From Phaeocystidibacter luteus (GTDB lineage Bacteria > Bacteroidota > Bacteroidia > Flavobacteriales > Schleiferiaceae): DNA of 64,000 bases. Below the pieces are notes generated by a model. It did not search any database. It was given only the letters and a program-made list of their open reading frames with translations, and had not been told where the DNA came from. Both the position numbers and the translations under genes were made by a program. The stretch spans positions 1-64,000 of the forward strand of contig NZ_WBVO01000004.1 in NCBI RefSeq assembly GCF_008933115.1. Direction: 5' to 3'. The first letter of the stretch is position 1; each line of letters opens with the position of its first letter. Below, piece by piece: positions 1-64,000 of the stretch.

Positions 1-131
1 TGAGGTTCCTCCACGGACTCTCTCCATCACGCACATCCTCCATTTCTCTGCGAGAGTATTCAATTCTCTGCGAGCGCCCCCAGAAATTCCCCCGCAATTC
101 CGAACTTGCATTTCCTAAAACCCATACCGCT

Positions 132-1724
132 TTGAGATATTTCCTCGCCGCGCTATCTACCGCAATCCTCGCCGCCATCGCATGGCCGGCCAACGGTTCA
201 CTCACTCCGCTCATTTTCGGAGCTTTTGTACCCATGCTGTGGCTAGAGAGCGCAGTTCGAAAGTCGGATTCAAAACGGAAAGGAAGAGTGGTGTTCTTTT
301 ACGCCTGGTTGTCCTTCGCATTATTCAACTTGTTCACCACATGGTGGGTAGCTTATGCACACTGGAGCGGGACCGTAGCTACCACCCTAATCAACGGGGG
401 GTTAATGGCATTTTGTTTCTGGCTTTATCACCTTGCAGCTCGGTCTATCGGACAAGCACGAGCACTCATCGTTTTTCCTTTTTTGTGGATGCTTGTGGAG
501 TACCTTCACATGGATTGGGACATGTCGTTTCCATGGCTAAACATAGGGTATGCCGTTGCAAATCGACCAACATGGATTCAGTGGTATAGCCTTGTGGGCA
601 CGTGGGGAGGAACCCTTTGGATTCTGTGGGTTAATGCGCTGATATTTCATGGATGGGACCAATATTCAGGATCGAATCGCTATAAAGCTTGGGCCATTTA
701 TGCCGGACCTGCCATTCTCCTTCCCATTTTCATTTCATTCTTCATGTATCAGAGCTATGAAGAAGTTGGTGACCCTGTTAACGTTGTTGTCGTTCAACCG
801 AATATCGACCCGTATACCGAGAAGTTTAACATGACGGATGATCAGGCCGTGGACAAGTTCATTCGCCTGGCTCAACCACTTTTATCAGACTCCACGAATT
901 ACTTGATTGGTCCCGAAACTATGGTCGGTAAGGGGCTTAAAGAAGGCTTCCTTCAATACCATCAACCTCTGATGCGCCTGAGAAGTATTGGCGATACAAT
1001 GCCAAACCTGCACACGGTAATTGGCGCCAGCACATACCGCATCTATGAATCTAAAATGACCTCAACCGCTCGAAAGGTTCGTGGGAGAGATGAGTATTAC
1101 GACGCCTATAATAGCTCTCTTCATTTTACAGATTCACACGAAGCTGTAGACATTTATCACAAAACAAAACTTGTTGTAGGGGTAGAGCAAGTTCCTTTCA
1201 TGTGGCTCATTGGGTCGTTTATGGAGGGGATAGACTTAGGAGGAGCAACAGGCACCTTGGGTGGTCAAGTCGATCGAGAGGTTTTCGAGAATAGAGTGAA
1301 AGACTCACTAGCTATCGCAACCCCCATCTGTTGGGAAGCTGATTTTCCTGGCTTCACGTCAGAGTTTGTTCGGAACGGAGCGCAAGTGCTATTCGCCATC
1401 ACAAACGACGGTTGGTGGTCCGATACCCCTGGTAAAGACCAACACGTGCATTATGCCCGAGTGCGAGCAATAGAAAACCGTAGAGACGTTGCCCGAAGTG
1501 CAAACACAGGTATTTCTTGCATCATCAACCAACGCGGAGATATCTCACATCAAATCCCTTATGAAGAGACCGGAGCCTTTGCCGCGACAGTTTATGCGAA
1601 TAGCGAATTGACGGTCTTTTCGCAGACTGGAGATTTCCTCGGACGGGTGTCAGTTTTCGTCGCAATAGCCGTCTTGCTTTCTATGTTTGTGAAGCGTAGA
1701 ACAAGATCGAGATTGAACGGTTGA
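132..1724 (+). CDS. lnt: Apolipoprotein N-acyltransferase
   Basis: Inner-membrane enzyme that transfers the third acyl chain to the N-terminal cysteine of diacylated lipoproteins. The N-terminal 200 residues are hydrophobic with several membrane segments, followed by a nitrilase-type (CN hydrolase) domain. The expected Glu-Lys-Cys triad is visible as E262 (IGPETM), K344 (YHKTKLV) and C400 (TPICWEADF), and a last hydrophobic helix precedes a basic tail. The length of 530 residues fits the family. The start is TTG; no ATG lies upstream in frame before the hydrophobic N-terminus, so this choice is reasonable but not proven. The gene stands alone ahead of lpdA. Confidence 0.93.
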   Translation: MRYFLAALSTAILAAIAWPANGSLTPLIFGAFVPMLWLESAVRKSDSKRKGRVVFFYAWLSFALFNLFTTWWVAYAHWSGTVATTLINGGLMAFCFWLYHLAARSIGQARALIVFPFLWMLVEYLHMDWDMSFPWLNIGYAVANRPTWIQWYSLVGTWGGTLWILWVNALIFHGWDQYSGSNRYKAWAIYAGPAILLPIFISFFMYQSYEEVGDPVNVVVVQPNIDPYTEKFNMTDDQAVDKFIRLAQPLLSDSTNYLIGPETMVGKGLKEGFLQYHQPLMRLRSIGDTMPNLHTVIGASTYRIYESKMTSTARKVRGRDEYYDAYNSSLHFTDSHEAVDIYHKTKLVVGVEQVPFMWLIGSFMEGIDLGGATGTLGGQVDREVFENRVKDSLAIATPICWEADFPGFTSEFVRNGAQVLFAITNDGWWSDTPGKDQHVHYARVRAIENRRDVARSANTGISCIINQRGDISHQIPYEETGAFAATVYANSELTVFSQTGDFLGRVSVFVAIAVLLSMFVKRRTRSRLNG

Positions 1725-1777
1725 CACAATCTATAATTCTATTGCTCAATTCAATCGGCGGTGCGAACTGCATTGCC

Positions 1778-1785
1778 TAACTTTG
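1778..1785 (+). promoter_or_regulatory. Putative Bacteroidota -7 box upstream of lpdA
   Basis: TAACTTTG matches the Bacteroidota -7 consensus TAnnTTTG and lies 31 bases before the lpdA ATG. No convincing -33 TTTG is seen at the usual spacing, so this is a motif call only. Confidence 0.4.
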
Positions 1786-1816
1786 TCAACCTTATCAAAG
1801 AATTAAGTTTCTAATC

Positions 1817-3217
1817 ATGAGTTCATACGACGTTATCGTAATCGGTTCAGGTCCTGGTGGATATGTTGCAGCCATTCGCGCAGCCCAGTTGGGAAAGAAA
1901 ACGGCGATCATTGAAAAATATTCAACACTTGGTGGTACTTGCCTCAACGTAGGATGTATTCCATCAAAAGCACTTCTCGACTCTTCCGAGCACTTCCACA
2001 ATGCGGAAGCTACATTTGCGGATCACGGCATCGACATCAACAAGCCGAAAGTGAACATCAAGCAAATGATCAAGCGTAAGCAAGAAGTGGTTGATCAGAC
2101 GTGCGACGGTGTGGCCTTTTTGATGAAGAAGAACAACATCGACGTTCATCAAGGTGTAGGTTCTTTCAAGGATAAGAATACAGTTGTTGTTAAAGGCGAC
2201 GATGGCGAAACCGAAATCAAAGGTGATAAAATCATCATCGCAACCGGTTCTAAGCCAGTTGAATTGCCTTTTGCGAAGTTTGATAAAGAGCGCATCATCT
2301 CAAGTACAGAGGCGTTGAAGCTCGATGAAGTTCCAAAGCATCTCCTCGTAATTGGTGGCGGCGTAATTGGGCTCGAACTCGGTTCAGTTTACAAGCGCCT
2401 CGGTGCCGATGTAACCGTAATCGAGTATGCCGACAGTATCATTCCGACCATGGATTCTGCCATGGGTAAGGATCTACAACGTTCACTCAAAAAGCTGGGT
2501 ATCAAGTTCAACCTTAGCCACAAAGTGAGCGATGTTTCTCGCGATGGAGATACCGTAAAGGTTACCGCAACGAATAAGAAGGACGAAGAAGTGACCTTCG
2601 AAGGCGATTACTGTCTCGTTTCCGTAGGACGTCGTCCATACACCGAGGGACTTGGCCTTGAGAACGCAGGAATCAAAACCGACGATAAGGGTAGAATCGA
2701 GGTGAGCGATCATCTTGAAACAAGTACGGAAGGTATTTATGCTATTGGCGACGTCGTTCGCGGTGCGATGCTCGCACACAAAGCAGAAGAGGAAGGTACT
2801 TTGGTTGCTGAACTCATCGCTGGTGAAAAGCCGCATATCGACTACAACCTTATTCCAAATATCGTTTACACCTGGCCAGAAGTTGCCGGAGTTGGTAAAA
2901 CAGAAGAGCAGCTTAAAGAAGCCGGAGTTGAGTACAAAAGCGGAAGCTTCCCAATGCGCGCACTTGGACGTTCACGTGCATCTGGGGATATCGACGGATC
3001 GGTTAAGATTTTGGCCGATAAGAATACCGACGAAGTATTGGGTGTTCACATTTGTGCTGCCCGTGCAGCCGATATGATCATGGAAGCAACTGTGGCAATG
3101 GAATTCCGCGCATCTGCAGAAGATATTGCACGCATTTGTCATGGTCACCCAACTTACACAGAGGCAATCAAAGAAGCCGCGATGGACGCCACTGCTAAAC
3201 GCAGCATCCATTCGTAA
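1817..3217 (+). CDS. lpdA: Dihydrolipoyl dehydrogenase
   Basis: FAD flavoprotein (E3) that reoxidises dihydrolipoamide in 2-oxoacid dehydrogenase complexes. The N-terminal FAD-binding motif GSGPGGY is followed by the redox-active disulfide C42-x4-C47 in GGTCLNVGCIPSK. A second Rossmann motif GGGVIGLE binds NAD, and the C-terminal dimerisation domain carries the HGHPTYTE His-Glu motif. The length of 466 residues is typical. The gene is monocistronic here, with a putative -7 box upstream and a strong hairpin terminator downstream. No E1 or E2 gene is nearby. Confidence 0.97.
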   Translation: MSSYDVIVIGSGPGGYVAAIRAAQLGKKTAIIEKYSTLGGTCLNVGCIPSKALLDSSEHFHNAEATFADHGIDINKPKVNIKQMIKRKQEVVDQTCDGVAFLMKKNNIDVHQGVGSFKDKNTVVVKGDDGETEIKGDKIIIATGSKPVELPFAKFDKERIISSTEALKLDEVPKHLLVIGGGVIGLELGSVYKRLGADVTVIEYADSIIPTMDSAMGKDLQRSLKKLGIKFNLSHKVSDVSRDGDTVKVTATNKKDEEVTFEGDYCLVSVGRRPYTEGLGLENAGIKTDDKGRIEVSDHLETSTEGIYAIGDVVRGAMLAHKAEEEGTLVAELIAGEKPHIDYNLIPNIVYTWPEVAGVGKTEEQLKEAGVEYKSGSFPMRALGRSRASGDIDGSVKILADKNTDEVLGVHICAARAADMIMEATVAMEFRASAEDIARICHGHPTYTEAIKEAAMDATAKRSIHS

Positions 3218-3238
3218 GCATTCGAATTCTATACTTTC

Positions 3239-3269
3239 AAAAGCCATCCGAGAGGGTGGCTTTTTTTGT
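3239..3269 (+). terminator. Rho-independent terminator after lpdA
   Basis: Perfect 9-bp stem AAGCCATCC / GGGTGGCTT (allowing a G-T pair) with a GAGA-type loop and a run of seven T, starting about 20 bases after the lpdA stop. Confidence 0.85.
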
Positions 3270-3321
3270 TAGAACCTTTTGTGCGCCAGAATGTTAATCT
3301 CATGTCAATCAAACCAATGCC

Positions 3322-4962
3322 ATGAGATTCATCACACTTATCACTACTCTGCTTTGGGCTTCTGTCCTAAGTGCTCAGGGATGGGAACTCAAGAATAACT
3401 TGCCTTCACCACTTCATAGTGCCACCGCCTTTGAATTGAATCATTCGGCATATCTGGTGGGAGGAAGCGATGGGAATGTCAATCAGAATACGGTATTGAG
3501 GTATGATCCGGCCAACGACTTTTGGACGGCCTTGAGTCCTTTTCCCGGTGGTGCACTGAGAGGGTGCTTTAGTTTCTCGAATGATGAGTTTGGATTCGTA
3601 GGCGGAGGCTTCGACGGAATTTTGTCAAAACCCGAAATGTACCGATTCGATCCTGCTACAAATTCGTGGACTCAAGTTGCTTCATACCCGAGCTTCGGTA
3701 GAGTAGATTGCTATTCAGGAAGTTTGAACGGCATTGGTTACGTGGGCGGAGGTAGATCTTTGGACGGTACAGGCATCGTTAGCGATGATTGGTTTTCCTA
3801 CAACCCGCAAACGGATACTTGGACACCTCGAGCGTCCTTGCCATTTGGTGCTCGAGCCGATGGTGTCTGTTTCACCCTAGATGGTTTCATCTATGTGGCC
3901 CTTGGGGCGAATAATCAGAATGATATCGTTGATGTATACCGATACAATCCTCAGACCGATACATGGACTCAAAGGTCACCTTTCACAGGAGCTGGATTGA
4001 CGAAGGCACAGGTTTTCGTCTACGCTGGCGAGGCCTACGTGGGTGGAGGCGCAAGGATTGGTCATTTCCAAGTACAGAATATCTATTTCAAGTATGATGC
4101 ACAGTCAGACTCATGGCAACAGGTGCCCGGGTTAGTGACGGGGCAGCGTGCGGGTGGAGTTGGATTTACGGTTCTCGGAAGAGGGTATATCGCAGGCGGC
4201 CAGACTAATAATGGCAACGTGAGGTCAGACGTTTGGTCATACGTACAATGTGACGGAGTACCTAGGGATTTTATTGAAGATGTTGAAGAATGCGACGGAG
4301 TAATCGTGAACTTCAGTGTGCCAGAAGGAGCAAATCACGTGTTCTGGAGCACAGGAGAAGAATCAAGCACCATACAGGTTACAAGTTCTGGAGAAGTTTG
4401 GGTTGAGGCCATTTACGATGGATGCATTTACACGGACACTGCTCGTGTGATTCGCCGCGATGGAGCTCAATCGATTCCAGGAAGCACATTCGATATTTGT
4501 GCGTACGACGAGCTTACTTTAGACATCTCCGATGTATACCCTTATCAAAACGAACGAGTGACATGGAGTAACGGAGCGGAGGGCCCCAGTTTGACGGTTG
4601 AAGAACCGGGAGCCTACTTCGCAGAGATAGAAACAGACTGCGGTATTGCCACTTGGTATGTGACGGTTCGAAGTGGGAACTGCGGGTTTGAAACTCTTTT
4701 TATCCCTAGTGCATTCTCCCCCAACGGCGATGGAGTGAATGATATGTTCACCTGGAGCGCACAAAATGTGGAGGACATCCGAATTGAGGTATACAACCGT
4801 TGGGGCGACAAAGTATACGAATCGGTAGAGCTCTCTGGAGAATGGGACGGTACCTACCGCGGAAGAGTATTGCCAGCTGGTCCCTTTACCTATGCTGTTC
4901 GTGCCAAGACCGTATCGGGACGAGTTTTGGAGGAGTTCGGTACAATCACCCTTCTGGAGTAG
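3322..4962 (+). CDS. Secreted Kelch-repeat protein with type IX (type B) sorting domain
   Basis: Predicted extracellular or surface protein. Residues 1-19 form a signal peptide ending in LSAQ. About residues 20-310 contain repeated Kelch-like blades (patterns such as YLVGG, YRFDP, SWTQV, AYVGGG), which should form a beta-propeller. Residues 310-450 hold immunoglobulin-like or SprB-type repeats with paired cysteines and repeated WS-TGEESS/WSNGAEG motifs. The C-terminal 85 residues match the gliding-motility-associated domain (FSPNGDGVND, YNRWGDKVYE, WDGTYRG, PAGPFTYAV), the type B signal for export through the T9SS. The ligand is unknown. Confidence 0.88.
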   Translation: MRFITLITTLLWASVLSAQGWELKNNLPSPLHSATAFELNHSAYLVGGSDGNVNQNTVLRYDPANDFWTALSPFPGGALRGCFSFSNDEFGFVGGGFDGILSKPEMYRFDPATNSWTQVASYPSFGRVDCYSGSLNGIGYVGGGRSLDGTGIVSDDWFSYNPQTDTWTPRASLPFGARADGVCFTLDGFIYVALGANNQNDIVDVYRYNPQTDTWTQRSPFTGAGLTKAQVFVYAGEAYVGGGARIGHFQVQNIYFKYDAQSDSWQQVPGLVTGQRAGGVGFTVLGRGYIAGGQTNNGNVRSDVWSYVQCDGVPRDFIEDVEECDGVIVNFSVPEGANHVFWSTGEESSTIQVTSSGEVWVEAIYDGCIYTDTARVIRRDGAQSIPGSTFDICAYDELTLDISDVYPYQNERVTWSNGAEGPSLTVEEPGAYFAEIETDCGIATWYVTVRSGNCGFETLFIPSAFSPNGDGVNDMFTWSAQNVEDIRIEVYNRWGDKVYESVELSGEWDGTYRGRVLPAGPFTYAVRAKTVSGRVLEEFGTITLLE

Positions 4963-4984
4963 TTTCCGCTTTGCTTCCTATCGT

Positions 4985-4992
4985 TACCTTTG
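4985..4992 (+). promoter_or_regulatory. Putative -7 box upstream of pabB
   Basis: TACCTTTG matches TAnnTTTG and lies only 4 bases before the pabB ATG, which would give an almost leaderless transcript. The same arrangement recurs before tilS. Confidence 0.4.
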
Positions 4993-4996
4993 AAGT

Positions 4997-6286
4997 ATGA
5001 ACTACAAGGTAACCGAACTAGACGCGAGCCGCGATTGGAAAACGGCTTTTCAACTTGCGTTTGCGGATTCTGATTACTTTGTTTGCCTTGATTCTCATCA
5101 AGCTGCAGATACCTACGATTGGATTTGTGCAGGTGAGGCGTTAGAGGTTTTTGAACCTGAAACCGACTCACTCGGTAGCCTGCGAAATCATCGGAAGATG
5201 AACCCCGGCTGGTGGTTTGGGAGAATCAATTACGATCTAAAGAATGAACTAGAGCGCCTTACTTCGGAGAATGAAGACCGATTCAACTGGTCGAACACAA
5301 AATTCTTCGAAGCTGGATTTGTCGTCACCTCAAAAGCGGGCAAGGTTCATCTTCAATTGCATCCAAGTTCATCCTATAGCCCTACGAGTATCCAGGAATA
5401 TGCCTCAGGAGCCAAGGCCACACTTCTTGTTTCTGAACCTGTACATCTCACGCCCAGACTGGATAGAGACACTTACATTTCTTCTGCAAACTCACTACTC
5501 CGGCATATCCAGCGAGGCGATATCTATGAAATCAATTATTGCCAAGAGTTTTATACTGATGAGGTGAAAATTCATCCGGCCGAGGTGTACGGCCGATTGC
5601 AGAAGGTCGCTGAACCTCCAATGAGCGCACTCTGGCATGCGAAAAACGAATGGGTTCTTAGCATGTCGCCCGAGCGCTATTTGAAAAAAGCGGGCTCGAG
5701 GTTGATTTCTCAACCCATCAAGGGAACGGCCCGACGATCAGCAGATTTAAATGAGGACAAGGCGATTGCGGAAGCATTGTTTCAGGATGAAAAAGAGCGC
5801 GCAGAGAACGTAATGATAGTCGACCTCGTGCGCAATGACCTGAGCCGAGTGGCTGTGCGAGAGAGTGTTGAAGTGACCGAGCTATTTGGAATTCATTCCT
5901 TTAGGACGGTCCATCAAATGATAAGCACTGTGGAATGTGACTTAAAGGATGAACACGACATCTGGGATGCAATCCGAGCTACCTTTCCTATGGGCTCCAT
6001 GACGGGCGCTCCAAAAGTTCGTGCGATGCAGCTGAGTGAAAGTCATGAGTCGCATGCCCGTGGAATTTACAGCGGCGCCATTGGTTATATCGACCCAAAT
6101 GATGATTTCGATTTTAATGTGGTCATCCGTAGCGTCGTGTACGATTCCGACTTAAAGTATCTATCTGTATCCGTCGGAAGTGCCCTTACTTCTAAGGCGC
6201 GTCCCGCTGCCGAGTGGGATGAGTGTCTGCTGAAACTCAAGGCCCTCAAGGATGTTCTTTCTCAATCTGTTAGTGCGGAAGATTAA
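4997..6286 (+). CDS. pabB: Aminodeoxychorismate synthase component I
   Basis: Chorismate-binding enzyme that makes 4-amino-4-deoxychorismate for folate synthesis. The C-terminal chorismate-binding domain contains Q-P-I-K-G-T at residues 239-244; the lysine at 242 is the PabB signature that replaces the alanine of TrpE (PIAGT). Further motifs are ENVMIVDLVRNDL and FPMGSMTGAPKVRAM. The length of 429 residues is normal for PabB without a PabC fusion. No glutaminase partner is adjacent. It lies directly before tilS, which has its own promoter-like box. Confidence 0.92.
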   Translation: MNYKVTELDASRDWKTAFQLAFADSDYFVCLDSHQAADTYDWICAGEALEVFEPETDSLGSLRNHRKMNPGWWFGRINYDLKNELERLTSENEDRFNWSNTKFFEAGFVVTSKAGKVHLQLHPSSSYSPTSIQEYASGAKATLLVSEPVHLTPRLDRDTYISSANSLLRHIQRGDIYEINYCQEFYTDEVKIHPAEVYGRLQKVAEPPMSALWHAKNEWVLSMSPERYLKKAGSRLISQPIKGTARRSADLNEDKAIAEALFQDEKERAENVMIVDLVRNDLSRVAVRESVEVTELFGIHSFRTVHQMISTVECDLKDEHDIWDAIRATFPMGSMTGAPKVRAMQLSESHESHARGIYSGAIGYIDPNDDFDFNVVIRSVVYDSDLKYLSVSVGSALTSKARPAAEWDECLLKLKALKDVLSQSVSAED

Positions 6287-6292
6287 GAACGA

Positions 6293-6300
6293 TACCTTTG
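6293..6300 (+). promoter_or_regulatory. Putative -7 box upstream of tilS
   Basis: TACCTTTG matches the Bacteroidota -7 consensus and ends 4 bases before the tilS ATG, implying a very short or absent 5' leader. Confidence 0.4.
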
Positions 6301-6304
6301 CCGC

Positions 6305-7627
6305 ATGACTTTAGAGACCTCCGTACAAAAGTTCTTAGAAGGCCAAGGTGTTCAACAAGACGACGGCATCGTAATCGGTTGCAGTGGTGGTGTAGACAGC
6401 ATGGTTTTGGCCAGTGTGCTCTACAAGCTCGGGTACAGAATCGGTTTGTATCACATGAACGCCGGTTTGCGTGGCGAAGAAGCCGACAAAGACGAAGAGT
6501 TGGTGGACAATTGGGCCAACGGTATGGGTGTTGCCTTCAAGGCAGGTCATTATAAAATTGGCAAGGGAAAGAGGAAGTCGACGCAAATGCGAGCGCGCAC
6601 CCAGCGGTACAAGGATTTTGGACTCGCCCGACAAGAATGGGGCATGAAGTGGATTGCCACCGCGCACCATCGTCAAGATCGACTTGAGACCACCATCCTC
6701 AACTTTTTGCGAGGCTCTGGAATTCAAGGTCTGACCTCACTCCGCCATCGCCGAGATAACATTCTTCGCCCTCTTTTGGATTTCGATAAAACGGCCTTGT
6801 ACAACTACGCCACCGAGAACGCGGTTCCGTGGCGCGAGGATGCTTCGAACAAGGAGCTTGGTTATGCTCGAAATCGCGTTCGCCACAAGGTGATTCCCGC
6901 TATGGAAGAAGTTGGCGATAGAGGATTGGAAGGAGCGCACCGTACGATTTCCCTTCTCCAAGAGGCCACAGACTTCTTGGATGAAAAACTCTCAGAAGCG
7001 GTGGAAGACCTCGTTTTTTGGGACGGAAAGCAACTCTTGATTGAAAAGGATAAGCTGATTGATAACCCTCACGCGGGAATTCTTCTGCACTACATCCTTT
7101 CGCCGTACGGTCAGTTCGACAAGCAAGCGATTCTTCAAGCGCTTTCTGGTCAGGCGGGGAAGCGATTCGCTACAGACGAATACGAACTCATTATCGATCG
7201 CGAACACCTTATAGTTCACCGCCCGCAGGAACCAGAGCAGAAGCAGTATAAGCTGGTTAAGGGACCGCAAATCTTCAAGAAGCCATTTCCGATGATTACG
7301 GATGTGATGCCGCGTGAAGAACTAGGAGAGATTCCAATGGACAGAAATGTCCTTTGTGTGGATGCCGATAAGTTGGAGTTTCCGCTGGTCATGCGCGTTT
7401 GGAAAAAGGGCGATCGCTTCCAGCCATTTGGCATGAAAGGAATGAAGAAGGTCTCCGACTATCTAACTGACGAAAAGGTGCCATTGCACGAAAAAGACCA
7501 TGTTTTTGTCCTTTGCTCGGGAGATTCCATGGTTTGGGTGGTAGGATTTCGTCCAGATGAACGCTTTAAGGTGGACGAAAACACCAAAATGATTTACCTT
7601 GCCGAGCTCAATGATTCGTTGACATGA
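6305..7627 (+). CDS. tilS: tRNA(Ile)-lysidine synthase
   Basis: ATP-dependent enzyme that converts C34 of tRNA-Ile(CAU) to lysidine, changing its decoding from AUG to AUA. The PP-loop SGGVDS is at residues 27-32, followed by the family motifs HMNAGLRGEEAD and TAHHRQDRLETTILNFLRGSG. The C-terminal third carries the TilS C domain (MRVWKKGDRFQPFGMKG, KKVSDYLTDEKVP). The length of 440 residues is typical. Its stop overlaps the dsbD start by ATGA, so the two are probably co-translated. Confidence 0.95.
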   Translation: MTLETSVQKFLEGQGVQQDDGIVIGCSGGVDSMVLASVLYKLGYRIGLYHMNAGLRGEEADKDEELVDNWANGMGVAFKAGHYKIGKGKRKSTQMRARTQRYKDFGLARQEWGMKWIATAHHRQDRLETTILNFLRGSGIQGLTSLRHRRDNILRPLLDFDKTALYNYATENAVPWREDASNKELGYARNRVRHKVIPAMEEVGDRGLEGAHRTISLLQEATDFLDEKLSEAVEDLVFWDGKQLLIEKDKLIDNPHAGILLHYILSPYGQFDKQAILQALSGQAGKRFATDEYELIIDREHLIVHRPQEPEQKQYKLVKGPQIFKKPFPMITDVMPREELGEIPMDRNVLCVDADKLEFPLVMRVWKKGDRFQPFGMKGMKKVSDYLTDEKVPLHEKDHVFVLCSGDSMVWVVGFRPDERFKVDENTKMIYLAELNDSLT

Positions 7628-9741
7628 AGAAACTTGCACGCTACACATTTTCACTAATCCTCGCGCTTTTCGCTACTGCTGCCGTTCAGGCTCAGATTTA
7701 TGAACCAGTAGAATGGGATTGGGGAATGGAGTACACCGAAGACGGAAACGTCAAACTCCTCTTTACTCCAAGTATTGAAGACCATTGGCACATTTACTCA
7801 CTCAATGTTGAAGGAGGTCCGCTTCCAACAGAATTCGAGTTTGCCGATAATCCCAAGGTTGAATGGGTGACCGACTTGATGGAGTCGGAACCAATTTTTG
7901 AATACGACAAAAGCTTTGAGGTAGATCTTGCCTATCACGAAGACGGTGCTTATTTCTACAGAATTATCAAAGTTAAAGAGGCTACAACCGTAAAGGGTAC
8001 ACTCTCTTTCATGGTTTGTAACGATGAGATGTGTCTTCCGCCAGAGTGGATTGACTTCGAGATCGAAGTGAAGCCAAAGGCAGGAGCTGCTACTACCTCC
8101 GGTGCAGGTTCGCAGAACAAGCCACAAATTGAAGAGAAACCTCAAGATAATACTCCGGTTGATGAGGTAATTGAAGAGGACACTGCCATAGCTGTCGCGG
8201 AAAGTGACGTTACTGACGTGGAGGCCATGCCAGAAACGGAAGAAGCAGAAATGGCCGAAGAAGGTTCGGGCGACCAGCCTAAATCGCTTTGGGGGATTTT
8301 CCTTTTCGCCGTTGGCGGCGGATTGATCGCCCTGGTAACACCATGTGTATTCCCAATGGTGCCGATGACCGTGAGCTTCTTCACCAAACAATCTAAAACT
8401 CCAGGTCAAGGTATTTCAAAAGCCTTGCTCTACGGGTTTTCCATCGTGGCAATCTATGTGTTGATTAGCTTGCCGTTCCACTTGTTTAGCCAAATCAGTC
8501 CAGATATCTTCAACCAGTTCTCTACGAACTCGGTGTTGAATGTCATCCTATTTGCCATCTTCATTTTCTTCGCCTTGAGCTTCCTTGGCGCGTATGAAAT
8601 CACGTTGCCTAGCAGCTGGATTAACAGCGCAGATAAGAAGGCTGATAAAGGTGGAGTAGTTGGTATTTTCTTCATGGCTATTGTTCTCATTCTCGTGTCA
8701 TTCACGTGTACAGGTCCAGCTCTTGCAGGTGTGCTTGGCAGCGTTTTGAGCACGGATGGAGGAGCAACAGCACTCACGGTTGCATTCCTTGGTTTCGGCT
8801 TAGGTCTAGCTTTCCCATTCACCTTGTTTGCCATTTTCCCAGGTTGGATGAACTCACTTCCAAAGTCTGGAGGTTGGATGAACGTTGTGAAAGTATCGCT
8901 CGGCTTCATCGAGCTTGCATTTGCATTTAAGTTCTTGTCGCAGGCCGACCTTGTAGAGCAATGGCACATTCTAGAAAGAGAAGTATTCTTGGCCATTTGG
9001 GTAGCGGTATTTGCTGCTTGGGCCATGTACATGTTCAACCTATTCCGCTTGCCACACGATTCCGATGTCAACAAGATTAGCGTTGGCCGCGGTGTGATGG
9101 GCGTTCTAGTTCTATCGTTTACATTCTACATGATTCCAGGCTTGTTTGGAGCTCCGCTCAAATTAATCGCAGGTATGCCACCTCCTAGCTTCTATAGCGA
9201 AACTCCTGGTGGGCTATACCAAGCGAGAGTAGTTTCTTCTGGTGGAGGTGAGGCGCATGCAGCCGATCACATAGAAGGAACTCATCCAGAGTCTTGCCCG
9301 CATGGACTAAACTGTTTCCACGATTATGAAACTGGCTTGGCATATGCGAAAGAAGTGGATAAGCCAATCTTACTCGACTTCACCGGTTGGGCATGTGTGA
9401 ACTGCCGTAGAATGGAAGAGAATGTTTGGTCAGATCCAACCGTTCTCAATCACCTTCGAAACGATTACGTGCTTATTAGTCTTTATGTTGATGAGCGCAA
9501 GGAATTGCCAGAAAACGAGCAGTACACCTCTGAGGTTACGGGTAAGAAAGTTCGAAACGTAGGTAACTATTGGACCGATTTCCAAATCACCAATTACCAA
9601 AACAACGGACAACCTTTCTATGTAATTGTTGGTCATGATAACCTCGAGCCACTTGTTGCTCCACGTGCGTACGATACAGACATCCAGGCATATATCAGTT
9701 GGCTTGAAACGGGAATGAAGAAGTTCGAGGAGGGGAAGTAG
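7624..9741 (+). CDS. dsbD: Thiol:disulfide interchange protein DsbD (cytochrome c biogenesis type)
   Basis: Carries reducing equivalents from cytoplasmic thioredoxin across the inner membrane to periplasmic thiols. Residues 1-24 are a signal peptide. The N-terminal immunoglobulin-like domain has a Cys pair (C132, C137 in VCNDEMC). An acidic, Glu/Thr-rich linker spans about 150-215. The eight-helix core has C241 (TPCVFPMVP) and C362 (FTCTGPALAG). The C-terminal thioredoxin domain has C591-V-N-C594 (GWACVNCRRM). All six redox cysteines are present, so the protein should be functional. It shares an ATGA overlap with tilS, and a repeat array begins directly after the stop. Confidence 0.95.
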   Translation: MKKLARYTFSLILALFATAAVQAQIYEPVEWDWGMEYTEDGNVKLLFTPSIEDHWHIYSLNVEGGPLPTEFEFADNPKVEWVTDLMESEPIFEYDKSFEVDLAYHEDGAYFYRIIKVKEATTVKGTLSFMVCNDEMCLPPEWIDFEIEVKPKAGAATTSGAGSQNKPQIEEKPQDNTPVDEVIEEDTAIAVAESDVTDVEAMPETEEAEMAEEGSGDQPKSLWGIFLFAVGGGLIALVTPCVFPMVPMTVSFFTKQSKTPGQGISKALLYGFSIVAIYVLISLPFHLFSQISPDIFNQFSTNSVLNVILFAIFIFFALSFLGAYEITLPSSWINSADKKADKGGVVGIFFMAIVLILVSFTCTGPALAGVLGSVLSTDGGATALTVAFLGFGLGLAFPFTLFAIFPGWMNSLPKSGGWMNVVKVSLGFIELAFAFKFLSQADLVEQWHILEREVFLAIWVAVFAAWAMYMFNLFRLPHDSDVNKISVGRGVMGVLVLSFTFYMIPGLFGAPLKLIAGMPPPSFYSETPGGLYQARVVSSGGGEAHAADHIEGTHPESCPHGLNCFHDYETGLAYAKEVDKPILLDFTGWACVNCRRMEENVWSDPTVLNHLRNDYVLISLYVDERKELPENEQYTSEVTGKKVRNVGNYWTDFQITNYQNNGQPFYVIVGHDNLEPLVAPRAYDTDIQAYISWLETGMKKFEEGK

Positions 9742-9743
9742 CT

Positions 9744-9806
9744 AACAGGCAACAGGCAACAGGCAACAGGCAACAGGCTAGAGGCGACAGGCGACAGGCG
9801 ACAGGC
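9744..9806. repeat. Heptanucleotide tandem repeat (AACAGGC/GACAGGC)
   Basis: Five perfect copies of AACAGGC at 9744-9778 are followed, after GAGGC, by three copies of GACAGGC ending at 9806. The array starts just after the dsbD stop. On the minus strand it reads as repeated Ala-Cys-Cys-Leu-Leu-Pro-Val, which is an artefact and not a gene. Confidence 0.9.
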
Positions 9807-9849
9807 TTCGGACGAGAGGCGACGGCGAGAGGCCGTTTCAAAGTCCAAA

Positions 9850-10175
9850 GGTCCGAAAGTCCAACTCTCCAACCCTCTCCCGAATCGGCTGCGCCTCTCG
9901 GGATACCTCCCTTCGGTCGGCACATCAGTCCATTAGTCTATTGGTCCAAAAGTCAAAGGTCCGAAAGTCCAACCCTCTCCCGAATCGGCTGCGCCTCTCG
10001 GGATACCTCCCTTTGGTCGGCACATCAGTTCATTAGTCTATTGGTCCAAAAGCCCAAAGGTCCGAAAGTCTAACCCTCTAACCCTCTCCCGAATCGGCTG
10101 CGCCTCTCGGGATACCTCCCTTCGGTCGGCACATCAGTCCATTAGTCTATTGGTCCAAAAGTCAAAGGTCCGAAA
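9850..10175. repeat. Long tandem repeat, units of about 101-109 bp
   Basis: Units start at GTCCGAAAG at 9850, 9959, 10060 and 10168, with periods of 109, 101 and 108. Three are full and the last is partial. Each unit contains an inverted pair CCCGA...TCGGG around CTGCGCC, then TACCTCCCTTCGGTCGGC, then CATTAGTCTATTGGTCC. Copies differ by a few substitutions and short indels. No ORF with plausible composition runs through it. Confidence 0.92.
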
Positions 10176-10179
10176 GTCC

Positions 10180-10235
10180 AACCCTCTAACCCTCTAACCC
10201 TCTAACCCTCCAACCCTCCAACTCTCAAACCCTCC
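10180..10235. repeat. Octanucleotide tandem repeat (AACCCTCT/AACCCTCC)
   Basis: Seven consecutive 8-base units, three AACCCTCT followed by AACCCTCC variants, end just before the promoter-like box of the DUF4254 gene. Shorter runs of the same unit also sit inside the longer repeat units at about 9872 and 10071. Confidence 0.9.
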
Positions 10236-10243
10236 AATTTGAT

Positions 10244-10251
10244 TACCTTTG
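10244..10251 (+). promoter_or_regulatory. Putative -7 box upstream of DUF4254 gene
   Basis: TACCTTTG matches TAnnTTTG and lies 22 bases before the ATG. It directly follows the octanucleotide repeat, so repeat-length changes would alter the sequence at the -33 position. Confidence 0.4.
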
Positions 10252-10273
10252 CCCCAATCGCAAAACCACGCAC

Positions 10274-10888
10274 ATGAGCGCTTCCTTTACGGACAAAAGT
10301 TGGAGCATTTTCAACCAGAGTATCTCGGAATACCACAAGGTAGACGACGTTGATCAGCCGATGAACAATCCATATGAAGAGGGTACAATCGAGGCCACTC
10401 TTTACCACAAGAATTGGATTGATACGGTTCAATGGCATTTGGAGGATATCATTCGCGATCCGCAAATTGATCCGGAAACAGCACTGACGATCAAGCGTAG
10501 AATTGATGCCTCAAATCAAGATCGCACCGATATGGTTGAGGAAATCGACACGTGGTTTCGTGAGAAGTATGCCAATGTTGATGTAAAGGCGGACGCAAAG
10601 ATTAACACCGAGAGCCCAGCATGGGCAATCGACCGTTTTTCAATTCTTTCTCTCAAGATTTACCACATGAGAGAAGAGGTTGAGCGAAATGACGTCACTC
10701 CTGAACATCACGCTAAAGTCGCTTCGAAGTTGACCATTTTAGAGGAGCAGAAGATTGACCTTTCTACGGCCATAGAAGAACTTCTGGAAGACTACGCCTC
10801 TGGCAACAAATACATGAAGGTGTACCGCCAAATGAAGATGTACAACGATCCTTCACTCAACCCAGTTCTCTACAAACAGAGCAAGTGA
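10274..10888 (+). CDS. DUF4254 domain protein
   Basis: Soluble, mostly helical 204-residue protein of the DUF4254 family, which in Bacteroidota usually sits next to a GT9 glycosyltransferase, as it does here. Recognisable stretches are YEEGTIEATLYHKNWIDTVQWHLEDIIR and DRFSILSLKIYHM. It has no signal peptide or membrane segment. The 3' end overlaps the next start (GTGA), indicating translational coupling. The conserved neighbourhood suggests a role in the same glycan assembly step, but the biochemical function is not known to me. Confidence 0.85.
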   Translation: MSASFTDKSWSIFNQSISEYHKVDDVDQPMNNPYEEGTIEATLYHKNWIDTVQWHLEDIIRDPQIDPETALTIKRRIDASNQDRTDMVEEIDTWFREKYANVDVKADAKINTESPAWAIDRFSILSLKIYHMREEVERNDVTPEHHAKVASKLTILEEQKIDLSTAIEELLEDYASGNKYMKVYRQMKMYNDPSLNPVLYKQSK

Positions 10889-11865
10889 AAATACTCGCCA
10901 TCCGATTCTCCGCCCTCGGGGATGTGGCCATGACCATTCCCGTGATTCTGGAAGTGCTCGAGCAAAATCCAGATGTGGAAATCGATGTGCTCACCAGACC
11001 TTTCACTAGTAAACTGTTTCCTGCTCATCCGCGGCTTAAAGCTATCGGTGTTGATGTAGACAACCAATACAAAGGTTTCTTTGGTCTTTGGAAACTCTCC
11101 AAAGAACTCAAGACGAATAAATACACGGCTGTAGCCGATTTGCACTTTGTACTTCGGTCTAGACTAATCTCCCGATTCATGAGAAAAGGGAGGAGTATTG
11201 CACATCTAGACAAAGGCCGTGAGGATAAGAAAGCACTCACCCGAAAAGAGAATAAGATTCGCGGACAGATTCGTCCGATGACGGAGAGATACGCGGATGT
11301 CTTTCGAGAACTCGGATTAGAGGTGAAGCTCTCTCATTCGCTAGCCGGTTCTTCAAAATCGAATACAATCGGATTCGCACCTTTCGCACAGCACAAGGGC
11401 AAAGCATGGCCAGAGCGACATGCCATTAGGCTGCTTGAGGAGCTCAACGCCGCCGGTCGAGATGTGCTGCTTTTTGGAGGCCCGGATGAGCGTTTGAAGC
11501 TAGAGCAGATGAGCGCTGGGATGGATAAAGTGAACGTCCATGTTGGCAGCGGTATTCAGTCAGACATCGACGCTATACGAGATCTTCGATTAATGGTTTC
11601 CATGGATTCTGCCAATATGCACCTAGCGAGCTTGGCTCATACCGAAGTCGTTTCAATTTGGGGAGCGACGCATCCCGATGCGGGCTTTTTGGGGTGGGGA
11701 CAAACGGTGGACAATGCTGTACAGGTGGATGTAGATACATTGTCGTGCCGACCATGTTCCGTTTTTGGAAACGTTCCATGTCACCGTGGCGATTGGGCCT
11801 GCATGGAAACATTAGAGCCGGAGCAGGTTCTTCACAAGATTTCCGCCCTTATCGGCGAACAATAG
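10885..11865 (+). CDS. Glycosyltransferase family 9 (heptosyltransferase-like)
   Basis: Resembles ADP-heptose:LPS heptosyltransferases. It opens with the family motif ILAIRFSALGDVAMTIPVI and later has GFAPFAQHKGKAWPERHAIRLLEEL, LLFGGPDE and the acceptor-side MVSMDSANMHLASLAHTEVVSIWGATHPDAGFLGWGQ. The tail has the usual cysteine cluster (LSCRPCSVFGNVPCHRGDWACM). The start is GTG, inside the stop of the DUF4254 gene (4-base overlap). It probably adds a core sugar to lipopolysaccharide at the cytoplasmic face; the exact sugar cannot be read from the sequence. Confidence 0.9.
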   Translation: MKILAIRFSALGDVAMTIPVILEVLEQNPDVEIDVLTRPFTSKLFPAHPRLKAIGVDVDNQYKGFFGLWKLSKELKTNKYTAVADLHFVLRSRLISRFMRKGRSIAHLDKGREDKKALTRKENKIRGQIRPMTERYADVFRELGLEVKLSHSLAGSSKSNTIGFAPFAQHKGKAWPERHAIRLLEELNAAGRDVLLFGGPDERLKLEQMSAGMDKVNVHVGSGIQSDIDAIRDLRLMVSMDSANMHLASLAHTEVVSIWGATHPDAGFLGWGQTVDNAVQVDVDTLSCRPCSVFGNVPCHRGDWACMETLEPEQVLHKISALIGEQ

Positions 11866-11889
11866 CCCTTTTTCACGAGTTTTGAGGGT

Positions 11890-12309
11890 ATGACTTTGCC
11901 CGATGAAAAAAGATTTCGACTCCGAAAAGATGAACGCGTTGTTGGCTACATGCGGCAACTCGGTAAGGAAAGCTATTTCTTTTCAAAGGATTCGTTTTGG
12001 TGGACAGGCCGTAAGATTCAATATGAGCAAATTGATGAATGGACGGGCTACTTTGATAAGAACAGATCGCCTATTTACGAATGGGATATTATTCACTTCA
12101 AGGTAGATCCAGATGGCCAGTCGGAAGAAGGAGTGGTCCTCTGGGAATCCAATCAAAAGCGATTTGTCATTCGTAAAGTGCGAGAGGCCATACATTTTCC
12201 GTTTGAAACGGATGGATTACAGTTGTTCGATCAACGACAATTAGAAGTGTTTTCCTACCTTTTCATCAATCCAGAATTAATCGACGACCTTGGACTCAGC
12301 GATTCATAA
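11890..12309 (+). CDS. YopX-like domain protein
   Basis: Small 139-residue soluble protein. Residues about 48-98 resemble the YopX family, best known from phage and prophage genomes: WTGYFDKNRSPIYEWDII aligns with the family pattern TGLKDKNGKEIYEGDIV, and GVVLWESNQKRFVIR follows as the usual second half. It differs in having Trp where the family usually has Gly (IYEWDI). The function is unknown. It is unusual here because the neighbours are chromosomal membrane genes; its 3' end overlaps the next gene by 20 bases. The family call is by eye and moderate. Confidence 0.65.
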   Translation: MTLPDEKRFRLRKDERVVGYMRQLGKESYFFSKDSFWWTGRKIQYEQIDEWTGYFDKNRSPIYEWDIIHFKVDPDGQSEEGVVLWESNQKRFVIRKVREAIHFPFETDGLQLFDQRQLEVFSYLFINPELIDDLGLSDS

Positions 12310-12892
12310 CACCGAACCAAAATCCGACGACATTTTTAGCAATGTGTCGGTCGATCCCAATCAACTTCCCAAATTAGAAGAAGTAGAATATCAACCTATC
12401 AGCCCTAAGTACAAAGCCATGCAGTTGGTGGTTACACTCATTGTGGTCGTTCTGATTGCAGTGGGAGGAACTGCAACAAGCCTATCGCTTCAAGAAGGCC
12501 AGATTTTGAGCTGGTCCATCATGGGGGGCGCCATGTTGCTGTTTTTTACCCTTCGAACGCTCCTGGTGAATCTCGGATATAAATGGAAGGGATATGCACT
12601 TCGTGAGAAAGACTTGATTTATCGCTCTGGACTCATTTGGCGGAAGGTCATTATCATTCCGTTTGCACGAATCCAGCATGGCGAGTTGAGCGAAGGTGTG
12701 ATAGAGCGATTTTATGGGTTGAAGAAAATCCGAGTGTACACTGCAGGCGGCTCTAGTAGCGACCTTACCATTCCGGGTTTGCCCAAAGAGCGAGCTGAAC
12801 AACTCCGTAAGTTCATCATGGATCGCGTGATAGAAGAGGCCGAGGAAGAAGCTGCAGAAGAGGTTAAGGGTTCACCGGTAGACTTGAATTGA
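12290..12892 (+). CDS. Bacterial PH-domain membrane protein, YdbS-like
   Basis: A 200-residue protein with a polar N-terminus, two adjacent membrane helices (about 45-65 and 72-92) and a bPH2-type domain starting YALREKDLIYRSGLIWRKVIIIPFARIQHGELSEGVIERFYGLKKIRVYTAGG. It ends in an acidic tail. The TTG start at 12290 lies within the preceding gene; the first in-frame Met is residue 44, which would remove the N-terminal tail. Together with the next gene it forms the YdbS-YdbT pair common in bacteria. The function is not established. Confidence 0.82.
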   Translation: MDSAIHNTEPKSDDIFSNVSVDPNQLPKLEEVEYQPISPKYKAMQLVVTLIVVVLIAVGGTATSLSLQEGQILSWSIMGGAMLLFFTLRTLLVNLGYKWKGYALREKDLIYRSGLIWRKVIIIPFARIQHGELSEGVIERFYGLKKIRVYTAGGSSSDLTIPGLPKERAEQLRKFIMDRVIEEAEEEAAEEVKGSPVDLN

Positions 12893-12894
12893 GG

Positions 12895-14382
12895 ATGGAG
12901 TACAATCAACCTCAAAAGCTTGCGCCTATTGCGTTGTTGCGGGTGTTCAGCCGAGTGTTACGTGCATTGGTTGGAAATTTATGGCCCGTGCTTCTCGTTT
13001 ACTTTTTTCAGATTAACAGAAGAGAAGATGCGGATGGGAATCCCGTCATTTTATATGTGGCATATGGCGTACTTGCCATCACGGTCATAAGTGGAATCAT
13101 TCGATACCTCACTTTTCGGTGGAGTATTGACGACGACGCATTGATTATCCGACATGGTGTTTTTCGGAAGGTGGATTTGAGGATTCCCTTTGAGCGAATT
13201 CAGGCAATCGACCTTCAGCAACCGTGGTATTACCAGATTGGCAATGCGGCGCGCTTCGTGGTTGATACAGCCGGCTCTAAATCCAAAGAGGCAGAGATTT
13301 GGGCCTTAAGACTTCCAGAAGCTGAGAAGCTGAGGTCATATATTCATGAAAGGAAGGCCGATGTAGGGGTCGATTCAGAAGGCGAACCATCGGTAGCAGC
13401 AGAGCCAAAGCCGATTAAAACATGGGTGAAGGTCGATATCGGTACGCTAGTTAAAATCGGACTTCTCCGGAATCACTTCCGTTCAATTGCCGCCTTCATT
13501 GGTGGTGGATTCTATCTGTACAGTCAGCTTCAAGACGTGTTTGAAACCGAAGAGGTCAACCGTGAGATTGAGCAAATTTACTCGGTAGTTCCAAAGGTGA
13601 TGTCGGCCTACGTGATTATAGGTACGCTGGTAATTCTGGCGGCGGTGACCTTTTCAATACTGCTGACCATTTTTAGGTTTTACGGTTTCAATCTCATCGA
13701 AAAAGAAGGTGCCTTTGTGGCCAGATATGGGCTCACGAGTGTGAAGACCCGTCAGCTAAAGGAGCGCAAGGTTCAGATCATGCGCACGGAACAAGGGCCG
13801 GTATTCAAATGGGCTAAGATCATGCGCTTCAAGATTGAGCAGGCGTATGCAGAGAAGGTTCAGAACCGCGACGATTTTTCCATTCCCGGTAGTCCACAGG
13901 CTGAAGTACTGAGCTTCCACAAACGACTCTTTGGGTTGTTGCCGAAGATGATTCACCCGGGTACGTCCTTTAAATGGTTTTGGTTTAGAATGACGAGAGT
14001 GGGCATTCTCCCAATACTGCCTTTTGTAGCCTTGGCCTATTTCCTCGTGAACCCAACCTATTACTGGGCATTGCTCTGGTTCCCGTATCAGGCGTTTTAC
14101 AGCTATTTCCTTTGGAGGAATCAAGGAATTGCGATAGACGACCATGTCCTCTCGGTCCGCAGACAAGTCATTTTCGAAAAGCGCGCGACTTTGGAGCTTC
14201 AGCGGGTGCAGGCTGTGCAAATCACGCAGTCGATTTTCCAGCGCAGAAACAAGTTGGCCACCTTAAAAATCGAGACCGCTGGAGGCAGCGTTTCGCTTCC
14301 GTTCTTGCCTATTGAAACGGCTACAAGGTTAACGAACTACTTGCTGTACAAGAGTGAGACGGCGAAGTTGGACTGGATGTAA
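12895..14382 (+). CDS. Bacterial PH-domain membrane protein, YdbT-like
   Basis: About 495 residues with repeated units of paired membrane helices followed by PH-like strands: ALIIRHGVFRKVDLRIPFERIQAIDLQQ, AFVARYGLTSVKTRQLKERKVQIMR and HVLSVRRQVIFEKRATLELQRVQAVQI, so three bPH2-like domains. ATG at 12895 is preferred over the TTG two codons upstream because it starts right after the stop of the YdbS-like gene. The pair is surely co-expressed. It is probably an inner-membrane complex; substrate and role are unknown. Confidence 0.85.
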   Translation: MEYNQPQKLAPIALLRVFSRVLRALVGNLWPVLLVYFFQINRREDADGNPVILYVAYGVLAITVISGIIRYLTFRWSIDDDALIIRHGVFRKVDLRIPFERIQAIDLQQPWYYQIGNAARFVVDTAGSKSKEAEIWALRLPEAEKLRSYIHERKADVGVDSEGEPSVAAEPKPIKTWVKVDIGTLVKIGLLRNHFRSIAAFIGGGFYLYSQLQDVFETEEVNREIEQIYSVVPKVMSAYVIIGTLVILAAVTFSILLTIFRFYGFNLIEKEGAFVARYGLTSVKTRQLKERKVQIMRTEQGPVFKWAKIMRFKIEQAYAEKVQNRDDFSIPGSPQAEVLSFHKRLFGLLPKMIHPGTSFKWFWFRMTRVGILPILPFVALAYFLVNPTYYWALLWFPYQAFYSYFLWRNQGIAIDDHVLSVRRQVIFEKRATLELQRVQAVQITQSIFQRRNKLATLKIETAGGSVSLPFLPIETATRLTNYLLYKSETAKLDWM

Positions 14383-14399
14383 GCGTTTGAAAACGTAAG

Positions 14400-14421
14400 T
14401 AAACGTTTAATACACGACTAG
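14400..14421 (+). promoter_or_regulatory. Palindrome TAAACGTTTA with TAG at +9, upstream of comM
   Basis: A perfect 10-base palindrome at 14400-14409 is followed after 9 bases by TAG at 14419. The same palindrome, spacing and TAG occur at 35893 and 51168. TAGTTTCTG could be a degenerate -7 box. The comM ATG is 43 bases further on. It could be an operator or part of a promoter. Confidence 0.45.
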
Positions 14422-14463
14422 TTTCTGCCAATCACATCACATTTGCTGAAAACCATTAAGCGA

Positions 14464-16002
14464 ATGTTAGTAAAGGTGTTTGGTAGCGCGATTCACGGAG
14501 TGGATGCCACCACGATTACCGTGGAGGTGAGCGTCGATAAAGGAATCAAATTCTTTTTGGTTGGATTGCCGGATTCTGCCGTAAAAGAGAGTCAGCAACG
14601 GGTAAGATCTGCCCTTGCCTATTGCGGTCTGAAGATGCCGAGGCAACAGATTACCGTAAACATGGCTCCGGCGGATATTCGCAAGGAAGGCTCTGCTTAT
14701 GATTTGCCTATTGCAATCGGTATTCTTGCGGCATCGGATCAACTCAAGTCGGAAACCTTAACCCGATGCGTAATTATGGGAGAGCTTTCGTTAGATGGAA
14801 GTTTACAACCGATTACAGGAGCTTTGCCCATGGCGATTCAGGCGGTTGTCGAGGAGTTTGACTCCATCATCTTACCCATGTCAAATGCCAAAGAAGCGGC
14901 CATCGTGGAAGGGATTTCTATCTATGGCGCGCGCAACCTTGAAGAGGTGGTTCGTCATTTCAACGATGGCGAAAGCTTGCCTCAAATTGTGAGCAATCCT
15001 AAAGCGGCATTTGAACAGGCTTACCAGAACTCTGGCGTTGATTTTAGCGAGGTCAAAGGACAAGATAACGTCAAACGCGCATTGGAGATAGCTGCGGCGG
15101 GAGGTCACAACGTGATTCTCATTGGTCCTCCTGGGGCAGGTAAATCTATGTTGGCCAAGAGAATGGCTACCATTCTTCCACCAATGTCGATGGAGGAGGC
15201 GTTGGAGACGACAAAGATTCATTCCGTCGCCGGAATACTTCCAAGGGGACAAGCCTTAGTCGCGCATCGGCCGTTTAGATCGCCTCATCATTCGGTTTCC
15301 AATGCGGCTTTAGTAGGCGGGGGCAGTTACCCTCAGCCGGGAGAAATTAGTCTGGCGCACCACGGCATCCTCTTTTTGGATGAATTACCTGAGTTTCAAA
15401 GAAGTGTTCTGGAAGTCATGCGTCAGCCTATGGAAGACCGAGAGGTGACGATATCGCGCGCCAAGCATACCGTCACTTATCCTTCTTCATTTATGTTGTT
15501 CGCAAGCATGAACCCTTGCCCTTGCGGCTATCACAACCATCCCAATCGGGATTGTACTTGTCCGCCTGGGGCGGTAGACCGATACTTGAACAAGATCTCG
15601 GGACCGTTGCTCGACAGGATTGACCTTCATGTAGAAGTTACGCCGGTTAAATTCAAAGAAATCTCGAATGATTCACCGGCGGAGAAAAGTGGATTGGTGA
15701 GGAACCGAGTGCTGAAGGCTAGATTGATACAGAGTGAACGTTTCACTCATCAACACAAGGTGCATTGCAATGCGGAGATGGGCAGTAAGCTGCTTCGCTC
15801 GGTTTGTCAACTCGATGAGCAGAGCCGAACCATGTTAGAAACTGCGATGAAACGAATGAACCTATCAGCTAGGGCGTACGATCGAATTCTTAAGGTAGCT
15901 CGTACGATTGCAGACCTTGGTGAATCAGAAAGTGTTGAAGCCTCTCATTTAGCGGAAGCGATTCAATACAGGAGTTTGGATAGGAGTGATTGGGGTGTGT
16001 GA
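14464..16002 (+). CDS. comM: ComM/YifB family Mg-chelatase-like AAA+ ATPase
   Basis: Hexameric helicase-like ATPase that promotes branch migration during natural transformation in other bacteria. It has the N-terminal chelatase-fold domain (GSAIHGVDATTITVEVSV, VKESQQRVRSAL), Walker A GPPGAGKSML, Walker B ILFLDELPEF, sensor SMNPCPCGYHNHP with the cysteine cluster, and the C-terminal LSARAYDRILKVARTIADL. ATG at 14464 gives the usual family N-terminus MLVKVFG and 512 residues; a TTG at 14443 would add seven residues. Degenerate copies of its middle and 3' end lie at 18931 and 20600, on the far side of an AT-rich insertion. Confidence 0.93.
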   Translation: MLVKVFGSAIHGVDATTITVEVSVDKGIKFFLVGLPDSAVKESQQRVRSALAYCGLKMPRQQITVNMAPADIRKEGSAYDLPIAIGILAASDQLKSETLTRCVIMGELSLDGSLQPITGALPMAIQAVVEEFDSIILPMSNAKEAAIVEGISIYGARNLEEVVRHFNDGESLPQIVSNPKAAFEQAYQNSGVDFSEVKGQDNVKRALEIAAAGGHNVILIGPPGAGKSMLAKRMATILPPMSMEEALETTKIHSVAGILPRGQALVAHRPFRSPHHSVSNAALVGGGSYPQPGEISLAHHGILFLDELPEFQRSVLEVMRQPMEDREVTISRAKHTVTYPSSFMLFASMNPCPCGYHNHPNRDCTCPPGAVDRYLNKISGPLLDRIDLHVEVTPVKFKEISNDSPAEKSGLVRNRVLKARLIQSERFTHQHKVHCNAEMGSKLLRSVCQLDEQSRTMLETAMKRMNLSARAYDRILKVARTIADLGESESVEASHLAEAIQYRSLDRSDWGV

Positions 16003-16103
16003 GGGGGGGAGGAATTAAAAAACCCTATTCGTACTATCTCGTTTTGGGTACATTCGCCTTACTGTTCGTTCTGCGCGTCAAAATCTCAGATAGAACAGCC
16101 TAA
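15999..16103 (+). pseudogene. Truncated ORF overlapping the comM stop
   Basis: A GTG overlapping the comM TGA (GTGA) opens a 34-codon frame: a basic start with IKKPYSYY, then a hydrophobic stretch LVLGTFALLFVLRV, then a stop. This looks like the signal-anchor or first membrane segment of a gene that once followed comM in the operon and was cut off where the AT-rich island begins. It could also be a chance short frame. The copy of the comM end at 20781 keeps GTGAGGGGGG but then stops within a few codons. Confidence 0.4.
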
Positions 16104-16287
16104 CAACAGAGAATGATGTTTTGAAAGGGAATAGTCAAATGCCGAATTTATCCGTTGATGAATGATTCTTAGTGCTTGAATTAAACGGTAGAGACAATGT
16201 CAGGCATTCTACACATTTTGACAAAGTCAATTCACGCAGCGAGAGGACACAATCAGTGTTGCAGTTCTTTTGTTGAATTAGCATGCT

Positions 16288-17925
16288 TTAACTTGAGGCC
16301 GATACTTGAGTGTATCTTAAACAACAGTTTTTATATTTCTTACCACTCATACATATACACCTGTTATTTCTTCCTACTCCTGATGCCAGTTTTGCTAGTC
16401 GCCTTTGATATGATTGATATGATTTCGTAAAAAACTCTTTATCAAATTGTTTTGCAAGTGATCCATCAAGCATAACTTTTTCATTTTCTTTTCTTTTCAC
16501 GAATCCTCCTTCCCTGAGAAAGAATCCTAGATAGGAAGTTTCTGTGTCAGAGTGGTATTGGTGGCCAAATTCTGTTCGCTCTATGAAGAATCTTATTAGT
16601 TCATCAGGAGTGTTCAAGTAGGTAACGATTATTTCCAAATCATACATACTCATTGCTATTGGGCGAACTTCCTGATTATGGAAGTGTAACATTGTATGGA
16701 TTGCAATTGAAGGATAAGGGTCAAGGACCACGCATACTGTTGCAACTTTTTTAATGTTGCCGATATCAACTAATTGTTGATTCGAATTAAAAACTTTGGC
16801 GCTTCCATCTAGGATGTAGGGAATCGGCAGTATGGCTTGTTCATGTGCTAAGCCTACCGCTTTGTGAAAATCACGTTCATATGTTTCAATGTCACCTTGA
16901 CGAGCTAGCTGCGTTAGGCGTTTAGACTTTACTTGAAAAATGATCATCGTATCTCTATGGATAACACATACATCTAGGTCAGTTAATGTGTTCCCTTTAG
17001 ATAATTTCACTTCTACGCCTAAGTATACCTCTTCCGTGTTAAATACCTTTCGCAATAGTTTGAAGGTCATTTCTTCTGCCGCTATTCCGCGATGCTTCAA
17101 GGCTTTATCTCTATATGAATCATCCTGAAGCATCCAATAGAACGGTCCATCGTAAATAGCCTCGGCAAGCGTAAAAGCTAAAGGAACCACTAATTGAGAA
17201 TCCTCCTGCCAAATTGGATTGAATCTAAACTCGTTCATATCACCAATGTCAGAGAGGGATGCATTGTAGTGAGAGCTGTCTTGAATTGAGAAGGCTTTTG
17301 ATACTTCTAGTAGTTTAGGATTTTTCTCGAAATAGTAATTGGAAATGCACAAATAATTTGGATGACCATGCTCATTCTGCACCGGGAGATTGGCTCGAAG
17401 ATCAATTGTCATTCGTAAAACAGTATAAAAATCAATTAGATCTTGAATAGAGAACCCGTATTTCGCCTTTAACCAGTTTTCATCGTGCTTGTATTTGTCA
17501 ACCAAATGGTCGATCAATTGAGTGTCATAGCTTCCTGTGCCAGAGTAGAAAATGGTCTCTTTAACCATTTCTGGGTTTTGGCTGTAAGCTTCTGCAATAT
17601 TAGAATATTCGAAAGGATTAACATTCTGCATTAATGCGACATGGATATCGTCTAAGGTCTTGTGAACTAACTCTGCGAGCTCCTCTACTTTCAGTTCGGG
17701 ATCTTCATCTTTATCTTTATTCTTCAACCAAAGCCCAAATAAGAAGGTTAACTCGTTCTGATTAAGAGTTGTGCGAGTATTGATTCTATCAAGTTCAGCG
17801 AAGGTGTATCTGTTGTTCTGCTGGATTAATAGAAATAGGGATTCTAGAAAGTTTGACTGTCTAGATAGTCTGTTTAGTTCAGCGAGAAGCTTTTTGTATT
17901 CGTTGGGTGTAGTTTTTTCTGTCAT
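16288..17925 (-). CDS. SEC-C zinc-binding protein with NERD-like PD-(D/E)XK nuclease region
   Basis: A 545-residue soluble protein, AT-rich compared with the flanks. Residues 1-270 are mainly helical and not recognised. Residues 278-335 look like a restriction-endonuclease fold: GIAAEEMTFKLLRKVF, then TDLDVCVIHRDTMIIFQVKSK, with D316/D318 and Q331-x-K333 as the candidate (D...QxK) active site. The C-terminus is a SEC-C motif, C523-x-C525 with C534-C535 (RCICMSGKKYKNCC), which binds zinc. It overlaps its 68-residue upstream partner by ATGA. The context (island, nuclease fold, small partner) suggests host defence or element maintenance, but this is inference. Confidence 0.7.
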   Translation of the reverse strand: MTEKTTPNEYKKLLAELNRLSRQSNFLESLFLLIQQNNRYTFAELDRINTRTTLNQNELTFLFGLWLKNKDKDEDPELKVEELAELVHKTLDDIHVALMQNVNPFEYSNIAEAYSQNPEMVKETIFYSGTGSYDTQLIDHLVDKYKHDENWLKAKYGFSIQDLIDFYTVLRMTIDLRANLPVQNEHGHPNYLCISNYYFEKNPKLLEVSKAFSIQDSSHYNASLSDIGDMNEFRFNPIWQEDSQLVVPLAFTLAEAIYDGPFYWMLQDDSYRDKALKHRGIAAEEMTFKLLRKVFNTEEVYLGVEVKLSKGNTLTDLDVCVIHRDTMIIFQVKSKRLTQLARQGDIETYERDFHKAVGLAHEQAILPIPYILDGSAKVFNSNQQLVDIGNIKKVATVCVVLDPYPSIAIHTMLHFHNQEVRPIAMSMYDLEIIVTYLNTPDELIRFFIERTEFGHQYHSDTETSYLGFFLREGGFVKRKENEKVMLDGSLAKQFDKEFFTKSYQSYQRRLAKLASGVGRNNRCICMSGKKYKNCCLRYTQVSASS

Positions 17926-18128
17926 GGATTATCTATGTTGATTTCAGCTTTAGGGTTAACATCATTTTCTACGGTGGTAGAGTTCTTGTCTTGGTTGAGG
18001 TTTTGTTTCAAGAGAATGCTGAACTGATAGAATAGATAAAGGTTATTCAAGTAGTTAGGTGTCTTGAGGTCACTTTCGGACTGGCTACGATTCACTTTTT
18101 TTAACTCCGATATCAAAGCCTTAAACAA
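17922..18128 (-). CDS. Small hypothetical protein coupled to the nuclease gene
   Basis: A 68-residue polar protein, MFKALISELKKVNRSQSES at the start and rich in Asn, Lys and Leu, with a helical middle (YLNNLYLFYQFSILLKQNL). Its TGA overlaps the ATG of the nuclease gene by four bases, the same coupling seen in real operons here, which is the main reason to accept it. It lacks recognisable motifs. A small immunity, adaptor or regulator role is possible but unsupported. Confidence 0.55.
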   Translation of the reverse strand: MFKALISELKKVNRSQSESDLKTPNYLNNLYLFYQFSILLKQNLNQDKNSTTVENDVNPKAEINIDNP

Positions 18129-18483
18129 TTTAATTAAGTAATATATATTACTTAATTATGATTCTATTACGATTTTAATTTTAACTATTGTTTCGAAAAA
18201 ATGCTGTCTAATAAGAATCAACATTACAGTTGCCTATGTAATTTGAATCTTAAAATGCTTTTGCCAATACTTGAAAGTAAATCAGACATGGTATCAATTT
18301 AGAGGATTGATGGCTTTTTTATTCTAATCGACGCCGGATTCTATATGTAATATACGATTGATAGTATTATTAGATGATCTATCTCATACTTCATTTGAAA
18401 AGAATCAGTCGATGTCCAGTGTTGAAGTTTGATTTCTGTTTCTATAGATTCTAGTTGTCTAGAAACATGTGAATCAGTGCTGT

Positions 18484-18705
18484 CTAATGGGTTGGTCGAA
18501 AATGAAATAGACACAATCGGACATGAATTTCTTCACAATAGGAGATGGAATAGCCGATTAGCATACATTTACGGCCATTGATAAGGAGTGAAGGTCGAAC
18601 CAATTTCAGTTCATCCAAATCAATGGAATCTGTGATTTTCTCACGAGTCAAAAAAGGAATCTGGGAAAGGCGGTGATAGAATTCACCGTTTGCGTAATAA
18701 TACAT
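18484..18705 (-). CDS. Possible small ORF, uncertain
   Basis: A 73-codon frame (MYYYANGEFYHRLSQIPF...) in the AT-rich island. Composition is protein-like in the first 50 residues (TREKITDSIDLDELKLVRPSLLI), and the end is Cys/His-rich. There is no neighbour coupling and no recognised motif. It may be the remnant of a longer gene or a chance frame. Confidence 0.25.
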   Translation of the reverse strand: MYYYANGEFYHRLSQIPFLTREKITDSIDLDELKLVRPSLLINGRKCMLIGYSISYCEEIHVRLCLFHFRPTH

Positions 18706-18726
18706 AATTGACGTTTACGGTTTTAC

Positions 18727-18782
18727 ACCACTTCGTCCCGTACAACTTCTCTATTATGCATTTCGTAAACATACGAAGTGGT
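18727..18782. repeat. Inverted repeat ACCACTTCGT...ACGAAGTGGT
   Basis: Two perfect 10-base arms at 18727-18736 and 18773-18782 are separated by 36 bases. A shorter pair GTTTACG (18715-18721) / CGTAAAC (18764-18770) overlaps the same area. It could be a protein-binding site, an old terminator or a recombination site; no U-tract follows. Confidence 0.6.
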
Positions 18783-18930
18783 CGCATTAAATTAATCCGA
18801 GCTTCGTCTGGTTACATGGGCTAATATAGTGACAAGGTTTAAGGAGATGAGATTGGTTGTTTGAACTTTTCAACAAACTATTCACAATTAGCCCTGTAAG
18901 CACTAGTAAAAACATTACTACTCCTGATAA

Positions 18931-19098
18931 TTCTGTTTCCGATGCGGCTTTTGTAGGCGGGGGAAGATACTCTCAGCCAGGAGAAGTAGTTTAGCATACG
19001 ACGGCTTCTTCTTGGATGAATTACCTGATTTTCAAAAAAGTATTCATGGAGTCAGGAATCAGTCTGTGGAAGACTGAGAGGTTACGATTTCGCACGAA
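18931..19098 (+). pseudogene. Degenerate comM fragment (middle of gene)
   Basis: This stretch aligns over about 165 bases with comM 15283-15460, covering the region from SVSNAALVGGGSYPQPGEIS through [30 protein letters not shown]. Identical runs such as TTGGATGAATTACCTGA are kept, but a stop (TAG) after GGAGAAGTAGT, small deletions and a TGA destroy the frame. Homology is lost on both sides. It is a remnant of a second comM copy in the same orientation. Confidence 0.85.
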
Positions 19099-19432
19099 AG
19101 GTAAACGCCTTCTTATCCATTCTCCTATATTTTGATCGCAAGTATAGATCCGTTGAAGCGTTCCTCTTGTGTCTATTTAGTAATTCGTTAGGTATAAATG
19201 TTCCATGAGTAAATCGCATGTGTCATATCATCATCACCCCTATTCGTTTGAGAAGACAGAAATAAAGCTTTTAGATATTTACCTCATTTAATGTTAATGC
19301 TTTCCTTTTCTCTTTTTGACAGACGATAATGTTGATGCACATATCGATTAAGGGAGAATTTTGCCATATTGTCTAAAAGGGTTCGCTATTCACATCGTTT
19401 ATAAGATGTTTTTGTTCTTAGCTATTCTGCTC

Positions 19433-20344
19433 CTAGTCAAGTCCCATTTGTTTGCGAAGCTCGTTAAGTTTATTAGCTGTTAACGCTAGCTTTCGAAACT
19501 CCAACCTGCCATCTTCTAGTTGTCCAATTCGAAGTCCAGAAAGGTCAAGAGTTTTATTGTCTCCGTTTTCAATTAGTCTTTTGTAGAACCACAGTGAAAT
19601 GGTTCTCTTTCGGAACGGTCTTAAGTCACCTAGTTGATATAAATTCACAGAATCAGTTACTTGTCTTGAAGGATATTCCCAGTATTCGCATATGTCCTCA
19701 ATAAGTTGGTGAAGCTCATCAAAACCGATTCTTAGTTCACTTATTCCATCAATTTCTTGATTATATGTCCATCGAGCTTTCGATTGTTCTTTAGGATTGT
19801 CAGGAAATAGGATTAATATTCTTCGATCAGGAGATGATTGAAGCAGAACCTTATCAACAATACTGGAATAGTGCTGATCTAGAATTCGAAGATCACGAAT
19901 TCGACTACCGCTCGATCCCCAATATGTCTTCAGTAAATCCTTTATTTCAGTGGGTAGATTATACCTGTTGATCCTTTCAATCGTTTGGTTAATGCTTCTT
20001 GGCAAATTGACATGAGGGTACTTTCTACGCAGGATTTGATTCAATTGATCTTGCATAATTCTAAGTGTGGAAAGAAGAGGGGATATTTGATTCTGAATTT
20101 CAACTGAGCTTTCAGAATAAAAGACTATTCTATCATCCAGGTCATCTATTTGGTCATCAAACAGATCAAGCTCTAGAAAACACTGCTTTTGTAAGAACTC
20201 CATTCGTCTAATTGAAACAACTGCGGAAGTGGCTCGATTCAAAAGCAAAGCATAATCATCAGAAAAACCAGCTTCGCGGTTAAGGTTACTTGTTCTTTGG
20301 AAAAGTCCATATGAGTTCAGTAATTCTGGAATGTACATAATCAA
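19433..20344 (-). CDS. Orphan hypothetical protein, predicted coiled-coil
   Basis: A 303-residue soluble protein with no signal peptide and no family I recognise. Residues about 48-110 are rich in heptad-like Leu/Ile/Gln (FDDQIDDLDDRIVFYSESSVEIQNQISPLLSTLRIMQDQLNQI in part) and probably form a coiled coil. Residues 180-230 look mixed alpha/beta (RRILILFPDNP, SELRIGFDELHQLIEDICEYW). The C-terminus is a Leu/Lys/Arg-rich helix. It lies between two fragments of a decayed comM copy, on the opposite strand, and shares the low GC of the island. The start may be the first or third codon (MIM). Confidence 0.6.
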   Translation of the reverse strand: MIMYIPELLNSYGLFQRTSNLNREAGFSDDYALLLNRATSAVVSIRRMEFLQKQCFLELDLFDDQIDDLDDRIVFYSESSVEIQNQISPLLSTLRIMQDQLNQILRRKYPHVNLPRSINQTIERINRYNLPTEIKDLLKTYWGSSGSRIRDLRILDQHYSSIVDKVLLQSSPDRRILILFPDNPKEQSKARWTYNQEIDGISELRIGFDELHQLIEDICEYWEYPSRQVTDSVNLYQLGDLRPFRKRTISLWFYKRLIENGDNKTLDLSGLRIGQLEDGRLEFRKLALTANKLNELRKQMGLD

Positions 20345-21005
20345 TTTAGGCTAAAAAGTTGATGAAATATGCATATAATCCGGGTAGGTATATCCTTCAT
20401 AAGATCCTTTTGATTTGGGGTAGTTAAAAGGTGCACTTGAGATAAAAGTAATTGAATTTTCATTGTATTGATGTTGTTAATGAATAAGGTCACATATAGG
20501 ATGGTCAAAATGGTTTGTTGTTGGAGGGGGTGAAGAAGCCTTTGTCAGGATTTCAATGAATACATTAGTCATTCCCTACTAACCATTTGACTGTTGGTAG
20601 ATGTTTGGTTTATTGAGCAGAAACATCATGGATACGGCTGAGCTCATTAAATGGGGTGTCGGATTGAATATGAAGGTAGCTCGCACGATGGCTGACCTAG
20701 GTGAAGCAGAAAGTGTTGAAGCCTCTCATTAAGCGGAAGAGATTCAATACAGGGGTTTGGATAGGCGTAATTGGGGTCTGTGAGGGGGGCTAGTTGAAGA
20801 ATTTTAATGAACTTCTCTCATTATTGAAAGATTAGTCATAAATTTCATCAAGATCTAAATCGAATACCCTCTCTAATATTCGACCACCTTAATTAGAGTT
20901 TTACAGGAATTTCAATGCGGCTCACAAACTGTGTTGGAAATAATCGTTTAACGCTTACTTGTGTTTGGTTCATCTAAGCATTAGTGGAATAAACTTGTTT
21001 AACTC
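20345..21005. other. Intergenic stretch with comM 3' remnant
   Basis: About 660 bases. The part at 20600-20790 is a degenerate comM 3' end (listed separately). The rest is AT-rich and shows no gene, terminator or repeat that I can recognise. Confidence 0.6.
20600..20790 (+). pseudogene. Degenerate comM fragment (3' end)
   Basis: From about 20668 this aligns closely with comM 15892-16010, from AAGGTAGCTCG to the stop, about 87% identical by eye (GAAAGTGTTGAAGCCTCTCA is shared exactly). A weaker match extends back to about 20600. The frame is broken by TAA in CATTAAGCGG. The similarity continues through the original stop into GTGAGGGGGG, so the duplication included the comM/downstream junction. 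Confidence 0.88.
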
Positions 21006-21947
21006 ATGGTCAGGTTCATCTGGAAACAAGGATTTGCTTTGAAGAAAGTTGAAATCCTTCTTCTCCTTTTTGTGTTCCCGCACATCGCGGCTTTCTCCCA
21101 ACAATACCACAATCCTTGGAATATTGACGTGGGAATTGACGTAGGGCCGAGTTCACTTGTTCTAAATGAGCAGTTGCCTTCGGAAAGTGAATTCTTGCAA
21201 AGTCCATTTCATGTTCCTTATGATACGTCTAAGTTTCTCTTCAATCACGAGTACAGAGGGATTTGGATTCGTTCACAAGGCCGAGTTGATGTAACCATGA
21301 ACCTTCAATTCAGTCATGAAGATGGATACATGTTTGGCCTTGGATTTAGAACTGGTCTTGTACCAGCAGAAGAGCCCAGGGTTTATTATGCCACTTTGAG
21401 TAGTGATGAAAGCGCTTCAAGATCCGTAGAGTTATCCTTGAATTCTCTCCAAATTCAAGGAGGATGGGACTTGTTCCATGAACGCTGGAATATTCCAAAA
21501 TCCCACCTTTTCCGACTCAATTGTTATCTGGGTTATTCATGGATGTCGATGGATGATTTGTACACTTATCATTACTCCGAAACTAATTCTTCAGGATCCA
21601 TGCTCGTGAATTCTAGTGAGAGCTTCACTTTGAAGGCTGGAGGCGTGAATTGGGGTTGCGGCATGGATTACATTTGGTTTCCAAACAAAATTAAAAGTGG
21701 CTTTGGATTGGGCTTCACCTTCCGCTTTGATCGTCATTATCTCAACTACCGAGAAATGAATCGGAACACCTACTTTTTGAATGGAGAAGATCAATTGAAG
21801 GATCTAGCCGCGAAGGAAAGAGTGTTTTTGTTCGAACAGACAGACTCAGGTGAAAGTAAGGGAGCGACGCGCTTTGATAAAGCAATCTCCCACAGCGATA
21901 ATGTTCATTTTGGATTGAAAGTTCTTTATCGATTTGGACGACTCTAG
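21006..21947 (+). CDS. Hypothetical secreted, outer-membrane-like protein
   Basis: A signal peptide (LKKVEILLLLFVFPHIAAFSQ) precedes a region with alternating aromatic/polar strands: NLQFSHEDGYMFGLGFRTG, LFRLNCYLGYSWMSM, SGFGLGFTFRFDRHYLNY and a terminal VHFGLKVLYRFGRL ending in a hydrophobic residue. This is the pattern of an outer-membrane beta-barrel of about 290 residues. TTG at 21039 would give a cleaner signal peptide than ATG at 21006. No specific family is recognised. It lies between the accessory island and the export operon. Confidence 0.68.
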   Translation: MVRFIWKQGFALKKVEILLLLFVFPHIAAFSQQYHNPWNIDVGIDVGPSSLVLNEQLPSESEFLQSPFHVPYDTSKFLFNHEYRGIWIRSQGRVDVTMNLQFSHEDGYMFGLGFRTGLVPAEEPRVYYATLSSDESASRSVELSLNSLQIQGGWDLFHERWNIPKSHLFRLNCYLGYSWMSMDDLYTYHYSETNSSGSMLVNSSESFTLKAGGVNWGCGMDYIWFPNKIKSGFGLGFTFRFDRHYLNYREMNRNTYFLNGEDQLKDLAAKERVFLFEQTDSGESKGATRFDKAISHSDNVHFGLKVLYRFGRL

Positions 21948-21967
21948 CCTTGTGCATATCCCCATGG

Positions 21968-22037
21968 AAAATGGAGTGGAGGGTCTCATCCCTCCACTTC
22001 AAAACTTCGCTAGCTCGGCCCACCCCTCTCCATTTAC
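21968..22037. repeat. Nested inverted repeat between barrel-like gene and ABC exporter
   Basis: The inner hairpin AGTGGAGGG (21975-21983) / CCCTCCACT (21990-21998) has a 6-base loop. An outer pair AAATGGAG / CTCCATTT extends from about 21969 to 22036. There is no T-run after the hairpin. It could act as a terminator or transcript-end structure for the upstream gene. Confidence 0.55.
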
Positions 22038-22174
22038 TTAAGTATAATCATTTCTACAACATCATAATTTTTGTTTATAATCTTAATAAGCACTTTTTCC
22101 CCGCATTAACAGTCCTTTATGAACCTTTCGTAATTTGTGGATGTTAAATTTGCCGCAAACCATGAAACGCTTGG

Positions 22175-23842
22175 ATGAAAACAAAAATCACCCCGCTAGA
22201 GCGGTTGTATCGACTCCTAGTTCAGGATAAGAGAGAAGTTTTCTACGTTCTCTTTTTCGCCGTGCTGAACGGAGCCATTGGACTAGCACTGCCCCTGGGT
22301 TTCCAAGCCATCATCAATTTGGTGATGGGTGGCCGACCTAGTTCCGCATGGTGGGTGCTCGTAGGCGTCGTACTCGCTGCCATCCTTTTCGCCGGTATAC
22401 TTCAGATTTTCCAAATGCAGATTACGGAGATCCTCCAACAAAGAATCTTCGTCAGATCCGCCATAGAATTCAGTTACCGCATACCACGCCTACACCCGAA
22501 AGGTCTCGTTGGCGATAACCCTCCAGAGCTCGTAAACCGCTTTTTCGATACCCTTACCGTTCAAAAAGCCGTACCTAAAGTCCTGTTAGATGCCTCCACG
22601 AGTATCTTCCAGATTTTCTTTGCCCTCATTCTACTCTCCATCTATCACCCCTTATTCGTGGTGGCAGGTGCCGTAGTCATCGTCTTGGTTATTATCATCT
22701 TCCGCACCACCTGGAAACGCGGTTTGAAGACCAGCCTGGAAGAGAGTTCACACAAGTACGAAGTAGCATATTGGCTCGAACAGTTGGCCAATGCACTCAA
22801 CACCTTTAAACTTGCCGGTCAATCCGTTTGGCCAGACCTACGAACTAAGAAGTTCACCGAAAAGTGGTTGGGCGCACGTAAAGGACACTTCAAAATCATC
22901 ATCCTTCAATACGCACAGCTAGTCGGTTTCCGATTCATCCTAACGGGTATGCTCCTGATTTTCGGTGGTATCCTTGTATTTGAACAGCAGATGAGTATCG
23001 GTCAGTTCGTAGCCGTGGAAATCGTGTTCATCCTCATTACGAACAACGCCGACAAACTCGTGAAGCTCGCCGAACCCCTTTTCGATACGGTTACCGCTCT
23101 CGAGAAGATTGCATCCGTACTCGAACGCCCGCTTGAAGGCACCGAAGGACGCAGCATTTCTGCAAGAGAAAAGAGCTGGGCCGTTACCATCGAGACCGAG
23201 GAAGGCGAACACATCGCCATCGAACCTGGTGAACGACTCGCCATTGTGGGATACGCGGGTAGCGGTCGCACTAAACTTCTCACATCTGTAGCGGGACTAC
23301 TCCCAGAGAGGATGGCCGAAGTGAAGGTGAGCGGTATTCAGCTAGATCATTTAGACCCGTTCAATTACAGATGTGCAATCGGAGATAACTTGCGACAAGA
23401 GGCCTTGTTCAAAGCTCCTTTGCGCGATAACCTAACCGTGGGGTCAAACTTCTCAACCGAAGACGAAATACTCGATGGACTCGAAAAGGTTGGGCTTTAT
23501 TCGTGGTACGAAAGTCTCCCAATGGGTCTAGATCAAGTGGTTTCAGAAGATTCAGAATTGATCTCAACCTCGATATCACAGCGATTAATTCTATTGCGTG
23601 CCCTTCTGCGCCGCTCTAGAATACTCCTACTGCATGATTATCTCGAACATTGCGAGAAGAGTCTACGCGAGAAGATGATGACCGCTATCTTTGAACAAGA
23701 AGGAAGTATCCTCATCGCATCGAATAGAAAAGATGTGATCGACCGTGCAGATAAAGCGATTGTCATGAAGGATGGAAAGGTGATCTACAACGGAACGCCG
23801 AAGTCTATTCCAGCAGATATTAAAAACGATTTGATCTTTTAA
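22175..23842 (+). CDS. ABC exporter, fused permease and degenerate ATPase (type I secretion-like)
   Basis: A 555-residue half-transporter with an ABC membrane domain (about 20-310, e.g. GLALPLGFQAIINLVMGG, QQRIFVRSAIEFSYRIPRL, ELVNRFFDTLTVQK) and a C-terminal nucleotide-binding domain. That domain departs from consensus at every catalytic motif: Walker A GYAGSGRT has R365 for Lys; the signature is ISTSI (463-467) instead of LSGGQ; Walker B ends H-D488-Y489 without the catalytic Glu; the H-loop position is N517. It is followed by HlyD-like and TolC-like genes, so it should serve one tripartite export system. Either ATP hydrolysis is lost or it is unusual. Confidence 0.88.
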   Translation: MKTKITPLERLYRLLVQDKREVFYVLFFAVLNGAIGLALPLGFQAIINLVMGGRPSSAWWVLVGVVLAAILFAGILQIFQMQITEILQQRIFVRSAIEFSYRIPRLHPKGLVGDNPPELVNRFFDTLTVQKAVPKVLLDASTSIFQIFFALILLSIYHPLFVVAGAVVIVLVIIIFRTTWKRGLKTSLEESSHKYEVAYWLEQLANALNTFKLAGQSVWPDLRTKKFTEKWLGARKGHFKIIILQYAQLVGFRFILTGMLLIFGGILVFEQQMSIGQFVAVEIVFILITNNADKLVKLAEPLFDTVTALEKIASVLERPLEGTEGRSISAREKSWAVTIETEEGEHIAIEPGERLAIVGYAGSGRTKLLTSVAGLLPERMAEVKVSGIQLDHLDPFNYRCAIGDNLRQEALFKAPLRDNLTVGSNFSTEDEILDGLEKVGLYSWYESLPMGLDQVVSEDSELISTSISQRLILLRALLRRSRILLLHDYLEHCEKSLREKMMTAIFEQEGSILIASNRKDVIDRADKAIVMKDGKVIYNGTPKSIPADIKNDLIF

Positions 23843-23844
23843 TC

Positions 23845-25173
23845 ATGTTGAACATCTCAGAAAATCCTATCAAGGATAAGGTTGCTCCGGAGGTGCTCAA
23901 TACGTTTGAGAAGACTTCCGTTTCCCGCACGGTCCGCCGCTTCACGCGCTGGACAATGGTTCTGACCATCTTCGGATTAATCATGTTGTTCATTCCGTGG
24001 ACGCAGAACATTTCAAGCTATGGGCGCATCACGAATTACGATCCGGCGGTTCGTCCTCAGGATGTGCAATCTCCCATTCCCGGAAAGATCACCAAGTGGT
24101 TCGTGCGCGAAGGTGACACTGTTGCTGAAGGCGATACGCTTGCCTATCTAGCAGAAGTCGACCCTTCTTATTTCGACCCAGAGCTACTTCAGCGAATTGA
24201 TCAAGAGTTGGAGGCGAAGCGCTCCGCAGCTCAAGCTTATAAGGATAAAGCCGATGCACAGGCCGATCAAGTTTCAGCCCTGCAACGAAGTCTGCAAATT
24301 AAGAGAGGCGAACTCGATCTCAAGATTCACACCGACAGTGCGGATTACGCGGCTGCTGAAATTGGGATGAACCTAGCGCGCAGGCAGTATCAGCGTGCCG
24401 ATACGCTTTTCCGTGAAGGCATCAAAAGTCAATACGAGCTTGAACAACGCCTTCAAAAGTTTCAGGAGGCACAGGCGAAGTTTACCTCTGCAAGGAACAA
24501 GTACAACCAGAGCTTGGCGGAACGTCAGCGTGTAGAAGCCGATTACGCGGAATACATCGCCAAAGCGCGAAGTGAGCAGTTTACAGCCATTTCTTCTCGA
24601 GAGACCGCGCTTGCTGAAATCGCGAAATTAGTGAACCGCAGGTCGACTATCGAGGTTCGACAATCGTACCACACCGTTACGGCACCACAGGAGGGAATCG
24701 TAAGTAGGATTTACATTCGCGGTATTGCGGAGAACGTTAAAGCAGGTGATGCGATTGCCGAGCTTTTCCCAACTTCCGACGACCGCGCGGTTGAGGTATT
24801 TGTACGTCCGATGGACTTGCCAATCCTCAGAGAAAACCACCATGCTCAAATCGAGTTCGAAGGTTTTCCTGCCCTCGCAATTAGCGGGGAGCCTGGTTTG
24901 AACTACGGAACATATGCTTCACATGTTGCGGTTATTAGCCAGACGCCAGAATCAGATGGAACGTTCCGCGTTTTGCTGCGACCTTCAGAAGATTGGCCTG
25001 ATCGACTCCCATTCGGAACAGGGGCGAGAGCTTACATCCTCTTGGATGAGGTTCCTGTTTGGTACGAAATCTGGCGTCAAATTAACGGATTCCCAGCTGA
25101 GGCATACGATGCTCCTACCAAGATAGAGCCAAAGAAGTCTGATGTCGAACGGGTTAAGGACTCTGAGAAATGA
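23845..25173 (+). CDS. HlyD family membrane fusion protein
   Basis: Periplasmic adaptor of 442 residues linking the ABC exporter to an outer-membrane channel. There is a short cytoplasmic tail, a membrane helix at about 33-53 (MVLTIFGLIMLFIPW) and a biotinyl-lipoyl-like half (SPIPGKITKWFVREGDTVAEGDTLAYL). A long coiled coil follows (about 115-265, rich in Ala, Gln, Arg, Glu), then the second lipoyl half (VTAPQEGIVSRIYIRGIAENVKAGDAIAEL) and a beta-barrel region. It starts 2 bases after the ABC gene and overlaps the TolC-like gene by ATGA. Confidence 0.92.
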   Translation: MLNISENPIKDKVAPEVLNTFEKTSVSRTVRRFTRWTMVLTIFGLIMLFIPWTQNISSYGRITNYDPAVRPQDVQSPIPGKITKWFVREGDTVAEGDTLAYLAEVDPSYFDPELLQRIDQELEAKRSAAQAYKDKADAQADQVSALQRSLQIKRGELDLKIHTDSADYAAAEIGMNLARRQYQRADTLFREGIKSQYELEQRLQKFQEAQAKFTSARNKYNQSLAERQRVEADYAEYIAKARSEQFTAISSRETALAEIAKLVNRRSTIEVRQSYHTVTAPQEGIVSRIYIRGIAENVKAGDAIAELFPTSDDRAVEVFVRPMDLPILRENHHAQIEFEGFPALAISGEPGLNYGTYASHVAVISQTPESDGTFRVLLRPSEDWPDRLPFGTGARAYILLDEVPVWYEIWRQINGFPAEAYDAPTKIEPKKSDVERVKDSEK

Positions 25174-26549
25174 GAAATATCCTAGCCCTAGTCTTTGTGT
25201 TCAGCACGCTATTGAGTGTTGGACAATCCGACACGTTGAGTTTGGACAGCGTGATGAAATGGGTTGATGATTATCACCCCGTTGTGCGATCGCTTACTTA
25301 CAAAATGCGTGGGGCTGAGGCGAAGGTAACCTCAGCAAGAGGCGCATTTGACCCGAAGCTTGCGGGAAACTTCTCAGAGAAATTATTTGAGGATACCGAG
25401 TACTATCGATACGGTGAAGGTGGCTTGAATCTACCAACGTGGCTTGGTGTGGATGTATATGCGTACCGCTCATTCGCTCAGGGAACCTATTTGAATCCCG
25501 AATTGACCCAGCCGGATGACGGTCTGTGGCGAGTAGGGGTAAGTGTTCCGGTAGGTGGTGACCTTATTTGGGATGAAAGGCGAGCCATGCTGCGCGACGC
25601 CCAGCTCATTGTAGAAAGAACAGAGGCCGAGCAGCGCATAGCCTATAGTGATGTTAAGTTCGAATCCATGATGCGTTATTTGGAATGGGCTCAAAAGGAG
25701 GCCGAACTCCAAATTCTATATGAAGTGGAGCAACTCGCAAGAGAGCGTTTCTTGCTTACAAAACGTGCATTTCTTGCGGGAGATCGTCCCGAAATGGATA
25801 CGATTGAAAGCCGTATTTCTTGGTACAACAGAAAGCTAAAAGTTCAGGATGCCCAAGCGGCAGCAGCACAGGCCAGAGCTAAGCTTTCCGCTATGCTTTG
25901 GACGGAAGAGAACATCCCATTGGAAATCCCAAGTAATTACCATCCGGATTTATCTTCCTTGAACTTTGTTTCGCCGCCTGATTCAGCCACGATGTACGGC
26001 ATGTTGGCCGAGCAGCCACAAGTTGCAGCGTTGACCGTTGAGGTGGATAGAGCTTTGAACCAACGCCGTTGGACAAGAGCACAATTGTGGCCCGACATAA
26101 GTGTGAAGTACAACATCCTGCGAGGGGCGGGGGCAGATGCGGCTTGGAACATTCCCGATCAATATCAATGGGGTGTTCAAGTAAATATCCCATTGTTCTT
26201 AAGAAAGGCACGGGGTAATGCTGAGGCTGCGGATAACTATTACCGCGAGGCGGAACTGAAACAACAGGACGCCGTTCAGAAGGCAGAGGCAGAACTCTTT
26301 GGTATGCAAACCATGACAAGAACCCTGGGGAATCAGTGGTTGCAATCATTGGAAGTATATACCATGTCCGAGCGCCTCCTTGAAGCCGAAAGACGGAGAT
26401 TTATTATTGGTGAGAGCTCCGTGTTTCTTGTGAACTCTCGTGAAAACGCCATGATTAATGCAGCCGTGGAATGGCTGAAGATCAGGAAGGAATATCTGTT
26501 GTCTATTGAGCGCCAGAAGCGACTTGTAGCCGCTTATTGGGATCAATAA
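25170..26549 (+). CDS. TolC family outer-membrane efflux/secretion channel
   Basis: A 459-residue protein with a signal peptide (ending LSVGQ). It has two long helical repeats typical of OEP/TolC proteins (EQRIAYSDVKFESMMRYLEWAQKEAELQILYEV in part, later AEAELFGMQTMTRTLGNQWLQSLEVY). The motif ARFSVGE-like FIIGESSVFLVNSRENAMINA is near the end. It is the outer-membrane part of the tripartite exporter and translationally coupled (ATGA) to the HlyD-like gene. The cargo is not evident; no RTX-type or peptide substrate gene is adjacent. Confidence 0.92.
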   Translation: MRNILALVFVFSTLLSVGQSDTLSLDSVMKWVDDYHPVVRSLTYKMRGAEAKVTSARGAFDPKLAGNFSEKLFEDTEYYRYGEGGLNLPTWLGVDVYAYRSFAQGTYLNPELTQPDDGLWRVGVSVPVGGDLIWDERRAMLRDAQLIVERTEAEQRIAYSDVKFESMMRYLEWAQKEAELQILYEVEQLARERFLLTKRAFLAGDRPEMDTIESRISWYNRKLKVQDAQAAAAQARAKLSAMLWTEENIPLEIPSNYHPDLSSLNFVSPPDSATMYGMLAEQPQVAALTVEVDRALNQRRWTRAQLWPDISVKYNILRGAGADAAWNIPDQYQWGVQVNIPLFLRKARGNAEAADNYYREAELKQQDAVQKAEAELFGMQTMTRTLGNQWLQSLEVYTMSERLLEAERRRFIIGESSVFLVNSRENAMINAAVEWLKIRKEYLLSIERQKRLVAAYWDQ

Positions 26550-26550
26550 T

Positions 26551-27138
26551 TTACCTCCAACGACGGTCTCGACGATCCGGTGGATTCTTAGTCCATTCTA
26601 GCGGGCCTCCACATTTGATTTCGATAATAACGCTATTCGGATCCCCGAAGTAGTTGAGCATTTTGTTTCTCCACTCGCGGAAAGAATCACGGTCGTATAG
26701 GGCGCATTCGTAGTTCAAGACTATGATGCTGGTCTCGTTAATGATAACGATCGTAGGTGTGGCGTAGTCGTACGTGCGAATATCTCGACCCGGGCGTACC
26801 GACTGGCCTTCAATGAAGTTCTGAAGCCAATATTGCATGGCGTAGTCGCGCTCGGCTTCGTCGTAATAAGCGTAGGCATTAATGTAGTAACGCGCATAGA
26901 TTTCTCTATCCAGGTTGCTCATTACGCGCTCCTTGCTTTTCAACATGTAGCGCTCCGAAAAAGTGAAATTGGTTTCCTCGATGTCGCCAATCTCAGGGTC
27001 ATCGAGATTGAGCGTTTTCTTCTCATAGTCTTCACTGTGGTCGGCAGCGAAAGCCTCCAATTTTTGACTTAGCTCCTCGTGCTGTGCTGTTGAGGCTAGA
27101 GAGAGTAACACGAGGCAGGTGCTGATAATTTTTTTCAT
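26551..27138 (-). CDS. Hypothetical secreted protein
   Basis: A 195-residue protein with a clear signal peptide (MKKIISTCLVLLSLASTAQ). The mature part is acidic at the start, rich in Tyr in the middle (ARYYINAYAYYDEAERDYAMQYW) and ends in a basic Arg/Trp tail (PPDRRDRRWR). I do not recognise a family. It is convergent with the TolC-like gene (1 base between stops) and divergent from the acetyltransferase gene 45 bases away. Confidence 0.65.
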   Translation of the reverse strand: MKKIISTCLVLLSLASTAQHEELSQKLEAFAADHSEDYEKKTLNLDDPEIGDIEETNFTFSERYMLKSKERVMSNLDREIYARYYINAYAYYDEAERDYAMQYWLQNFIEGQSVRPGRDIRTYDYATPTIVIINETSIIVLNYECALYDRDSFREWRNKMLNYFGDPNSVIIEIKCGGPLEWTKNPPDRRDRRWR

Positions 27139-27183
27139 AACTCGAATATAGCAATTAGAATGCCGAGATGTTTATGACCAACG

Positions 27184-27771
27184 ATGGAAGTGTTGTCATT
27201 TGTATCTTGCTCGGAGATTACCTCAACCTATAACACTTTGCCTAAATTTCTTTTCGAATCCGAAAGACTTGGTTTTAGCGATTGGCGGAATGCCGATGTG
27301 GAGGCAATGATTGCTATCAGCGCCGATCCGCAGGTGATGCGTTTCTTTCCATATGAGGCCACGAGACAACAAACACTCGACTTCATTCAACGCAACAATG
27401 CCCTGCTAGATCAGAAAGGGTATTGCTACTTCGCGGTAGTCGAAAAGGAGAGTGGAAGGACCATTGGATTTACGGGGTTGTACGACCAAGATTACGAGTC
27501 TGAATTCACCCCTGCTACCGATATTGGGTGGAGACTTGGGGTGGAATTTCAAGGTAAAGGCTATGCTACAGAGGCCGCGCGTAGATGTCTCGAGTATGCA
27601 TTCAAGGTTATTGAGCTACCTCGGGTTGTTGCTATGGCGCCTGCCGTTAATCTCCCGTCTATCAATGTTATGCGGAAAATTGGGATGACCCAGATTGGTG
27701 AATTTGTTCATCCGAGGTTGACCGACAATACCGAACTTAGAAACTGTGTTTGTTTCGAAATAAAAACTTAA
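27184..27771 (+). CDS. GNAT family N-acetyltransferase (RimJ/RimL-like)
   Basis: Transfers acetyl from acetyl-CoA to an unidentified amine. The pattern fits the RimJ/RimL subgroup: LFESERLGFSDWRNADVEAMIAISADPQVMRFFP, GFTGLYDQDYES, then the acetyl-CoA loop (IGWRLGVEFQGKGYATEAARRCLEYAF) and LPSINVMRKIGMTQIGEF. The first 20 residues do not look like family sequence, so the true start may be a TTG at about 27238; ATG at 27184 is the conservative choice. The next gene follows after 6 bases. Confidence 0.85.
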   Translation: MEVLSFVSCSEITSTYNTLPKFLFESERLGFSDWRNADVEAMIAISADPQVMRFFPYEATRQQTLDFIQRNNALLDQKGYCYFAVVEKESGRTIGFTGLYDQDYESEFTPATDIGWRLGVEFQGKGYATEAARRCLEYAFKVIELPRVVAMAPAVNLPSINVMRKIGMTQIGEFVHPRLTDNTELRNCVCFEIKT

Positions 27772-27777
27772 CCGAGT

Positions 27778-28449
27778 ATGAAGAAAGCACTACTCGCTCT
27801 ATTTGCTTCTCTTAGTGTCATTCTACAAGGACAAAATCTTGAAGGACTTTGGCTGGTAGAACAGATGTCAATGAACGATGAAATCATGACACCTCAAGCC
27901 CGCTGGGTGAGATTCAATGCAGACGGCACCACGGAATCTGGAAACGGGTGGAGGCAACACACAGTTGGCACTTATTCTTTGAAGGATGATATGCTCAGTC
28001 TTGAGAGTTCAAATGGGTTTATCGATAAAGCGGGAGCCTTTGCGATAGTGTTGGAAGGCGATCAAATGACTTGGACGCGCATGGAAGATGGGATGGAGGT
28101 AAAAGTCAATTTGAAACGAATTGATAAGCTTCCCAGAACTACGGGCGACCACATGCTCGGATTGTGGAAGTTAGAGTCGTCATCCAATGTCTTTGAAGGT
28201 GAACAGCCATCCATCAAGCTTCAAATCAGATGGGATAATCTGTTTGTGTGGATAATTGAAACGGATTCACCGAAACGAATCTATGGGGTTTACAGCGTAC
28301 ACGGGCATAGACATGAGATTGTGCTGAAGTCGGAAGATCTCGAGCTCGCAGCCATGCGATTGAATGTGAGCTTCCCTTCGGAGAACGAAATGGTTCTTTC
28401 TGCGGAAGGAGGGATTGAAATGAGATTTTCTAGAGCATACGAGTTTTGA
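27778..28449 (+). CDS. Hypothetical secreted protein, lipocalin-like repeats
   Basis: A 223-residue protein with a signal peptide (MKKALLALFASLSVILQGQ). The mature part holds two similar halves, each opening with a Leu-xx-Gly-Leu-Trp motif (LEGLWLVEQMSMND and MLGLWKLESSSNVF), followed by beta-strand-rich sequence ending in an IDKAGAFAIVLEGDQ- or EIVLKSEDLEL-type strand. This resembles small lipocalin-like extracytoplasmic domains, but the assignment is weak. The stop overlaps the next gene (TTGA). Confidence 0.6.
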   Translation: MKKALLALFASLSVILQGQNLEGLWLVEQMSMNDEIMTPQARWVRFNADGTTESGNGWRQHTVGTYSLKDDMLSLESSNGFIDKAGAFAIVLEGDQMTWTRMEDGMEVKVNLKRIDKLPRTTGDHMLGLWKLESSSNVFEGEQPSIKLQIRWDNLFVWIIETDSPKRIYGVYSVHGHRHEIVLKSEDLELAAMRLNVSFPSENEMVLSAEGGIEMRFSRAYEF

Positions 28450-29759
28450 GAATCATTCGATTTTTAAGGGAGCAAACCCGGCTCTGGTACTCGCAGAACA
28501 TCGTGCTCGCCATAGCTGCGATCATTTCTATTTTTCAGGTACTGAAAATCGGGAACGGGCTTTTCATGCACGATGCGTGGCATGTTGTTCAAGTCCTGTT
28601 GGCGTCGGACGAACCGCTTTCAGGATTCTTTACACAGCACGGGCCTCATCATTTTGGAGTTGCCTACTACATCCACGAATTCGCATTTCTGTTTGGGGCT
28701 GAAACTTCGGGTTTTCATGCGGTGGTTCAAGTACTCATGCTAGCTGTTAGTGCTTGGTTTGGATTAGAATTGCTTTCAAGGTGGCGAGGTAAGAGAAGTT
28801 GGATGGATTTGTGGGTGCCTCTTCTGTTTCTCAACCCACTTACGCTTCTCAATTCGGCGACGGAGCCCTATTTGCATTCCTTTACCGTTCTTTTTGCTTT
28901 GTGGGTGGCCTATTTGGGCTTTGGATACGTGAGGTCAGCCCGACTGATAACCTTGATGATTGTGCTCTTTATGAGTGCATTTACCTTCAACGCAAACTTG
29001 GTCGTCATTGCTGCTTTCGTTTTCTACTTGAGTCATTGGTTTAAAACGAAATGGTATACATCGGGGATAATCGCATTGTGGTCGTTATTGCTTATTGGTT
29101 TGATGCTTCTTACCACAGATTTCGCTGGAGTAGAAAGTACAGCGGCAGATGGATTTGATTTTTGGGTGTGGTCTGTTTATGTGGTTCGATTGGTCACGAG
29201 CTATTTCTACATCAACCCTATGCGTTTTACTCTCCTATCAGGAATTGCTGCATTTATAGCATTGCTATATGTGCTTGCACACCCTTGGATTCGAGCTCGG
29301 AAGTGGGAGAATAAAGAGTACGGACTTTGGCTTTTGATAGGTGTGCTAATCTTGTATTGGGGATTGAATAGCCTCACACGTTGGTCGATGCCGGAAGGGA
29401 ACATTTACGCTACCCGATATTTTGCGATGGCGCCACTTCTTTTATTCGTAGTCTGGGTGTCCTTCAATCTTCAACGAAGATGGAAAAAGCGAATGCCATT
29501 AGCAGGAATGGTTGTCATGGCTTTGTCGCTATACCTGAATCAATCCGAGTTCCTGTTCAGGAAATCTCGTTTCGACGAGAACCTCAAGGTTGAGGAAGCG
29601 CGTATGCAACTCAATTTGAATCATTCTGAAGAAAAGCCCTGTTATCTTCATGGAAATCCAGAGGGTGTTCAATTAGATTGGACAAGCAGGGTGCTGTTTC
29701 CCGAGTATTATTCAGACCACTTCAGCGACAACGAAAGTGCTTCCGCCTACGAAGATTAG
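28446..29759 (+). CDS. Polytopic membrane protein, glycosyltransferase-like topology
   Basis: A 437-residue protein with roughly ten hydrophobic segments and an early conserved-looking loop (MHDAWHVVQVLLASDEPLSGFFTQHGPHHFGVAYYIHEF). An acidic His/Asp loop after the first helix followed by many helices is the layout of GT-C type glycosyltransferases, but no defining motif is secured. The C-terminal 60 residues are soluble. The TTG start overlaps the upstream stop (4 bases). Its 3' end overlaps the convergent folC by 48 bases. Confidence 0.62.
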   Translation: MRIIRFLREQTRLWYSQNIVLAIAAIISIFQVLKIGNGLFMHDAWHVVQVLLASDEPLSGFFTQHGPHHFGVAYYIHEFAFLFGAETSGFHAVVQVLMLAVSAWFGLELLSRWRGKRSWMDLWVPLLFLNPLTLLNSATEPYLHSFTVLFALWVAYLGFGYVRSARLITLMIVLFMSAFTFNANLVVIAAFVFYLSHWFKTKWYTSGIIALWSLLLIGLMLLTTDFAGVESTAADGFDFWVWSVYVVRLVTSYFYINPMRFTLLSGIAAFIALLYVLAHPWIRARKWENKEYGLWLLIGVLILYWGLNSLTRWSMPEGNIYATRYFAMAPLLLFVVWVSFNLQRRWKKRMPLAGMVVMALSLYLNQSEFLFRKSRFDENLKVEEARMQLNLNHSEEKPCYLHGNPEGVQLDWTSRVLFPEYYSDHFSDNESASAYED

Positions 29760-30926
29760 GTCTTCTTTCCCGGCGATGGCTTTGGCCGCAATGAGTGCAT
29801 TTTTCACGGACGTATGAGCCTTGCCTTGTAGGCCAATCTTCTTGGCTGCACTGTGAAGTGTTTCTGCATCGAGTCCTCTAGGAATATCCGGCTTACAGAA
29901 ATAGTAGGTTGCTTTTGTCGGCAGCATCCTCAAGACGGAATCGATATCCTTATCGTTGACCATTCCCCACACCAAATGCAGGTGTTCATGGGGAGTGTTT
30001 TCAAGTTGATTAATGATGAAACGAATTCCGTCGGCATTATGTCCAGTATCGCAAATCGTAAGTGGGTTAGTTGATAGGATTTGCCATCGGCCTAGTAGAC
30101 CGGTATTCTCTACAACATTTCTCAACCCTGCCTTGACGTGTGTCTCTTCGATTTCAAAAAGCTCTTGCTGATGCACTGCTGCTACAGCGGTCCTAACATT
30201 GTGAACTTGATACTCGCCTTTGAGGTCGGTGGAATAATTCGTTCGTATTGCTTCATCGGCCCACAAAATAGGAGCGTCGTTTTGAGCCGCTGCCTTGAGG
30301 AATACGGGTGTGGTTTCTACCTGACGTTGACCTATAACTACTGGAATGCCGGGTTTAATGATCCCTGCTTTTTCTCCGGCAATGGTAGCGATGTCGTTTC
30401 CTAGAAAAGCTTGATGATCGAGCCCAATATTGGTGATCACGCTCACCTCAGGGGTAATCACATTTGTGCTGTCGAGTCTTCCGCCCATGCCTACTTCAAC
30501 AATGGCTATATCAACTTGATGATTGACGAAACAGTCGAACGCGAGGCCGACGGTCATTTCGAAAAAGCTCAATTCGAGGGCTTGGAAAGCTGATTTATGA
30601 GTGTCGACGAATTCAATGACTTCTTCTTTGGAAATCATCACACCATTGATTTTTACGCGTTCGCGGAAATCGCGTAGGTGAGGGGATGTGTATAATCCTA
30701 CTTTGTAACCTGCTTCCTGAAAAATGGAAGCGAGCATGTGGGATACTGAGCCTTTGCCATTGGTGCCAGCTACATGGATGCTTTTGAAGCGCTTCTCGGG
30801 GTGACCGAGATGCTCCATAAGGGCATGCGTTTTAGAAAGGTCGATTTTATAGTTCGCTCCACCGCTCCGCTGGTAAACCGGGAGTTGATTGTAGAGCCAG
30901 TTTACCGTTTCTTGGAACTTATTCAA
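29712..30926 (-). CDS. folC: Bifunctional folylpolyglutamate synthase/dihydrofolate synthase
   Basis: Adds glutamate to dihydropteroate or folates using ATP. The Mur-ligase fold is shown by FKSIHVAGTNGKGSVSHMLASI (P-loop), GLYTSPHLRDFRERVKING, VEVGMGGRLDSTNVI, NIGLDHQAFLGND and the C-terminal ICDTGHNADGIR. The TTG at 30926 is chosen because it starts 4 bases after the stop of the tonB-like gene and matches the family N-terminus; starting at 30989 would add 21 unrelated residues overlapping that gene. It is last in the exbB-exbD-tonB operon. Confidence 0.93.
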   Translation of the reverse strand: MNKFQETVNWLYNQLPVYQRSGGANYKIDLSKTHALMEHLGHPEKRFKSIHVAGTNGKGSVSHMLASIFQEAGYKVGLYTSPHLRDFRERVKINGVMISKEEVIEFVDTHKSAFQALELSFFEMTVGLAFDCFVNHQVDIAIVEVGMGGRLDSTNVITPEVSVITNIGLDHQAFLGNDIATIAGEKAGIIKPGIPVVIGQRQVETTPVFLKAAAQNDAPILWADEAIRTNYSTDLKGEYQVHNVRTAVAAVHQQELFEIEETHVKAGLRNVVENTGLLGRWQILSTNPLTICDTGHNADGIRFIINQLENTPHEHLHLVWGMVNDKDIDSVLRMLPTKATYYFCKPDIPRGLDAETLHSAAKKIGLQGKAHTSVKNALIAAKAIAGKEDLIFVGGSTFVVAEVV

Positions 30927-30930
30927 GGTG

Positions 30931-31704
30931 CTAGTTCTTGATGAAGTTGTAGATGATAAAGCCAACTTGCTCATCGGGAGCATTAGCATCGCCCTGCCAT
31001 TTGGTTCTCATCGCTGCACTTCGAGCTTTATCAAATAAACAAGGGTCGAATGTATTGGTTTGAATTGTGCCATCACGTGACTCTTCGCCAGGGATAGCAC
31101 GTGTGACAGTTCCACTGCGATTCACATACACTTTTACCACGACAGTTCCTTCACCCGAACAACCCTTATCTGGCTCAGGTGTTTGAAGTGCTCTTCTGCC
31201 ACCAAGGTCATATTTGCCACTGTTCCCACTTCCTCCGTTACCTGTGCGAGACTGACTGTTTGGATCGCCGTTAGGGTCTCCTTGATCGCCACCACCTTCG
31301 GTTACACCTTCGCCTGCGCCGGTTCCATCTCTTGTGGATTGAAGAGCGCTGTTAAGACGGTTAGAAGGTTGAGGATCTGGTTCTTGCTCCTCAACTTGTT
31401 GTTGTTGCGTTTCTTGTGTGTTGATAGACGGCGCATCCACACTCGATTGAGTTGCAACGTCAGTTTCTGCGGTTTGCGTTTGTGGCTGCGGTTGAGCCTC
31501 TTCGGGCTGTGTGGGTTGTTCTGACTGTTGTGCGGAAGAGGTTGAGCCACTTCCTGCTGCGTCGTACCCAAAATTGATAGCAATTCCTTCCTCAGGCGGA
31601 GGGTCGAGGTAAGTGAAGCCAAAGAAAATCAACCACACCATTGTGAGTATGGCAAATAGAATGGCCGCGATTCTTCCGTTTCTCTTATCCTTTTGGTCAG
31701 ACAT
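30931..31704 (-). CDS. TonB-like energy transducer
   Basis: A 257-residue protein with a single N-terminal membrane anchor (IAAILFAILTMVWLIFFGF). A long Gln/Pro/Glu/Thr-rich periplasmic linker (about 50-140) and a Gly/Asn-rich stretch follow. The C-terminal domain (EGTVVVKVYVNRSGTVTRAIPG, then FDKARSAAMRTKW) is the TonB-C type. It transmits proton-motive force from ExbB/ExbD to TonB-dependent receptors, such as the SusC protein in this window. The gene sits 7 bases after exbD on the minus strand. Confidence 0.86.
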   Translation of the reverse strand: MSDQKDKRNGRIAAILFAILTMVWLIFFGFTYLDPPPEEGIAINFGYDAAGSGSTSSAQQSEQPTQPEEAQPQPQTQTAETDVATQSSVDAPSINTQETQQQQVEEQEPDPQPSNRLNSALQSTRDGTGAGEGVTEGGGDQGDPNGDPNSQSRTGNGGSGNSGKYDLGGRRALQTPEPDKGCSGEGTVVVKVYVNRSGTVTRAIPGEESRDGTIQTNTFDPCLFDKARSAAMRTKWQGDANAPDEQVGFIIYNFIKN

Positions 31705-31711
31705 GGTCTCG

Positions 31712-32104
31712 TTATTTTGGATCTGTTGCCAAAATCATCTTCAACTTGTTTCGGTATGCGATATCCATTACTTCCACGGTTTTACCTGTAGGAACAGATT
31801 CATCGGCATAGAGAACAACTACAGCTTCAGGATTTCCGACAACGGCTGTGAGCAACTCGTTTTCGAGCTGAGCTTGTGAAACATTCGTGCCATTCACAGA
31901 ATATTGAAGGTCGGCCGTAATGGATACTGAAACATCATTTCGTTTAACCGTTTGAGCATTGCTCTTCGGCAGAATGAGGTCGAGGGCTCGAGAAGTTACG
32001 AGCGTTGAGGTAAGCATGAAGAAGATGAGTAGGAGGAAGACCAGGTCGGTCATCGAACTCATCGCAAAATCCGCACTTACTTTAGATTTTCTGTTGAAAT
32101 TCAT
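31712..32104 (-). CDS. exbD: Biopolymer transport protein ExbD/TolR
   Basis: A 130-residue protein with one membrane helix (SSMTDLVFLLLIFFMLTSTLV) containing the conserved Asp (MTDLVFLLLIFF) needed for proton transfer, then a periplasmic domain (VSVSITADLQYSVNGTNV...AVVVLYADESVPTGKTVEVMDIA). It is paired with exbB upstream and tonB downstream in one operon. Length and motifs are typical. Confidence 0.94.
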   Translation of the reverse strand: MNFNRKSKVSADFAMSSMTDLVFLLLIFFMLTSTLVTSRALDLILPKSNAQTVKRNDVSVSITADLQYSVNGTNVSQAQLENELLTAVVGNPEAVVVLYADESVPTGKTVEVMDIAYRNKLKMILATDPK

Positions 32105-32115
32105 AGTTCCTCTGC

Positions 32116-32820
32116 TTACAGTGGTTCGTGAAGTAGATCGAGGAATTCGGTTGCGCTAACCTCCATTTTGTATACCACACTTTCTACTCGGGTGGTGAGG
32201 TAGTTGTATCCGAAGTAAGCCATGATACCCACGAATAGGCCTCCTACGGTAGTGGTCATTGCTGTATAAATACCTTCTGCTAGAAGTGAAACATCAACTT
32301 GTCCACCGGCATTTGCCATTTCTTTAAAGGCGAGTACCATACCGATTACGGTTCCCAAGAATCCAATCATAGGCGCGCCACCTGAAATTGTAGCGAGGTA
32401 AGGAAGACCTCGTTCTAGTCTCTGAACTTCGATCTTACCTTGGTTTTCGATGGATGCAGAAATGTCGCCCATGCTCTTTCCAATTCGGCTTACGCCTTTC
32501 TGAAGTAATCGAGCAACGGGAGTATCTGTGCTTTCGCAAAGGGCTTGGGCAGCTTCCATCTTTCCATTGGCAACGTGATCTTTCAGGTTGTTCATGAAGT
32601 TAGGGTCAAGCTTGTTGGCTCTTTTGATGGCGCCAAATCTTTCGAAGAAAAGGTAAACGGCGATGATGGCAAGGATGAAAAGCATCGCCATAATGATGAT
32701 GCCGCCCGTTCCGCCACTGGTAATCAAACTAAAGAAAGAAACGGTTTCCTCAGTAGGTCCAGCCGAGGCTGTGTCGGCGCCAGTAGATATCTGTAAAAAG
32801 TAAGAAGCCTTGTTCAGCAT
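32116..32820 (-). CDS. exbB: MotA/TolQ/ExbB proton channel family protein
   Basis: A 234-residue inner-membrane protein with three membrane segments: IIIMAMLFILAIIAVYLFF near the start, and two C-terminal ones in the MotA/TolQ/ExbB domain (GLPYLATISGGAPMIGFLGTVIGMVLAFKEMA and EGIYTAMTTTVGGLFVGIMAYFGYNYL). It forms the proton channel with ExbD. First gene of the operon exbB-exbD-tonB-folC. A putative -7 box lies 69 bases upstream on the minus strand. Confidence 0.94.
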   Translation of the reverse strand: MLNKASYFLQISTGADTASAGPTEETVSFFSLITSGGTGGIIIMAMLFILAIIAVYLFFERFGAIKRANKLDPNFMNNLKDHVANGKMEAAQALCESTDTPVARLLQKGVSRIGKSMGDISASIENQGKIEVQRLERGLPYLATISGGAPMIGFLGTVIGMVLAFKEMANAGGQVDVSLLAEGIYTAMTTTVGGLFVGIMAYFGYNYLTTRVESVVYKMEVSATEFLDLLHEPL

Positions 32821-32888
32821 TTTCTTTTGATGTTTCGTTCAGTTCTCGCTCTTTCAACGCAGAGTGCAGGCACTTTAGCGTATTACCC

Positions 32889-32896
32889 CAAACTTA
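32889..32896 (-). promoter_or_regulatory. Putative -7 box upstream of exbB
   Basis: On the minus strand this reads TAAGTTTG, matching TAnnTTTG, 69 bases before the exbB ATG. No -33 element is recognised at the usual spacing. Confidence 0.35.
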
Positions 32897-32902
32897 GAAC
32901 AA

Positions 32903-32928
32903 ATACACCCCGCCGATTGGCGAGGTGT
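32903..32928 (-). terminator. Hairpin at the end of nhaD
   Basis: TACACC-C-CGCC / GGCG-A-GGTGTA with a GATT loop forms a stem of ten pairs and one mismatch. It lies about 35 bases after the nhaD stop on the minus strand. The following sequence (TTTGTTCT) is only moderately T-rich, so terminator function is probable but not certain. Confidence 0.6.
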
Positions 32929-32962
32929 ACAAAGGATATTAACAATATATCGTTGATGAGAA

Positions 32963-34363
32963 TCAGTGCAGTAGCATGTGCTGTAGGATGTAAACTCCTG
33001 CTCCCGCTAGATAGCCGATGATAGCCAAAAGTGAGATTTTCTTGAGGTACCAACCGAAGGACATACGCTCAAGTCCCATTACCGCAACACCGGCCGCAGA
33101 TCCGATAATCAAAGCTGAACCACCCGTCCCCGCACAATACGCCAAGAACTCCCAGAAGAGTCCGTCTTGTGCAAAGAATCCTGTAGGGTTAACCGGATAC
33201 ATACCCATAGATGCTGCTACTAGAGGTACGTTATCTACAATAGAACTGAGCAAGCCAATGATGATTCCAACTCCGTAAACACCACCCGCTTCATCTGTTC
33301 CAATGGAAGTGTCTAGATAGTTGGCCATTTGCGTAAGCTGTCCGGCATTTTGCAAGCTGCCTACGGCCAGTAGAATACCTAAGAAGAAGAGTACGCTTGG
33401 GGTATCGATCTTTCTCAATACTCCAATTACGCTGTGCTTAGATTTGAAAGCCACGTTCTTTCTTCTGTGTAGGATGTCGGTAAGCAACCAAAGAGATCCC
33501 AAGCTGAGCATCATACCCATAAATGGAGGGAGATGCGTGACGCTCTTGAAGATCGGCACAAACAATAGACCCGCTACGCCGGCGATAAAAACCACGTTTC
33601 TTTCGAACGGAGTGGTAGGGTCGAGGTAGTGGTCTGCCGTTTCTTGACGCATAGGACGCTTGATCGAGCCCTTCATTCTTACCGAGAGAATAATCAAAGG
33701 AACGATCAAACAAACCAGAGAAGGAAGGATTACACCGGTGATGATTTCAGCCGTGGTAATCTGCCCGCCAATCCATAGCATCGTCGTGGTTACGTCACCA
33801 ATAGGAGACCAGGCACCACCGGCATTGGCTGCGACAACAACCAGACCTGCAAAGAGCCATCGTGTTTGTTGATCGTCAATCAGCTTTTTGAGCAATGAAA
33901 CCATCACGATGGAGGTTGTGAGGTTGTCCAAAGCGGCGCTAAAGAAGAATGAAAGAATGGCGATAATCCACATCAATTTCACCTTGTTCGTGGTTTTGAT
34001 GCGGTCGGTAATTACTGTGAAACCCTCGTGTGCGTCTACCAATTCAACGATGGTCATGGCGCCGATCAGGAAGAATAGGATACTCGCGATTTCGGCGAGA
34101 GATTCAAGCATTTGGTGATGCGTGACGTATTCTAGGATGAGATGTTGTTGGGACATCTCTTCGTGTGACCTTTCGGAAAGTATGCTTACCACGGCGTTGT
34201 CGATGCTGCTGAAATCGACGATCTCGTATGCTCCGAGAACGTAGAGAGTCCAACACAAAACACCGGTAATAAGTGCGGAGGCGGCTTTGTCGATGTGAAT
34301 CTGGTGTTCGAACGCAATTGCGGCGTAACCCAAGATAAATACGACAATCATTGCTACATACAT
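32963..34363 (-). CDS. nhaD: Na+/H+ antiporter, NhaD family
   Basis: A 466-residue membrane protein with about 12 helices of the ArsB/NhaD (ion transporter) superfamily. Distinctive stretches are SFFFSAALDNLTTSIVMVSLL, VVVAANAGGAWSPIGDVTTTMLWIGG and IIGLLSSIVDNVPLVAASMGMY, each with the charged or polar residues expected in the ion path. It exports Na+ in exchange for H+, which fits a marine lifestyle. It follows the dehydrogenase gene by 20 bases, so the two are probably one transcript. Confidence 0.93.
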   Translation of the reverse strand: MYVAMIVVFILGYAAIAFEHQIHIDKAASALITGVLCWTLYVLGAYEIVDFSSIDNAVVSILSERSHEEMSQQHLILEYVTHHQMLESLAEIASILFFLIGAMTIVELVDAHEGFTVITDRIKTTNKVKLMWIIAILSFFFSAALDNLTTSIVMVSLLKKLIDDQQTRWLFAGLVVVAANAGGAWSPIGDVTTTMLWIGGQITTAEIITGVILPSLVCLIVPLIILSVRMKGSIKRPMRQETADHYLDPTTPFERNVVFIAGVAGLLFVPIFKSVTHLPPFMGMMLSLGSLWLLTDILHRRKNVAFKSKHSVIGVLRKIDTPSVLFFLGILLAVGSLQNAGQLTQMANYLDTSIGTDEAGGVYGVGIIIGLLSSIVDNVPLVAASMGMYPVNPTGFFAQDGLFWEFLAYCAGTGGSALIIGSAAGVAVMGLERMSFGWYLKKISLLAIIGYLAGAGVYILQHMLLH

Positions 34364-34383
34364 GGTAAGCGCTTTTTGAGGGA

Positions 34384-35610
34384 TTAATGGAGTTGGTCTA
34401 GTGCAATAGTGTAAGCGGTTGCAGTAACCTCAGTTTTACTTGAGCTTCTGTCGTGAACCTTCTGAAGAGCCTCGCGAATTACGTTGCTGGTATCTTCAAA
34501 AATGGCTCTATCGGTTACTTCGGCGTTGTCTTGCATTAAGTAACCAAACACGCGAGCCATTCCACAGTTCGAAATGAAGTCAGGAATTACGGCTACGGTT
34601 TTGTCGGCATGCTCCGCAATTGGGCCGTAGAATATTTCTTTATCAGCGAAAGGTACGTTGGCACCCGAACTAATGACTTCTAGTCCGTTTGCGGCCATTG
34701 TCTCAAGTTGATCACTTGTAATCAGGCGGGAAGCGGCGGCAGGAATGAAGACTTCTGCTCCGATTTCCCAGATTTTATGGTTGATTTCTTCGAAAGGAAT
34801 CAAGTTGTCAGCTACGAGATAGTTCCCGGTTTTCGCGAGTACGAGTTCCTTGATCTCCTCGAATGAAAATCCTTCTTCCTTAATCAAACCACCAACGCGG
34901 TCGATAATACCAACGATTTTCGCTCCAGCTTGACTTAGGTAATATGCCGCGGGTGCGGCTACAACGCCCCATCCTTGGATAATTACGCGCTTGGAGCTGA
35001 GGTCACCACCGTAGATGTCGTAAAAATGGCGAACTGATTCAGCCACACCATAACCCGTAATCAGGTCACCAACCTTATCGTCACCTTTCGGGTTTGGGGT
35101 CAGCGTATCGTCATTTACCTGCAGGCTTACGCCATCTTGAAGTTGACGGATTTTAAGTGCTTTTTCGTCGGAAGAAGGGTTGTAGTGCCCTTGAAGCACA
35201 CCCTCTTGTGGGTGAAGGATTCCAAGTTCTTTTGTGATTGGAATTACTTCAGATTTTTGGTCGACATTCAAGTCGCCACCCGTTCCGTAGTAGTTTTTCA
35301 ATAGAGGGCGAACCGCTGCGTACCATCTGCGAAGTACGCCGTCTTTTCTCGGATCGTTTGGGTCGAAATCAATACCACTTTTTGCGCCGCCGATAGCTGG
35401 GCCGGCAACTGTGAATTTGATTTCCATGGTCTTGGCAAGTGAGAGAACCTCGTGTTCAGTGAGGCCAGATCTCATTCGAGTTCCACCACCGGCAGCTCCA
35501 CCGCGAAGGCTGTTGATTACTGTCCATCCTTTGGCTTCCGTTTCAGGATCTTGCCAATGGAATACAATCTCGGCTGGTTTTTGCTCGTACGCTTTGAGGC
35601 GGTCTTTCAT
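34384..35610 (-). CDS. Glu/Leu/Phe/Val dehydrogenase family protein
   Basis: A 408-residue NAD(P)-dependent amino acid dehydrogenase. The N-terminal dimerisation domain has GGAAGGGTRMRSGLTEHEVLSLAKTMEIK and the substrate lysines in GPAIGGAKSGIDFDP. The Rossmann domain has VIIQGWGVVAAPAAYYLSQAGAKIVGIID, and FIPAAASRLIT and EVISSGANVPF follow. It catalyses reversible oxidative deamination of glutamate or a branched-chain amino acid; which one cannot be decided by eye. It precedes nhaD. A TACCTTTG box lies upstream on the minus strand. Confidence 0.9.
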   Translation of the reverse strand: MKDRLKAYEQKPAEIVFHWQDPETEAKGWTVINSLRGGAAGGGTRMRSGLTEHEVLSLAKTMEIKFTVAGPAIGGAKSGIDFDPNDPRKDGVLRRWYAAVRPLLKNYYGTGGDLNVDQKSEVIPITKELGILHPQEGVLQGHYNPSSDEKALKIRQLQDGVSLQVNDDTLTPNPKGDDKVGDLITGYGVAESVRHFYDIYGGDLSSKRVIIQGWGVVAAPAAYYLSQAGAKIVGIIDRVGGLIKEEGFSFEEIKELVLAKTGNYLVADNLIPFEEINHKIWEIGAEVFIPAAASRLITSDQLETMAANGLEVISSGANVPFADKEIFYGPIAEHADKTVAVIPDFISNCGMARVFGYLMQDNAEVTDRAIFEDTSNVIREALQKVHDRSSSKTEVTATAYTIALDQLH

Positions 35611-35668
35611 AACAATGAATTCTTCAACAGTTCTGTTTGTTCGAACCTAGTTTTGAGGTAGGAACGCC

Positions 35669-35676
35669 CAAAGGTA
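35669..35676 (-). promoter_or_regulatory. Putative -7 box upstream of the dehydrogenase gene
   Basis: The minus strand reads TACCTTTG, a full match to TAnnTTTG, 59 bases before the ATG of the dehydrogenase gene. Confidence 0.4.
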
Positions 35677-35892
35677 AGCCCTGTGCGTTAGATTCATGTT
35701 AAGTGGTAGAGGAAATTGGGGGGATGAAAAAAGGGGCGTTTTTGGTGGGAAAGCCGAACTTGTCGGAGCTTGTGAGCTAGGCGATGAGGTGGCAGGGGCC
35801 TCCACCTCCTCCCCGGAGATCAAGTTACGAGTTCAAAATCCAAATCTCGGAATCTCAAACTCAAAGTGCGGGAATCACGAATTAGTCGTTTG

Positions 35893-35914
35893 TAAACGTT
35901 TACCGTCCGTTTAG
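35893..35914 (+). promoter_or_regulatory. Palindrome TAAACGTTTA with TAG at +9
   Basis: Palindrome at 35893-35902, nine bases (CCGTCCGTT), then TAG at 35912. A TTTG precedes it, so TTTG-N19-TAG is a possible promoter. No plus-strand protein gene follows; the hairpin at 35942 would end a very short RNA. Confidence 0.45.
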
Positions 35915-35941
35915 CGGTTCAAGTATGCGTAAATTGAAAGT

Positions 35942-35962
35942 GGGGACGCGGGTAGCGTCCCC
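35942..35962 (+). terminator. GC-rich hairpin
   Basis: Perfect 8-bp stem GGGGACGC / GCGTCCCC with loop GGGTA, 28 bases after the TAG of the palindrome element. No T-run follows, so terminator function is doubtful. Confidence 0.4.
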
Positions 35963-36047
35963 CAGGGGCACCACCCACATCCCCAAACTCTCTCTCAAAT
36001 CAACGCTCAGGTTTAGTGATTTTCGGCTTGCGCTTCTATCGCAAGTT

Positions 36048-36428
36048 CTATTTCTCTACGACCTCACCCTGCAAAACCAAAGTGTAGGTCGATTGCTCTG
36101 TGTTGGTCGTAACCGCTACTGTTTTTCTAAAACGTCCCATGTTCTTGGCATTATAGGATGCCGTAATCTCTACCGTTTGTCCAGGTTGAATTGGAGTGCG
36201 TGGATAGTCGGCTACTGTGCAACCGCATGTGGGACGAACATTTGTGAGGATGAGGGGCTCATCGCCATCATTCGTCAATTCGAAAGTTGCGCTGGCGGGA
36301 ACGTTGTGCTCAATCTGACCTAAGTCAACGGTGGTTTGTGTCCACAGAGCAATGGCTCCTTCGGGAACTGTAAATGCGAAAAGCGCGATAGATGAAAGCG
36401 CAAGAATTGTAGATTTAATGGTCTTCAT
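36048..36428 (-). CDS. DUF1573 domain protein, exported
   Basis: A 126-residue protein with an N-terminal signal sequence (TILALSSIALFAFTVPEGAIA) and one DUF1573 domain: TTVDLGQIEHNVPASATFELTNDGDEPLILTNVRPTCGCTVADYPRTPIQPGQTVEITASYN. The paired cysteines in TCGCTV are the family hallmark. The fold is immunoglobulin-like and the protein probably periplasmic. Such small DUF1573 proteins are abundant in Bacteroidota; the function is not established. It is divergent from the histidine kinase gene. Confidence 0.9.
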   Translation of the reverse strand: MKTIKSTILALSSIALFAFTVPEGAIALWTQTTVDLGQIEHNVPASATFELTNDGDEPLILTNVRPTCGCTVADYPRTPIQPGQTVEITASYNAKNMGRFRKTVAVTTNTEQSTYTLVLQGEVVEK

Positions 36429-36535
36429 AAGAATTGAATTATGTTTTGTGCTTGAGGTTCTCTCAGGCTCTTTGTCAAAACTCTCCCAATTCTTTCAAGA
36501 CCTTTCACAACAACTTGTGAACGTTTGTTAATGGG

Positions 36536-36565
36536 TTGTTAACCGAACAATTGCCTTTACCTTGG
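36536..36565 (+). promoter_or_regulatory. Putative promoter of the two-component operon
   Basis: TTG at 36536 is separated by exactly 19 bases from TACCTTGG at 36558, a one-mismatch -7 box (consensus TAnnTTTG). It lies 26 bases before the GTG start of the kinase. Confidence 0.45.
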
Positions 36566-36591
36566 AGCGTAAATTTCAGTACCATTGAATC

Positions 36592-37827
36592 GTGGATAAT
36601 CGTCGATTACGTCTTGTTCTTATCACCGGATTTCTAGTTATTACCGGGGTGCTCGTGCTTCAAGGTCTCTGGTTGCGCAAAGCTTTTACAGTAGAACAAA
36701 GCCGACTAGATGAAGATATCCACATCGCCCTTCTTGAAGTTGTTAAAGAACTGTACTCTGGACAACCCCTTCCGCAAAACAACCCGGTAAAACGCATTTC
36801 ACCGAATTACTACGCCGTAAACACCGAAGCAGAAATTGATGCCGAACTGCTGGAATACTTCCTATCGGTGGAGTTTGAGCGGAGGCGTGTGAATTTGGAC
36901 TTTGAATACGCGATCTATAATTGTCAGGATGACGAAATGGTATACGGAGCGTATGTTTCCCAGGGTGGAAAGAAGAAAGACGACTTGGGGTACTTCCCCA
37001 CGCTCGACGAATATGTATACTACTTCGGAGTTCGTTTCCCAGGTCGGTCGGCATTTGTCGCATCTTCCCTGGCAGAGTGGATTGCACTGACCGTCCTGTT
37101 ACTTCTCGTTCTGGGTATTTACACCTACTCCGTTCTTCACCTACTCAGGCAACGCAGGTTTAGCGCGATGCAGCGAGATTTTATCAATACCATGGCTCAC
37201 GAATTCAAGACACCCTTGTCTTCCATTCAAATGGCCGCTGGGTACTTGGATGAACATCCACTTCTTCAAGACGACCCAAGAGGGGTGCAGTATACGAAGG
37301 CTCTACTTCAATCTTCATCAAGGCTGAATCAAGAAGTTGAACGAATATTAGAATTGGGGAAGGTTGAATCGAATTCCCTCCCGCTCACTTTAGAAGAATT
37401 CAACCTCAAACCTGAACTTGAGAATGTCGCTAAGTTGGTTCAGTCGAATTACACTACCCTCAAGGTTGATTTAGCGCAAGTGTCTGATCTTACCTTGATG
37501 GCAGACAACGTTCATCTGAAGAATGTCTTCTACAATATCTTGGATAACTCGGCGAAGTACGGGGCGGAGAGTGTTACCGTTTCGGCAAGGGGTATTGATG
37601 GGGTTGTGGTAATTGATATTGAAGATGATGGGCCAGGGATCCCTGAAAAGGAACGTGAGACGGTTTTCAAAAAGTTCCATAGGTCGAACGTGAATAGGGA
37701 AGTGAAAGGCTTTGGACTAGGATTGTATTACGTGAAGCAGGTTGTTGAGGCTCACGAAGGGAAGGTAACCTTGCTCGATTCCAACGTGGGAACCAAAATC
37801 GAAATTCAACTTAAAAGTGAAGGCTAG
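36592..37827 (+). CDS. Sensor histidine kinase
   Basis: A 411-residue inner-membrane kinase. Membrane helices at about 8-28 and 162-184 enclose a periplasmic sensor of about 130 residues without a recognised domain. The HisKA motif is NTMAHEFKTPLSSIQ with phosphoacceptor H203. ATP-binding boxes are N (NVFYNILDNSAKYG), G1 (DIEDDGPGIP), F (FKKFHRS) and G2 (GFGLGLYYVKQV). The start is GTG; the 11-base overlap with the response regulator shows they form one operon. The signal is unknown. Confidence 0.94.
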   Translation: MDNRRLRLVLITGFLVITGVLVLQGLWLRKAFTVEQSRLDEDIHIALLEVVKELYSGQPLPQNNPVKRISPNYYAVNTEAEIDAELLEYFLSVEFERRRVNLDFEYAIYNCQDDEMVYGAYVSQGGKKKDDLGYFPTLDEYVYYFGVRFPGRSAFVASSLAEWIALTVLLLLVLGIYTYSVLHLLRQRRFSAMQRDFINTMAHEFKTPLSSIQMAAGYLDEHPLLQDDPRGVQYTKALLQSSSRLNQEVERILELGKVESNSLPLTLEEFNLKPELENVAKLVQSNYTTLKVDLAQVSDLTLMADNVHLKNVFYNILDNSAKYGAESVTVSARGIDGVVVIDIEDDGPGIPEKERETVFKKFHRSNVNREVKGFGLGLYYVKQVVEAHEGKVTLLDSNVGTKIEIQLKSEG

Positions 37828-38524
37828 AGTACTGTATTTAGAGGATGATGAAACGCTTGGTTTCCTAACGTCAGACTACCTGCGTATGCACGGATACGAG
37901 GTTAGTTTGATTGCCGATGGCCAGCGAGCTCTTCAGCTTTTCAAAGATGAAAAGTTCGATATCTGTATTCTCGATATCGTGGTTCCGTCTTTAGATGGAG
38001 TAAGCCTCGCCGGAGAGATTCGAAAAGTGAACTCCGATGTTCCCATTATTTTCTTATCGGCTCGCGCACTTCCGGAGGATAGGATTCTCGCATTGAAGAC
38101 AGGTGGCGATGACTACCTAGTGAAGCCGTTTCAAGTCGAAGAACTCATCTTGAAGGTCGATATCTTCCTTCGCCGATCTGGAAATGCTCAGATGAGCAGC
38201 GTAGAGAAATACAGAACAAGCAATTCAGAGTTCGTTCCTTCAGAATATAGCTTATGTGTGGCTGCGGAAGAATGCAAGCTGACTTCCCGTGAATCTGAAT
38301 TGTTACACTATCTCTGGAAGAATGCCAATCAAACTTTGAAACGGGAAGATATTCTTATCGCCATTTGGGGTGACGACGATTACTTCATGGGTAGAAGCCT
38401 CGACGTTTTCATTTCAAGATTGAGAAAGTACCTGAAGTCGGATGCCGAAATTTCAATAGACAATATTCACGGCGTGGGGTTCAAGTTCACTTTGAATCAT
38501 TTAAAAATCACCCCAGAAGAATGA
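37817..38524 (+). CDS. Response regulator, OmpR family
   Basis: A 235-residue protein with a receiver domain (acidic pair D10-D11, phosphoacceptor D53 in CILDIVVPSLDG, S/T in FLSARAL, Lys in YLVKPFQ) and a C-terminal winged-helix DNA-binding domain (LTSRESELLHYLWKNANQTLKREDILIAIWG...SLDVFISRLRKYLK...HGVGFKF). GTG start inside the kinase gene. The 3' end overlaps the convergent anmK by 28 bases. It is the partner of the upstream kinase; target genes are unknown. Confidence 0.94.
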   Translation: MKARVLYLEDDETLGFLTSDYLRMHGYEVSLIADGQRALQLFKDEKFDICILDIVVPSLDGVSLAGEIRKVNSDVPIIFLSARALPEDRILALKTGGDDYLVKPFQVEELILKVDIFLRRSGNAQMSSVEKYRTSNSEFVPSEYSLCVAAEECKLTSRESELLHYLWKNANQTLKREDILIAIWGDDDYFMGRSLDVFISRLRKYLKSDAEISIDNIHGVGFKFTLNHLKITPEE

Positions 38525-39576
38525 TCTTGCCTCGCGCCTGTGACACTGGCGAGGACGTTAATCTCCCCCAAGTGCTTCAACAAACCGAGGAATGCAAAGA
38601 GGAGCGCTTCCTTGTAGTCTACTATGCTATTGTCGGGAATGACTAACTCGCCAGAAATGGACTGACGAATAAGCGACATAATGTGTTTGTTATACGCTCC
38701 GCCTCCCGTACACAGCACCTTTCTTGCTCCAATATCTTGCAATGTTTTGGCGATTTGCACAGCGGCGTGACCAGACAAGGTGGCTAATGATTCTTCGGGT
38801 GTTAGGCGATCACATTTCGGGACTATTTCTTTTTCAAACCACTCGCGACCAAGCGATTTAGGCGGATCCGCCGAGTAGTAAGGGAGTTGATTCAGGGCGT
38901 GCCAAACCCGACCGTCCATTGGGTTAGAAGCGGCAATGTGCCCGCCTTTGTCATAATCTAAGCCCAATTTATGGGCAAAGTGATTGAGCCCAATGTTCAT
39001 CGGGCAAATGTCCCACGCGGTGCGAAGGCCATTCTCTTCAACCGACAAGTTCGCGAAGCCTCCAAGGTTGAGACATACGTCATATTCATTGAAGAGCAAC
39101 GCATCGCCGACAGGTACTAAAGGGGCGCCCTGACCACCAAGTTCAACGTCCGCTTTCCGGAAGTCGCAAATCACAGGTAAGCCAGCTTCTTCGCGGACCT
39201 CTGGTCGGTTGCCTATTTGAAGCGTGATGCCTTTTTGTGGTTCATGAAAAACCGTATGACCATGTGAACCAACAAGTTCAGCATCCGTTATGTGATTGGT
39301 TTGCAAGTGGAAACGAACCTTCTGCCCAATGTAGGCACTTAGTTCTTTGTCGAGATTTTGCAGTTCACCCTCCTCGAGCGTGTGGGCCAACTTCAGCTTC
39401 TCTTTCCATTCGGTTGAATATTCCACGGTATCGGAAGAGAGGATGCTAAAGGTCCATCGGTTGCCTTCCCTCGTAAACTCTGCTACACAGAGGTCGAGCC
39501 CATCAAGAGAGGTTCCTGACATCGTTCCGACAACTTTCCAAGTGCCGTTTGCGGTTGTTCGATTGCTTGTTATCAC
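38497..39576 (-). CDS. anmK: Anhydro-N-acetylmuramic acid kinase
   Basis: A 359-residue sugar kinase that cleaves and phosphorylates 1,6-anhydro-MurNAc during peptidoglycan recycling. The ATP-binding motif GTMSGTSLDGLD is near the start, followed by VGSHGHTVFHEP, QIGNRPEVREEAGLPVICDFRKADVELGGQGAPLVPVGD and LCTGGGAYNKHIM. The length is slightly under the 370 typical of Gram-negatives but all motifs are present. It is divergent from the acyl-CoA dehydrogenase gene. Confidence 0.94.
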   Translation of the reverse strand: MITSNRTTANGTWKVVGTMSGTSLDGLDLCVAEFTREGNRWTFSILSSDTVEYSTEWKEKLKLAHTLEEGELQNLDKELSAYIGQKVRFHLQTNHITDAELVGSHGHTVFHEPQKGITLQIGNRPEVREEAGLPVICDFRKADVELGGQGAPLVPVGDALLFNEYDVCLNLGGFANLSVEENGLRTAWDICPMNIGLNHFAHKLGLDYDKGGHIAASNPMDGRVWHALNQLPYYSADPPKSLGREWFEKEIVPKCDRLTPEESLATLSGHAAVQIAKTLQDIGARKVLCTGGGAYNKHIMSLIRQSISGELVIPDNSIVDYKEALLFAFLGLLKHLGEINVLASVTGARQDHSSGVIFK

Positions 39577-39600
39577 AATGTAAAAATGCTCGCAAAAGCC

Positions 39601-39608
39601 TACATTTG
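39601..39608 (+). promoter_or_regulatory. Putative -7 box upstream of acyl-CoA dehydrogenase
   Basis: TACATTTG matches TAnnTTTG and lies 76 bases before the ATG, leaving a leader of about 70 bases. Confidence 0.4.
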
Positions 39609-39684
39609 CAAACCCTGACCGAATTGAAGTTCAATTAATAAGGGGAATGAACCCTCTAGCATAAAAAGGCTCAAATAGAAGAAT

Positions 39685-40827
39685 ATGCATTTCGAATTGA
39701 CCGAAGAACACAAGATGATTCGCGACACAGCTCGCGACTTTGCTCAGAACGACCTACTTCCTGGAGTAATCGAGCGTGACACTCACGAAAAATTTCCTGC
39801 AGAGCAGGTGAAGAAAATGGGTGAGCTTGGATTCATGGGGATGATGGTAGATCCAAAGTACAACGGTGGCGGTATGGATACCATCAGCTACGTGTTGGCC
39901 ATGGAAGAGCTTTCTAAAGTTGATGCTTCTGCATCCGTAGTGATGTCTGTAAACAACTCACTCGTTTGCTGGGGACTAGAAAAATACGGAACCGAAGAGC
40001 AGAAAGAGAAGTACCTCAAGCCTTTGGCGGCAGGTGAAATCATCGGTGCATTCTGTCTTTCTGAGCCTGAAGCTGGTTCAGATGCAACATCACAAAGAAC
40101 CACTGCGATCGATAAAGGAGATCACTACATTCTTAACGGTACGAAGAACTGGATCACCAACGGTAATTCAGCCTCTGTATACCTCGTGATGGCACAAACT
40201 GACGTAGAGAAGGGACACCGTGGAATCAACTGCCTCATCGTAGAGAAGGGTATGGAAGGTTTCCAAGTTGGTAAGAAAGAAGAGAAAATGGGCATCCGTG
40301 GTTCGGATACGCACTCTTTGATGTTTACCGATGTGAAGGTTCCTAAAGAAAATCGTCTTGGTGAAGATGGCTTCGGCTTCAAGTTCGCCATGAAAGTGCT
40401 TAGCGGTGGCCGTATCGGTATCGCCTCTCAAGCTTTGGGTATTGCCAGCGGCGCACTAGAGCTTGCAACGAAGTACGCAAAAGAGCGCAAGGCCTTCGGA
40501 AAGGAAATCATCAACCACCAGGGTATCGCCTTCAAGCTTGCTGAAATGGCAACTCGCGTTGAAGCTTCTCGTAACCTCGTGCTAAAAGCAGCTTGGTTGA
40601 AAGATCAAGGTATGCCGTTCGACAAAGAGTCGGCTATGGCTAAACTGTACGCCTCTGAAACTGCCATGTGGGCAGCTACTGAAGCGGTTCAGATCCACGG
40701 TGGATATGGCTTCGTGAAAGAGTATCACGTTGAGCGCCTCATGCGCGATGCGAAGATTACTCAGATCTACGAGGGTACTTCAGAAATCCAGAAAATCGTT
40801 ATTTCTCGCTTCCTCGCAAACGAGTAA
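39685..40827 (+). CDS. Acyl-CoA dehydrogenase (short/branched-chain or butyryl type)
   Basis: A 380-residue FAD enzyme that oxidises acyl-CoA to enoyl-CoA. The three-domain layout is complete: N-terminal helices (ELTEEHKMIRDTARDFAQ), the middle strand domain (GAFCLSEPEAGSDATSQRTTA and ITNGNSASVYLV), and the C-terminal helical domain with FGKEIINHQGIAFKLAEMA, QIHGGYGFVKEYHVERLMRDAKI and the catalytic Glu in QIYEGTSEIQ. Close to butyryl-CoA dehydrogenases by motif. A single-gene unit with its own terminator. Confidence 0.94.
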   Translation: MHFELTEEHKMIRDTARDFAQNDLLPGVIERDTHEKFPAEQVKKMGELGFMGMMVDPKYNGGGMDTISYVLAMEELSKVDASASVVMSVNNSLVCWGLEKYGTEEQKEKYLKPLAAGEIIGAFCLSEPEAGSDATSQRTTAIDKGDHYILNGTKNWITNGNSASVYLVMAQTDVEKGHRGINCLIVEKGMEGFQVGKKEEKMGIRGSDTHSLMFTDVKVPKENRLGEDGFGFKFAMKVLSGGRIGIASQALGIASGALELATKYAKERKAFGKEIINHQGIAFKLAEMATRVEASRNLVLKAAWLKDQGMPFDKESAMAKLYASETAMWAATEAVQIHGGYGFVKEYHVERLMRDAKITQIYEGTSEIQKIVISRFLANE

Positions 40828-40846
40828 TCTCAGATATACCTCAACA

Positions 40847-40880
40847 AAAAAATCCCAGCCAGTGCGGTTGGGATTTTTTT
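40847..40880 (+). terminator. Rho-independent terminator after acyl-CoA dehydrogenase
   Basis: AAAATCCCA / TGGGATTTT stem with an 11-base GC-containing loop and a T-run, 20 bases after the stop. The A-tract on the other arm means it may also end transcripts arriving from the minus strand. Confidence 0.85.
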
Positions 40881-40899
40881 ATGCTGAAAACTGATGTAA

Positions 40900-41319
40900 T
40901 CACCTCGATAAGCTCCCCGAAACCTCATCATCTCCTGTTCCGTCATTTGCAACAAAGGATACTGAAGCGCTCGTGCCTGAGGTGTTTAAGTTGAAGTTGC
41001 CATTGATGGTTATTCCATCAACTGTTTGTGTTGGTATCACCAATTGCTTGTTGTACACGTTGGCGTAAAGTGTAAAGCTACTTCCCTGGTTATACAATCC
41101 ACTTACTTCTACTTCATCGAGCTGCACGCCCTCGTAAATAGTAATGGTATACGATTGAGGTGCGAAGGCTCCCGAGCTTTCATTGCAGGTCCACGCACCT
41201 AGCCATTGAGTGCGGTCGTCTACATTAACGACATCATCTTCACAGGCTACTAGAAATAAAAAAGCGGCTAGCCCGAGGAATCGAGCTACCCGCCATTTGA
41301 TGTTTATTGCTTTCTTCAT
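40900..41319 (-). CDS. Hypothetical lipoprotein
   Basis: A 139-residue protein with a lipoprotein signal (FLGLAAFLFLVAC, lipobox VAC followed by EDD). The mature part is predicted beta-rich (SYTITIYEGVQLDEVEVSGLYNQGSSFTLYANVYNKQLVIPTQTVDGITINGNF in part), like small Bacteroidota surface or periplasmic lipoproteins. It overlaps the upstream OmpH-like gene by ATGA and probably depends on it for translation. The function is unknown. Confidence 0.72.
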   Translation of the reverse strand: MKKAINIKWRVARFLGLAAFLFLVACEDDVVNVDDRTQWLGAWTCNESSGAFAPQSYTITIYEGVQLDEVEVSGLYNQGSSFTLYANVYNKQLVIPTQTVDGITINGNFNLNTSGTSASVSFVANDGTGDDEVSGSLSR

Positions 41320-41921
41320 TCTTCAGAATTGTCTGCATTTGTTTGTGCATAGTTCGCATTCAAACGCTGTACCAAATCTGCCGTGATGTCTTGCAAAGAG
41401 TCTCCGTAAAGAAGTGTTCCTTGATATTGAAGAACATAGTCGAAGCCCATTTCACGCTGCATTTGCTCGATAACCATATCCATGTCATCTTTTACTAGCG
41501 TGTTGATCGAATCTTCCTCTGCTTGAAGTTCGCGAAGTACTCTTTCGCGATACATCATGAATGAATTCTGGCGTTGCTCGAGGTCTCCCTGAGCTCGTCT
41601 TCTCTCAATAATGTTCAATCCGCCAGCCATTTGCTGGAATGCCGCAATTTCCTCCTGAAGGTCTTGCTGACGCTTCATGATATTTTGTTCAGCTGAAAGC
41701 GCTCTAGTTTCGAAACCTGAAACGAGTTCTTTGTTGAATTCGTAGTTGTTTAAAAGGCTGTCAAGGCGAACGTAAACAAACTTGCTTTCGGGCTTCTCAG
41801 ATGCCGTCGTTGAGGTCTGAACTGAATCCATTCCCGGCTTTGAATCAGTAAAGTGAAGAATGAACAATGCAACTACCGCGATGGCGATGATTGCTTGGAA
41901 AATTGAATTGCCGTTTTTCAT
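41316..41921 (-). CDS. OmpH/Skp family periplasmic chaperone-like protein
   Basis: A 201-residue protein with an N-terminal membrane anchor or signal (IIAIAVVALFILHFTDS). The long charged coiled-coil (NNYEFNKELVSGFETRALSAEQNIMKRQQDLQEEIAAFQ in part, then Gln/Arg/Glu-rich helices) returns to a beta strand (FDYVLQYQGTLLYGD). This is the OmpH/Skp layout, including FVYVRLDSLLNNY at the start of the domain. It would hold unfolded outer-membrane proteins in the periplasm. Located just after hutU on the minus strand, 24 bases away. Confidence 0.85.
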   Translation of the reverse strand: MKNGNSIFQAIIAIAVVALFILHFTDSKPGMDSVQTSTTASEKPESKFVYVRLDSLLNNYEFNKELVSGFETRALSAEQNIMKRQQDLQEEIAAFQQMAGGLNIIERRRAQGDLEQRQNSFMMYRERVLRELQAEEDSINTLVKDDMDMVIEQMQREMGFDYVLQYQGTLLYGDSLQDITADLVQRLNANYAQTNADNSEE

Positions 41922-41945
41922 CTAACGTAGTTTTCGGATTTCCGA

Positions 41946-43961
41946 TTAGAACTGTTGGTTAATCAAGTCGTCATTTGCAAGATTCGGAAGTGTTACCTTC
42001 AAGTTTGGCGTTCTTTCCATCTCTCGCTTAATGGCGAATATAGCTTCTTTATTTCGAGCCCACGACCTTCTCGCAATACCATTGTTCACATCGTAGTGAA
42101 GCATGCGCTCTAGTTTAGTGTCTGCATCCTCGCTGCCGTCGAGCAACATGCCGAATCCTCCATTTATAACTTCTCCCCAGCCAACGCCGCCTCCGTTGTG
42201 GATGCTCACCCACGTGGCACCGCGGAAGCTGTCGCCAATTACATTTTGAATGGCCATGTCCGCGGTAAAGCTAGAGCCGTCGTAAATATTCGAAGTTTCG
42301 CGGTAAGGTGAATCCGTTCCGCTCACATCGTGGTGATCTCGGCCCAAAACAACGGGACCAATTTCTCCACGCGAAATAGCCTGGTTGAACGCTCTTGCAA
42401 TGGCGATTCTGCCTTCAGCATCGGCGTACAGGATTCTAGCTTGAGAGCCTACGACCATTTTGTTCGGACCTGCCTGCTCAATCCAACGGATGTTATCTGC
42501 CATCTGCTGTTGGATTTCAATTGGCGAGCGCTGCATGATTTCTTCAAGAACAGATTTTGCAATGGCATCCGTTCTTTCCAAGTCTGCTGGATCACCTGAA
42601 GCACAAACCCAACGGAATGGGCCAAACCCATAATCGAAGCACATCGGACCCATAATGTCCTGAACGTAGCTCGGGTATTTGAAATCGATGCCATTTTCGG
42701 CCATGATATCTGCGCCTGCTCGCGAAGATTCTAAGAGGAAGGCATTTCCATAGTCGAAAAAGTACATTCCGCGCTCTGTGAGCTTGTTCACCGCTGTCGC
42801 ATGTCTGCGCAGTGTTTCTTGAATGTGCTTTTTGAACTCAGCTGGATTTTCAGCCATCATGTTGTTGGCGTCTTCCAACGACATATCCACTGGATAGTAT
42901 CCGCCGGCCCACGGATTGTGAAGTGAGGTTTGGTCAGAACCCAAATCTACCTTGATGTCACGCTCCACCATTCTTTCCCACAGCTCCACGATGTTACCCA
43001 AGAACGCAATGCTGTGGGCTTCTCCTTTCGCTCGGTATTCTTCGGCAGTGTCTATCGTTTGATCTACATCTTCAATCACTTCGTCGACCCAGCCCTGTTC
43101 GTGACGTTTGTACGCCGCCTTTGGATTCACCTCAGCCGTGATACTTACGACACCCGCAATGTTGCCCGCTTTTGGCTGAGCGCCGCTCATTCCACCAAGA
43201 CCTGCAGTAACGAACAGCTTTCCTGCTGTGGATCCTGTCGGGTCAATTTTCCGGCAGGCATTGAGGACGGTGATAGTGGTTCCGTGAACGATACCTTGTG
43301 GACCGATGTACATGTATGATCCGGCCGTCATCTGACCATATTGAGTGACGCCTAATGCGTTGAACTTTTCCCAATCGTCAGGCTGCGAGTAATTCGGAAT
43401 CATCATCCCATTAGTGACGATAACTCTTGGAGCTCCAGGGTGAGAAGGGAAGAGGCCCATAGGGTGGCCGCTGTACATGTGCAGTGTTTGTTCGTCGGTC
43501 ATTTGCGACAAGTACTGCATGGTTAGGCGGTATTGCGCCCAGTTTTGGAACACGGCACCATTTCCACCGTAGGTAATAAGCTCGTGTGGGTGCTGAGCTA
43601 CGGCGTGATCCAGGTTATTCTGAATCATCAGCATAATGGCTGCCGCTTGCTTTGATTTCGCTGGGTAATCCGAAATTGGGCGAGCCTTTACCTCGTAGGA
43701 AGGACGGTAGCGATACATGTAGATGCGACCGTACTTGCGAAGTTCTTCGGCAAACTCTGGTGCTAGTTCGGAGTGAAATCTCTCAGGGAAATAGCGAAGC
43801 GCATTTCTGAGTGCGAGTTTTTTTTCATCCTCGCTGAGAATCTCTTTGCGAACGGGTGCATGATTTACGTTTGGATCGTATTCAGGCATTGGGGGCAGGT
43901 GGTCCTGCGGGATGCCAAGTTCAATTTCTTCAGCGAAGGATAGCGTAGCTGTACTCATCAC
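41946..43961 (-). CDS. hutU: Urocanate hydratase (long form)
   Basis: NAD+-dependent enzyme converting urocanate to imidazolone propionate in histidine degradation. Clear motifs are YGGNGAVFQNWAQYRLTM, GLFPSHPGAPRVIVTNGMMIPNY, TAGLGGMSGAQPKAG, GPMCFDYGFGPFRWVCASGDPADL, VVLGRDHHDVSGTDSPYRET and SIHNGGGVGWGEVINGGFGM. At 671 residues it is longer than the ~555-residue proteobacterial enzyme, as in the long subfamily. The other hut genes (hutH, hutI, hutG) are not in this window. It overlaps the DUF5522 gene by 4 bases. Confidence 0.94.
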   Translation of the reverse strand: MMSTATLSFAEEIELGIPQDHLPPMPEYDPNVNHAPVRKEILSEDEKKLALRNALRYFPERFHSELAPEFAEELRKYGRIYMYRYRPSYEVKARPISDYPAKSKQAAAIMLMIQNNLDHAVAQHPHELITYGGNGAVFQNWAQYRLTMQYLSQMTDEQTLHMYSGHPMGLFPSHPGAPRVIVTNGMMIPNYSQPDDWEKFNALGVTQYGQMTAGSYMYIGPQGIVHGTTITVLNACRKIDPTGSTAGKLFVTAGLGGMSGAQPKAGNIAGVVSITAEVNPKAAYKRHEQGWVDEVIEDVDQTIDTAEEYRAKGEAHSIAFLGNIVELWERMVERDIKVDLGSDQTSLHNPWAGGYYPVDMSLEDANNMMAENPAEFKKHIQETLRRHATAVNKLTERGMYFFDYGNAFLLESSRAGADIMAENGIDFKYPSYVQDIMGPMCFDYGFGPFRWVCASGDPADLERTDAIAKSVLEEIMQRSPIEIQQQMADNIRWIEQAGPNKMVVGSQARILYADAEGRIAIARAFNQAISRGEIGPVVLGRDHHDVSGTDSPYRETSNIYDGSSFTADMAIQNVIGDSFRGATWVSIHNGGGVGWGEVINGGFGMLLDGSEDADTKLERMLHYDVNNGIARRSWARNKEAIFAIKREMERTPNLKVTLPNLANDDLINQQF

Positions 43962-44218
43962 TTTTTATTTCTGAAAGTTCCTGTGCGTTTGTCGAAACCA
44001 TAGGGGCAATGTTTGCATCCACTTTGGCAACAATGACCTCTCTTCAGATGGTATTTTTCAGTGAAGACGATGAAGCCTTCGGGACTGTAATAGAAATCTT
44101 CTGGATCGAGATTGTTCAATGCTTTCGACTTTGCGCAAAGGTAAGGAAGGTAGACGGGGTTTCTAAATAAATGACCTCTTTGAACGAATTGAGATATTGT
44201 CCGATATTGCATGTTCAT
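43958..44218 (-). CDS. DUF5522 family small protein
   Basis: A short protein (about 86 residues from ATG at 44218) ending in the family signature DFYYSPEGFIVFTEKYHLKRGHCCQSGCKHCPYGF. Three cysteine pairs in CCxxGCxxCPYGF suggest metal binding. An earlier ATG at 44317 would extend it into the divergent gene's start and is less likely. It overlaps hutU by 4 bases, so it is co-translated with it. The function is unknown. Confidence 0.8.
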   Translation of the reverse strand: MNMQYRTISQFVQRGHLFRNPVYLPYLCAKSKALNNLDPEDFYYSPEGFIVFTEKYHLKRGHCCQSGCKHCPYGFDKRTGTFRNKK

Positions 44219-44249
44219 TTTACCTCTCTGTCTAACGCATTCCACCCCT

Positions 44250-45488
44250 ATGTCCGAGTACGAAAAGCCGTCTAGTAGCTGGATTTTCAGCTTGTTCACA
44301 CTCTTGTTGACTCTCACGCTATTTGAGACGGTTAATATGATGTATCAATTGTTCGGAATTAGCGGCGATGGTGGGACGTCTGATGCGTTGGGAGTTTTGG
44401 AATATAGTGTCGATGATTTGCTAGCGCTTCCTACACGAGCTTTTTACATTGGAACTTTTGTCTTTGGTATCATTGGCGGGTGGCTGTCACTAAAGATTAG
44501 TCCTCTATTGACTTCGATTGTTCTTATACTTCTTGGAGCAGGTTCTTTGATATTATCCCAATCGTTGAACGCTGAACTTGTACGTACAACGACCTTCTCT
44601 TTGGGAGCATTGATTCCTTATTGTTTGCACTATATCGGTCAAAGTAAATTGAAGAAGCATCAGCTCATGGCCGTTTCATTTTCGCTGGTGGGATTGAGTA
44701 CGATTTCAGTGTATTTAGGGTTCAAATTAGTTGAAGAAACTATGCCACTAGAGTTCGCAGATTTTGGCATGGTGGGAGCAAACTTCATTGGGCCTGCTGT
44801 GCTTGGAGTTCTTCTGCTTGGGAGTTTAATGTTGGCGTATGTAAGAGCTAATAAAGAGTCTCGGTTTGCACCGACTTCAATGGATAATCTTGGTTACTTA
44901 CTAGCCAGCTTCTCAGGATACATATTGATTCAAACAGTGCTTCCGCAGTTTTCCGGCGAATGGATTCCGAATGAATTGTTTTTACCAAACAATCAAGAGG
45001 TCCTCGTAAGAGTTCAGGATAGCCATATTTTAGCACAAAACGTGTCAGCAGTAATACGAGCAATCGTGTTTCTTGTTTTCATTTTTGCTGTCTTAAGATA
45101 CAAGCCAAGCGTAGCTTATTTCATTCATGTTTTACCGAGACTGTTCATCCTGAAAATATGCTTTGCAGCCGTTGGCTATATGCTGAGTTCATCGACGGTT
45201 CTTTTCTACATGATGATTCCAAATTTCATATTAGATATGCTCATACTAGGGGGGTTAATTTCCACAATTCTCGTGAGTGCATGGAAAACTCTAGGAATAG
45301 CTAGTCAATGGATTACATATGGACTTATGGCAGTGCCATTTATAATTAAGTACTCACTCATAAATGGAATAGGAGATGCCTATGTTTATGGAACAATTGG
45401 TGGCGTTCTAATCAGTTATTCAGCTTTTCATTTGTGGAAGGAGAATAAGGTTGAGGATGTGGAGAACATCGAAAGCGAAGTTCGATAA
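44250..45488 (+). CDS. Multi-spanning membrane protein, MFS/POT-like
   Basis: About 412 residues with around 12 hydrophobic helices and short loops. It looks like a diverged transporter of the MFS/POT type, but lacks a secure signature. ATG at 44250 (MSEYEKPSSSWIF) is chosen over one at 44211, because it gives a clean cytoplasmic tail before the first helix. It is followed after 5 bases by a second membrane protein of similar architecture, so the two likely form a complex or arose by duplication. Confidence 0.65.
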   Translation: MSEYEKPSSSWIFSLFTLLLTLTLFETVNMMYQLFGISGDGGTSDALGVLEYSVDDLLALPTRAFYIGTFVFGIIGGWLSLKISPLLTSIVLILLGAGSLILSQSLNAELVRTTTFSLGALIPYCLHYIGQSKLKKHQLMAVSFSLVGLSTISVYLGFKLVEETMPLEFADFGMVGANFIGPAVLGVLLLGSLMLAYVRANKESRFAPTSMDNLGYLLASFSGYILIQTVLPQFSGEWIPNELFLPNNQEVLVRVQDSHILAQNVSAVIRAIVFLVFIFAVLRYKPSVAYFIHVLPRLFILKICFAAVGYMLSSSTVLFYMMIPNFILDMLILGGLISTILVSAWKTLGIASQWITYGLMAVPFIIKYSLINGIGDAYVYGTIGGVLISYSAFHLWKENKVEDVENIESEVR

Positions 45489-45493
45489 CCTCG

Positions 45494-46603
45494 ATGCTGG
45501 ATACGGTTAATATTGATTTAAACATGAAAGATAATCTCGCTGTCCTCTCTCAATTTGGAGCCCTCACATTGCAGAAAGCATATTATTACGGAGTTAGAGG
45601 TGTTGTCATATTTCTGATGATAGACACGCTCAACATGGAGAATTATGAGGCTCTCCAGTCCTATGAGCTTCTCACGGAAACTTATCTGCTCACTGCATTG
45701 CCTCTTGGTTTATTAATCGACATTGTTTTAGGATCGAAACGGGCCATGTCAATGGGGCTCTTGCTTCAGGTCTTGAGCGGTGCGATGCTTTCCATGGGTG
45801 TCTACATCGACGCCGCGCTGATTCTGATGTCTGCCGGTTCCATCGTCTTCTTAATGGGGATTCATAAAGATATTTCTTTAAGAAGTCTATCGAAAAAACA
45901 GCGCGCTGTGTTTAGTGTTCTAATCTCTGGATTGATAAGCCTGGGCGCTGCAGCCGGTGTGCTGTCAATCGGAATGCTTGGTGATCTCTCGAACTACGGA
46001 GAAGCTATTCAGATCGCACTTTTACTTCCAATTCTAGCTTTTTTATTGATTGTCTTGAAGAAGAAGTCGGTTATTCCAGAACAGCATCAACAATTGGATG
46101 CTACTGGTATTTTAGATCATTCTCTGACCACCTCAAGTGATAAAACGAAAGAGTCTTCATCATGGGGAAGGTTTGTCATTATGGCTATAATCGGGTCCTG
46201 CTTTTGGACGATGAACGAGATATATGCAGACTTTTTTGATTCGTTCAGTACAAGAGACATGATTGTGACTCAATCTTCCATGTCCATTCTTTCAGCATTC
46301 TTGGCAGCTTTTGTTCTTTACTTCGCAAATCTATCATCGAGGCAAGTGCTTAAAGTTTCAGCAACTATATCGCTGATTACCCTAGTTCTAGGAGCAATAG
46401 TAGGAATAACGCAGTATCCAATGAGTCCGATGGAATACGAGGCTTGGGGTCTGCTTACGGGGTTAGCTGAAACAGCAGTATTCTTGGGTGTTTTCTACTT
46501 TCTTTGGACCGATGTTCCGAAGAAATGGGTGGCAACGGCGACTGGCTCATACTTCGTGGCTTCAGGTGTTTTTGTCCACTTGCTAGCACCACTTTTAAAT
46601 TGA
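45494..46603 (+). CDS. Multi-spanning membrane protein, POT-like
   Basis: A 369-residue membrane protein. The opening LQKAYYYGVRGVVIFLMI resembles the first helix of proton-dependent oligopeptide transporters (ERFSYYGMRA type), and the following LPLGLLIDIVLGSKRAMSMG resembles their second-helix motif (GGYLADRYLGQRKAI type). A central hydrophilic linker (about 192-225) separates two helix bundles. It is shorter than canonical POT proteins (about 500), so function as a peptide transporter is uncertain. A second ATG at 45524 may be the real start. Confidence 0.62.
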   Translation: MLDTVNIDLNMKDNLAVLSQFGALTLQKAYYYGVRGVVIFLMIDTLNMENYEALQSYELLTETYLLTALPLGLLIDIVLGSKRAMSMGLLLQVLSGAMLSMGVYIDAALILMSAGSIVFLMGIHKDISLRSLSKKQRAVFSVLISGLISLGAAAGVLSIGMLGDLSNYGEAIQIALLLPILAFLLIVLKKKSVIPEQHQQLDATGILDHSLTTSSDKTKESSSWGRFVIMAIIGSCFWTMNEIYADFFDSFSTRDMIVTQSSMSILSAFLAAFVLYFANLSSRQVLKVSATISLITLVLGAIVGITQYPMSPMEYEAWGLLTGLAETAVFLGVFYFLWTDVPKKWVATATGSYFVASGVFVHLLAPLLN

Positions 46604-46683
46604 TTTTACTATCAACCCCAGATAGTGAATAAAATAGCGCACTCCCTTCACCGTTCAGTCTAGGAACATTGTAGTTTTCGAAC

Positions 46684-47574
46684 ATGAAAGGGATTCTCAC
46701 CACCACACTGGTTTTGCTTGTTTCATTTTCAAGCTTCGCTCAAAACCGTCTGCAACGCCGAGTAGATTACATTGAGAAGTACAAGGATATCGCCATCCGC
46801 GAAATGCAAGATTATGGTATCCCCGCTAGTATCACCCTAGCCCAAGGTATCTTGGAATCGGGCGACGGAACAAGCGAATTAGCCCGAGATGCAAATAATC
46901 ACTTTGGGATCAAGTGCCATTCCGATTGGGAAGGCGAGCGCGTTTATCATGATGATGACGAGGATAACGAGTGCTTTCGCAAATACGATCGTGCCGAAGA
47001 TTCATTCCGCGATCATAGCCTATTTTTAAAGAACCGCTCTAGATACTCCGCACTCTTCGCCTTAGATCCTTACGATTACGAAGCGTGGGCAGAAGGACTA
47101 AAAGACGCCGGTTATGCTACCAACCGCAGGTACCCCGAATTGCTGATCGGCATCATTGAAGAATACGAGTTGTACAAATACGACAAGATGCACTACGACG
47201 AGGAGGAGGACGAAGTGATTGCGGATGGGCATACCATCTTAGAGCACCGCTCGGGCTTGTCTTATGTGGTAGCATACAGCGGTGATAATTGGAATCGACT
47301 CTCGCTTGAGGTTGATGTTCCTATCGATAAACTCATCGAGTACAACGACCTCACCTGGGATAGTAAACTCGAGGAAGGTATGGTCATCTTCATCGAAAAG
47401 AAGAACAGAAGAGGGTTTGACGACACCCATCGCGTGGGTGACGGCGAAACAATGCACTCTATTAGTCAGAAGTACGGCATGCGACTTATGCAGCTGTACA
47501 AAAGAAACAACATGCTTCCTGGGGAAGAGCCCCGTGTGGGCGAAACCCTCGTTCTGCGAGGATATCGAGATTAG
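46684..47574 (+). CDS. Secreted N-acetylglucosaminidase/muramidase with LysM
   Basis: A 296-residue protein with a signal peptide (ending SSFAQ). The glucosaminidase domain (FlgJ-like) spans about 28-165, with the catalytic Glu in ITLAQGILESGDGTSELA and the HFGIKCHSDWEGERVYHDDD and FRKYDRAEDSFRDHSLFL motifs. Two LysM-type peptidoglycan-binding domains follow, the second complete (HRVGDGETMHSISQKYGMRLMQLYKRNNM). It hydrolyses cell-wall glycan strands in the periplasm. The methyltransferase gene begins immediately after its stop. Confidence 0.92.
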   Translation: MKGILTTTLVLLVSFSSFAQNRLQRRVDYIEKYKDIAIREMQDYGIPASITLAQGILESGDGTSELARDANNHFGIKCHSDWEGERVYHDDDEDNECFRKYDRAEDSFRDHSLFLKNRSRYSALFALDPYDYEAWAEGLKDAGYATNRRYPELLIGIIEEYELYKYDKMHYDEEEDEVIADGHTILEHRSGLSYVVAYSGDNWNRLSLEVDVPIDKLIEYNDLTWDSKLEEGMVIFIEKKNRRGFDDTHRVGDGETMHSISQKYGMRLMQLYKRNNMLPGEEPRVGETLVLRGYRD

Positions 47575-48288
47575 ATGAAGGACACCGATCTTTTTGGGCG
47601 CGCCATGCGCGATTACCATACGGGGCTTGGCCTACACAAGCTGCGGGTTCGAACGCAAGTTGTCGATTGGGAAGACCTTCCTGTTTCGCATTTCTTCCGA
47701 ACATGGGATGATTTTCCAGAGCTCGAGCAAGAAGCCATAGATCGATGCAGAGGCCGAGTTTTGGATATGGGTGCAGGCGCCGGTGCACATGCGCTCGAAC
47801 TTCAAGCAAAAGGACATGCAGTTACGGCTGTCGACAATTCAATCGGGGCTGTAGATGTGATGCGTTCTCGAGGAGTAAAGACCGCTACATGCGCAAATTG
47901 GCAGGATTTCAAGGATGCCTACTATGATACAGTCCTCCTCCTCATGAATGGAATTGGCTTATCCGGAACCCTTCAAGGACTGGCAGAATTCACCGATAAA
48001 TGGGATGAATGGCTCAATCCCGATGGGCAAGTGCTCTTCGAATCTACAGACATCGCCTATGTCTATAAGTTTCCCGAAGGATCCAATCCGCTAGAACTTG
48101 AACCGTATTACGGTGAGCAAACCTATCGAATGAAGTACGACGGTACTGAGGTCCTTTTTCCTTGGCTATTTGCCGATGCAAAATCCCTCCAAGTGGAATT
48201 GCAAAAGCTCGGCTGGAGTATGGACATCCTTTACGACGATGGCAATGGGAGCTTCCTAGTTCGAAGCAAGCGCCTTAAATCACTCTAG
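47575..48288 (+). CDS. Class I SAM-dependent methyltransferase
   Basis: A 237-residue Rossmann-fold methyltransferase. SAM-binding motif I is VLDMGAGAGAHALELQAKGHAVTAVDNS, with the acidic residue ending strand 2, and motif IV is YYDTVLLLMNGIGLSG. The substrate is unknown. It starts directly after the muramidase stop and ends 9 bases inside the convergent lipoprotein gene. No partner suggests a target. Confidence 0.85.
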   Translation: MKDTDLFGRAMRDYHTGLGLHKLRVRTQVVDWEDLPVSHFFRTWDDFPELEQEAIDRCRGRVLDMGAGAGAHALELQAKGHAVTAVDNSIGAVDVMRSRGVKTATCANWQDFKDAYYDTVLLLMNGIGLSGTLQGLAEFTDKWDEWLNPDGQVLFESTDIAYVYKFPEGSNPLELEPYYGEQTYRMKYDGTEVLFPWLFADAKSLQVELQKLGWSMDILYDDGNGSFLVRSKRLKSL

Positions 48289-50889
48289 CTTGTAGTTGAG
48301 CAAGTTTCCGTCTCGCGTACCAACGATGAGGTTCAGCACACCAGCTTGACCAAATTCACCCACGGTAAACATAGATGATCCATAAAGCGGTAGTCCGGGT
48401 AACGGTTCGCCAGTCTGACCATAAAGCCATACTTGGTCTTTATCGTTAATAACCACCCCATAAATTGGTGTGCCATTTCTCATGAAGTAAAGCGGACTCG
48501 AAAGGTCAGCATCCAAATCAATGTTGAATGGATGAAGCTCCTCCTTCACAATCAACCTTCCGTTTTGGGTGATGATGTACTTGCCGTCTCGGAAAATAAA
48601 CTCGCCTCGGTCATCTGCCAAATCGATATCGGTACTATCTACCTGCCCATTCATGAAGAGCGAAACGAGCTGACCGCCCTCGCTGAGTGAGATGATTCTC
48701 GTTTCTTCTGTGGTGGCGCCTACTGATAAATAAAGGTCGTTATGCGTGTCCGGCAGGAGATCTTCCGTTGGGATTCTGGTTTCGCCTCTGCGACTTACGA
48801 TGTGTACTTTGCCGCTAGATTCTCTAATAACGATGAAGTCACGCGTGCCCACCGTGAAGTGCTGGGGTTGACGAATCACCGCAGATTCAGTTTCAGTAAA
48901 GGCCCACCCATCAACTTGTTTGCCCTCTTTTGAGTAATTGAGAACTCTTGTTCCACATGGAATGACGAAACGGTAGTTCTTAACCCCATCGTAATCGAAT
49001 ACGGCTGCAGGTGCGGTGGCCGTATGCGGCAGAGCAACTGGGAATGGAGCGACATCTTTTCCGTTTCTATCGATGATGTATAGGAACTTCGAAGTATTAA
49101 AAGCTAATTGCAGCTTGTTGTTTCTGAACAGGTCGACCTGAGAAATTAACCCCATGATTGGCCCATCGAGTTCGCGTTGCCAAAGGACTTCACCACCGGC
49201 ATTGATGAGGTAGAGCGTGTTGGATTCATCCTGAACCACAATTTCGTTTTTGTTGGTGTAGTGGTTCAGAACAAATTGTGGTCTGCCTAGAACTTCGCCT
49301 TTCAAAGGAAGGGCCCACAATTGCTTCGCTTCAGGAATGTATTCTTCTTGATGTTTCGCGAATATCTGAGAATAGCTTACATCGTCATCAACCTTATACT
49401 GCGTGATGGCCCAGGCTACTTTCGAGAGGGATTCCAGGTTGTCGTCAATCTCATCTGTTTCATCTTGATCAATCAATCTTCTCACAAGTCCTGCCGCACC
49501 TGGGTTCTTGTGAATGACACGAACATGTGCATTGCTCGACACTTCATCTAGCGCGTCTGTGAACGTGGCTTGATTTGGAAGGACACGCCCATCCATGAGG
49601 TCGTTGATGTATCCTTTTAGGGTGAGGAGGTTGTTTCCAAAAAGAATGTAATCGCCGTGAACGGTGTAGTACGGTGAAATCATATCCTTGAAAATCCTTC
49701 CATAGCCCAGTAAGAGCAGGTTTTTAGGTGAAGATTTTTGGATGATATAATTTCTGTGATTCTCGATAAAATCGGCATCGGCTTGAATCTTCATTGATTC
49801 AATCGCCATTTCAGAATCTAATGCCTTGATGTAAGCGATTCTTGGCTGGGCAACAGCCTCGGGAGAGGTTTCTAGGGAAATCAATCCGAACTCGCCACCA
49901 CTCCAGCTGAGTAAGGCCTCTTCGATAGAAAACCCAAGTTGTCCAATTTGATTGCTGAACATTCGCTGTCTATCGTCCTTGCGCAGGTATTCTTGGTAGT
50001 TGCGGTTGTACTCGGAAAAACTTCCCACGTTGACCATCACTGCTTGAGCGGTATTTGTGGGGAGCAGTGATTGTGCCGGGAAATCACCACCTCTGATTCC
50101 GGAGAAACAGGAAAGCCAACTATTAGAGCTGTCGGAATTGAGATGAATGCCGGAGAGCATCATGTCGTCGACATTAAGGGCTAAGTCGTAGGCAGCCCAG
50201 GTTCCCATGTTTCCCAAAAAGCTAAGCGGTGCATTTGGAAAGCTGTACTCAAGGAGCCCGGAGATTTCACCGTAATTGACGAGCAAGTTGAGAGCATCTT
50301 TGCTGTTTACGGTCTTGTAAGCCTTGAGAAAATCTGGATCTTCTTCGAGTGAATGCTCCGTGTCTAGTTGTCGGATTGCCTCCTCAACAAGTCGACGACT
50401 TTGCGAAATGAGGAGGACACTGCGAAAAGAACAAACGTGCCATTCGGATTCGTCGACAGTTGTGCTATAGATATCTGTCCCCGAGTATTCGCGGCTTTGC
50501 CAATCAAGAGAATCTGGTAAGGATTGAGCTTCTGGCATTTCGGTCGCGAAGAGCAAATCGTAGGACTCGGCACCGCTGGCGTGAGCGGCAACCCAAAACT
50601 CAGAATTTCGAAGATTCGACGGGATAAACTCCAACCACTCGGTGAACTCATCAATAGCCCGGAGATTGAGTAGCTCTTGATAGATCGCGTTTCGATTCAC
50701 GTCAGCGCTCAGTTCCTCCCAGTCGTTGACTTTCACTACGAGGGCAGAGCGCACGGGCAGGGCGTCGAGAGCTTTGCCAGCTGCTGGGCCATCATTCACG
50801 CAAGAGGTGAGAATGAAAGTGGAAATGAGAATGAAGATGATGCTCGAGGCGCTTCTCAAACGCAGATTCATAGTTGTGGGGATTTTCAT
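48280..50889 (-). CDS. Large lipoprotein, DUF3352-like with C-terminal propeller-like part
   Basis: An 869-residue protein with a lipoprotein signal (IIFILISTFILTSC). The N-terminal half contains segments of the DUF3352 type (LDALPVRSALVVKVNDWEELSADV...). The C-terminal 330 residues show repeated blades (NTLYLINAGGEVLWQRELDGPI, FLYIIDRNGKDVAPFPVAL, TRVLNYSKEGKQVDGWAF), as in PQQ- or WD-like beta-propellers. It is probably anchored in the outer or inner membrane facing the periplasm. The exact function is unknown. Confidence 0.72.
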   Translation of the reverse strand: MKIPTTMNLRLRSASSIIFILISTFILTSCVNDGPAAGKALDALPVRSALVVKVNDWEELSADVNRNAIYQELLNLRAIDEFTEWLEFIPSNLRNSEFWVAAHASGAESYDLLFATEMPEAQSLPDSLDWQSREYSGTDIYSTTVDESEWHVCSFRSVLLISQSRRLVEEAIRQLDTEHSLEEDPDFLKAYKTVNSKDALNLLVNYGEISGLLEYSFPNAPLSFLGNMGTWAAYDLALNVDDMMLSGIHLNSDSSNSWLSCFSGIRGGDFPAQSLLPTNTAQAVMVNVGSFSEYNRNYQEYLRKDDRQRMFSNQIGQLGFSIEEALLSWSGGEFGLISLETSPEAVAQPRIAYIKALDSEMAIESMKIQADADFIENHRNYIIQKSSPKNLLLLGYGRIFKDMISPYYTVHGDYILFGNNLLTLKGYINDLMDGRVLPNQATFTDALDEVSSNAHVRVIHKNPGAAGLVRRLIDQDETDEIDDNLESLSKVAWAITQYKVDDDVSYSQIFAKHQEEYIPEAKQLWALPLKGEVLGRPQFVLNHYTNKNEIVVQDESNTLYLINAGGEVLWQRELDGPIMGLISQVDLFRNNKLQLAFNTSKFLYIIDRNGKDVAPFPVALPHTATAPAAVFDYDGVKNYRFVIPCGTRVLNYSKEGKQVDGWAFTETESAVIRQPQHFTVGTRDFIVIRESSGKVHIVSRRGETRIPTEDLLPDTHNDLYLSVGATTEETRIISLSEGGQLVSLFMNGQVDSTDIDLADDRGEFIFRDGKYIITQNGRLIVKEELHPFNIDLDADLSSPLYFMRNGTPIYGVVINDKDQVWLYGQTGEPLPGLPLYGSSMFTVGEFGQAGVLNLIVGTRDGNLLNYKLE

Positions 50890-51310
50890 TCAAATGTACG
50901 CGAAATGCGTCTAGATTATTGTGGGTGAAATGAATGATATGAAGGGGGGATTGTTAATGAATCAGCAAAGGTAATTGGGCAATGGAAAGGCCGAATTTTA
51001 TGGGGTGATTTGTGGAATGCGGAATGTCTAGGAAGCGAAGAAGTTGGTGGGCTGGGTGTTTTTAATTGGGGGCTGGCTAGCCCCACCCCGTTCTCAAGCT
51101 ACGTTTTTTACATCTCGAAGTTGAAATCTCAAAATGTAAAAACGTGATTCACACATCTATCCGTTTGTAAACGTTTATCCTCCGACTAGCGGATGGGGGT
51201 TTTGTACGTTCGCACCAGGGAGGGGGCGGAGTGGGCCCCAGTAATTATGAGCGCATCTTCTCCCTAAACTGAAGTTGCAGGCCTTCCAAAGTGGGCGTGA
51301 GATTTATCCC
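50890..51310. other. Intergenic stretch with repeated intergenic element
   Basis: 421 bases between a minus-strand gene start and the 3' end of rnhB. It contains a G/C hairpin (GGGGCT / AGCCCC at 51069-51084), an inverted pair ACGTTTTTTACAT / ATGTAAAAACGT (about 51102-51144) and the palindrome with TAG (51168-51189). No protein gene is convincing. The order of elements resembles 35790-35962. Confidence 0.6.
51168..51189 (+). promoter_or_regulatory. Palindrome TAAACGTTTA with TAG at +9
   Basis: Palindrome at 51168-51177, nine bases (TCCTCCGAC), then TAG at 51187. A TTTG directly precedes it. It matches the sites at 14400 and 35893; CGACTAG is shared with the 14400 site. No plus-strand protein gene lies downstream. 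Confidence 0.45.
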
Positions 51311-51910
51311 CTAAAGATCCAAACTCAATTGCCGCGGCAAGAGTTGAAAACTCATCCTGTGTATCGGGCTTGGTCCGTGCTCGCGTATGCCATTCCTATG
51401 TTCAACTGTGGGATAGCCAACATTCTTGTCCCATCGGTAATGAGGCCATTGCTCGTGCGCCTCACGCATGATTCGGTCACGCTCTGTTTTGGCAAGAATG
51501 GACGCCGCAGCGATAGATAAGTACTTCCCATCGCCTTTAACCACGCATTCATGAGGAATTTCTCCGTAAGGCACAAACTTGTTTCCGTCAATCAGAAGAT
51601 ATTCGGGTTCAACTTCTAGCTGAGCAATAGCACGATGCATCGCTTCGAAAGAGGCGCGAAGGATGTTCATTTCATCTATCTCAGTGTGAGAGCATGAACC
51701 TATCGCCCACGCTGTGGCGCGCTCCATGATCTGCTCTCGCAGCTCGTCTCTCTTCTTTTCGGTAAGTTTTTTTGAATCGTTGAGGTGAGGAAGCTCGACA
51801 TCATCTGGAAGAATTACCGCAGCGGCAACCACTGGACCGGCTAAACATCCGCGTCCCACTTCATCGCAGCCTGCTTCGAGTCTGCCTCGTTTTATATTGC
51901 CGTCAAGCAT
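51311..51910 (-). CDS. rnhB: Ribonuclease HII
   Basis: Cleaves RNA in RNA/DNA hybrids and at single ribonucleotides in DNA. From ATG at 51910 the protein has 199 residues with the family motifs [22 protein letters not shown] (catalytic D16, E17), [39 protein letters not shown] and [27 protein letters not shown] at 51910 is chosen because it yields the standard length; the longer frame to 51997 adds 29 unrelated residues. It overlaps the 3' end of the GT4 gene by 8 bases. Confidence 0.95.
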
Positions 51911-53012
51911 TGCCCGCGGTTTTAACGATGTTCTCCCATAGTTTCTTCGCTGAAGAATCCCAATTGAAAAACTTTGCTCGTTCGATGCCTTTCTCAATCC
52001 AAGTCTGGCGCTCAGATTGATTTTCCATTTGGTTCATTCCATCCGTCCATGCATCGGCATCAAAGGGAGATAGAAGGAGCGCAGCATCACCTGCAATTTC
52101 TGGCATACAGGACACATTCGAACAAATCACTGGAGTTCCGGCAGCCATGGCCTCAACAATGGGGATCCCAAATCCTTCGAATAGGGAAGGAAAGAGGAGG
52201 GCAATAGCATTGGACATGATTGCGTTCAGTTCGCTGCCATGTTTCCGGCCTACAAAATGGACCTTATTCCTATATGGAGATTCTTCCAAGACGCGTTCAA
52301 GTTCGCTGTCGATATGCATGTGATTGCCTACCAAAACTAGCTCGGCATCCCCGCCTTGAAGGCGATATTTAGAGAATGCTCTAACCGCCAAAGCGAGGTT
52401 CTTTCTAGGGTTGATTGAACCGACGCACAAGAAGTATTTTCCGGAAATTGGAAGTTCAATATTAGCTCCAATTAAAGGCTCGAAGTTCGATTGTGGAGCG
52501 TTGTAGACCACATCCATAATGGATGTTGAGATGCCCCAGGTTCTGCTTACATCTTCCAATGTTTCACGGCTTACGCAAACGATTCTATCTGCGGCTCGGC
52601 CATATTGAACCATGTGTTTTTGATACCATTCCCCGACTTTTCGCGGGATCCATTCGGGATGGTGCTCAAAATTCAAATCGTGCACGGCTAAAAGTTGTTT
52701 GCCCTTCCAATTCTTGACGCCCATGCCATCGGGTGAGAAGTAAACGTCGGGTTTGATGCGCCGTAATTTTGCTGGAACGCGGTAGTGGTTCCAAAGTGAC
52801 CAGAGATAGGGGTGTCGCGCAGCCGGACGAACCGTGTGCATGACTACATTCGGACCATATTTATACGATGCATCGGGCTTTCGATCGAAGATGAGGTGAA
52901 ACTCAACTTCTGGATGGCTTTCTACCATTCTCTTGACGAGAGAATGAGTGAACCAACCAATGCCCTCTAGGCGATTTTTTAGCAGCCAACGCGTATTTAT
53001 GGCGATTTTCAT
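51903..53012 (-). CDS. Glycosyltransferase family 4 (group 1)
   Basis: A 369-residue cytoplasmic glycosyltransferase with a GT-B fold. The donor-binding C-terminal half has [86 protein letters not shown], with the E-x7-E type motif (EGFGIPIVE). It is adjacent to and divergent from the flippase, so it probably builds the repeat unit that the flippase moves. The sugar is unknown. Confidence 0.92.
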
Positions 53013-53059
53013 CGTTCAAAAGTATTAAAAACTCATCCGGTTCGTTTGACCGCTATCCT

Positions 53060-53067
53060 TACTTTTG
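53060..53067 (+). promoter_or_regulatory. Putative -7 box upstream of the flippase
   Basis: TACTTTTG matches TAnnTTTG and overlaps the in-frame TTG at 53065, which supports ATG at 53074 as the real start. Confidence 0.4.
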
Positions 53068-53073
53068 CCCTTA

Positions 53074-54420
53074 ATGATTGATAAAGTACACCAACGCCTG
53101 GCGCGAATGCGTGAAGATGGCCAGTTAATGGAGTTGCTTAAGGGCTCCGGTTTGGTGTTGCTATTCAAAATTCTTGGAGCGCTAAGCGGCTACCTTTTCA
53201 CAATCCTCGTGTTCAGATGGGCCGGAAGTGATGGATATGGAGTCTTCGAAATGGGATTTACAGCCTTAATGATTATTACGGTTGTGTCTCGATTGGGACT
53301 AGAAAGCGCCATTGTTAAGTATGTATCCGCATATGTCGTCGAAAAAAACTTTGGTAAGGTGGTGCGGCTATACTTGTTGTCCGCTTCAGTGGTGCTGAGT
53401 GTAAGCTTGGTTTTCGCCGCAATCCTCTATTTTTCAGCTGACTCACTTGCCAATTTCTTTGGCAGTTCTGAACTCGACCTCGCCTTCATTGGCATGGCCT
53501 ACATTATTCCGCAGTTTGCACTTCTTCAGCTCAATGCGGAAACACTCCGCGGTTTGAAACGCATGACCGATTTTTCACTTTTGCAGAATGGGTCTTTGAT
53601 GATTCTGGCGGTCGTGTTTTTCTACATTTATAAAGGAGACCCTGCAACGGGATGGGATGCTGTGAGAGCTTTCGGCTATGGCGTCGATATCCTGTTGATT
53701 CTGAGTTTCTTTATGATTTTTAGGAGAAGGGCAACTGATTTGAATAAAGCGAAATCAGATCAAGTTGACTTTGGAAGCGTCTTTCGAACCGCTATACCTA
53801 TGCTGATTTCCGGCTCGCTTTTTTTAGTGATGAGTTGGACCGATACATTGATGGTTGGGTATTTTATGTCGGATGCCGACGTAGGTTTATACCGCTTCGT
53901 TTTCAAAATGGCTACACTCATTACGTTCTCTCAGTTTGCCATCAACAGCATAGCAGCACCCATGATAAGCGGGTTTTCAGCGAAGAGTGACGTGAAAGGT
54001 CTACGCAGTATAATCCATCAAATTGCTTGGATTAATCTCCTTTTGTCGCTTCCTGTTTTTATCATTTTTGTTCTGTTTCCAACCTGGGTTTTGGAGACCG
54101 CTGGAGATGGTGATGTGCAGGGTGGTGTACTTACACTTCAGGTGTTAGCAATAGGTCAGGTAGTCAATGCGTTATGTGGACCTGTGATGTACACTTTGAA
54201 TATGTCGGGATACGAAAAGGTGAGTCAGCGAATCATGCTATGGACTGCCCTTTTGAACTTTGTGGCTAACCTCATATTGATTCCTGAAATGGGAATTTTG
54301 GGTGCAGCGATTGCAACATCTGCTTCCATGGTTCTGTGGAATGTGGTGGCAACCTGGAAGGTCTTCCGCATATTCAGGATAATATCTTTGCCTATCCCAT
54401 GGCGTTGGAGAATGAAATGA
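53074..54420 (+). CDS. Oligosaccharide flippase (Wzx/MATE-like)
   Basis: A 448-residue protein with about 12 to 14 hydrophobic helices and the flippase pattern (FKILGALSGYLFTILVFRWAGSDGYGVFEMGFTALMII, later LGAAIATSASMVLWNVVATWKVFR). It translocates lipid-linked oligosaccharide across the inner membrane. ATG at 53074 is preferred to TTG at 53065, which lies inside the putative -7 box. It is followed by sulfotransferase, Wzz-like and Wzy-like genes, consistent with Wzx/Wzy-dependent polysaccharide assembly. Confidence 0.9.
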   Translation: MIDKVHQRLARMREDGQLMELLKGSGLVLLFKILGALSGYLFTILVFRWAGSDGYGVFEMGFTALMIITVVSRLGLESAIVKYVSAYVVEKNFGKVVRLYLLSASVVLSVSLVFAAILYFSADSLANFFGSSELDLAFIGMAYIIPQFALLQLNAETLRGLKRMTDFSLLQNGSLMILAVVFFYIYKGDPATGWDAVRAFGYGVDILLILSFFMIFRRRATDLNKAKSDQVDFGSVFRTAIPMLISGSLFLVMSWTDTLMVGYFMSDADVGLYRFVFKMATLITFSQFAINSIAAPMISGFSAKSDVKGLRSIIHQIAWINLLLSLPVFIIFVLFPTWVLETAGDGDVQGGVLTLQVLAIGQVVNALCGPVMYTLNMSGYEKVSQRIMLWTALLNFVANLILIPEMGILGAAIATSASMVLWNVVATWKVFRIFRIISLPIPWRWRMK

Positions 54421-55340
54421 GACCTACTCGCGTATTTTTAATTGGTGCTGCCAAGTGTGGAACAACTACGGTTGATCAGATGCTTCGTCTACATCCCGAA
54501 GTGTTTATGAGTCCCATTAAGGAACCCAATTACTACAGCACCGATATTAACCCTGACAACTTTACGGAGGTCTACCGAAAGCAATCGCTTCACGACTTGG
54601 ATGCCTATTTCGCACAGGAAGTGCTCGAACCTATGCATCTTGACTTCGTGAGGTCGCCTCAACAGTATGCCGACTTGTACCGCGCAGCGAATGGGGCGGC
54701 GGTTTTAGGTGAAAGTTCAACGTCTTACCTAGTAAGTACAGAGGCAGCAGAGAATATCGCGAAGGACTATCCTGATGCTAAATTTGTGGTTTGCTTGAGG
54801 AATCCTGTTTCTAGATTGAAATCGCACCTCAAAATGGCTTTGCAAGGAGGGAATATTACCGAAATCTCAGATGAAGTCGTCGAAGCGGATATGAAAAAGC
54901 CGAATCAAGGGTGGGGGAGTACAGAGATGTTTCTGCCGCTTGGCATGTATGGAAAGCAGCTTGAGCATTGGTTAAAGGTGTTCCCAAAAGCGCAGTTTCA
55001 TTTTGTCTTTTTCGATGATTTGATTGAGAATCAACAAAAAGTGTTTGACGACCTCTGTGCTTTTTTGAATGTTTCGATATTTGCGCTCGATTCAGAGGTC
55101 CATGCAAATGCAGGTGGAATGCCAAGATTTCCGAAACTCAATGCCTTTCTAAAAGGATCAAAGCGAGTTAGGAATATTAAGGATAGAATGCCCGAAAGCT
55201 GGAAAGCTATGTTGAAGGCGCAATGGAATGATGAAGCTGCTGTGGTAAACATCGACGAGAATCGTTGGAAGGAATACTACAGAAAAGATATAAAGAAGCT
55301 TGAGAGTCTTCTCGGACTGACATTAGAACACTGGAAATAA
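54417..55340 (+). CDS. Sulfotransferase (PAPS-dependent)
   Basis: A 307-residue sulfotransferase. The 5'-phosphosulfate-binding loop is FLIGAAKCGTTTVDQML (residues 7-23) and the 3'-phosphate-binding motif is KFVVCLRNPVSRLKSHLKMAL. ATG at 54417 gives an ATGA overlap with the flippase stop and starts just before the PAPS loop; the longer frame to 54336 lies inside the flippase gene. Embedded in the polysaccharide operon, it probably sulfates the surface glycan or its repeat unit. Confidence 0.9.
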   Translation: MRPTRVFLIGAAKCGTTTVDQMLRLHPEVFMSPIKEPNYYSTDINPDNFTEVYRKQSLHDLDAYFAQEVLEPMHLDFVRSPQQYADLYRAANGAAVLGESSTSYLVSTEAAENIAKDYPDAKFVVCLRNPVSRLKSHLKMALQGGNITEISDEVVEADMKKPNQGWGSTEMFLPLGMYGKQLEHWLKVFPKAQFHFVFFDDLIENQQKVFDDLCAFLNVSIFALDSEVHANAGGMPRFPKLNAFLKGSKRVRNIKDRMPESWKAMLKAQWNDEAAVVNIDENRWKEYYRKDIKKLESLLGLTLEHWK

Positions 55341-55354
55341 TTCATTGATATACT

Positions 55355-56368
55355 ATGGAGTATCAATCTACTAGCCTGATTACCTTCCTCTACAAGTGGC
55401 GCAAGCCCTTGATTATCCTGCCCCTTGTCTCTGCGATTGCGGCGGCTATCTTATCAGGACCGTCATTCATTACGCCGAAGTATCAATCCTACGTTACGGT
55501 GTATGCAACCACAACCAACTCCATTTCGAAGGCGGTTTTGCCTCAAACGGGGTTCGCGGATGAGGATGTACTTGAGTTTGGTGATGAGGAACGTGCAGAG
55601 CAACTACTTCAAATTTTGAATACGGATGAGATTAGAGACTCCATCGTTGCGAAGTACAACTTGATGGAGCACTACGATATCGATCCAGAATCTCCATACA
55701 AGCAAACCGAATTGCGAGAGACTTTCTCTGATAATGTGGAGTTCCGTAGAACGGAGTTTTCTTCGGTGGAGATTTCTGTTCTTGATGAAGATCCTCAAAT
55801 GGCCGCGGATATCGCCAACGATATTAGCCGTCTCCTAAACAAGGTGAAGAACCGTATCCAAAGAGAACGCGCGTACTTGGCCCTTCAAATCGTTGAGAAC
55901 TCTTACAAGCAGATTAGAACGGAAGAGCGCCTACTTGAAGACGCTTTGAGAAAGTTGCGCGTTGAAAAAGGAGTCCACGATTATGAAGCTCAAGCGGCAG
56001 TGTACTCAGAGCAAATCGCCATGGCAACTGTGGAGCTTGGTCCTGATCACTCCAGAACAAGAGCGCTTCGCGAATCGCTCGATACTATTGCCAAGTATGG
56101 TGGTAGATATGTAGACATGCGCGAGGAACTCCAGCTTTTGAAGGAAGAAGAGATTAAGATCAAAACGAAGCTTGACCAAGCGCGAGTAGACTACAACCAA
56201 TCGCTTCCGGCTTCATTTGAAATCAACTCGGCTTATCCAGCAGAGAAGAAGACGTATCCAATCCGTTCATTGATTGTACTTATTTCAATGATGGGTACGT
56301 TCATCGCTACGCTCGTTATCATCCTTGCCGTTTCTGCATACATGGATGTGCGCAAGAAAGTATCGTGA
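55355..56368 (+). CDS. Wzz/chain-length determinant family protein
   Basis: A 337-residue inner-membrane protein with a helix near each end (about 22-42 and 305-328) and a long, charged, helical periplasmic domain (NRIQRERAYLALQIVENSYKQIRTEERLLEDALRKLRVEK in part). The C-terminus is short (AVSAYMDVRKKVS) and lacks a BY-kinase domain. It sets the length of Wzy-made polymer. The next gene starts at GTG within its stop (GTGA). Confidence 0.86.
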   Translation: MEYQSTSLITFLYKWRKPLIILPLVSAIAAAILSGPSFITPKYQSYVTVYATTTNSISKAVLPQTGFADEDVLEFGDEERAEQLLQILNTDEIRDSIVAKYNLMEHYDIDPESPYKQTELRETFSDNVEFRRTEFSSVEISVLDEDPQMAADIANDISRLLNKVKNRIQRERAYLALQIVENSYKQIRTEERLLEDALRKLRVEKGVHDYEAQAAVYSEQIAMATVELGPDHSRTRALRESLDTIAKYGGRYVDMREELQLLKEEEIKIKTKLDQARVDYNQSLPASFEINSAYPAEKKTYPIRSLIVLISMMGTFIATLVIILAVSAYMDVRKKVS

Positions 56369-57795
56369 GTAAAAAGCTAACAAACTGGCTTGTTTACGGA
56401 GGTGGAGTACTCTTCCTCCTGATTAATGTGGTGGCTATCCTGACGGAAACCTACGTCTTGATGGCTATACCATTCGCCTTGGCGGCAGTTGCGGCGGCTT
56501 TTTTGCATCTCGATAAACTCATGTTCTTCATCGTGTTCGCTACACCGCTTTCGGTCACGCTTACCGATAAATCCTTTAATGTAGGACTGAGTCTTCCTAC
56601 GGAGCCACTTCTGGCGGGAATTACAGCGTTATTGTTCTTCCGTTTCGTGCAGAGAGGTGAGGTAGATCTCAAAGTTCTGCGGCATCCCATTACGGTTTCA
56701 ATTCTTGCCACAATCGTTTGGATGATTATCACTACGATTACAAGTGAGCGACCAGACGTATCCATTAAATATGTGATTGCTCGAATTTGGTTTGTAGTTC
56801 CCTTTTTCTATTTGCTCTCTCAGATGTTTAAGAAGGAGCAAAACATCCGAACCTTCTATTGGCTCTTTCTCATTCCGCTTTGTATTGCTGGGCTATATAC
56901 AATGTATCAGCATGCAGGAAACGGCTTTTCGAAAGAATCGTCGGTTTGGGTGATGTATCCACTCTTCAAGGAGCACACGAGCTACGGTGCTACGCTTGCC
57001 ATGTTCTTTCCTATTTCGGTTTATCTCGTTTTGAGAAAGAGTGAAGTCTGGGTTCGAGCTGCCGCATTCTTTCTCTTCGTAGTGCTCACGGCAGCCATTG
57101 TTCTCTCTTTCACTCGAGCGGCTTGGATTAGTATTGCTGGGGCGGGAGTGGTTTGGTTACTCATTAGATATAGAGTGAACTTCAATGCGCTTGTTATAGC
57201 TGCGCTAGTCGGACTTACCATGTTATATGGATATAGGGAAGAGCTCTTTCAGAAATTGGAAAAGAACGAACAGGTTTCGTCGGATGACATCGGTGAGCAC
57301 GTTCAATCTATTTCAAACGTGAGTACGGATGCTTCCAACCTCGAGCGTATTAATAGGTGGACGTCCGCATTCAGGATGTGGAAGGAACGTCCGCATACCG
57401 GATGGGGACCGGGCGTATATATGTTTGAATATGCGCCTTTTCAGAAACCCCATGAGAAGACCATCATCTCAACGAACTCTGGAAACAGGGGGAATGCGCA
57501 CAGTGAATACATTGGCCCGCTCGCTGAACAGGGCTGGCCGGGGTTGGTCTTGGTCATTGTCTTTGTGACCTTATTAATGGTATATGGTATTCGCGCATAC
57601 CGCAGGGCGGTGTCAAATGAAGTCGCCTACCTATCTATTTGCGCCACTTTGGGGCTTGTCACATATTTTACACATGGATTTCTCAACAATTTCCTGGATA
57701 TGGATAAGGCTGCGGGACCTGTGTTCGCCTTCACGGCCGTGATTGTGGCTACTGACCTCTTTTTCAGGCATCCAACAGGGCGTAAACAACGCTAA
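56365..57795 (+). CDS. O-antigen ligase/polymerase family (Wzy-like)
   Basis: A 476-residue protein with about 11 helices and the typical large periplasmic loop (about 285-385) containing ERINRWTSAFRMWKERPHTGWGPGVYMFEYAPF and NRGNAHSEYIGPLAEQGWPGL, the Wzy_C signature region. It polymerises or ligates polysaccharide at the periplasmic face. GTG start overlapping the Wzz-like stop. Polymerase and ligase cannot be told apart by sequence alone; the Wzx/Wzz neighbours favour a polymerase. Confidence 0.9.
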   Translation: MSKKLTNWLVYGGGVLFLLINVVAILTETYVLMAIPFALAAVAAAFLHLDKLMFFIVFATPLSVTLTDKSFNVGLSLPTEPLLAGITALLFFRFVQRGEVDLKVLRHPITVSILATIVWMIITTITSERPDVSIKYVIARIWFVVPFFYLLSQMFKKEQNIRTFYWLFLIPLCIAGLYTMYQHAGNGFSKESSVWVMYPLFKEHTSYGATLAMFFPISVYLVLRKSEVWVRAAAFFLFVVLTAAIVLSFTRAAWISIAGAGVVWLLIRYRVNFNALVIAALVGLTMLYGYREELFQKLEKNEQVSSDDIGEHVQSISNVSTDASNLERINRWTSAFRMWKERPHTGWGPGVYMFEYAPFQKPHEKTIISTNSGNRGNAHSEYIGPLAEQGWPGLVLVIVFVTLLMVYGIRAYRRAVSNEVAYLSICATLGLVTYFTHGFLNNFLDMDKAAGPVFAFTAVIVATDLFFRHPTGRKQR

Positions 57796-57945
57796 CTACT
57801 CTTTTTACTAGTCGTGCCGAAGGATTAAATATCAATCGGATAGCCTCTTTTGTGTTGACTTTTTAACAGTCATTCCGCTTTTGTCGTTGCATTTGTAATT
57901 ATTTCTCTGCAACTTAGGACCACGTTTAACACAAAATTTGCCTAC

Positions 57946-60768
57946 ATGAAAAGCAATGCTACACTGTTTAGTGTGCTGCTTTTGATGCTATTCTCTTTTA
58001 CTGGGTTTGCCCAGCAAACAGTGAGTGGTATTGTAAAGTCAGCTGAGACGGGAGAGCCCCTGCCGTCTGTCCTGGTAACCGAAAAGGGGACCGATAATGC
58101 GGTATCGACGAACATCGATGGTGCATTTGATATCACTGTTAGCTCTAATGCTACCTTGGTATTCAAGTTATTCGGTTCCTCTGAAAAAGAGGTTGCCGTT
58201 GGGAACAATGATTTCTTAGTGGTTGAGCTAGAACCCAACACTAGCGAGCTCGATGAGGTTGTAGTTACTGGTCAAGGTATCGGTATCAACAAGCGTCGTA
58301 TCTCTACGACCATCCAGTCAATCGACTCTAAAGAAATCGAAAGAGTACCTTCAGTTCAGTTGGATCAGTTGATCCAATCAAAACTGCCAAACGCTCAGAT
58401 TCGTTTGAGCTCTGGTCAGCCAGGTACAGCCTCTATCATTCGTTCGAGAGGTCCAGTTTCTGCATTGATTAACACTACTCCGGTGATTTTCATCGATGGT
58501 GTTCGTGTAGATAACTTGAACTCAAACCCAGAGTTGGGTATCGCAACAGGTGGTGCACAGTCATCAGCTATCGCGGATATCCCGATGGAATCAATCGATC
58601 GAATTGAGTACATCCCTGGTGGTGCTGCAACTACACTTTATGGTGCAGATGCCGCGAACGGTGTACTTCAAATCTTTACCAAGCGTGGTAATGGTGGAGA
58701 AAACAACGTGAACTTCGAAGTTCAGTTGGGTGCCATCTCAGGAACGAGAGACTTCCTTCGTTTCCAGCGCACTGGCGACATTCTTTATGAGCCAGGATTC
58801 ATGCAGCAGTATCGCCTCGGTTTCGGCGGTGGTACGCGCAACTTTAACTACCAGTTTAGCGGTAGTCTTTATCAAGACGACAGTTTCAATGACTTGAACA
58901 CTCAGGTTCGTAGAAACATGCGTCTTTCTATTTTTTCACAGGTTACCACTCGTTTGAGCTACAGCGGTTCAGTTGCTTACTCAAACCTCGAGTTTAACCG
59001 TGATTACAACGCGAACACGGCATTTGCTCGTTTCGGTAACCTCGAAGGTGGTCAGTATGGCGACCTCGACGCTTACACACAAGCAGAAACTGACGCATTA
59101 CAGGAGCAACTTCAGTTGGAAGGGGAGTTGACCGACATCACTGAGAAGATTAACCGCTTCCAGTTCTCAAACAACTTCCGTTACAACTTCTCTTCTAACC
59201 TTGCAGCGTCTTTCGACCTTGGTTTGGATTATCGTAACTCAGTTCAGCGCGAAGTTGCAACAAACGCAATGCAAATTGCTAAAGGATTCTTCCCTGACGG
59301 AACTACTGACCAAGGTTACATCATCGACTCTGATCGTAACTTCGCTGTAGTTTCAGGTAACTTGAACTTGCAGCACAATGCTACGGCGGGTGATTTCTCA
59401 TTCGTGACGTTGGTAGGTGGACAGTTCTTCCGTGAGCAAGACATCCAGCAAGCTATCACAGCGCTTCAGGTTACTGATGGTTCTATTTCCATCAACAACT
59501 CTGCTAGCCAGCAAGCTGAAGACTTCTACTCAGTTCTTACTTCTTACGGTGTTTACGTAAACGAGAACTTGGGTTACAAAGACAAGTTGTTCTTGGACTT
59601 GGGTCTTCGTCTCGACGGAAACTCTGCCTTCGGTGAGTCTGTAGGTCTTATTCCACTTCCAAAAGTGGGTGGTTCATACATCCTTTCAGAAGAAGAGTTC
59701 TTCAGAAATACATTCGATCAGAAGACTTGGAGCACATTTAAGCTTCGTGCGAACTACGGTGAGGCTTCTGTATTCCCACGTGCCTTCGCAAACGAGTTGA
59801 CTTTCGCAGCAGCACCTTACTTGGGTGGCTCAACGTTCGACTTCCAGAATCCTGGAAACGACGAGCTTCAGTCAGAGATTGCCAAGACTTGGGAAGTTGG
59901 TGCCGATATGGGATTCTGGGACAACAGAGTTCGTGCCGGTGTAACTTACTATAACACTACTACAGAAGGAGCACTTTTCACTCCACCAGCTAACCCATCT
60001 TCTGGTCAGCGTTCACAGCTACAGAACGTAGGTGAGATCAGCAACAAAGGTTGGGAAGTTAACTTGGGTGTTGATGTACTTCGTTCAGAAATGCACCGCT
60101 TGACAGCTAACGTGAGCTACAACTACAACGAGAACCTCGTAGTAAGCACAGGTGGTACTCCAGAATTCGCGGTAGGTGGATTTACCTTCCTCGGAGCATT
60201 CGTAAAAGAAGGTCAGCCTCTTGGTTACCTACGTGGTACGAAGGGTACTGTTAATGATGATGGTACAGTTGACTTCGAGCAGAATGCATTCCTCGGAACT
60301 ACGTTCGCTCCAACATTCGGTACTTTCTCATTGGTGTACACGTACAACAACAAGCTTACAGTGTCTATGGCTGGTGACTACCAGTACGGTGGACAAGGTG
60401 TAAACGTGGATGATGTACTTCGTTACTTCGGTGGAATCAACGACGAAGGTCGTATTCCTGATGAAGCACTTGCTGAGGCTGGTAGCTTCTTCGACTTGGC
60501 AGGTTACTGGGTAGAGGATGCCAACTACGTGAAGATTCGCAACATTGCCGTTTCATATGACCTTAGTGGCATGTTTGACGGTCGTCTTGAGCGCTCTTCA
60601 ATTGGTATCAGCTTGATCAACCCATTGAACTTTGTTTCTAGCTCGTTTGACCCAGATGTTACCGGTGCCGGTATTGACGCGCAAGGTGGCTTTGGTGGAG
60701 GTGGTTTCGCCTTCGGTACTGAGTCTGCGCCGAGAATGTATGTGTTGACTTTGAAATTCGGACTCTAA
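57946..60768 (+). CDS. SusC/RagA family TonB-linked outer-membrane protein
   Basis: A 940-residue TonB-dependent transporter. Residues 1-23 are a signal peptide (ending GFAQQ). A carboxypeptidase-D-like domain (TVSGIVKSAETGEPLPSVLVTEKGTDNAVSTNIDGAFDI in part) precedes the plug (SELDEVVVTGQGIGINKRRISTTIQSIDS, VIFIDGVRVD, RIEYIPGGAATTLYGADAANGVLQIFTKRG). The barrel follows, ending in MYVLTLKFGL with the usual terminal hydrophobic residue. It is paired with SusD downstream; no glycoside hydrolase or protease is adjacent, so the ligand is open. Confidence 0.95.
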   Translation: MKSNATLFSVLLLMLFSFTGFAQQTVSGIVKSAETGEPLPSVLVTEKGTDNAVSTNIDGAFDITVSSNATLVFKLFGSSEKEVAVGNNDFLVVELEPNTSELDEVVVTGQGIGINKRRISTTIQSIDSKEIERVPSVQLDQLIQSKLPNAQIRLSSGQPGTASIIRSRGPVSALINTTPVIFIDGVRVDNLNSNPELGIATGGAQSSAIADIPMESIDRIEYIPGGAATTLYGADAANGVLQIFTKRGNGGENNVNFEVQLGAISGTRDFLRFQRTGDILYEPGFMQQYRLGFGGGTRNFNYQFSGSLYQDDSFNDLNTQVRRNMRLSIFSQVTTRLSYSGSVAYSNLEFNRDYNANTAFARFGNLEGGQYGDLDAYTQAETDALQEQLQLEGELTDITEKINRFQFSNNFRYNFSSNLAASFDLGLDYRNSVQREVATNAMQIAKGFFPDGTTDQGYIIDSDRNFAVVSGNLNLQHNATAGDFSFVTLVGGQFFREQDIQQAITALQVTDGSISINNSASQQAEDFYSVLTSYGVYVNENLGYKDKLFLDLGLRLDGNSAFGESVGLIPLPKVGGSYILSEEEFFRNTFDQKTWSTFKLRANYGEASVFPRAFANELTFAAAPYLGGSTFDFQNPGNDELQSEIAKTWEVGADMGFWDNRVRAGVTYYNTTTEGALFTPPANPSSGQRSQLQNVGEISNKGWEVNLGVDVLRSEMHRLTANVSYNYNENLVVSTGGTPEFAVGGFTFLGAFVKEGQPLGYLRGTKGTVNDDGTVDFEQNAFLGTTFAPTFGTFSLVYTYNNKLTVSMAGDYQYGGQGVNVDDVLRYFGGINDEGRIPDEALAEAGSFFDLAGYWVEDANYVKIRNIAVSYDLSGMFDGRLERSSIGISLINPLNFVSSSFDPDVTGAGIDAQGGFGGGGFAFGTESAPRMYVLTLKFGL

Positions 60769-60772
60769 TACC

Positions 60773-62233
60773 ATGTATCGTATGAAACTAGCATATAAAA
60801 CAGGGTTATTCGCTATTGCAATCGCACTTGCGAGTTGTGAGGCTGTCGACCCATTCGAAACAATCAACCCGAATATCGGGGAGGATGATGTAATTGGTGT
60901 AGCGAACTCTTCCATCTCATGGAAAGCAGGTCTCGATCGCCAAATGGCCATCACCTTTAACCAAATTGGTGTTTTGTCTGAAATCGCTTCAGATAACTAC
61001 GACAACATCAATACATTCTACAATCAGTTTGTAGATGACTTCAATATCCAGTGGCAAGACAATGATATCAATGTGGCTCACAGAGGTATCGGTCGTCTTC
61101 GCGAAAAAGCCCTCTTCGGTATCAACGAAGTTGGTCCAAATGATCCAGCTGGATTTTCTGATGCTACGAGAGCAGAGTATTACTTCTACCTCGGGGTTTC
61201 TTACCTCTACGCGGCAGAGTTCTTCAACGAGCTTCCGCAAGAAGACAAGGGACCATTGGTTAGCCGCACTGGCAACTTGAATTCTGCGGTTGCAGCATTC
61301 GGAAGTGCACTTACGGCTGATCCAAGCCACGTAGGGGCAATGATCGGAAGAGCACGTGCATACTATCACCTCGGTGATGCAACGAACGCTGTTTCTGATG
61401 CAAACGATGCTCTTGCTGCTGATCCAGATTACGTTCGCTTTATCGAATTCGATCCAGTGAACTCTTCAGGTAACAATAACGGATTCGACTACACGAAGAA
61501 CAACATGCAGTTGGCCCTTCAAGAGCGTGGTGGTTTTGATGACCTCCAGCCTTTGCCAACGTTGGACTTCCTCGATCCGAAAGTGTACTCGATTTCTGGT
61601 TCTCAGGATTCACCAATTCCATTGATGAAGGCTGAAGAAGCTCACCTAATCATTGCTGAGGCTCAGATTGCTGGGACTAACTTAGCTGGTGCAGCTACTA
61701 CTTTGAATAACCTTCTCACGTTGGTGGCTTCTCGTCCAAGCAACACATTCGACGATTCTACAGAAGACCGTCATGAGCGTGATCCAGGGTCTCGTCCTGA
61801 TACTACAGCTGCCGTTGTAAACGGTCGCACAGGACTTGTGTTAAACCGTAAGGCGGGTGACGTAACCGTTCCTGCTATCTCTGGAACATCAGCTGATGGT
61901 GCTGAGATTGCCGCTGCAGTTACTGCAGGTGAAGATGCGATGCTCACACTTCTTTACAGAATGCGTCAAGAAATCTTCATCGCAGAAGGTCGTCGCTTTA
62001 AGGATATGGGACTTAGCTACGTGATCTCAGAAGTGGAAGCACTTCAAAACGAGAACATCGGAGCTGGACACCCATCTACTATTAGCGATCTTCCAGCGTT
62101 CCTCGTAGCTATCGCAGGCGAGGCTGATGAGATTGACTATGACCCAACAACGTACGTTTGTACAGTTACTCACGATGTGAACGCTATCATCGTAGCTAAC
62201 AAAACTGACGACGCTGTTTGTCCATTCCACTAA
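60773..62233 (+). CDS. SusD/RagB family nutrient-binding lipoprotein
   Basis: A 486-residue outer-membrane lipoprotein (lipobox ALASC). It has the SusD-like layout: N-terminal helices (INPNIGEDDVIGVANSSISWKAGLD), TPR-like middle (NLNSAVAAFGSALTADPSHVGAMIGRARAYYHLGDATNAVSDANDALAADP) and the C-terminal helix bundle with RMRQEIFIAEGRRFKDMGLSYVIS. It caps SusC and captures ligand at the surface. A second ATG at 60782 may be the true start. The gene starts 4 bases after susC and ends before a strong terminator. Confidence 0.93.
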   Translation: MYRMKLAYKTGLFAIAIALASCEAVDPFETINPNIGEDDVIGVANSSISWKAGLDRQMAITFNQIGVLSEIASDNYDNINTFYNQFVDDFNIQWQDNDINVAHRGIGRLREKALFGINEVGPNDPAGFSDATRAEYYFYLGVSYLYAAEFFNELPQEDKGPLVSRTGNLNSAVAAFGSALTADPSHVGAMIGRARAYYHLGDATNAVSDANDALAADPDYVRFIEFDPVNSSGNNNGFDYTKNNMQLALQERGGFDDLQPLPTLDFLDPKVYSISGSQDSPIPLMKAEEAHLIIAEAQIAGTNLAGAATTLNNLLTLVASRPSNTFDDSTEDRHERDPGSRPDTTAAVVNGRTGLVLNRKAGDVTVPAISGTSADGAEIAAAVTAGEDAMLTLLYRMRQEIFIAEGRRFKDMGLSYVISEVEALQNENIGAGHPSTISDLPAFLVAIAGEADEIDYDPTTYVCTVTHDVNAIIVANKTDDAVCPFH

Positions 62234-62273
62234 TGAGCAACAGGTCTGAATAGGCCTAATGCCATTCCAACGG

Positions 62274-62306
62274 AACCGCCCCTGCACCCGGGGGCGGTTT
62301 TTTTTG
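62274..62306 (+). terminator. Rho-independent terminator after susD
   Basis: Stem AACCGCCCC / GGGGCGGTT with loop TGCACCCG and a run of eight T, 41 bases after the susD stop. It closes the SusCD transcript. Confidence 0.92.
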
Positions 62307-62310
62307 TTTA

Positions 62311-62326
62311 TTGGCCTATGGCCAAA
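62311..62326. repeat. Small palindromic hairpin TTGGCC-TAT-GGCCAA
   Basis: A 6-bp perfect stem with a 3-base loop between the terminator and the 123-bp array. It uses the same GCC-loop-GGC design as the hairpins inside the array units. Confidence 0.7.
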
Positions 62327-62327
62327 A

Positions 62328-63062
62328 GGGTTAGCCTACGGCTAAAAGGAATCCGCGCCTATCGGCGGGATAAGGATCTGCCTAATGGCAGAAAGGAGGC
62401 TGATTGTTAAGCTGGAAGGAAGTGGGTGATGAGAAGGTGTTGGGAAGAAAGGGTTAGCCTGCGGCTAAAAGGAATCTGCGCCTATCGGCGGGATAAGGAT
62501 CTGCCTAATGGCAGAAGGGAGGCTGATTGTTAAGCTGGAAGGAAGTGGGTGATGAGAAGGTGTTGGGAAGAAAGGGTTAGCCTGCGGCTAAAATGAATCT
62601 GCGCCTATTGACGGGATAAGGATCTGCCTAATGGCAGAAAGGAGGCTGATTGTTAAGCTGGAAGGAAGTGGGTGATGAGAAGGTGTTGGGAAGAAAGGGT
62701 TAGCCTGCGGCTAAAAGGAATCTGCGCCTATCGGCGGGATAAGGATCTGCCTAATGGCAGAAGGGAGGCTGATTGTTAAGCTGGAAGGAAGTGGGTGATG
62801 AGAAGGTGTTGGGAAGAAAGGGTTAGCCTGCGGCTAAAATGAATCTGCGCCTATTGGCGGGATAAGGATCTGCCTAATGGCAGAAAGGAGGCTGATTGTT
62901 AAGCTGGAAGGAAGTGGGTGATGAGAAGGTGTTGGGAAGAAAGGGTTAGCCTGCGGCTAAAAGGAATCCGCGCCTATCGGCGGGATAAGGATCTGCCAAA
63001 TGGCAGAAAGCAGGCTGATTGCTAAGCTGGAAGGAAGTGGGTGATGAGTAGGGGGTGGGGAG
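62328..63062. repeat. Six-copy 123-bp tandem repeat with three hairpins per unit
   Basis: Units begin GGGTTAGCCT at 62328, 62451, 62574, 62697, 62820 and 62943, an exact period of 123. Each unit has three short palindromes, TTAGCC-TGC-GGCTAA, CGCC-TATC-GGCG and CTGCC-TAAT-GGCAG, followed by about 60 bases of purine-rich sequence (GGAGGCTGATTGTTAAGC, GGAAGGAAGTGGG, GTGTTGGG). Copies are nearly identical with a few substitutions; the first and last are the most diverged. Frequent stops in all frames argue against a coding function. Confidence 0.95.
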
Positions 63063-63225
63063 GAAGTATCCTTTTGACCTTTGTCATATCAATCTTTCAA
63101 CTCACGTAATTGGAATGAAGAGCCTTTAGGTCAAAGTGTGAGCTCTAGAAATAGGTAACCCACTTTTTCCTGCCGTTGGGCAAAGGAAATCCTTTAGCCG
63201 AAGGCTATCCTTTTGGCGCAGCCAA

Positions 63226-64000
63226 TTATAACTCCAACCTCTCAATTATCTCCGGCAAAACCCTAATAGAAGCCATCTCACGGTATTTCTTCCTCGCCTC
63301 TTCTGCAGGGTAGCCAAAGTAGGTCTTCTTGGCTTCGAGCGACTTAGAAATGCCTGATTGTGCAAGTACAACACAGCCTTCACCCAAGGTGATGCCGCTG
63401 GTTACACCTACTTGGCCCCAAAGTGTGACGCTATCTTCTACAATTACACAGCCGGCAATGCCCACTTGCGAGGCGAATAGACAGTTCTTGCCTACCTGCG
63501 TATCGTGACCAATATGCACGTTGTTGTCGAGTTTCGAGCCTTCTCCGATGATGGTCGTTCCCGAAACGCCTTTGTCGATTGTACAGCAAGCACCCAGCTC
63601 TACACGATCTTCAATGCGGATGTCGCCACCACTCAGCAGGCGGTCGTAGCCCTCTGGTCGTTTTTTGTAGTAAAAAGCGCTGCCGCCTAGAACGGTTCCG
63701 GCATGAATAACTACGTCGTCACCAATAGTGCAATCGCCGTAGATGGAAACGTTTGCGTGAATGACCGTGTTTTTGCCAATCTTGACATTGGGTCCGATAA
63801 AGCAGCCTGGCTGAACTACGGATCCTTCGCCGATAATGACATCATCTGAGATGGCCTTTGGACTCGCAGCAAAAGGCTTATAGAAATTCGTGATCTTGTT
63901 GAAATCACGGAATGGGTCATCTGAAATGATGAGTCCCTTGCCCTCTGGTGCTTCCACTTCCTTGTTGATAAGTACGGTAGTAGCGGCCGATTGAAGGGCT
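63226..64000 (-). CDS. lpxD: UDP-3-O-acylglucosamine N-acyltransferase, 5' end outside the window
   Basis: Adds the N-linked acyl chain to UDP-3-O-acyl-GlcN in lipid A synthesis. The visible 257 codons read through from the window edge without a stop. The sequence begins with the end of the N-terminal uridine-binding domain (AATTVLINKEVEAPEG). It continues into the left-handed beta-helix of hexapeptide repeats (VIIGEGSVVQPGCFIGPNVKIGKNTVIHANVSIYG in part), including the catalytic His in DNNVHIGHDTQVG, and ends in a C-terminal helix. The start lies beyond 64000; a GTG at 63957 is internal, not the start. Confidence 0.9.
   Translation of the reverse strand, partial: ALQSAATTVLINKEVEAPEGKGLIISDDPFRDFNKITNFYKPFAASPKAISDDVIIGEGSVVQPGCFIGPNVKIGKNTVIHANVSIYGDCTIGDDVVIHAGTVLGGSAFYYKKRPEGYDRLLSGGDIRIEDRVELGACCTIDKGVSGTTIIGEGSKLDNNVHIGHDTQVGKNCLFASQVGIAGCVIVEDSVTLWGQVGVTSGITLGEGCVVLAQSGISKSLEAKKTYFGYPAEEARKKYREMASIRVLPEIIERLEL

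Follow-up and report, generated by a model that had tools for sequence, protein, structure and literature searches.

An ABC-type exporter with a degenerate nucleotide-binding domain in Phaeocystidibacter luteus and its Bacteroidota relatives that lack the domain

Several described ABC exporters resemble the system reported here. Many heterodimeric exporters have one degenerate site, and Asp in place of the catalytic Glu occurs in the degenerate sites of known heterodimers. In TM287/288 and TmrAB, the lesions are confined to one composite site, and the other is active. PCAT1 and ComA represent the C39 peptide exporters. In HlyB/HlyD/TolC type I secretion, an ABC half-transporter, a HlyD adaptor and TolC are encoded in one operon, and the HlyB/HlyD complex contains three HlyB dimers and six HlyD (PMC11026475). 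Finally, proton-coupled transport was seen with LmrA-MD (PMC2704374) and MsbA-MD (PMC4979069), type IV transmembrane domains (TMDs) engineered without a nucleotide-binding domain (NBD). No paper on the exporter family described herein, or on natural ABC exporters lacking the NBD, was found among the open-access papers searched.

In the present study, we analysed an ABC-exporter-like gene and its neighbours in a 64,000-nucleotide stretch of Phaeocystidibacter luteus DNA (the window; NZ_WBVO01000004.1, positions 1 to 64,000). The features are as follows, with the evidence for each in brackets.

22175 to 23842, + strand: ABC-exporter-like gene with a type IV TMD and an NBD predicted to be catalytically dead (ORF and translation, Pfam, Foldseek)
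22175 to 23128, + strand: TMD, residues 1-318, strongly conserved and kept in NBD-less relatives (alignment, intra-genus identity)
23129 to 23839, + strand: degenerate NBD, residues 319-555, fast-evolving (intra-genus identity 53-66%; AF2 model)
23249 to 23272, + strand: Walker A GYAGSGRT, G359-Y-A-G-S-G-R365-T366, Lys to Arg (translation, alignments)
23561 to 23575, + strand: signature position, I463-S-T-S-I467 (ISTSI) where LSGGQ is expected (translation, alignments)
23633 to 23638, + strand: Walker B H487-D488, Asp to His and Glu to Asp (phmmer and MAFFT alignments)
23723 to 23725, + strand: H-loop, His to Asn, N517 (alignments)
23845 to 25173, + strand: HlyD-like periplasmic adaptor, 442 aa, fused to the TMD in the sister genus (Pfam HlyD_3 and Biotin_lipoyl_2; fusion alignment)
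25170 to 26549, + strand: TolC-like outer-membrane factor, 459 aa (Pfam OEP, 4e-28)
26551 to 27138, - strand: 195-aa protein found beside the system in the NBD-dead genus and in the fused NBD-less genus (homologues at L050, L051, L045, L046 and L170)

The first gene is an open frame of 555 aa. The protein matches ABC_membrane (PF00664) at residues 22-286 (E 4e-10) and ABC_tran (PF00005) at residues 348-486 (41.5 bits, above the cut-off), and the former match, together with the Foldseek results, assigns its TMD to the type IV exporter fold. The top Foldseek matches were TM287/288, HlyB (8dck_A, rank 2) and PCAT1, and the nearest solved TMDs in a profile search were those of ComA (2e-10) and PCAT1 (2e-5). 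Against TIGR03375, the protein scored 138.8 bits compared with a cut-off of 693.1, and it falls far below the NCBIfam cut-offs for type I secretion. An AF2 model from six sequences had a mean pLDDT of 74.8 and a pTM of 0.44, with unreliable inter-domain placement; within this model, the NBD has an NBD fold with block-mean pLDDT mostly of 80-91 from residue 331 (range 64-91). Two genes lie directly downstream, one HlyD-like and one TolC-like, the latter overlapping the stop of the former, in the ABC-HlyD-TolC order of a HlyB-type operon. An earlier reading of this DNA from the sequence only had described an intact frame coupled to these two genes, and it was right in both respects.

All four catalytic elements of the NBD (the Walker A Lys, the Walker B Asp-Glu, LSGGQ and the H-loop His) are changed. 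The sequence-only reading had noted R365 (codon 23267-23269), ISTSI and N517, and translation and alignments bear out each of these. It had also reported an altered Walker B motif, which stands, at D488-Y489, which is off by one residue: in phmmer alignments to PDB chains and in MAFFT alignments with intact exporters of the same genome, RILLL-H-D-Y pairs with PILIL-D-E-A, so that the altered pair is H487-D488 and Y489 is noncatalytic. Moreover, the window genus lacks the A-loop/beta-hairpin, a stretch of about 15 residues that would follow E343. By homology, the catalytic site of this domain is predicted to be dead.

The comparison with Bacteroidota relatives proposed in that earlier reading extends the loss of motifs to a whole clade. 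Orthologues were observed in 62 of the 88 genomes of the bacterial family, and the TMD profile had matches in 100 of 296 genomes from the order and in 98 of the 395 sampled across the phylum. The two congeners (81% and 71% identical) have the same R365, lost signature, HD at Walker B and Asn in the H-loop. No complete catalytic set was present among 91 aligned NBDs of the ingroup clade, where 2 members have the second Gly of the signature, 1 has the H-loop His, 9 have the Walker B Asp and 9 have the catalytic Glu; the Walker A Lys, kept in 85, is the last motif to be lost. The loci counted here were the best-scoring matches plus representatives picked by hand, not a random sample. All 17 NBDs of the deeper outgroup have Lys, Asp and Glu, 13/17 have His, and the signatures range from LSTGQ to LPxG. 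Close orthologues with intact motifs, which would have spoken against the earlier reading, were sought, and none was found. Since the same motifs were lost in both congeners and across the clade, the loss is not a matter of chance. Walker A is wholly gone in one further locus (L135) and in Aureibacter tunicatorum WP_309940528.1; this isolate and Riemerella anatipestifer (WP_004920602.1) both carry degenerate members. The frame is open in all but one of the matches listed in the family-wide search.

Two side observations were made in these alignments. The ingroup Walker B mostly reads Glu-Asp instead of Asp-Glu (Glu at position 487 in 63/91 and Asp at 488 in 65/91, e.g. L012, L019 and L154), as if the two acids had changed places. 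Most of the outgroup with intact Walker motifs (L138-L153) and some degenerate members (L118-L124) have an N-terminal extension of about 120-260 aa, and no convincing Pfam match to this extension was found in the five proteins scanned.

The two domains have evolved at different rates. Between the window protein and one congener (G031), identity was 92.5% in the TMD and 66% in the NBD, and with the other (G030), about 85% and about 53%. The TMD was the more conserved domain in 17/17 family pairs, whereas the NBD was more conserved in 5/6 comparisons of two canonical exporters from the same three genomes. This inversion is already seen in the outgroup. Between the window gene and that of G031, dN was 0.32 for the NBD and 0.07 for the TMD; synonymous sites were mostly saturated, and only comparisons between domains, not dN/dS, were therefore used. 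Where the TM helices extend into the cytoplasm, several charged residues (R122, D125, K131, K194, H238, D304 and K311) are invariant or nearly so, even in members without the NBD. An acid in TM6, E282, is invariant in the NBD-less members and is replaced by Asn in ComA and PCAT1. Because E282 and the intracellular charges are also conserved in the outgroup with an intact Walker B, they predate the loss of the ATPase, and they may be structural. In LmrA, E314 in TM6 has been tied to proton coupling (PMC2704374); E282 is only a candidate for such a role.

In two groups of relatives, the NBD is absent. In the sister genus of the window genus (g16), the TMD runs in frame into the HlyD adaptor, and TolC follows. 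The fused ORFs, confirmed in six genomes, comprise 741-764 aa, with the TMD at about 17-321 and HlyD at about 336-755, and the family-wide search gave six further matches in this genus, some truncated or broken. The sister relationship had a support of 98/97 in the TMD tree and 97 in a larger quick tree. Since the fusion branch is long in the tree, synteny is an important second line of evidence: several loci of this genus share with the window a folylpolyglutamate-synthase-like gene, TonB, ExbD, ExbB and the 195-aa protein, and the fusion is thus the positional orthologue of the window gene. In the second group, stand-alone NBD-less TMD genes of 334-360 aa are followed by HlyD and TolC in six genomes (G657, G553, G482, G650, G406 and G564) belonging to three other families (f24, f23 and f17). 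A single clade containing both groups was rejected (p-AU 0.00037), and the NBD has therefore been lost at least twice. In one genus (g106), different species have NBD-less and NBD-bearing versions (L129 and L132) that are widely separated in the tree, a pattern suggestive of gene transfer or an old duplication.

The positions of the coupling helices were taken from the type IV topology of the model, not from measured contacts; in the fusion clade, the two regions so defined show mean identities of 23% and 18%, compared with 91% for TM1, 84% for TM6 and 76% for the intracellular core of TM3. In the TMD-only clade, coupling helix 1 is retained (63% identity).

The surroundings of the operon were also compared. 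The 195-aa protein adjoins the operon, on either side, in both the window genus and the fused one (L045, L046) and at one further locus (L170), and could be a functional partner of the system. The folylpolyglutamate-synthase-like, TonB, ExbD and ExbB genes lie at 29712-32820 of the window, a position common to the window genus and several g16 genomes; an ion-driven ExbB/ExbD/TonB motor lies near an ATPase-dead exporter, but the genes run in the opposite direction and may be old neighbours only. The upstream 313-aa ORF of the window was considered as a counterpart of the DUF481 protein upstream of the fusion, and the two are unrelated. The usual operon of the family is TetR-ABC-HlyD-TolC, and the TetR regulators in many operons point weakly to small-molecule efflux. 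At two loci, carotenoid genes (phytoene synthase crtB, phytoene desaturase crtI and a MerR/B12 carH-like regulator) flank the operon (L054:10758-14001 and L041:1-3004). These two loci belong to two genera of one clade and no such genes were noted at the other loci examined, and carotenoid export is not claimed as the function.

Several explanations for these findings have to be weighed. Catalytic motifs that have been lost in a rapidly diverging NBD might reflect recent pseudogenisation, a sequencing error or misassembly. This is hardly credible, and can be regarded as already refuted by the comparative data: the loss is common to three congeners and about 90 relatives, the R. anatipestifer and A. 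tunicatorum isolates among them, the listed matches are open with the one exception, and the fusion ORF was read complete in six genomes. The judgement of the sequence-only reading that this is not simple decay is supported by the clade-wide extent of the loss, by the open frame, by the conservation of the TMD, HlyD and TolC and by relatives that keep the system without the NBD. A different possibility is that ATP hydrolysis is supplied in trans, by another half-transporter in a heterodimer or by a separate NBD protein. Heterodimers in which one site is degenerate offer a familiar model for this, other ABC exporters are present in the window genome and in the NBD-less genomes, and the retained coupling helix 1 of the TMD-only clade would suit it. 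Nevertheless, each genome searched encodes one family TMD (two in G378 alone), and no convincing family paralogue that might serve as the partner ATPase was found in the window genome. The window protein has lost its signature together with Walker B and the H-loop, which would leave each of the two composite sites of any heterodimer defective. No partner half-transporter completing one active site was found, although an unrelated one might conceivably serve. With the family NBD profile, the best score in 10 NBD-less genomes was 172 bits, whereas four NBD-bearing controls reached 208-325, and the stand-alone ATP-binding proteins of the NBD-less genomes scored about 100 bits or less. No orphan family NBD was therefore seen above the background of ordinary exporters in these 10 genomes, some of which are drafts, a result that is strong but not absolute. 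Nor was a conserved ABC gene adjacent to the system found in the neighbourhoods examined, the large two-cassette ABC-like neighbour at L149 and L150 reading as UvrA, and the coupling helices of the fusion clade have eroded. We consider an ATPase in trans unlikely. The sequence-only reading had offered it beside another energy source and a scaffold; the latter two gain support from the present data and the former is disfavoured. Less probable again is that the NBD serves as a nucleotide-binding regulatory sensor or hydrolyses ATP very slowly by a non-canonical route. The Walker A Lys in 85/91 members, the retained NBD fold and the Asp for catalytic Glu in 65/91, as in the degenerate sites of heterodimers, would all be in keeping with such a role, but in the window genus this Lys is Arg, the Walker B Asp is His and the A-loop is missing, L135 and A. 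tunicatorum have nothing left of Walker A, and the NBD diverges rapidly and was deleted in two clades.

The remaining alternatives concern the TMD itself. It might be a passive conduit, a plug or an anchor for HlyD-TolC assembly with no energy coupling left, the substrate entering from the periplasm or outer leaflet or leaking down its own gradient. Every part of the ATPase is dispensable in two clades, HlyD and TolC are kept throughout, and the TMD-HlyD fusion suggests an anchoring role. On the other hand, the seven cytoplasmic charged residues are kept without the NBD, suggesting a working cytoplasmic gate, and a pure anchor would allow more change than an intra-genus TMD identity of 85-92%. 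We regard this passive reading as a serious although rather unlikely alternative. The explanation that we favour, with a probability of about 55%, is that a system of the HlyB/HlyD/TolC type has become independent of ATP hydrolysis, that its NBD is vestigial, and that export driven by an ion-motive force is the most likely mode. The window gene would encode the inner-membrane part of a tripartite export system able to dispense with ATP hydrolysis. The first step would have been the disabling of the NBD at the signature, Walker B and H-loop; in the window genus, this would have been followed by loss of the Walker A lysine and A-loop; and the domain would have been deleted in the sister genus and in one other clade. 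What remains of the NBD may be a vestige kept as a folded structure, with the TMD dimer, docked to HlyD and TolC, probably still acting as conduit and gate. Secondary export through the TMD, coupled to an ion-motive force, would be the most likely energy source, followed by passive export down a gradient. Ion coupling is the most likely single mechanism because the engineered NBD-less LmrA and MsbA can use a proton gradient. The 1:1 TMD-HlyD fusion also fits the ratio of three HlyB dimers to six HlyD. Against this preferred explanation, most relatives keep the Walker A lysine, and nucleotide binding may be useful there; the LmrA and MsbA truncations are engineered and not natural; and coupling helix 1 in the TMD-only clade is unexpected if nothing docks there.

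Compared with the described systems, the present family shares with HlyB/HlyD/TolC its gene set, and differs from it in having no intact ATPase site and, in two clades, no NBD. It resembles PCAT1 and ComA in the TMD, but the window protein lacks the C39 peptidase domain and a catalytic NBD, and the TM6 Asn of those exporters is the invariant Glu in this family. With TM287/288 and TmrAB, it shares the fold, the degenerate motifs, the change of Glu to Asp and the replaced His; in the window protein, unlike in these heterodimers, both sites are hit, and no partner was found. LmrA-MD and MsbA-MD are likewise type IV TMDs without the NBD, but they are laboratory truncations without an adaptor or outer-membrane channel, whereas the loss described herein is natural, occurred twice and took place within a tripartite system.

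These findings have implications for the annotation and the biology of this family. By descent, the window protein is an ABC exporter of a HlyB-HlyD-TolC-like system, although by motif it does not qualify as an ATPase, and some of its relatives lack the domain. Named members are labelled "ABC transporter ATP-binding protein" despite motifs by which they should not hydrolyse ATP. The case that an ABC membrane domain can work without its ATPase has so far come mainly from the laboratory truncations LmrA-MD and MsbA-MD. Evolution seems to have removed the NBD from a tripartite system on two or more occasions, by way of graded intermediates, and this repeated natural loss makes the question directly testable. 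We tentatively suggest, as a possibility that falls short of an even chance, that this is a natural tripartite exporter family of ABC descent that may have switched from ATP to an ion gradient, in which the window genus would represent the last step before the NBD is discarded and the sister genus would have discarded it and fused the TMD to HlyD.
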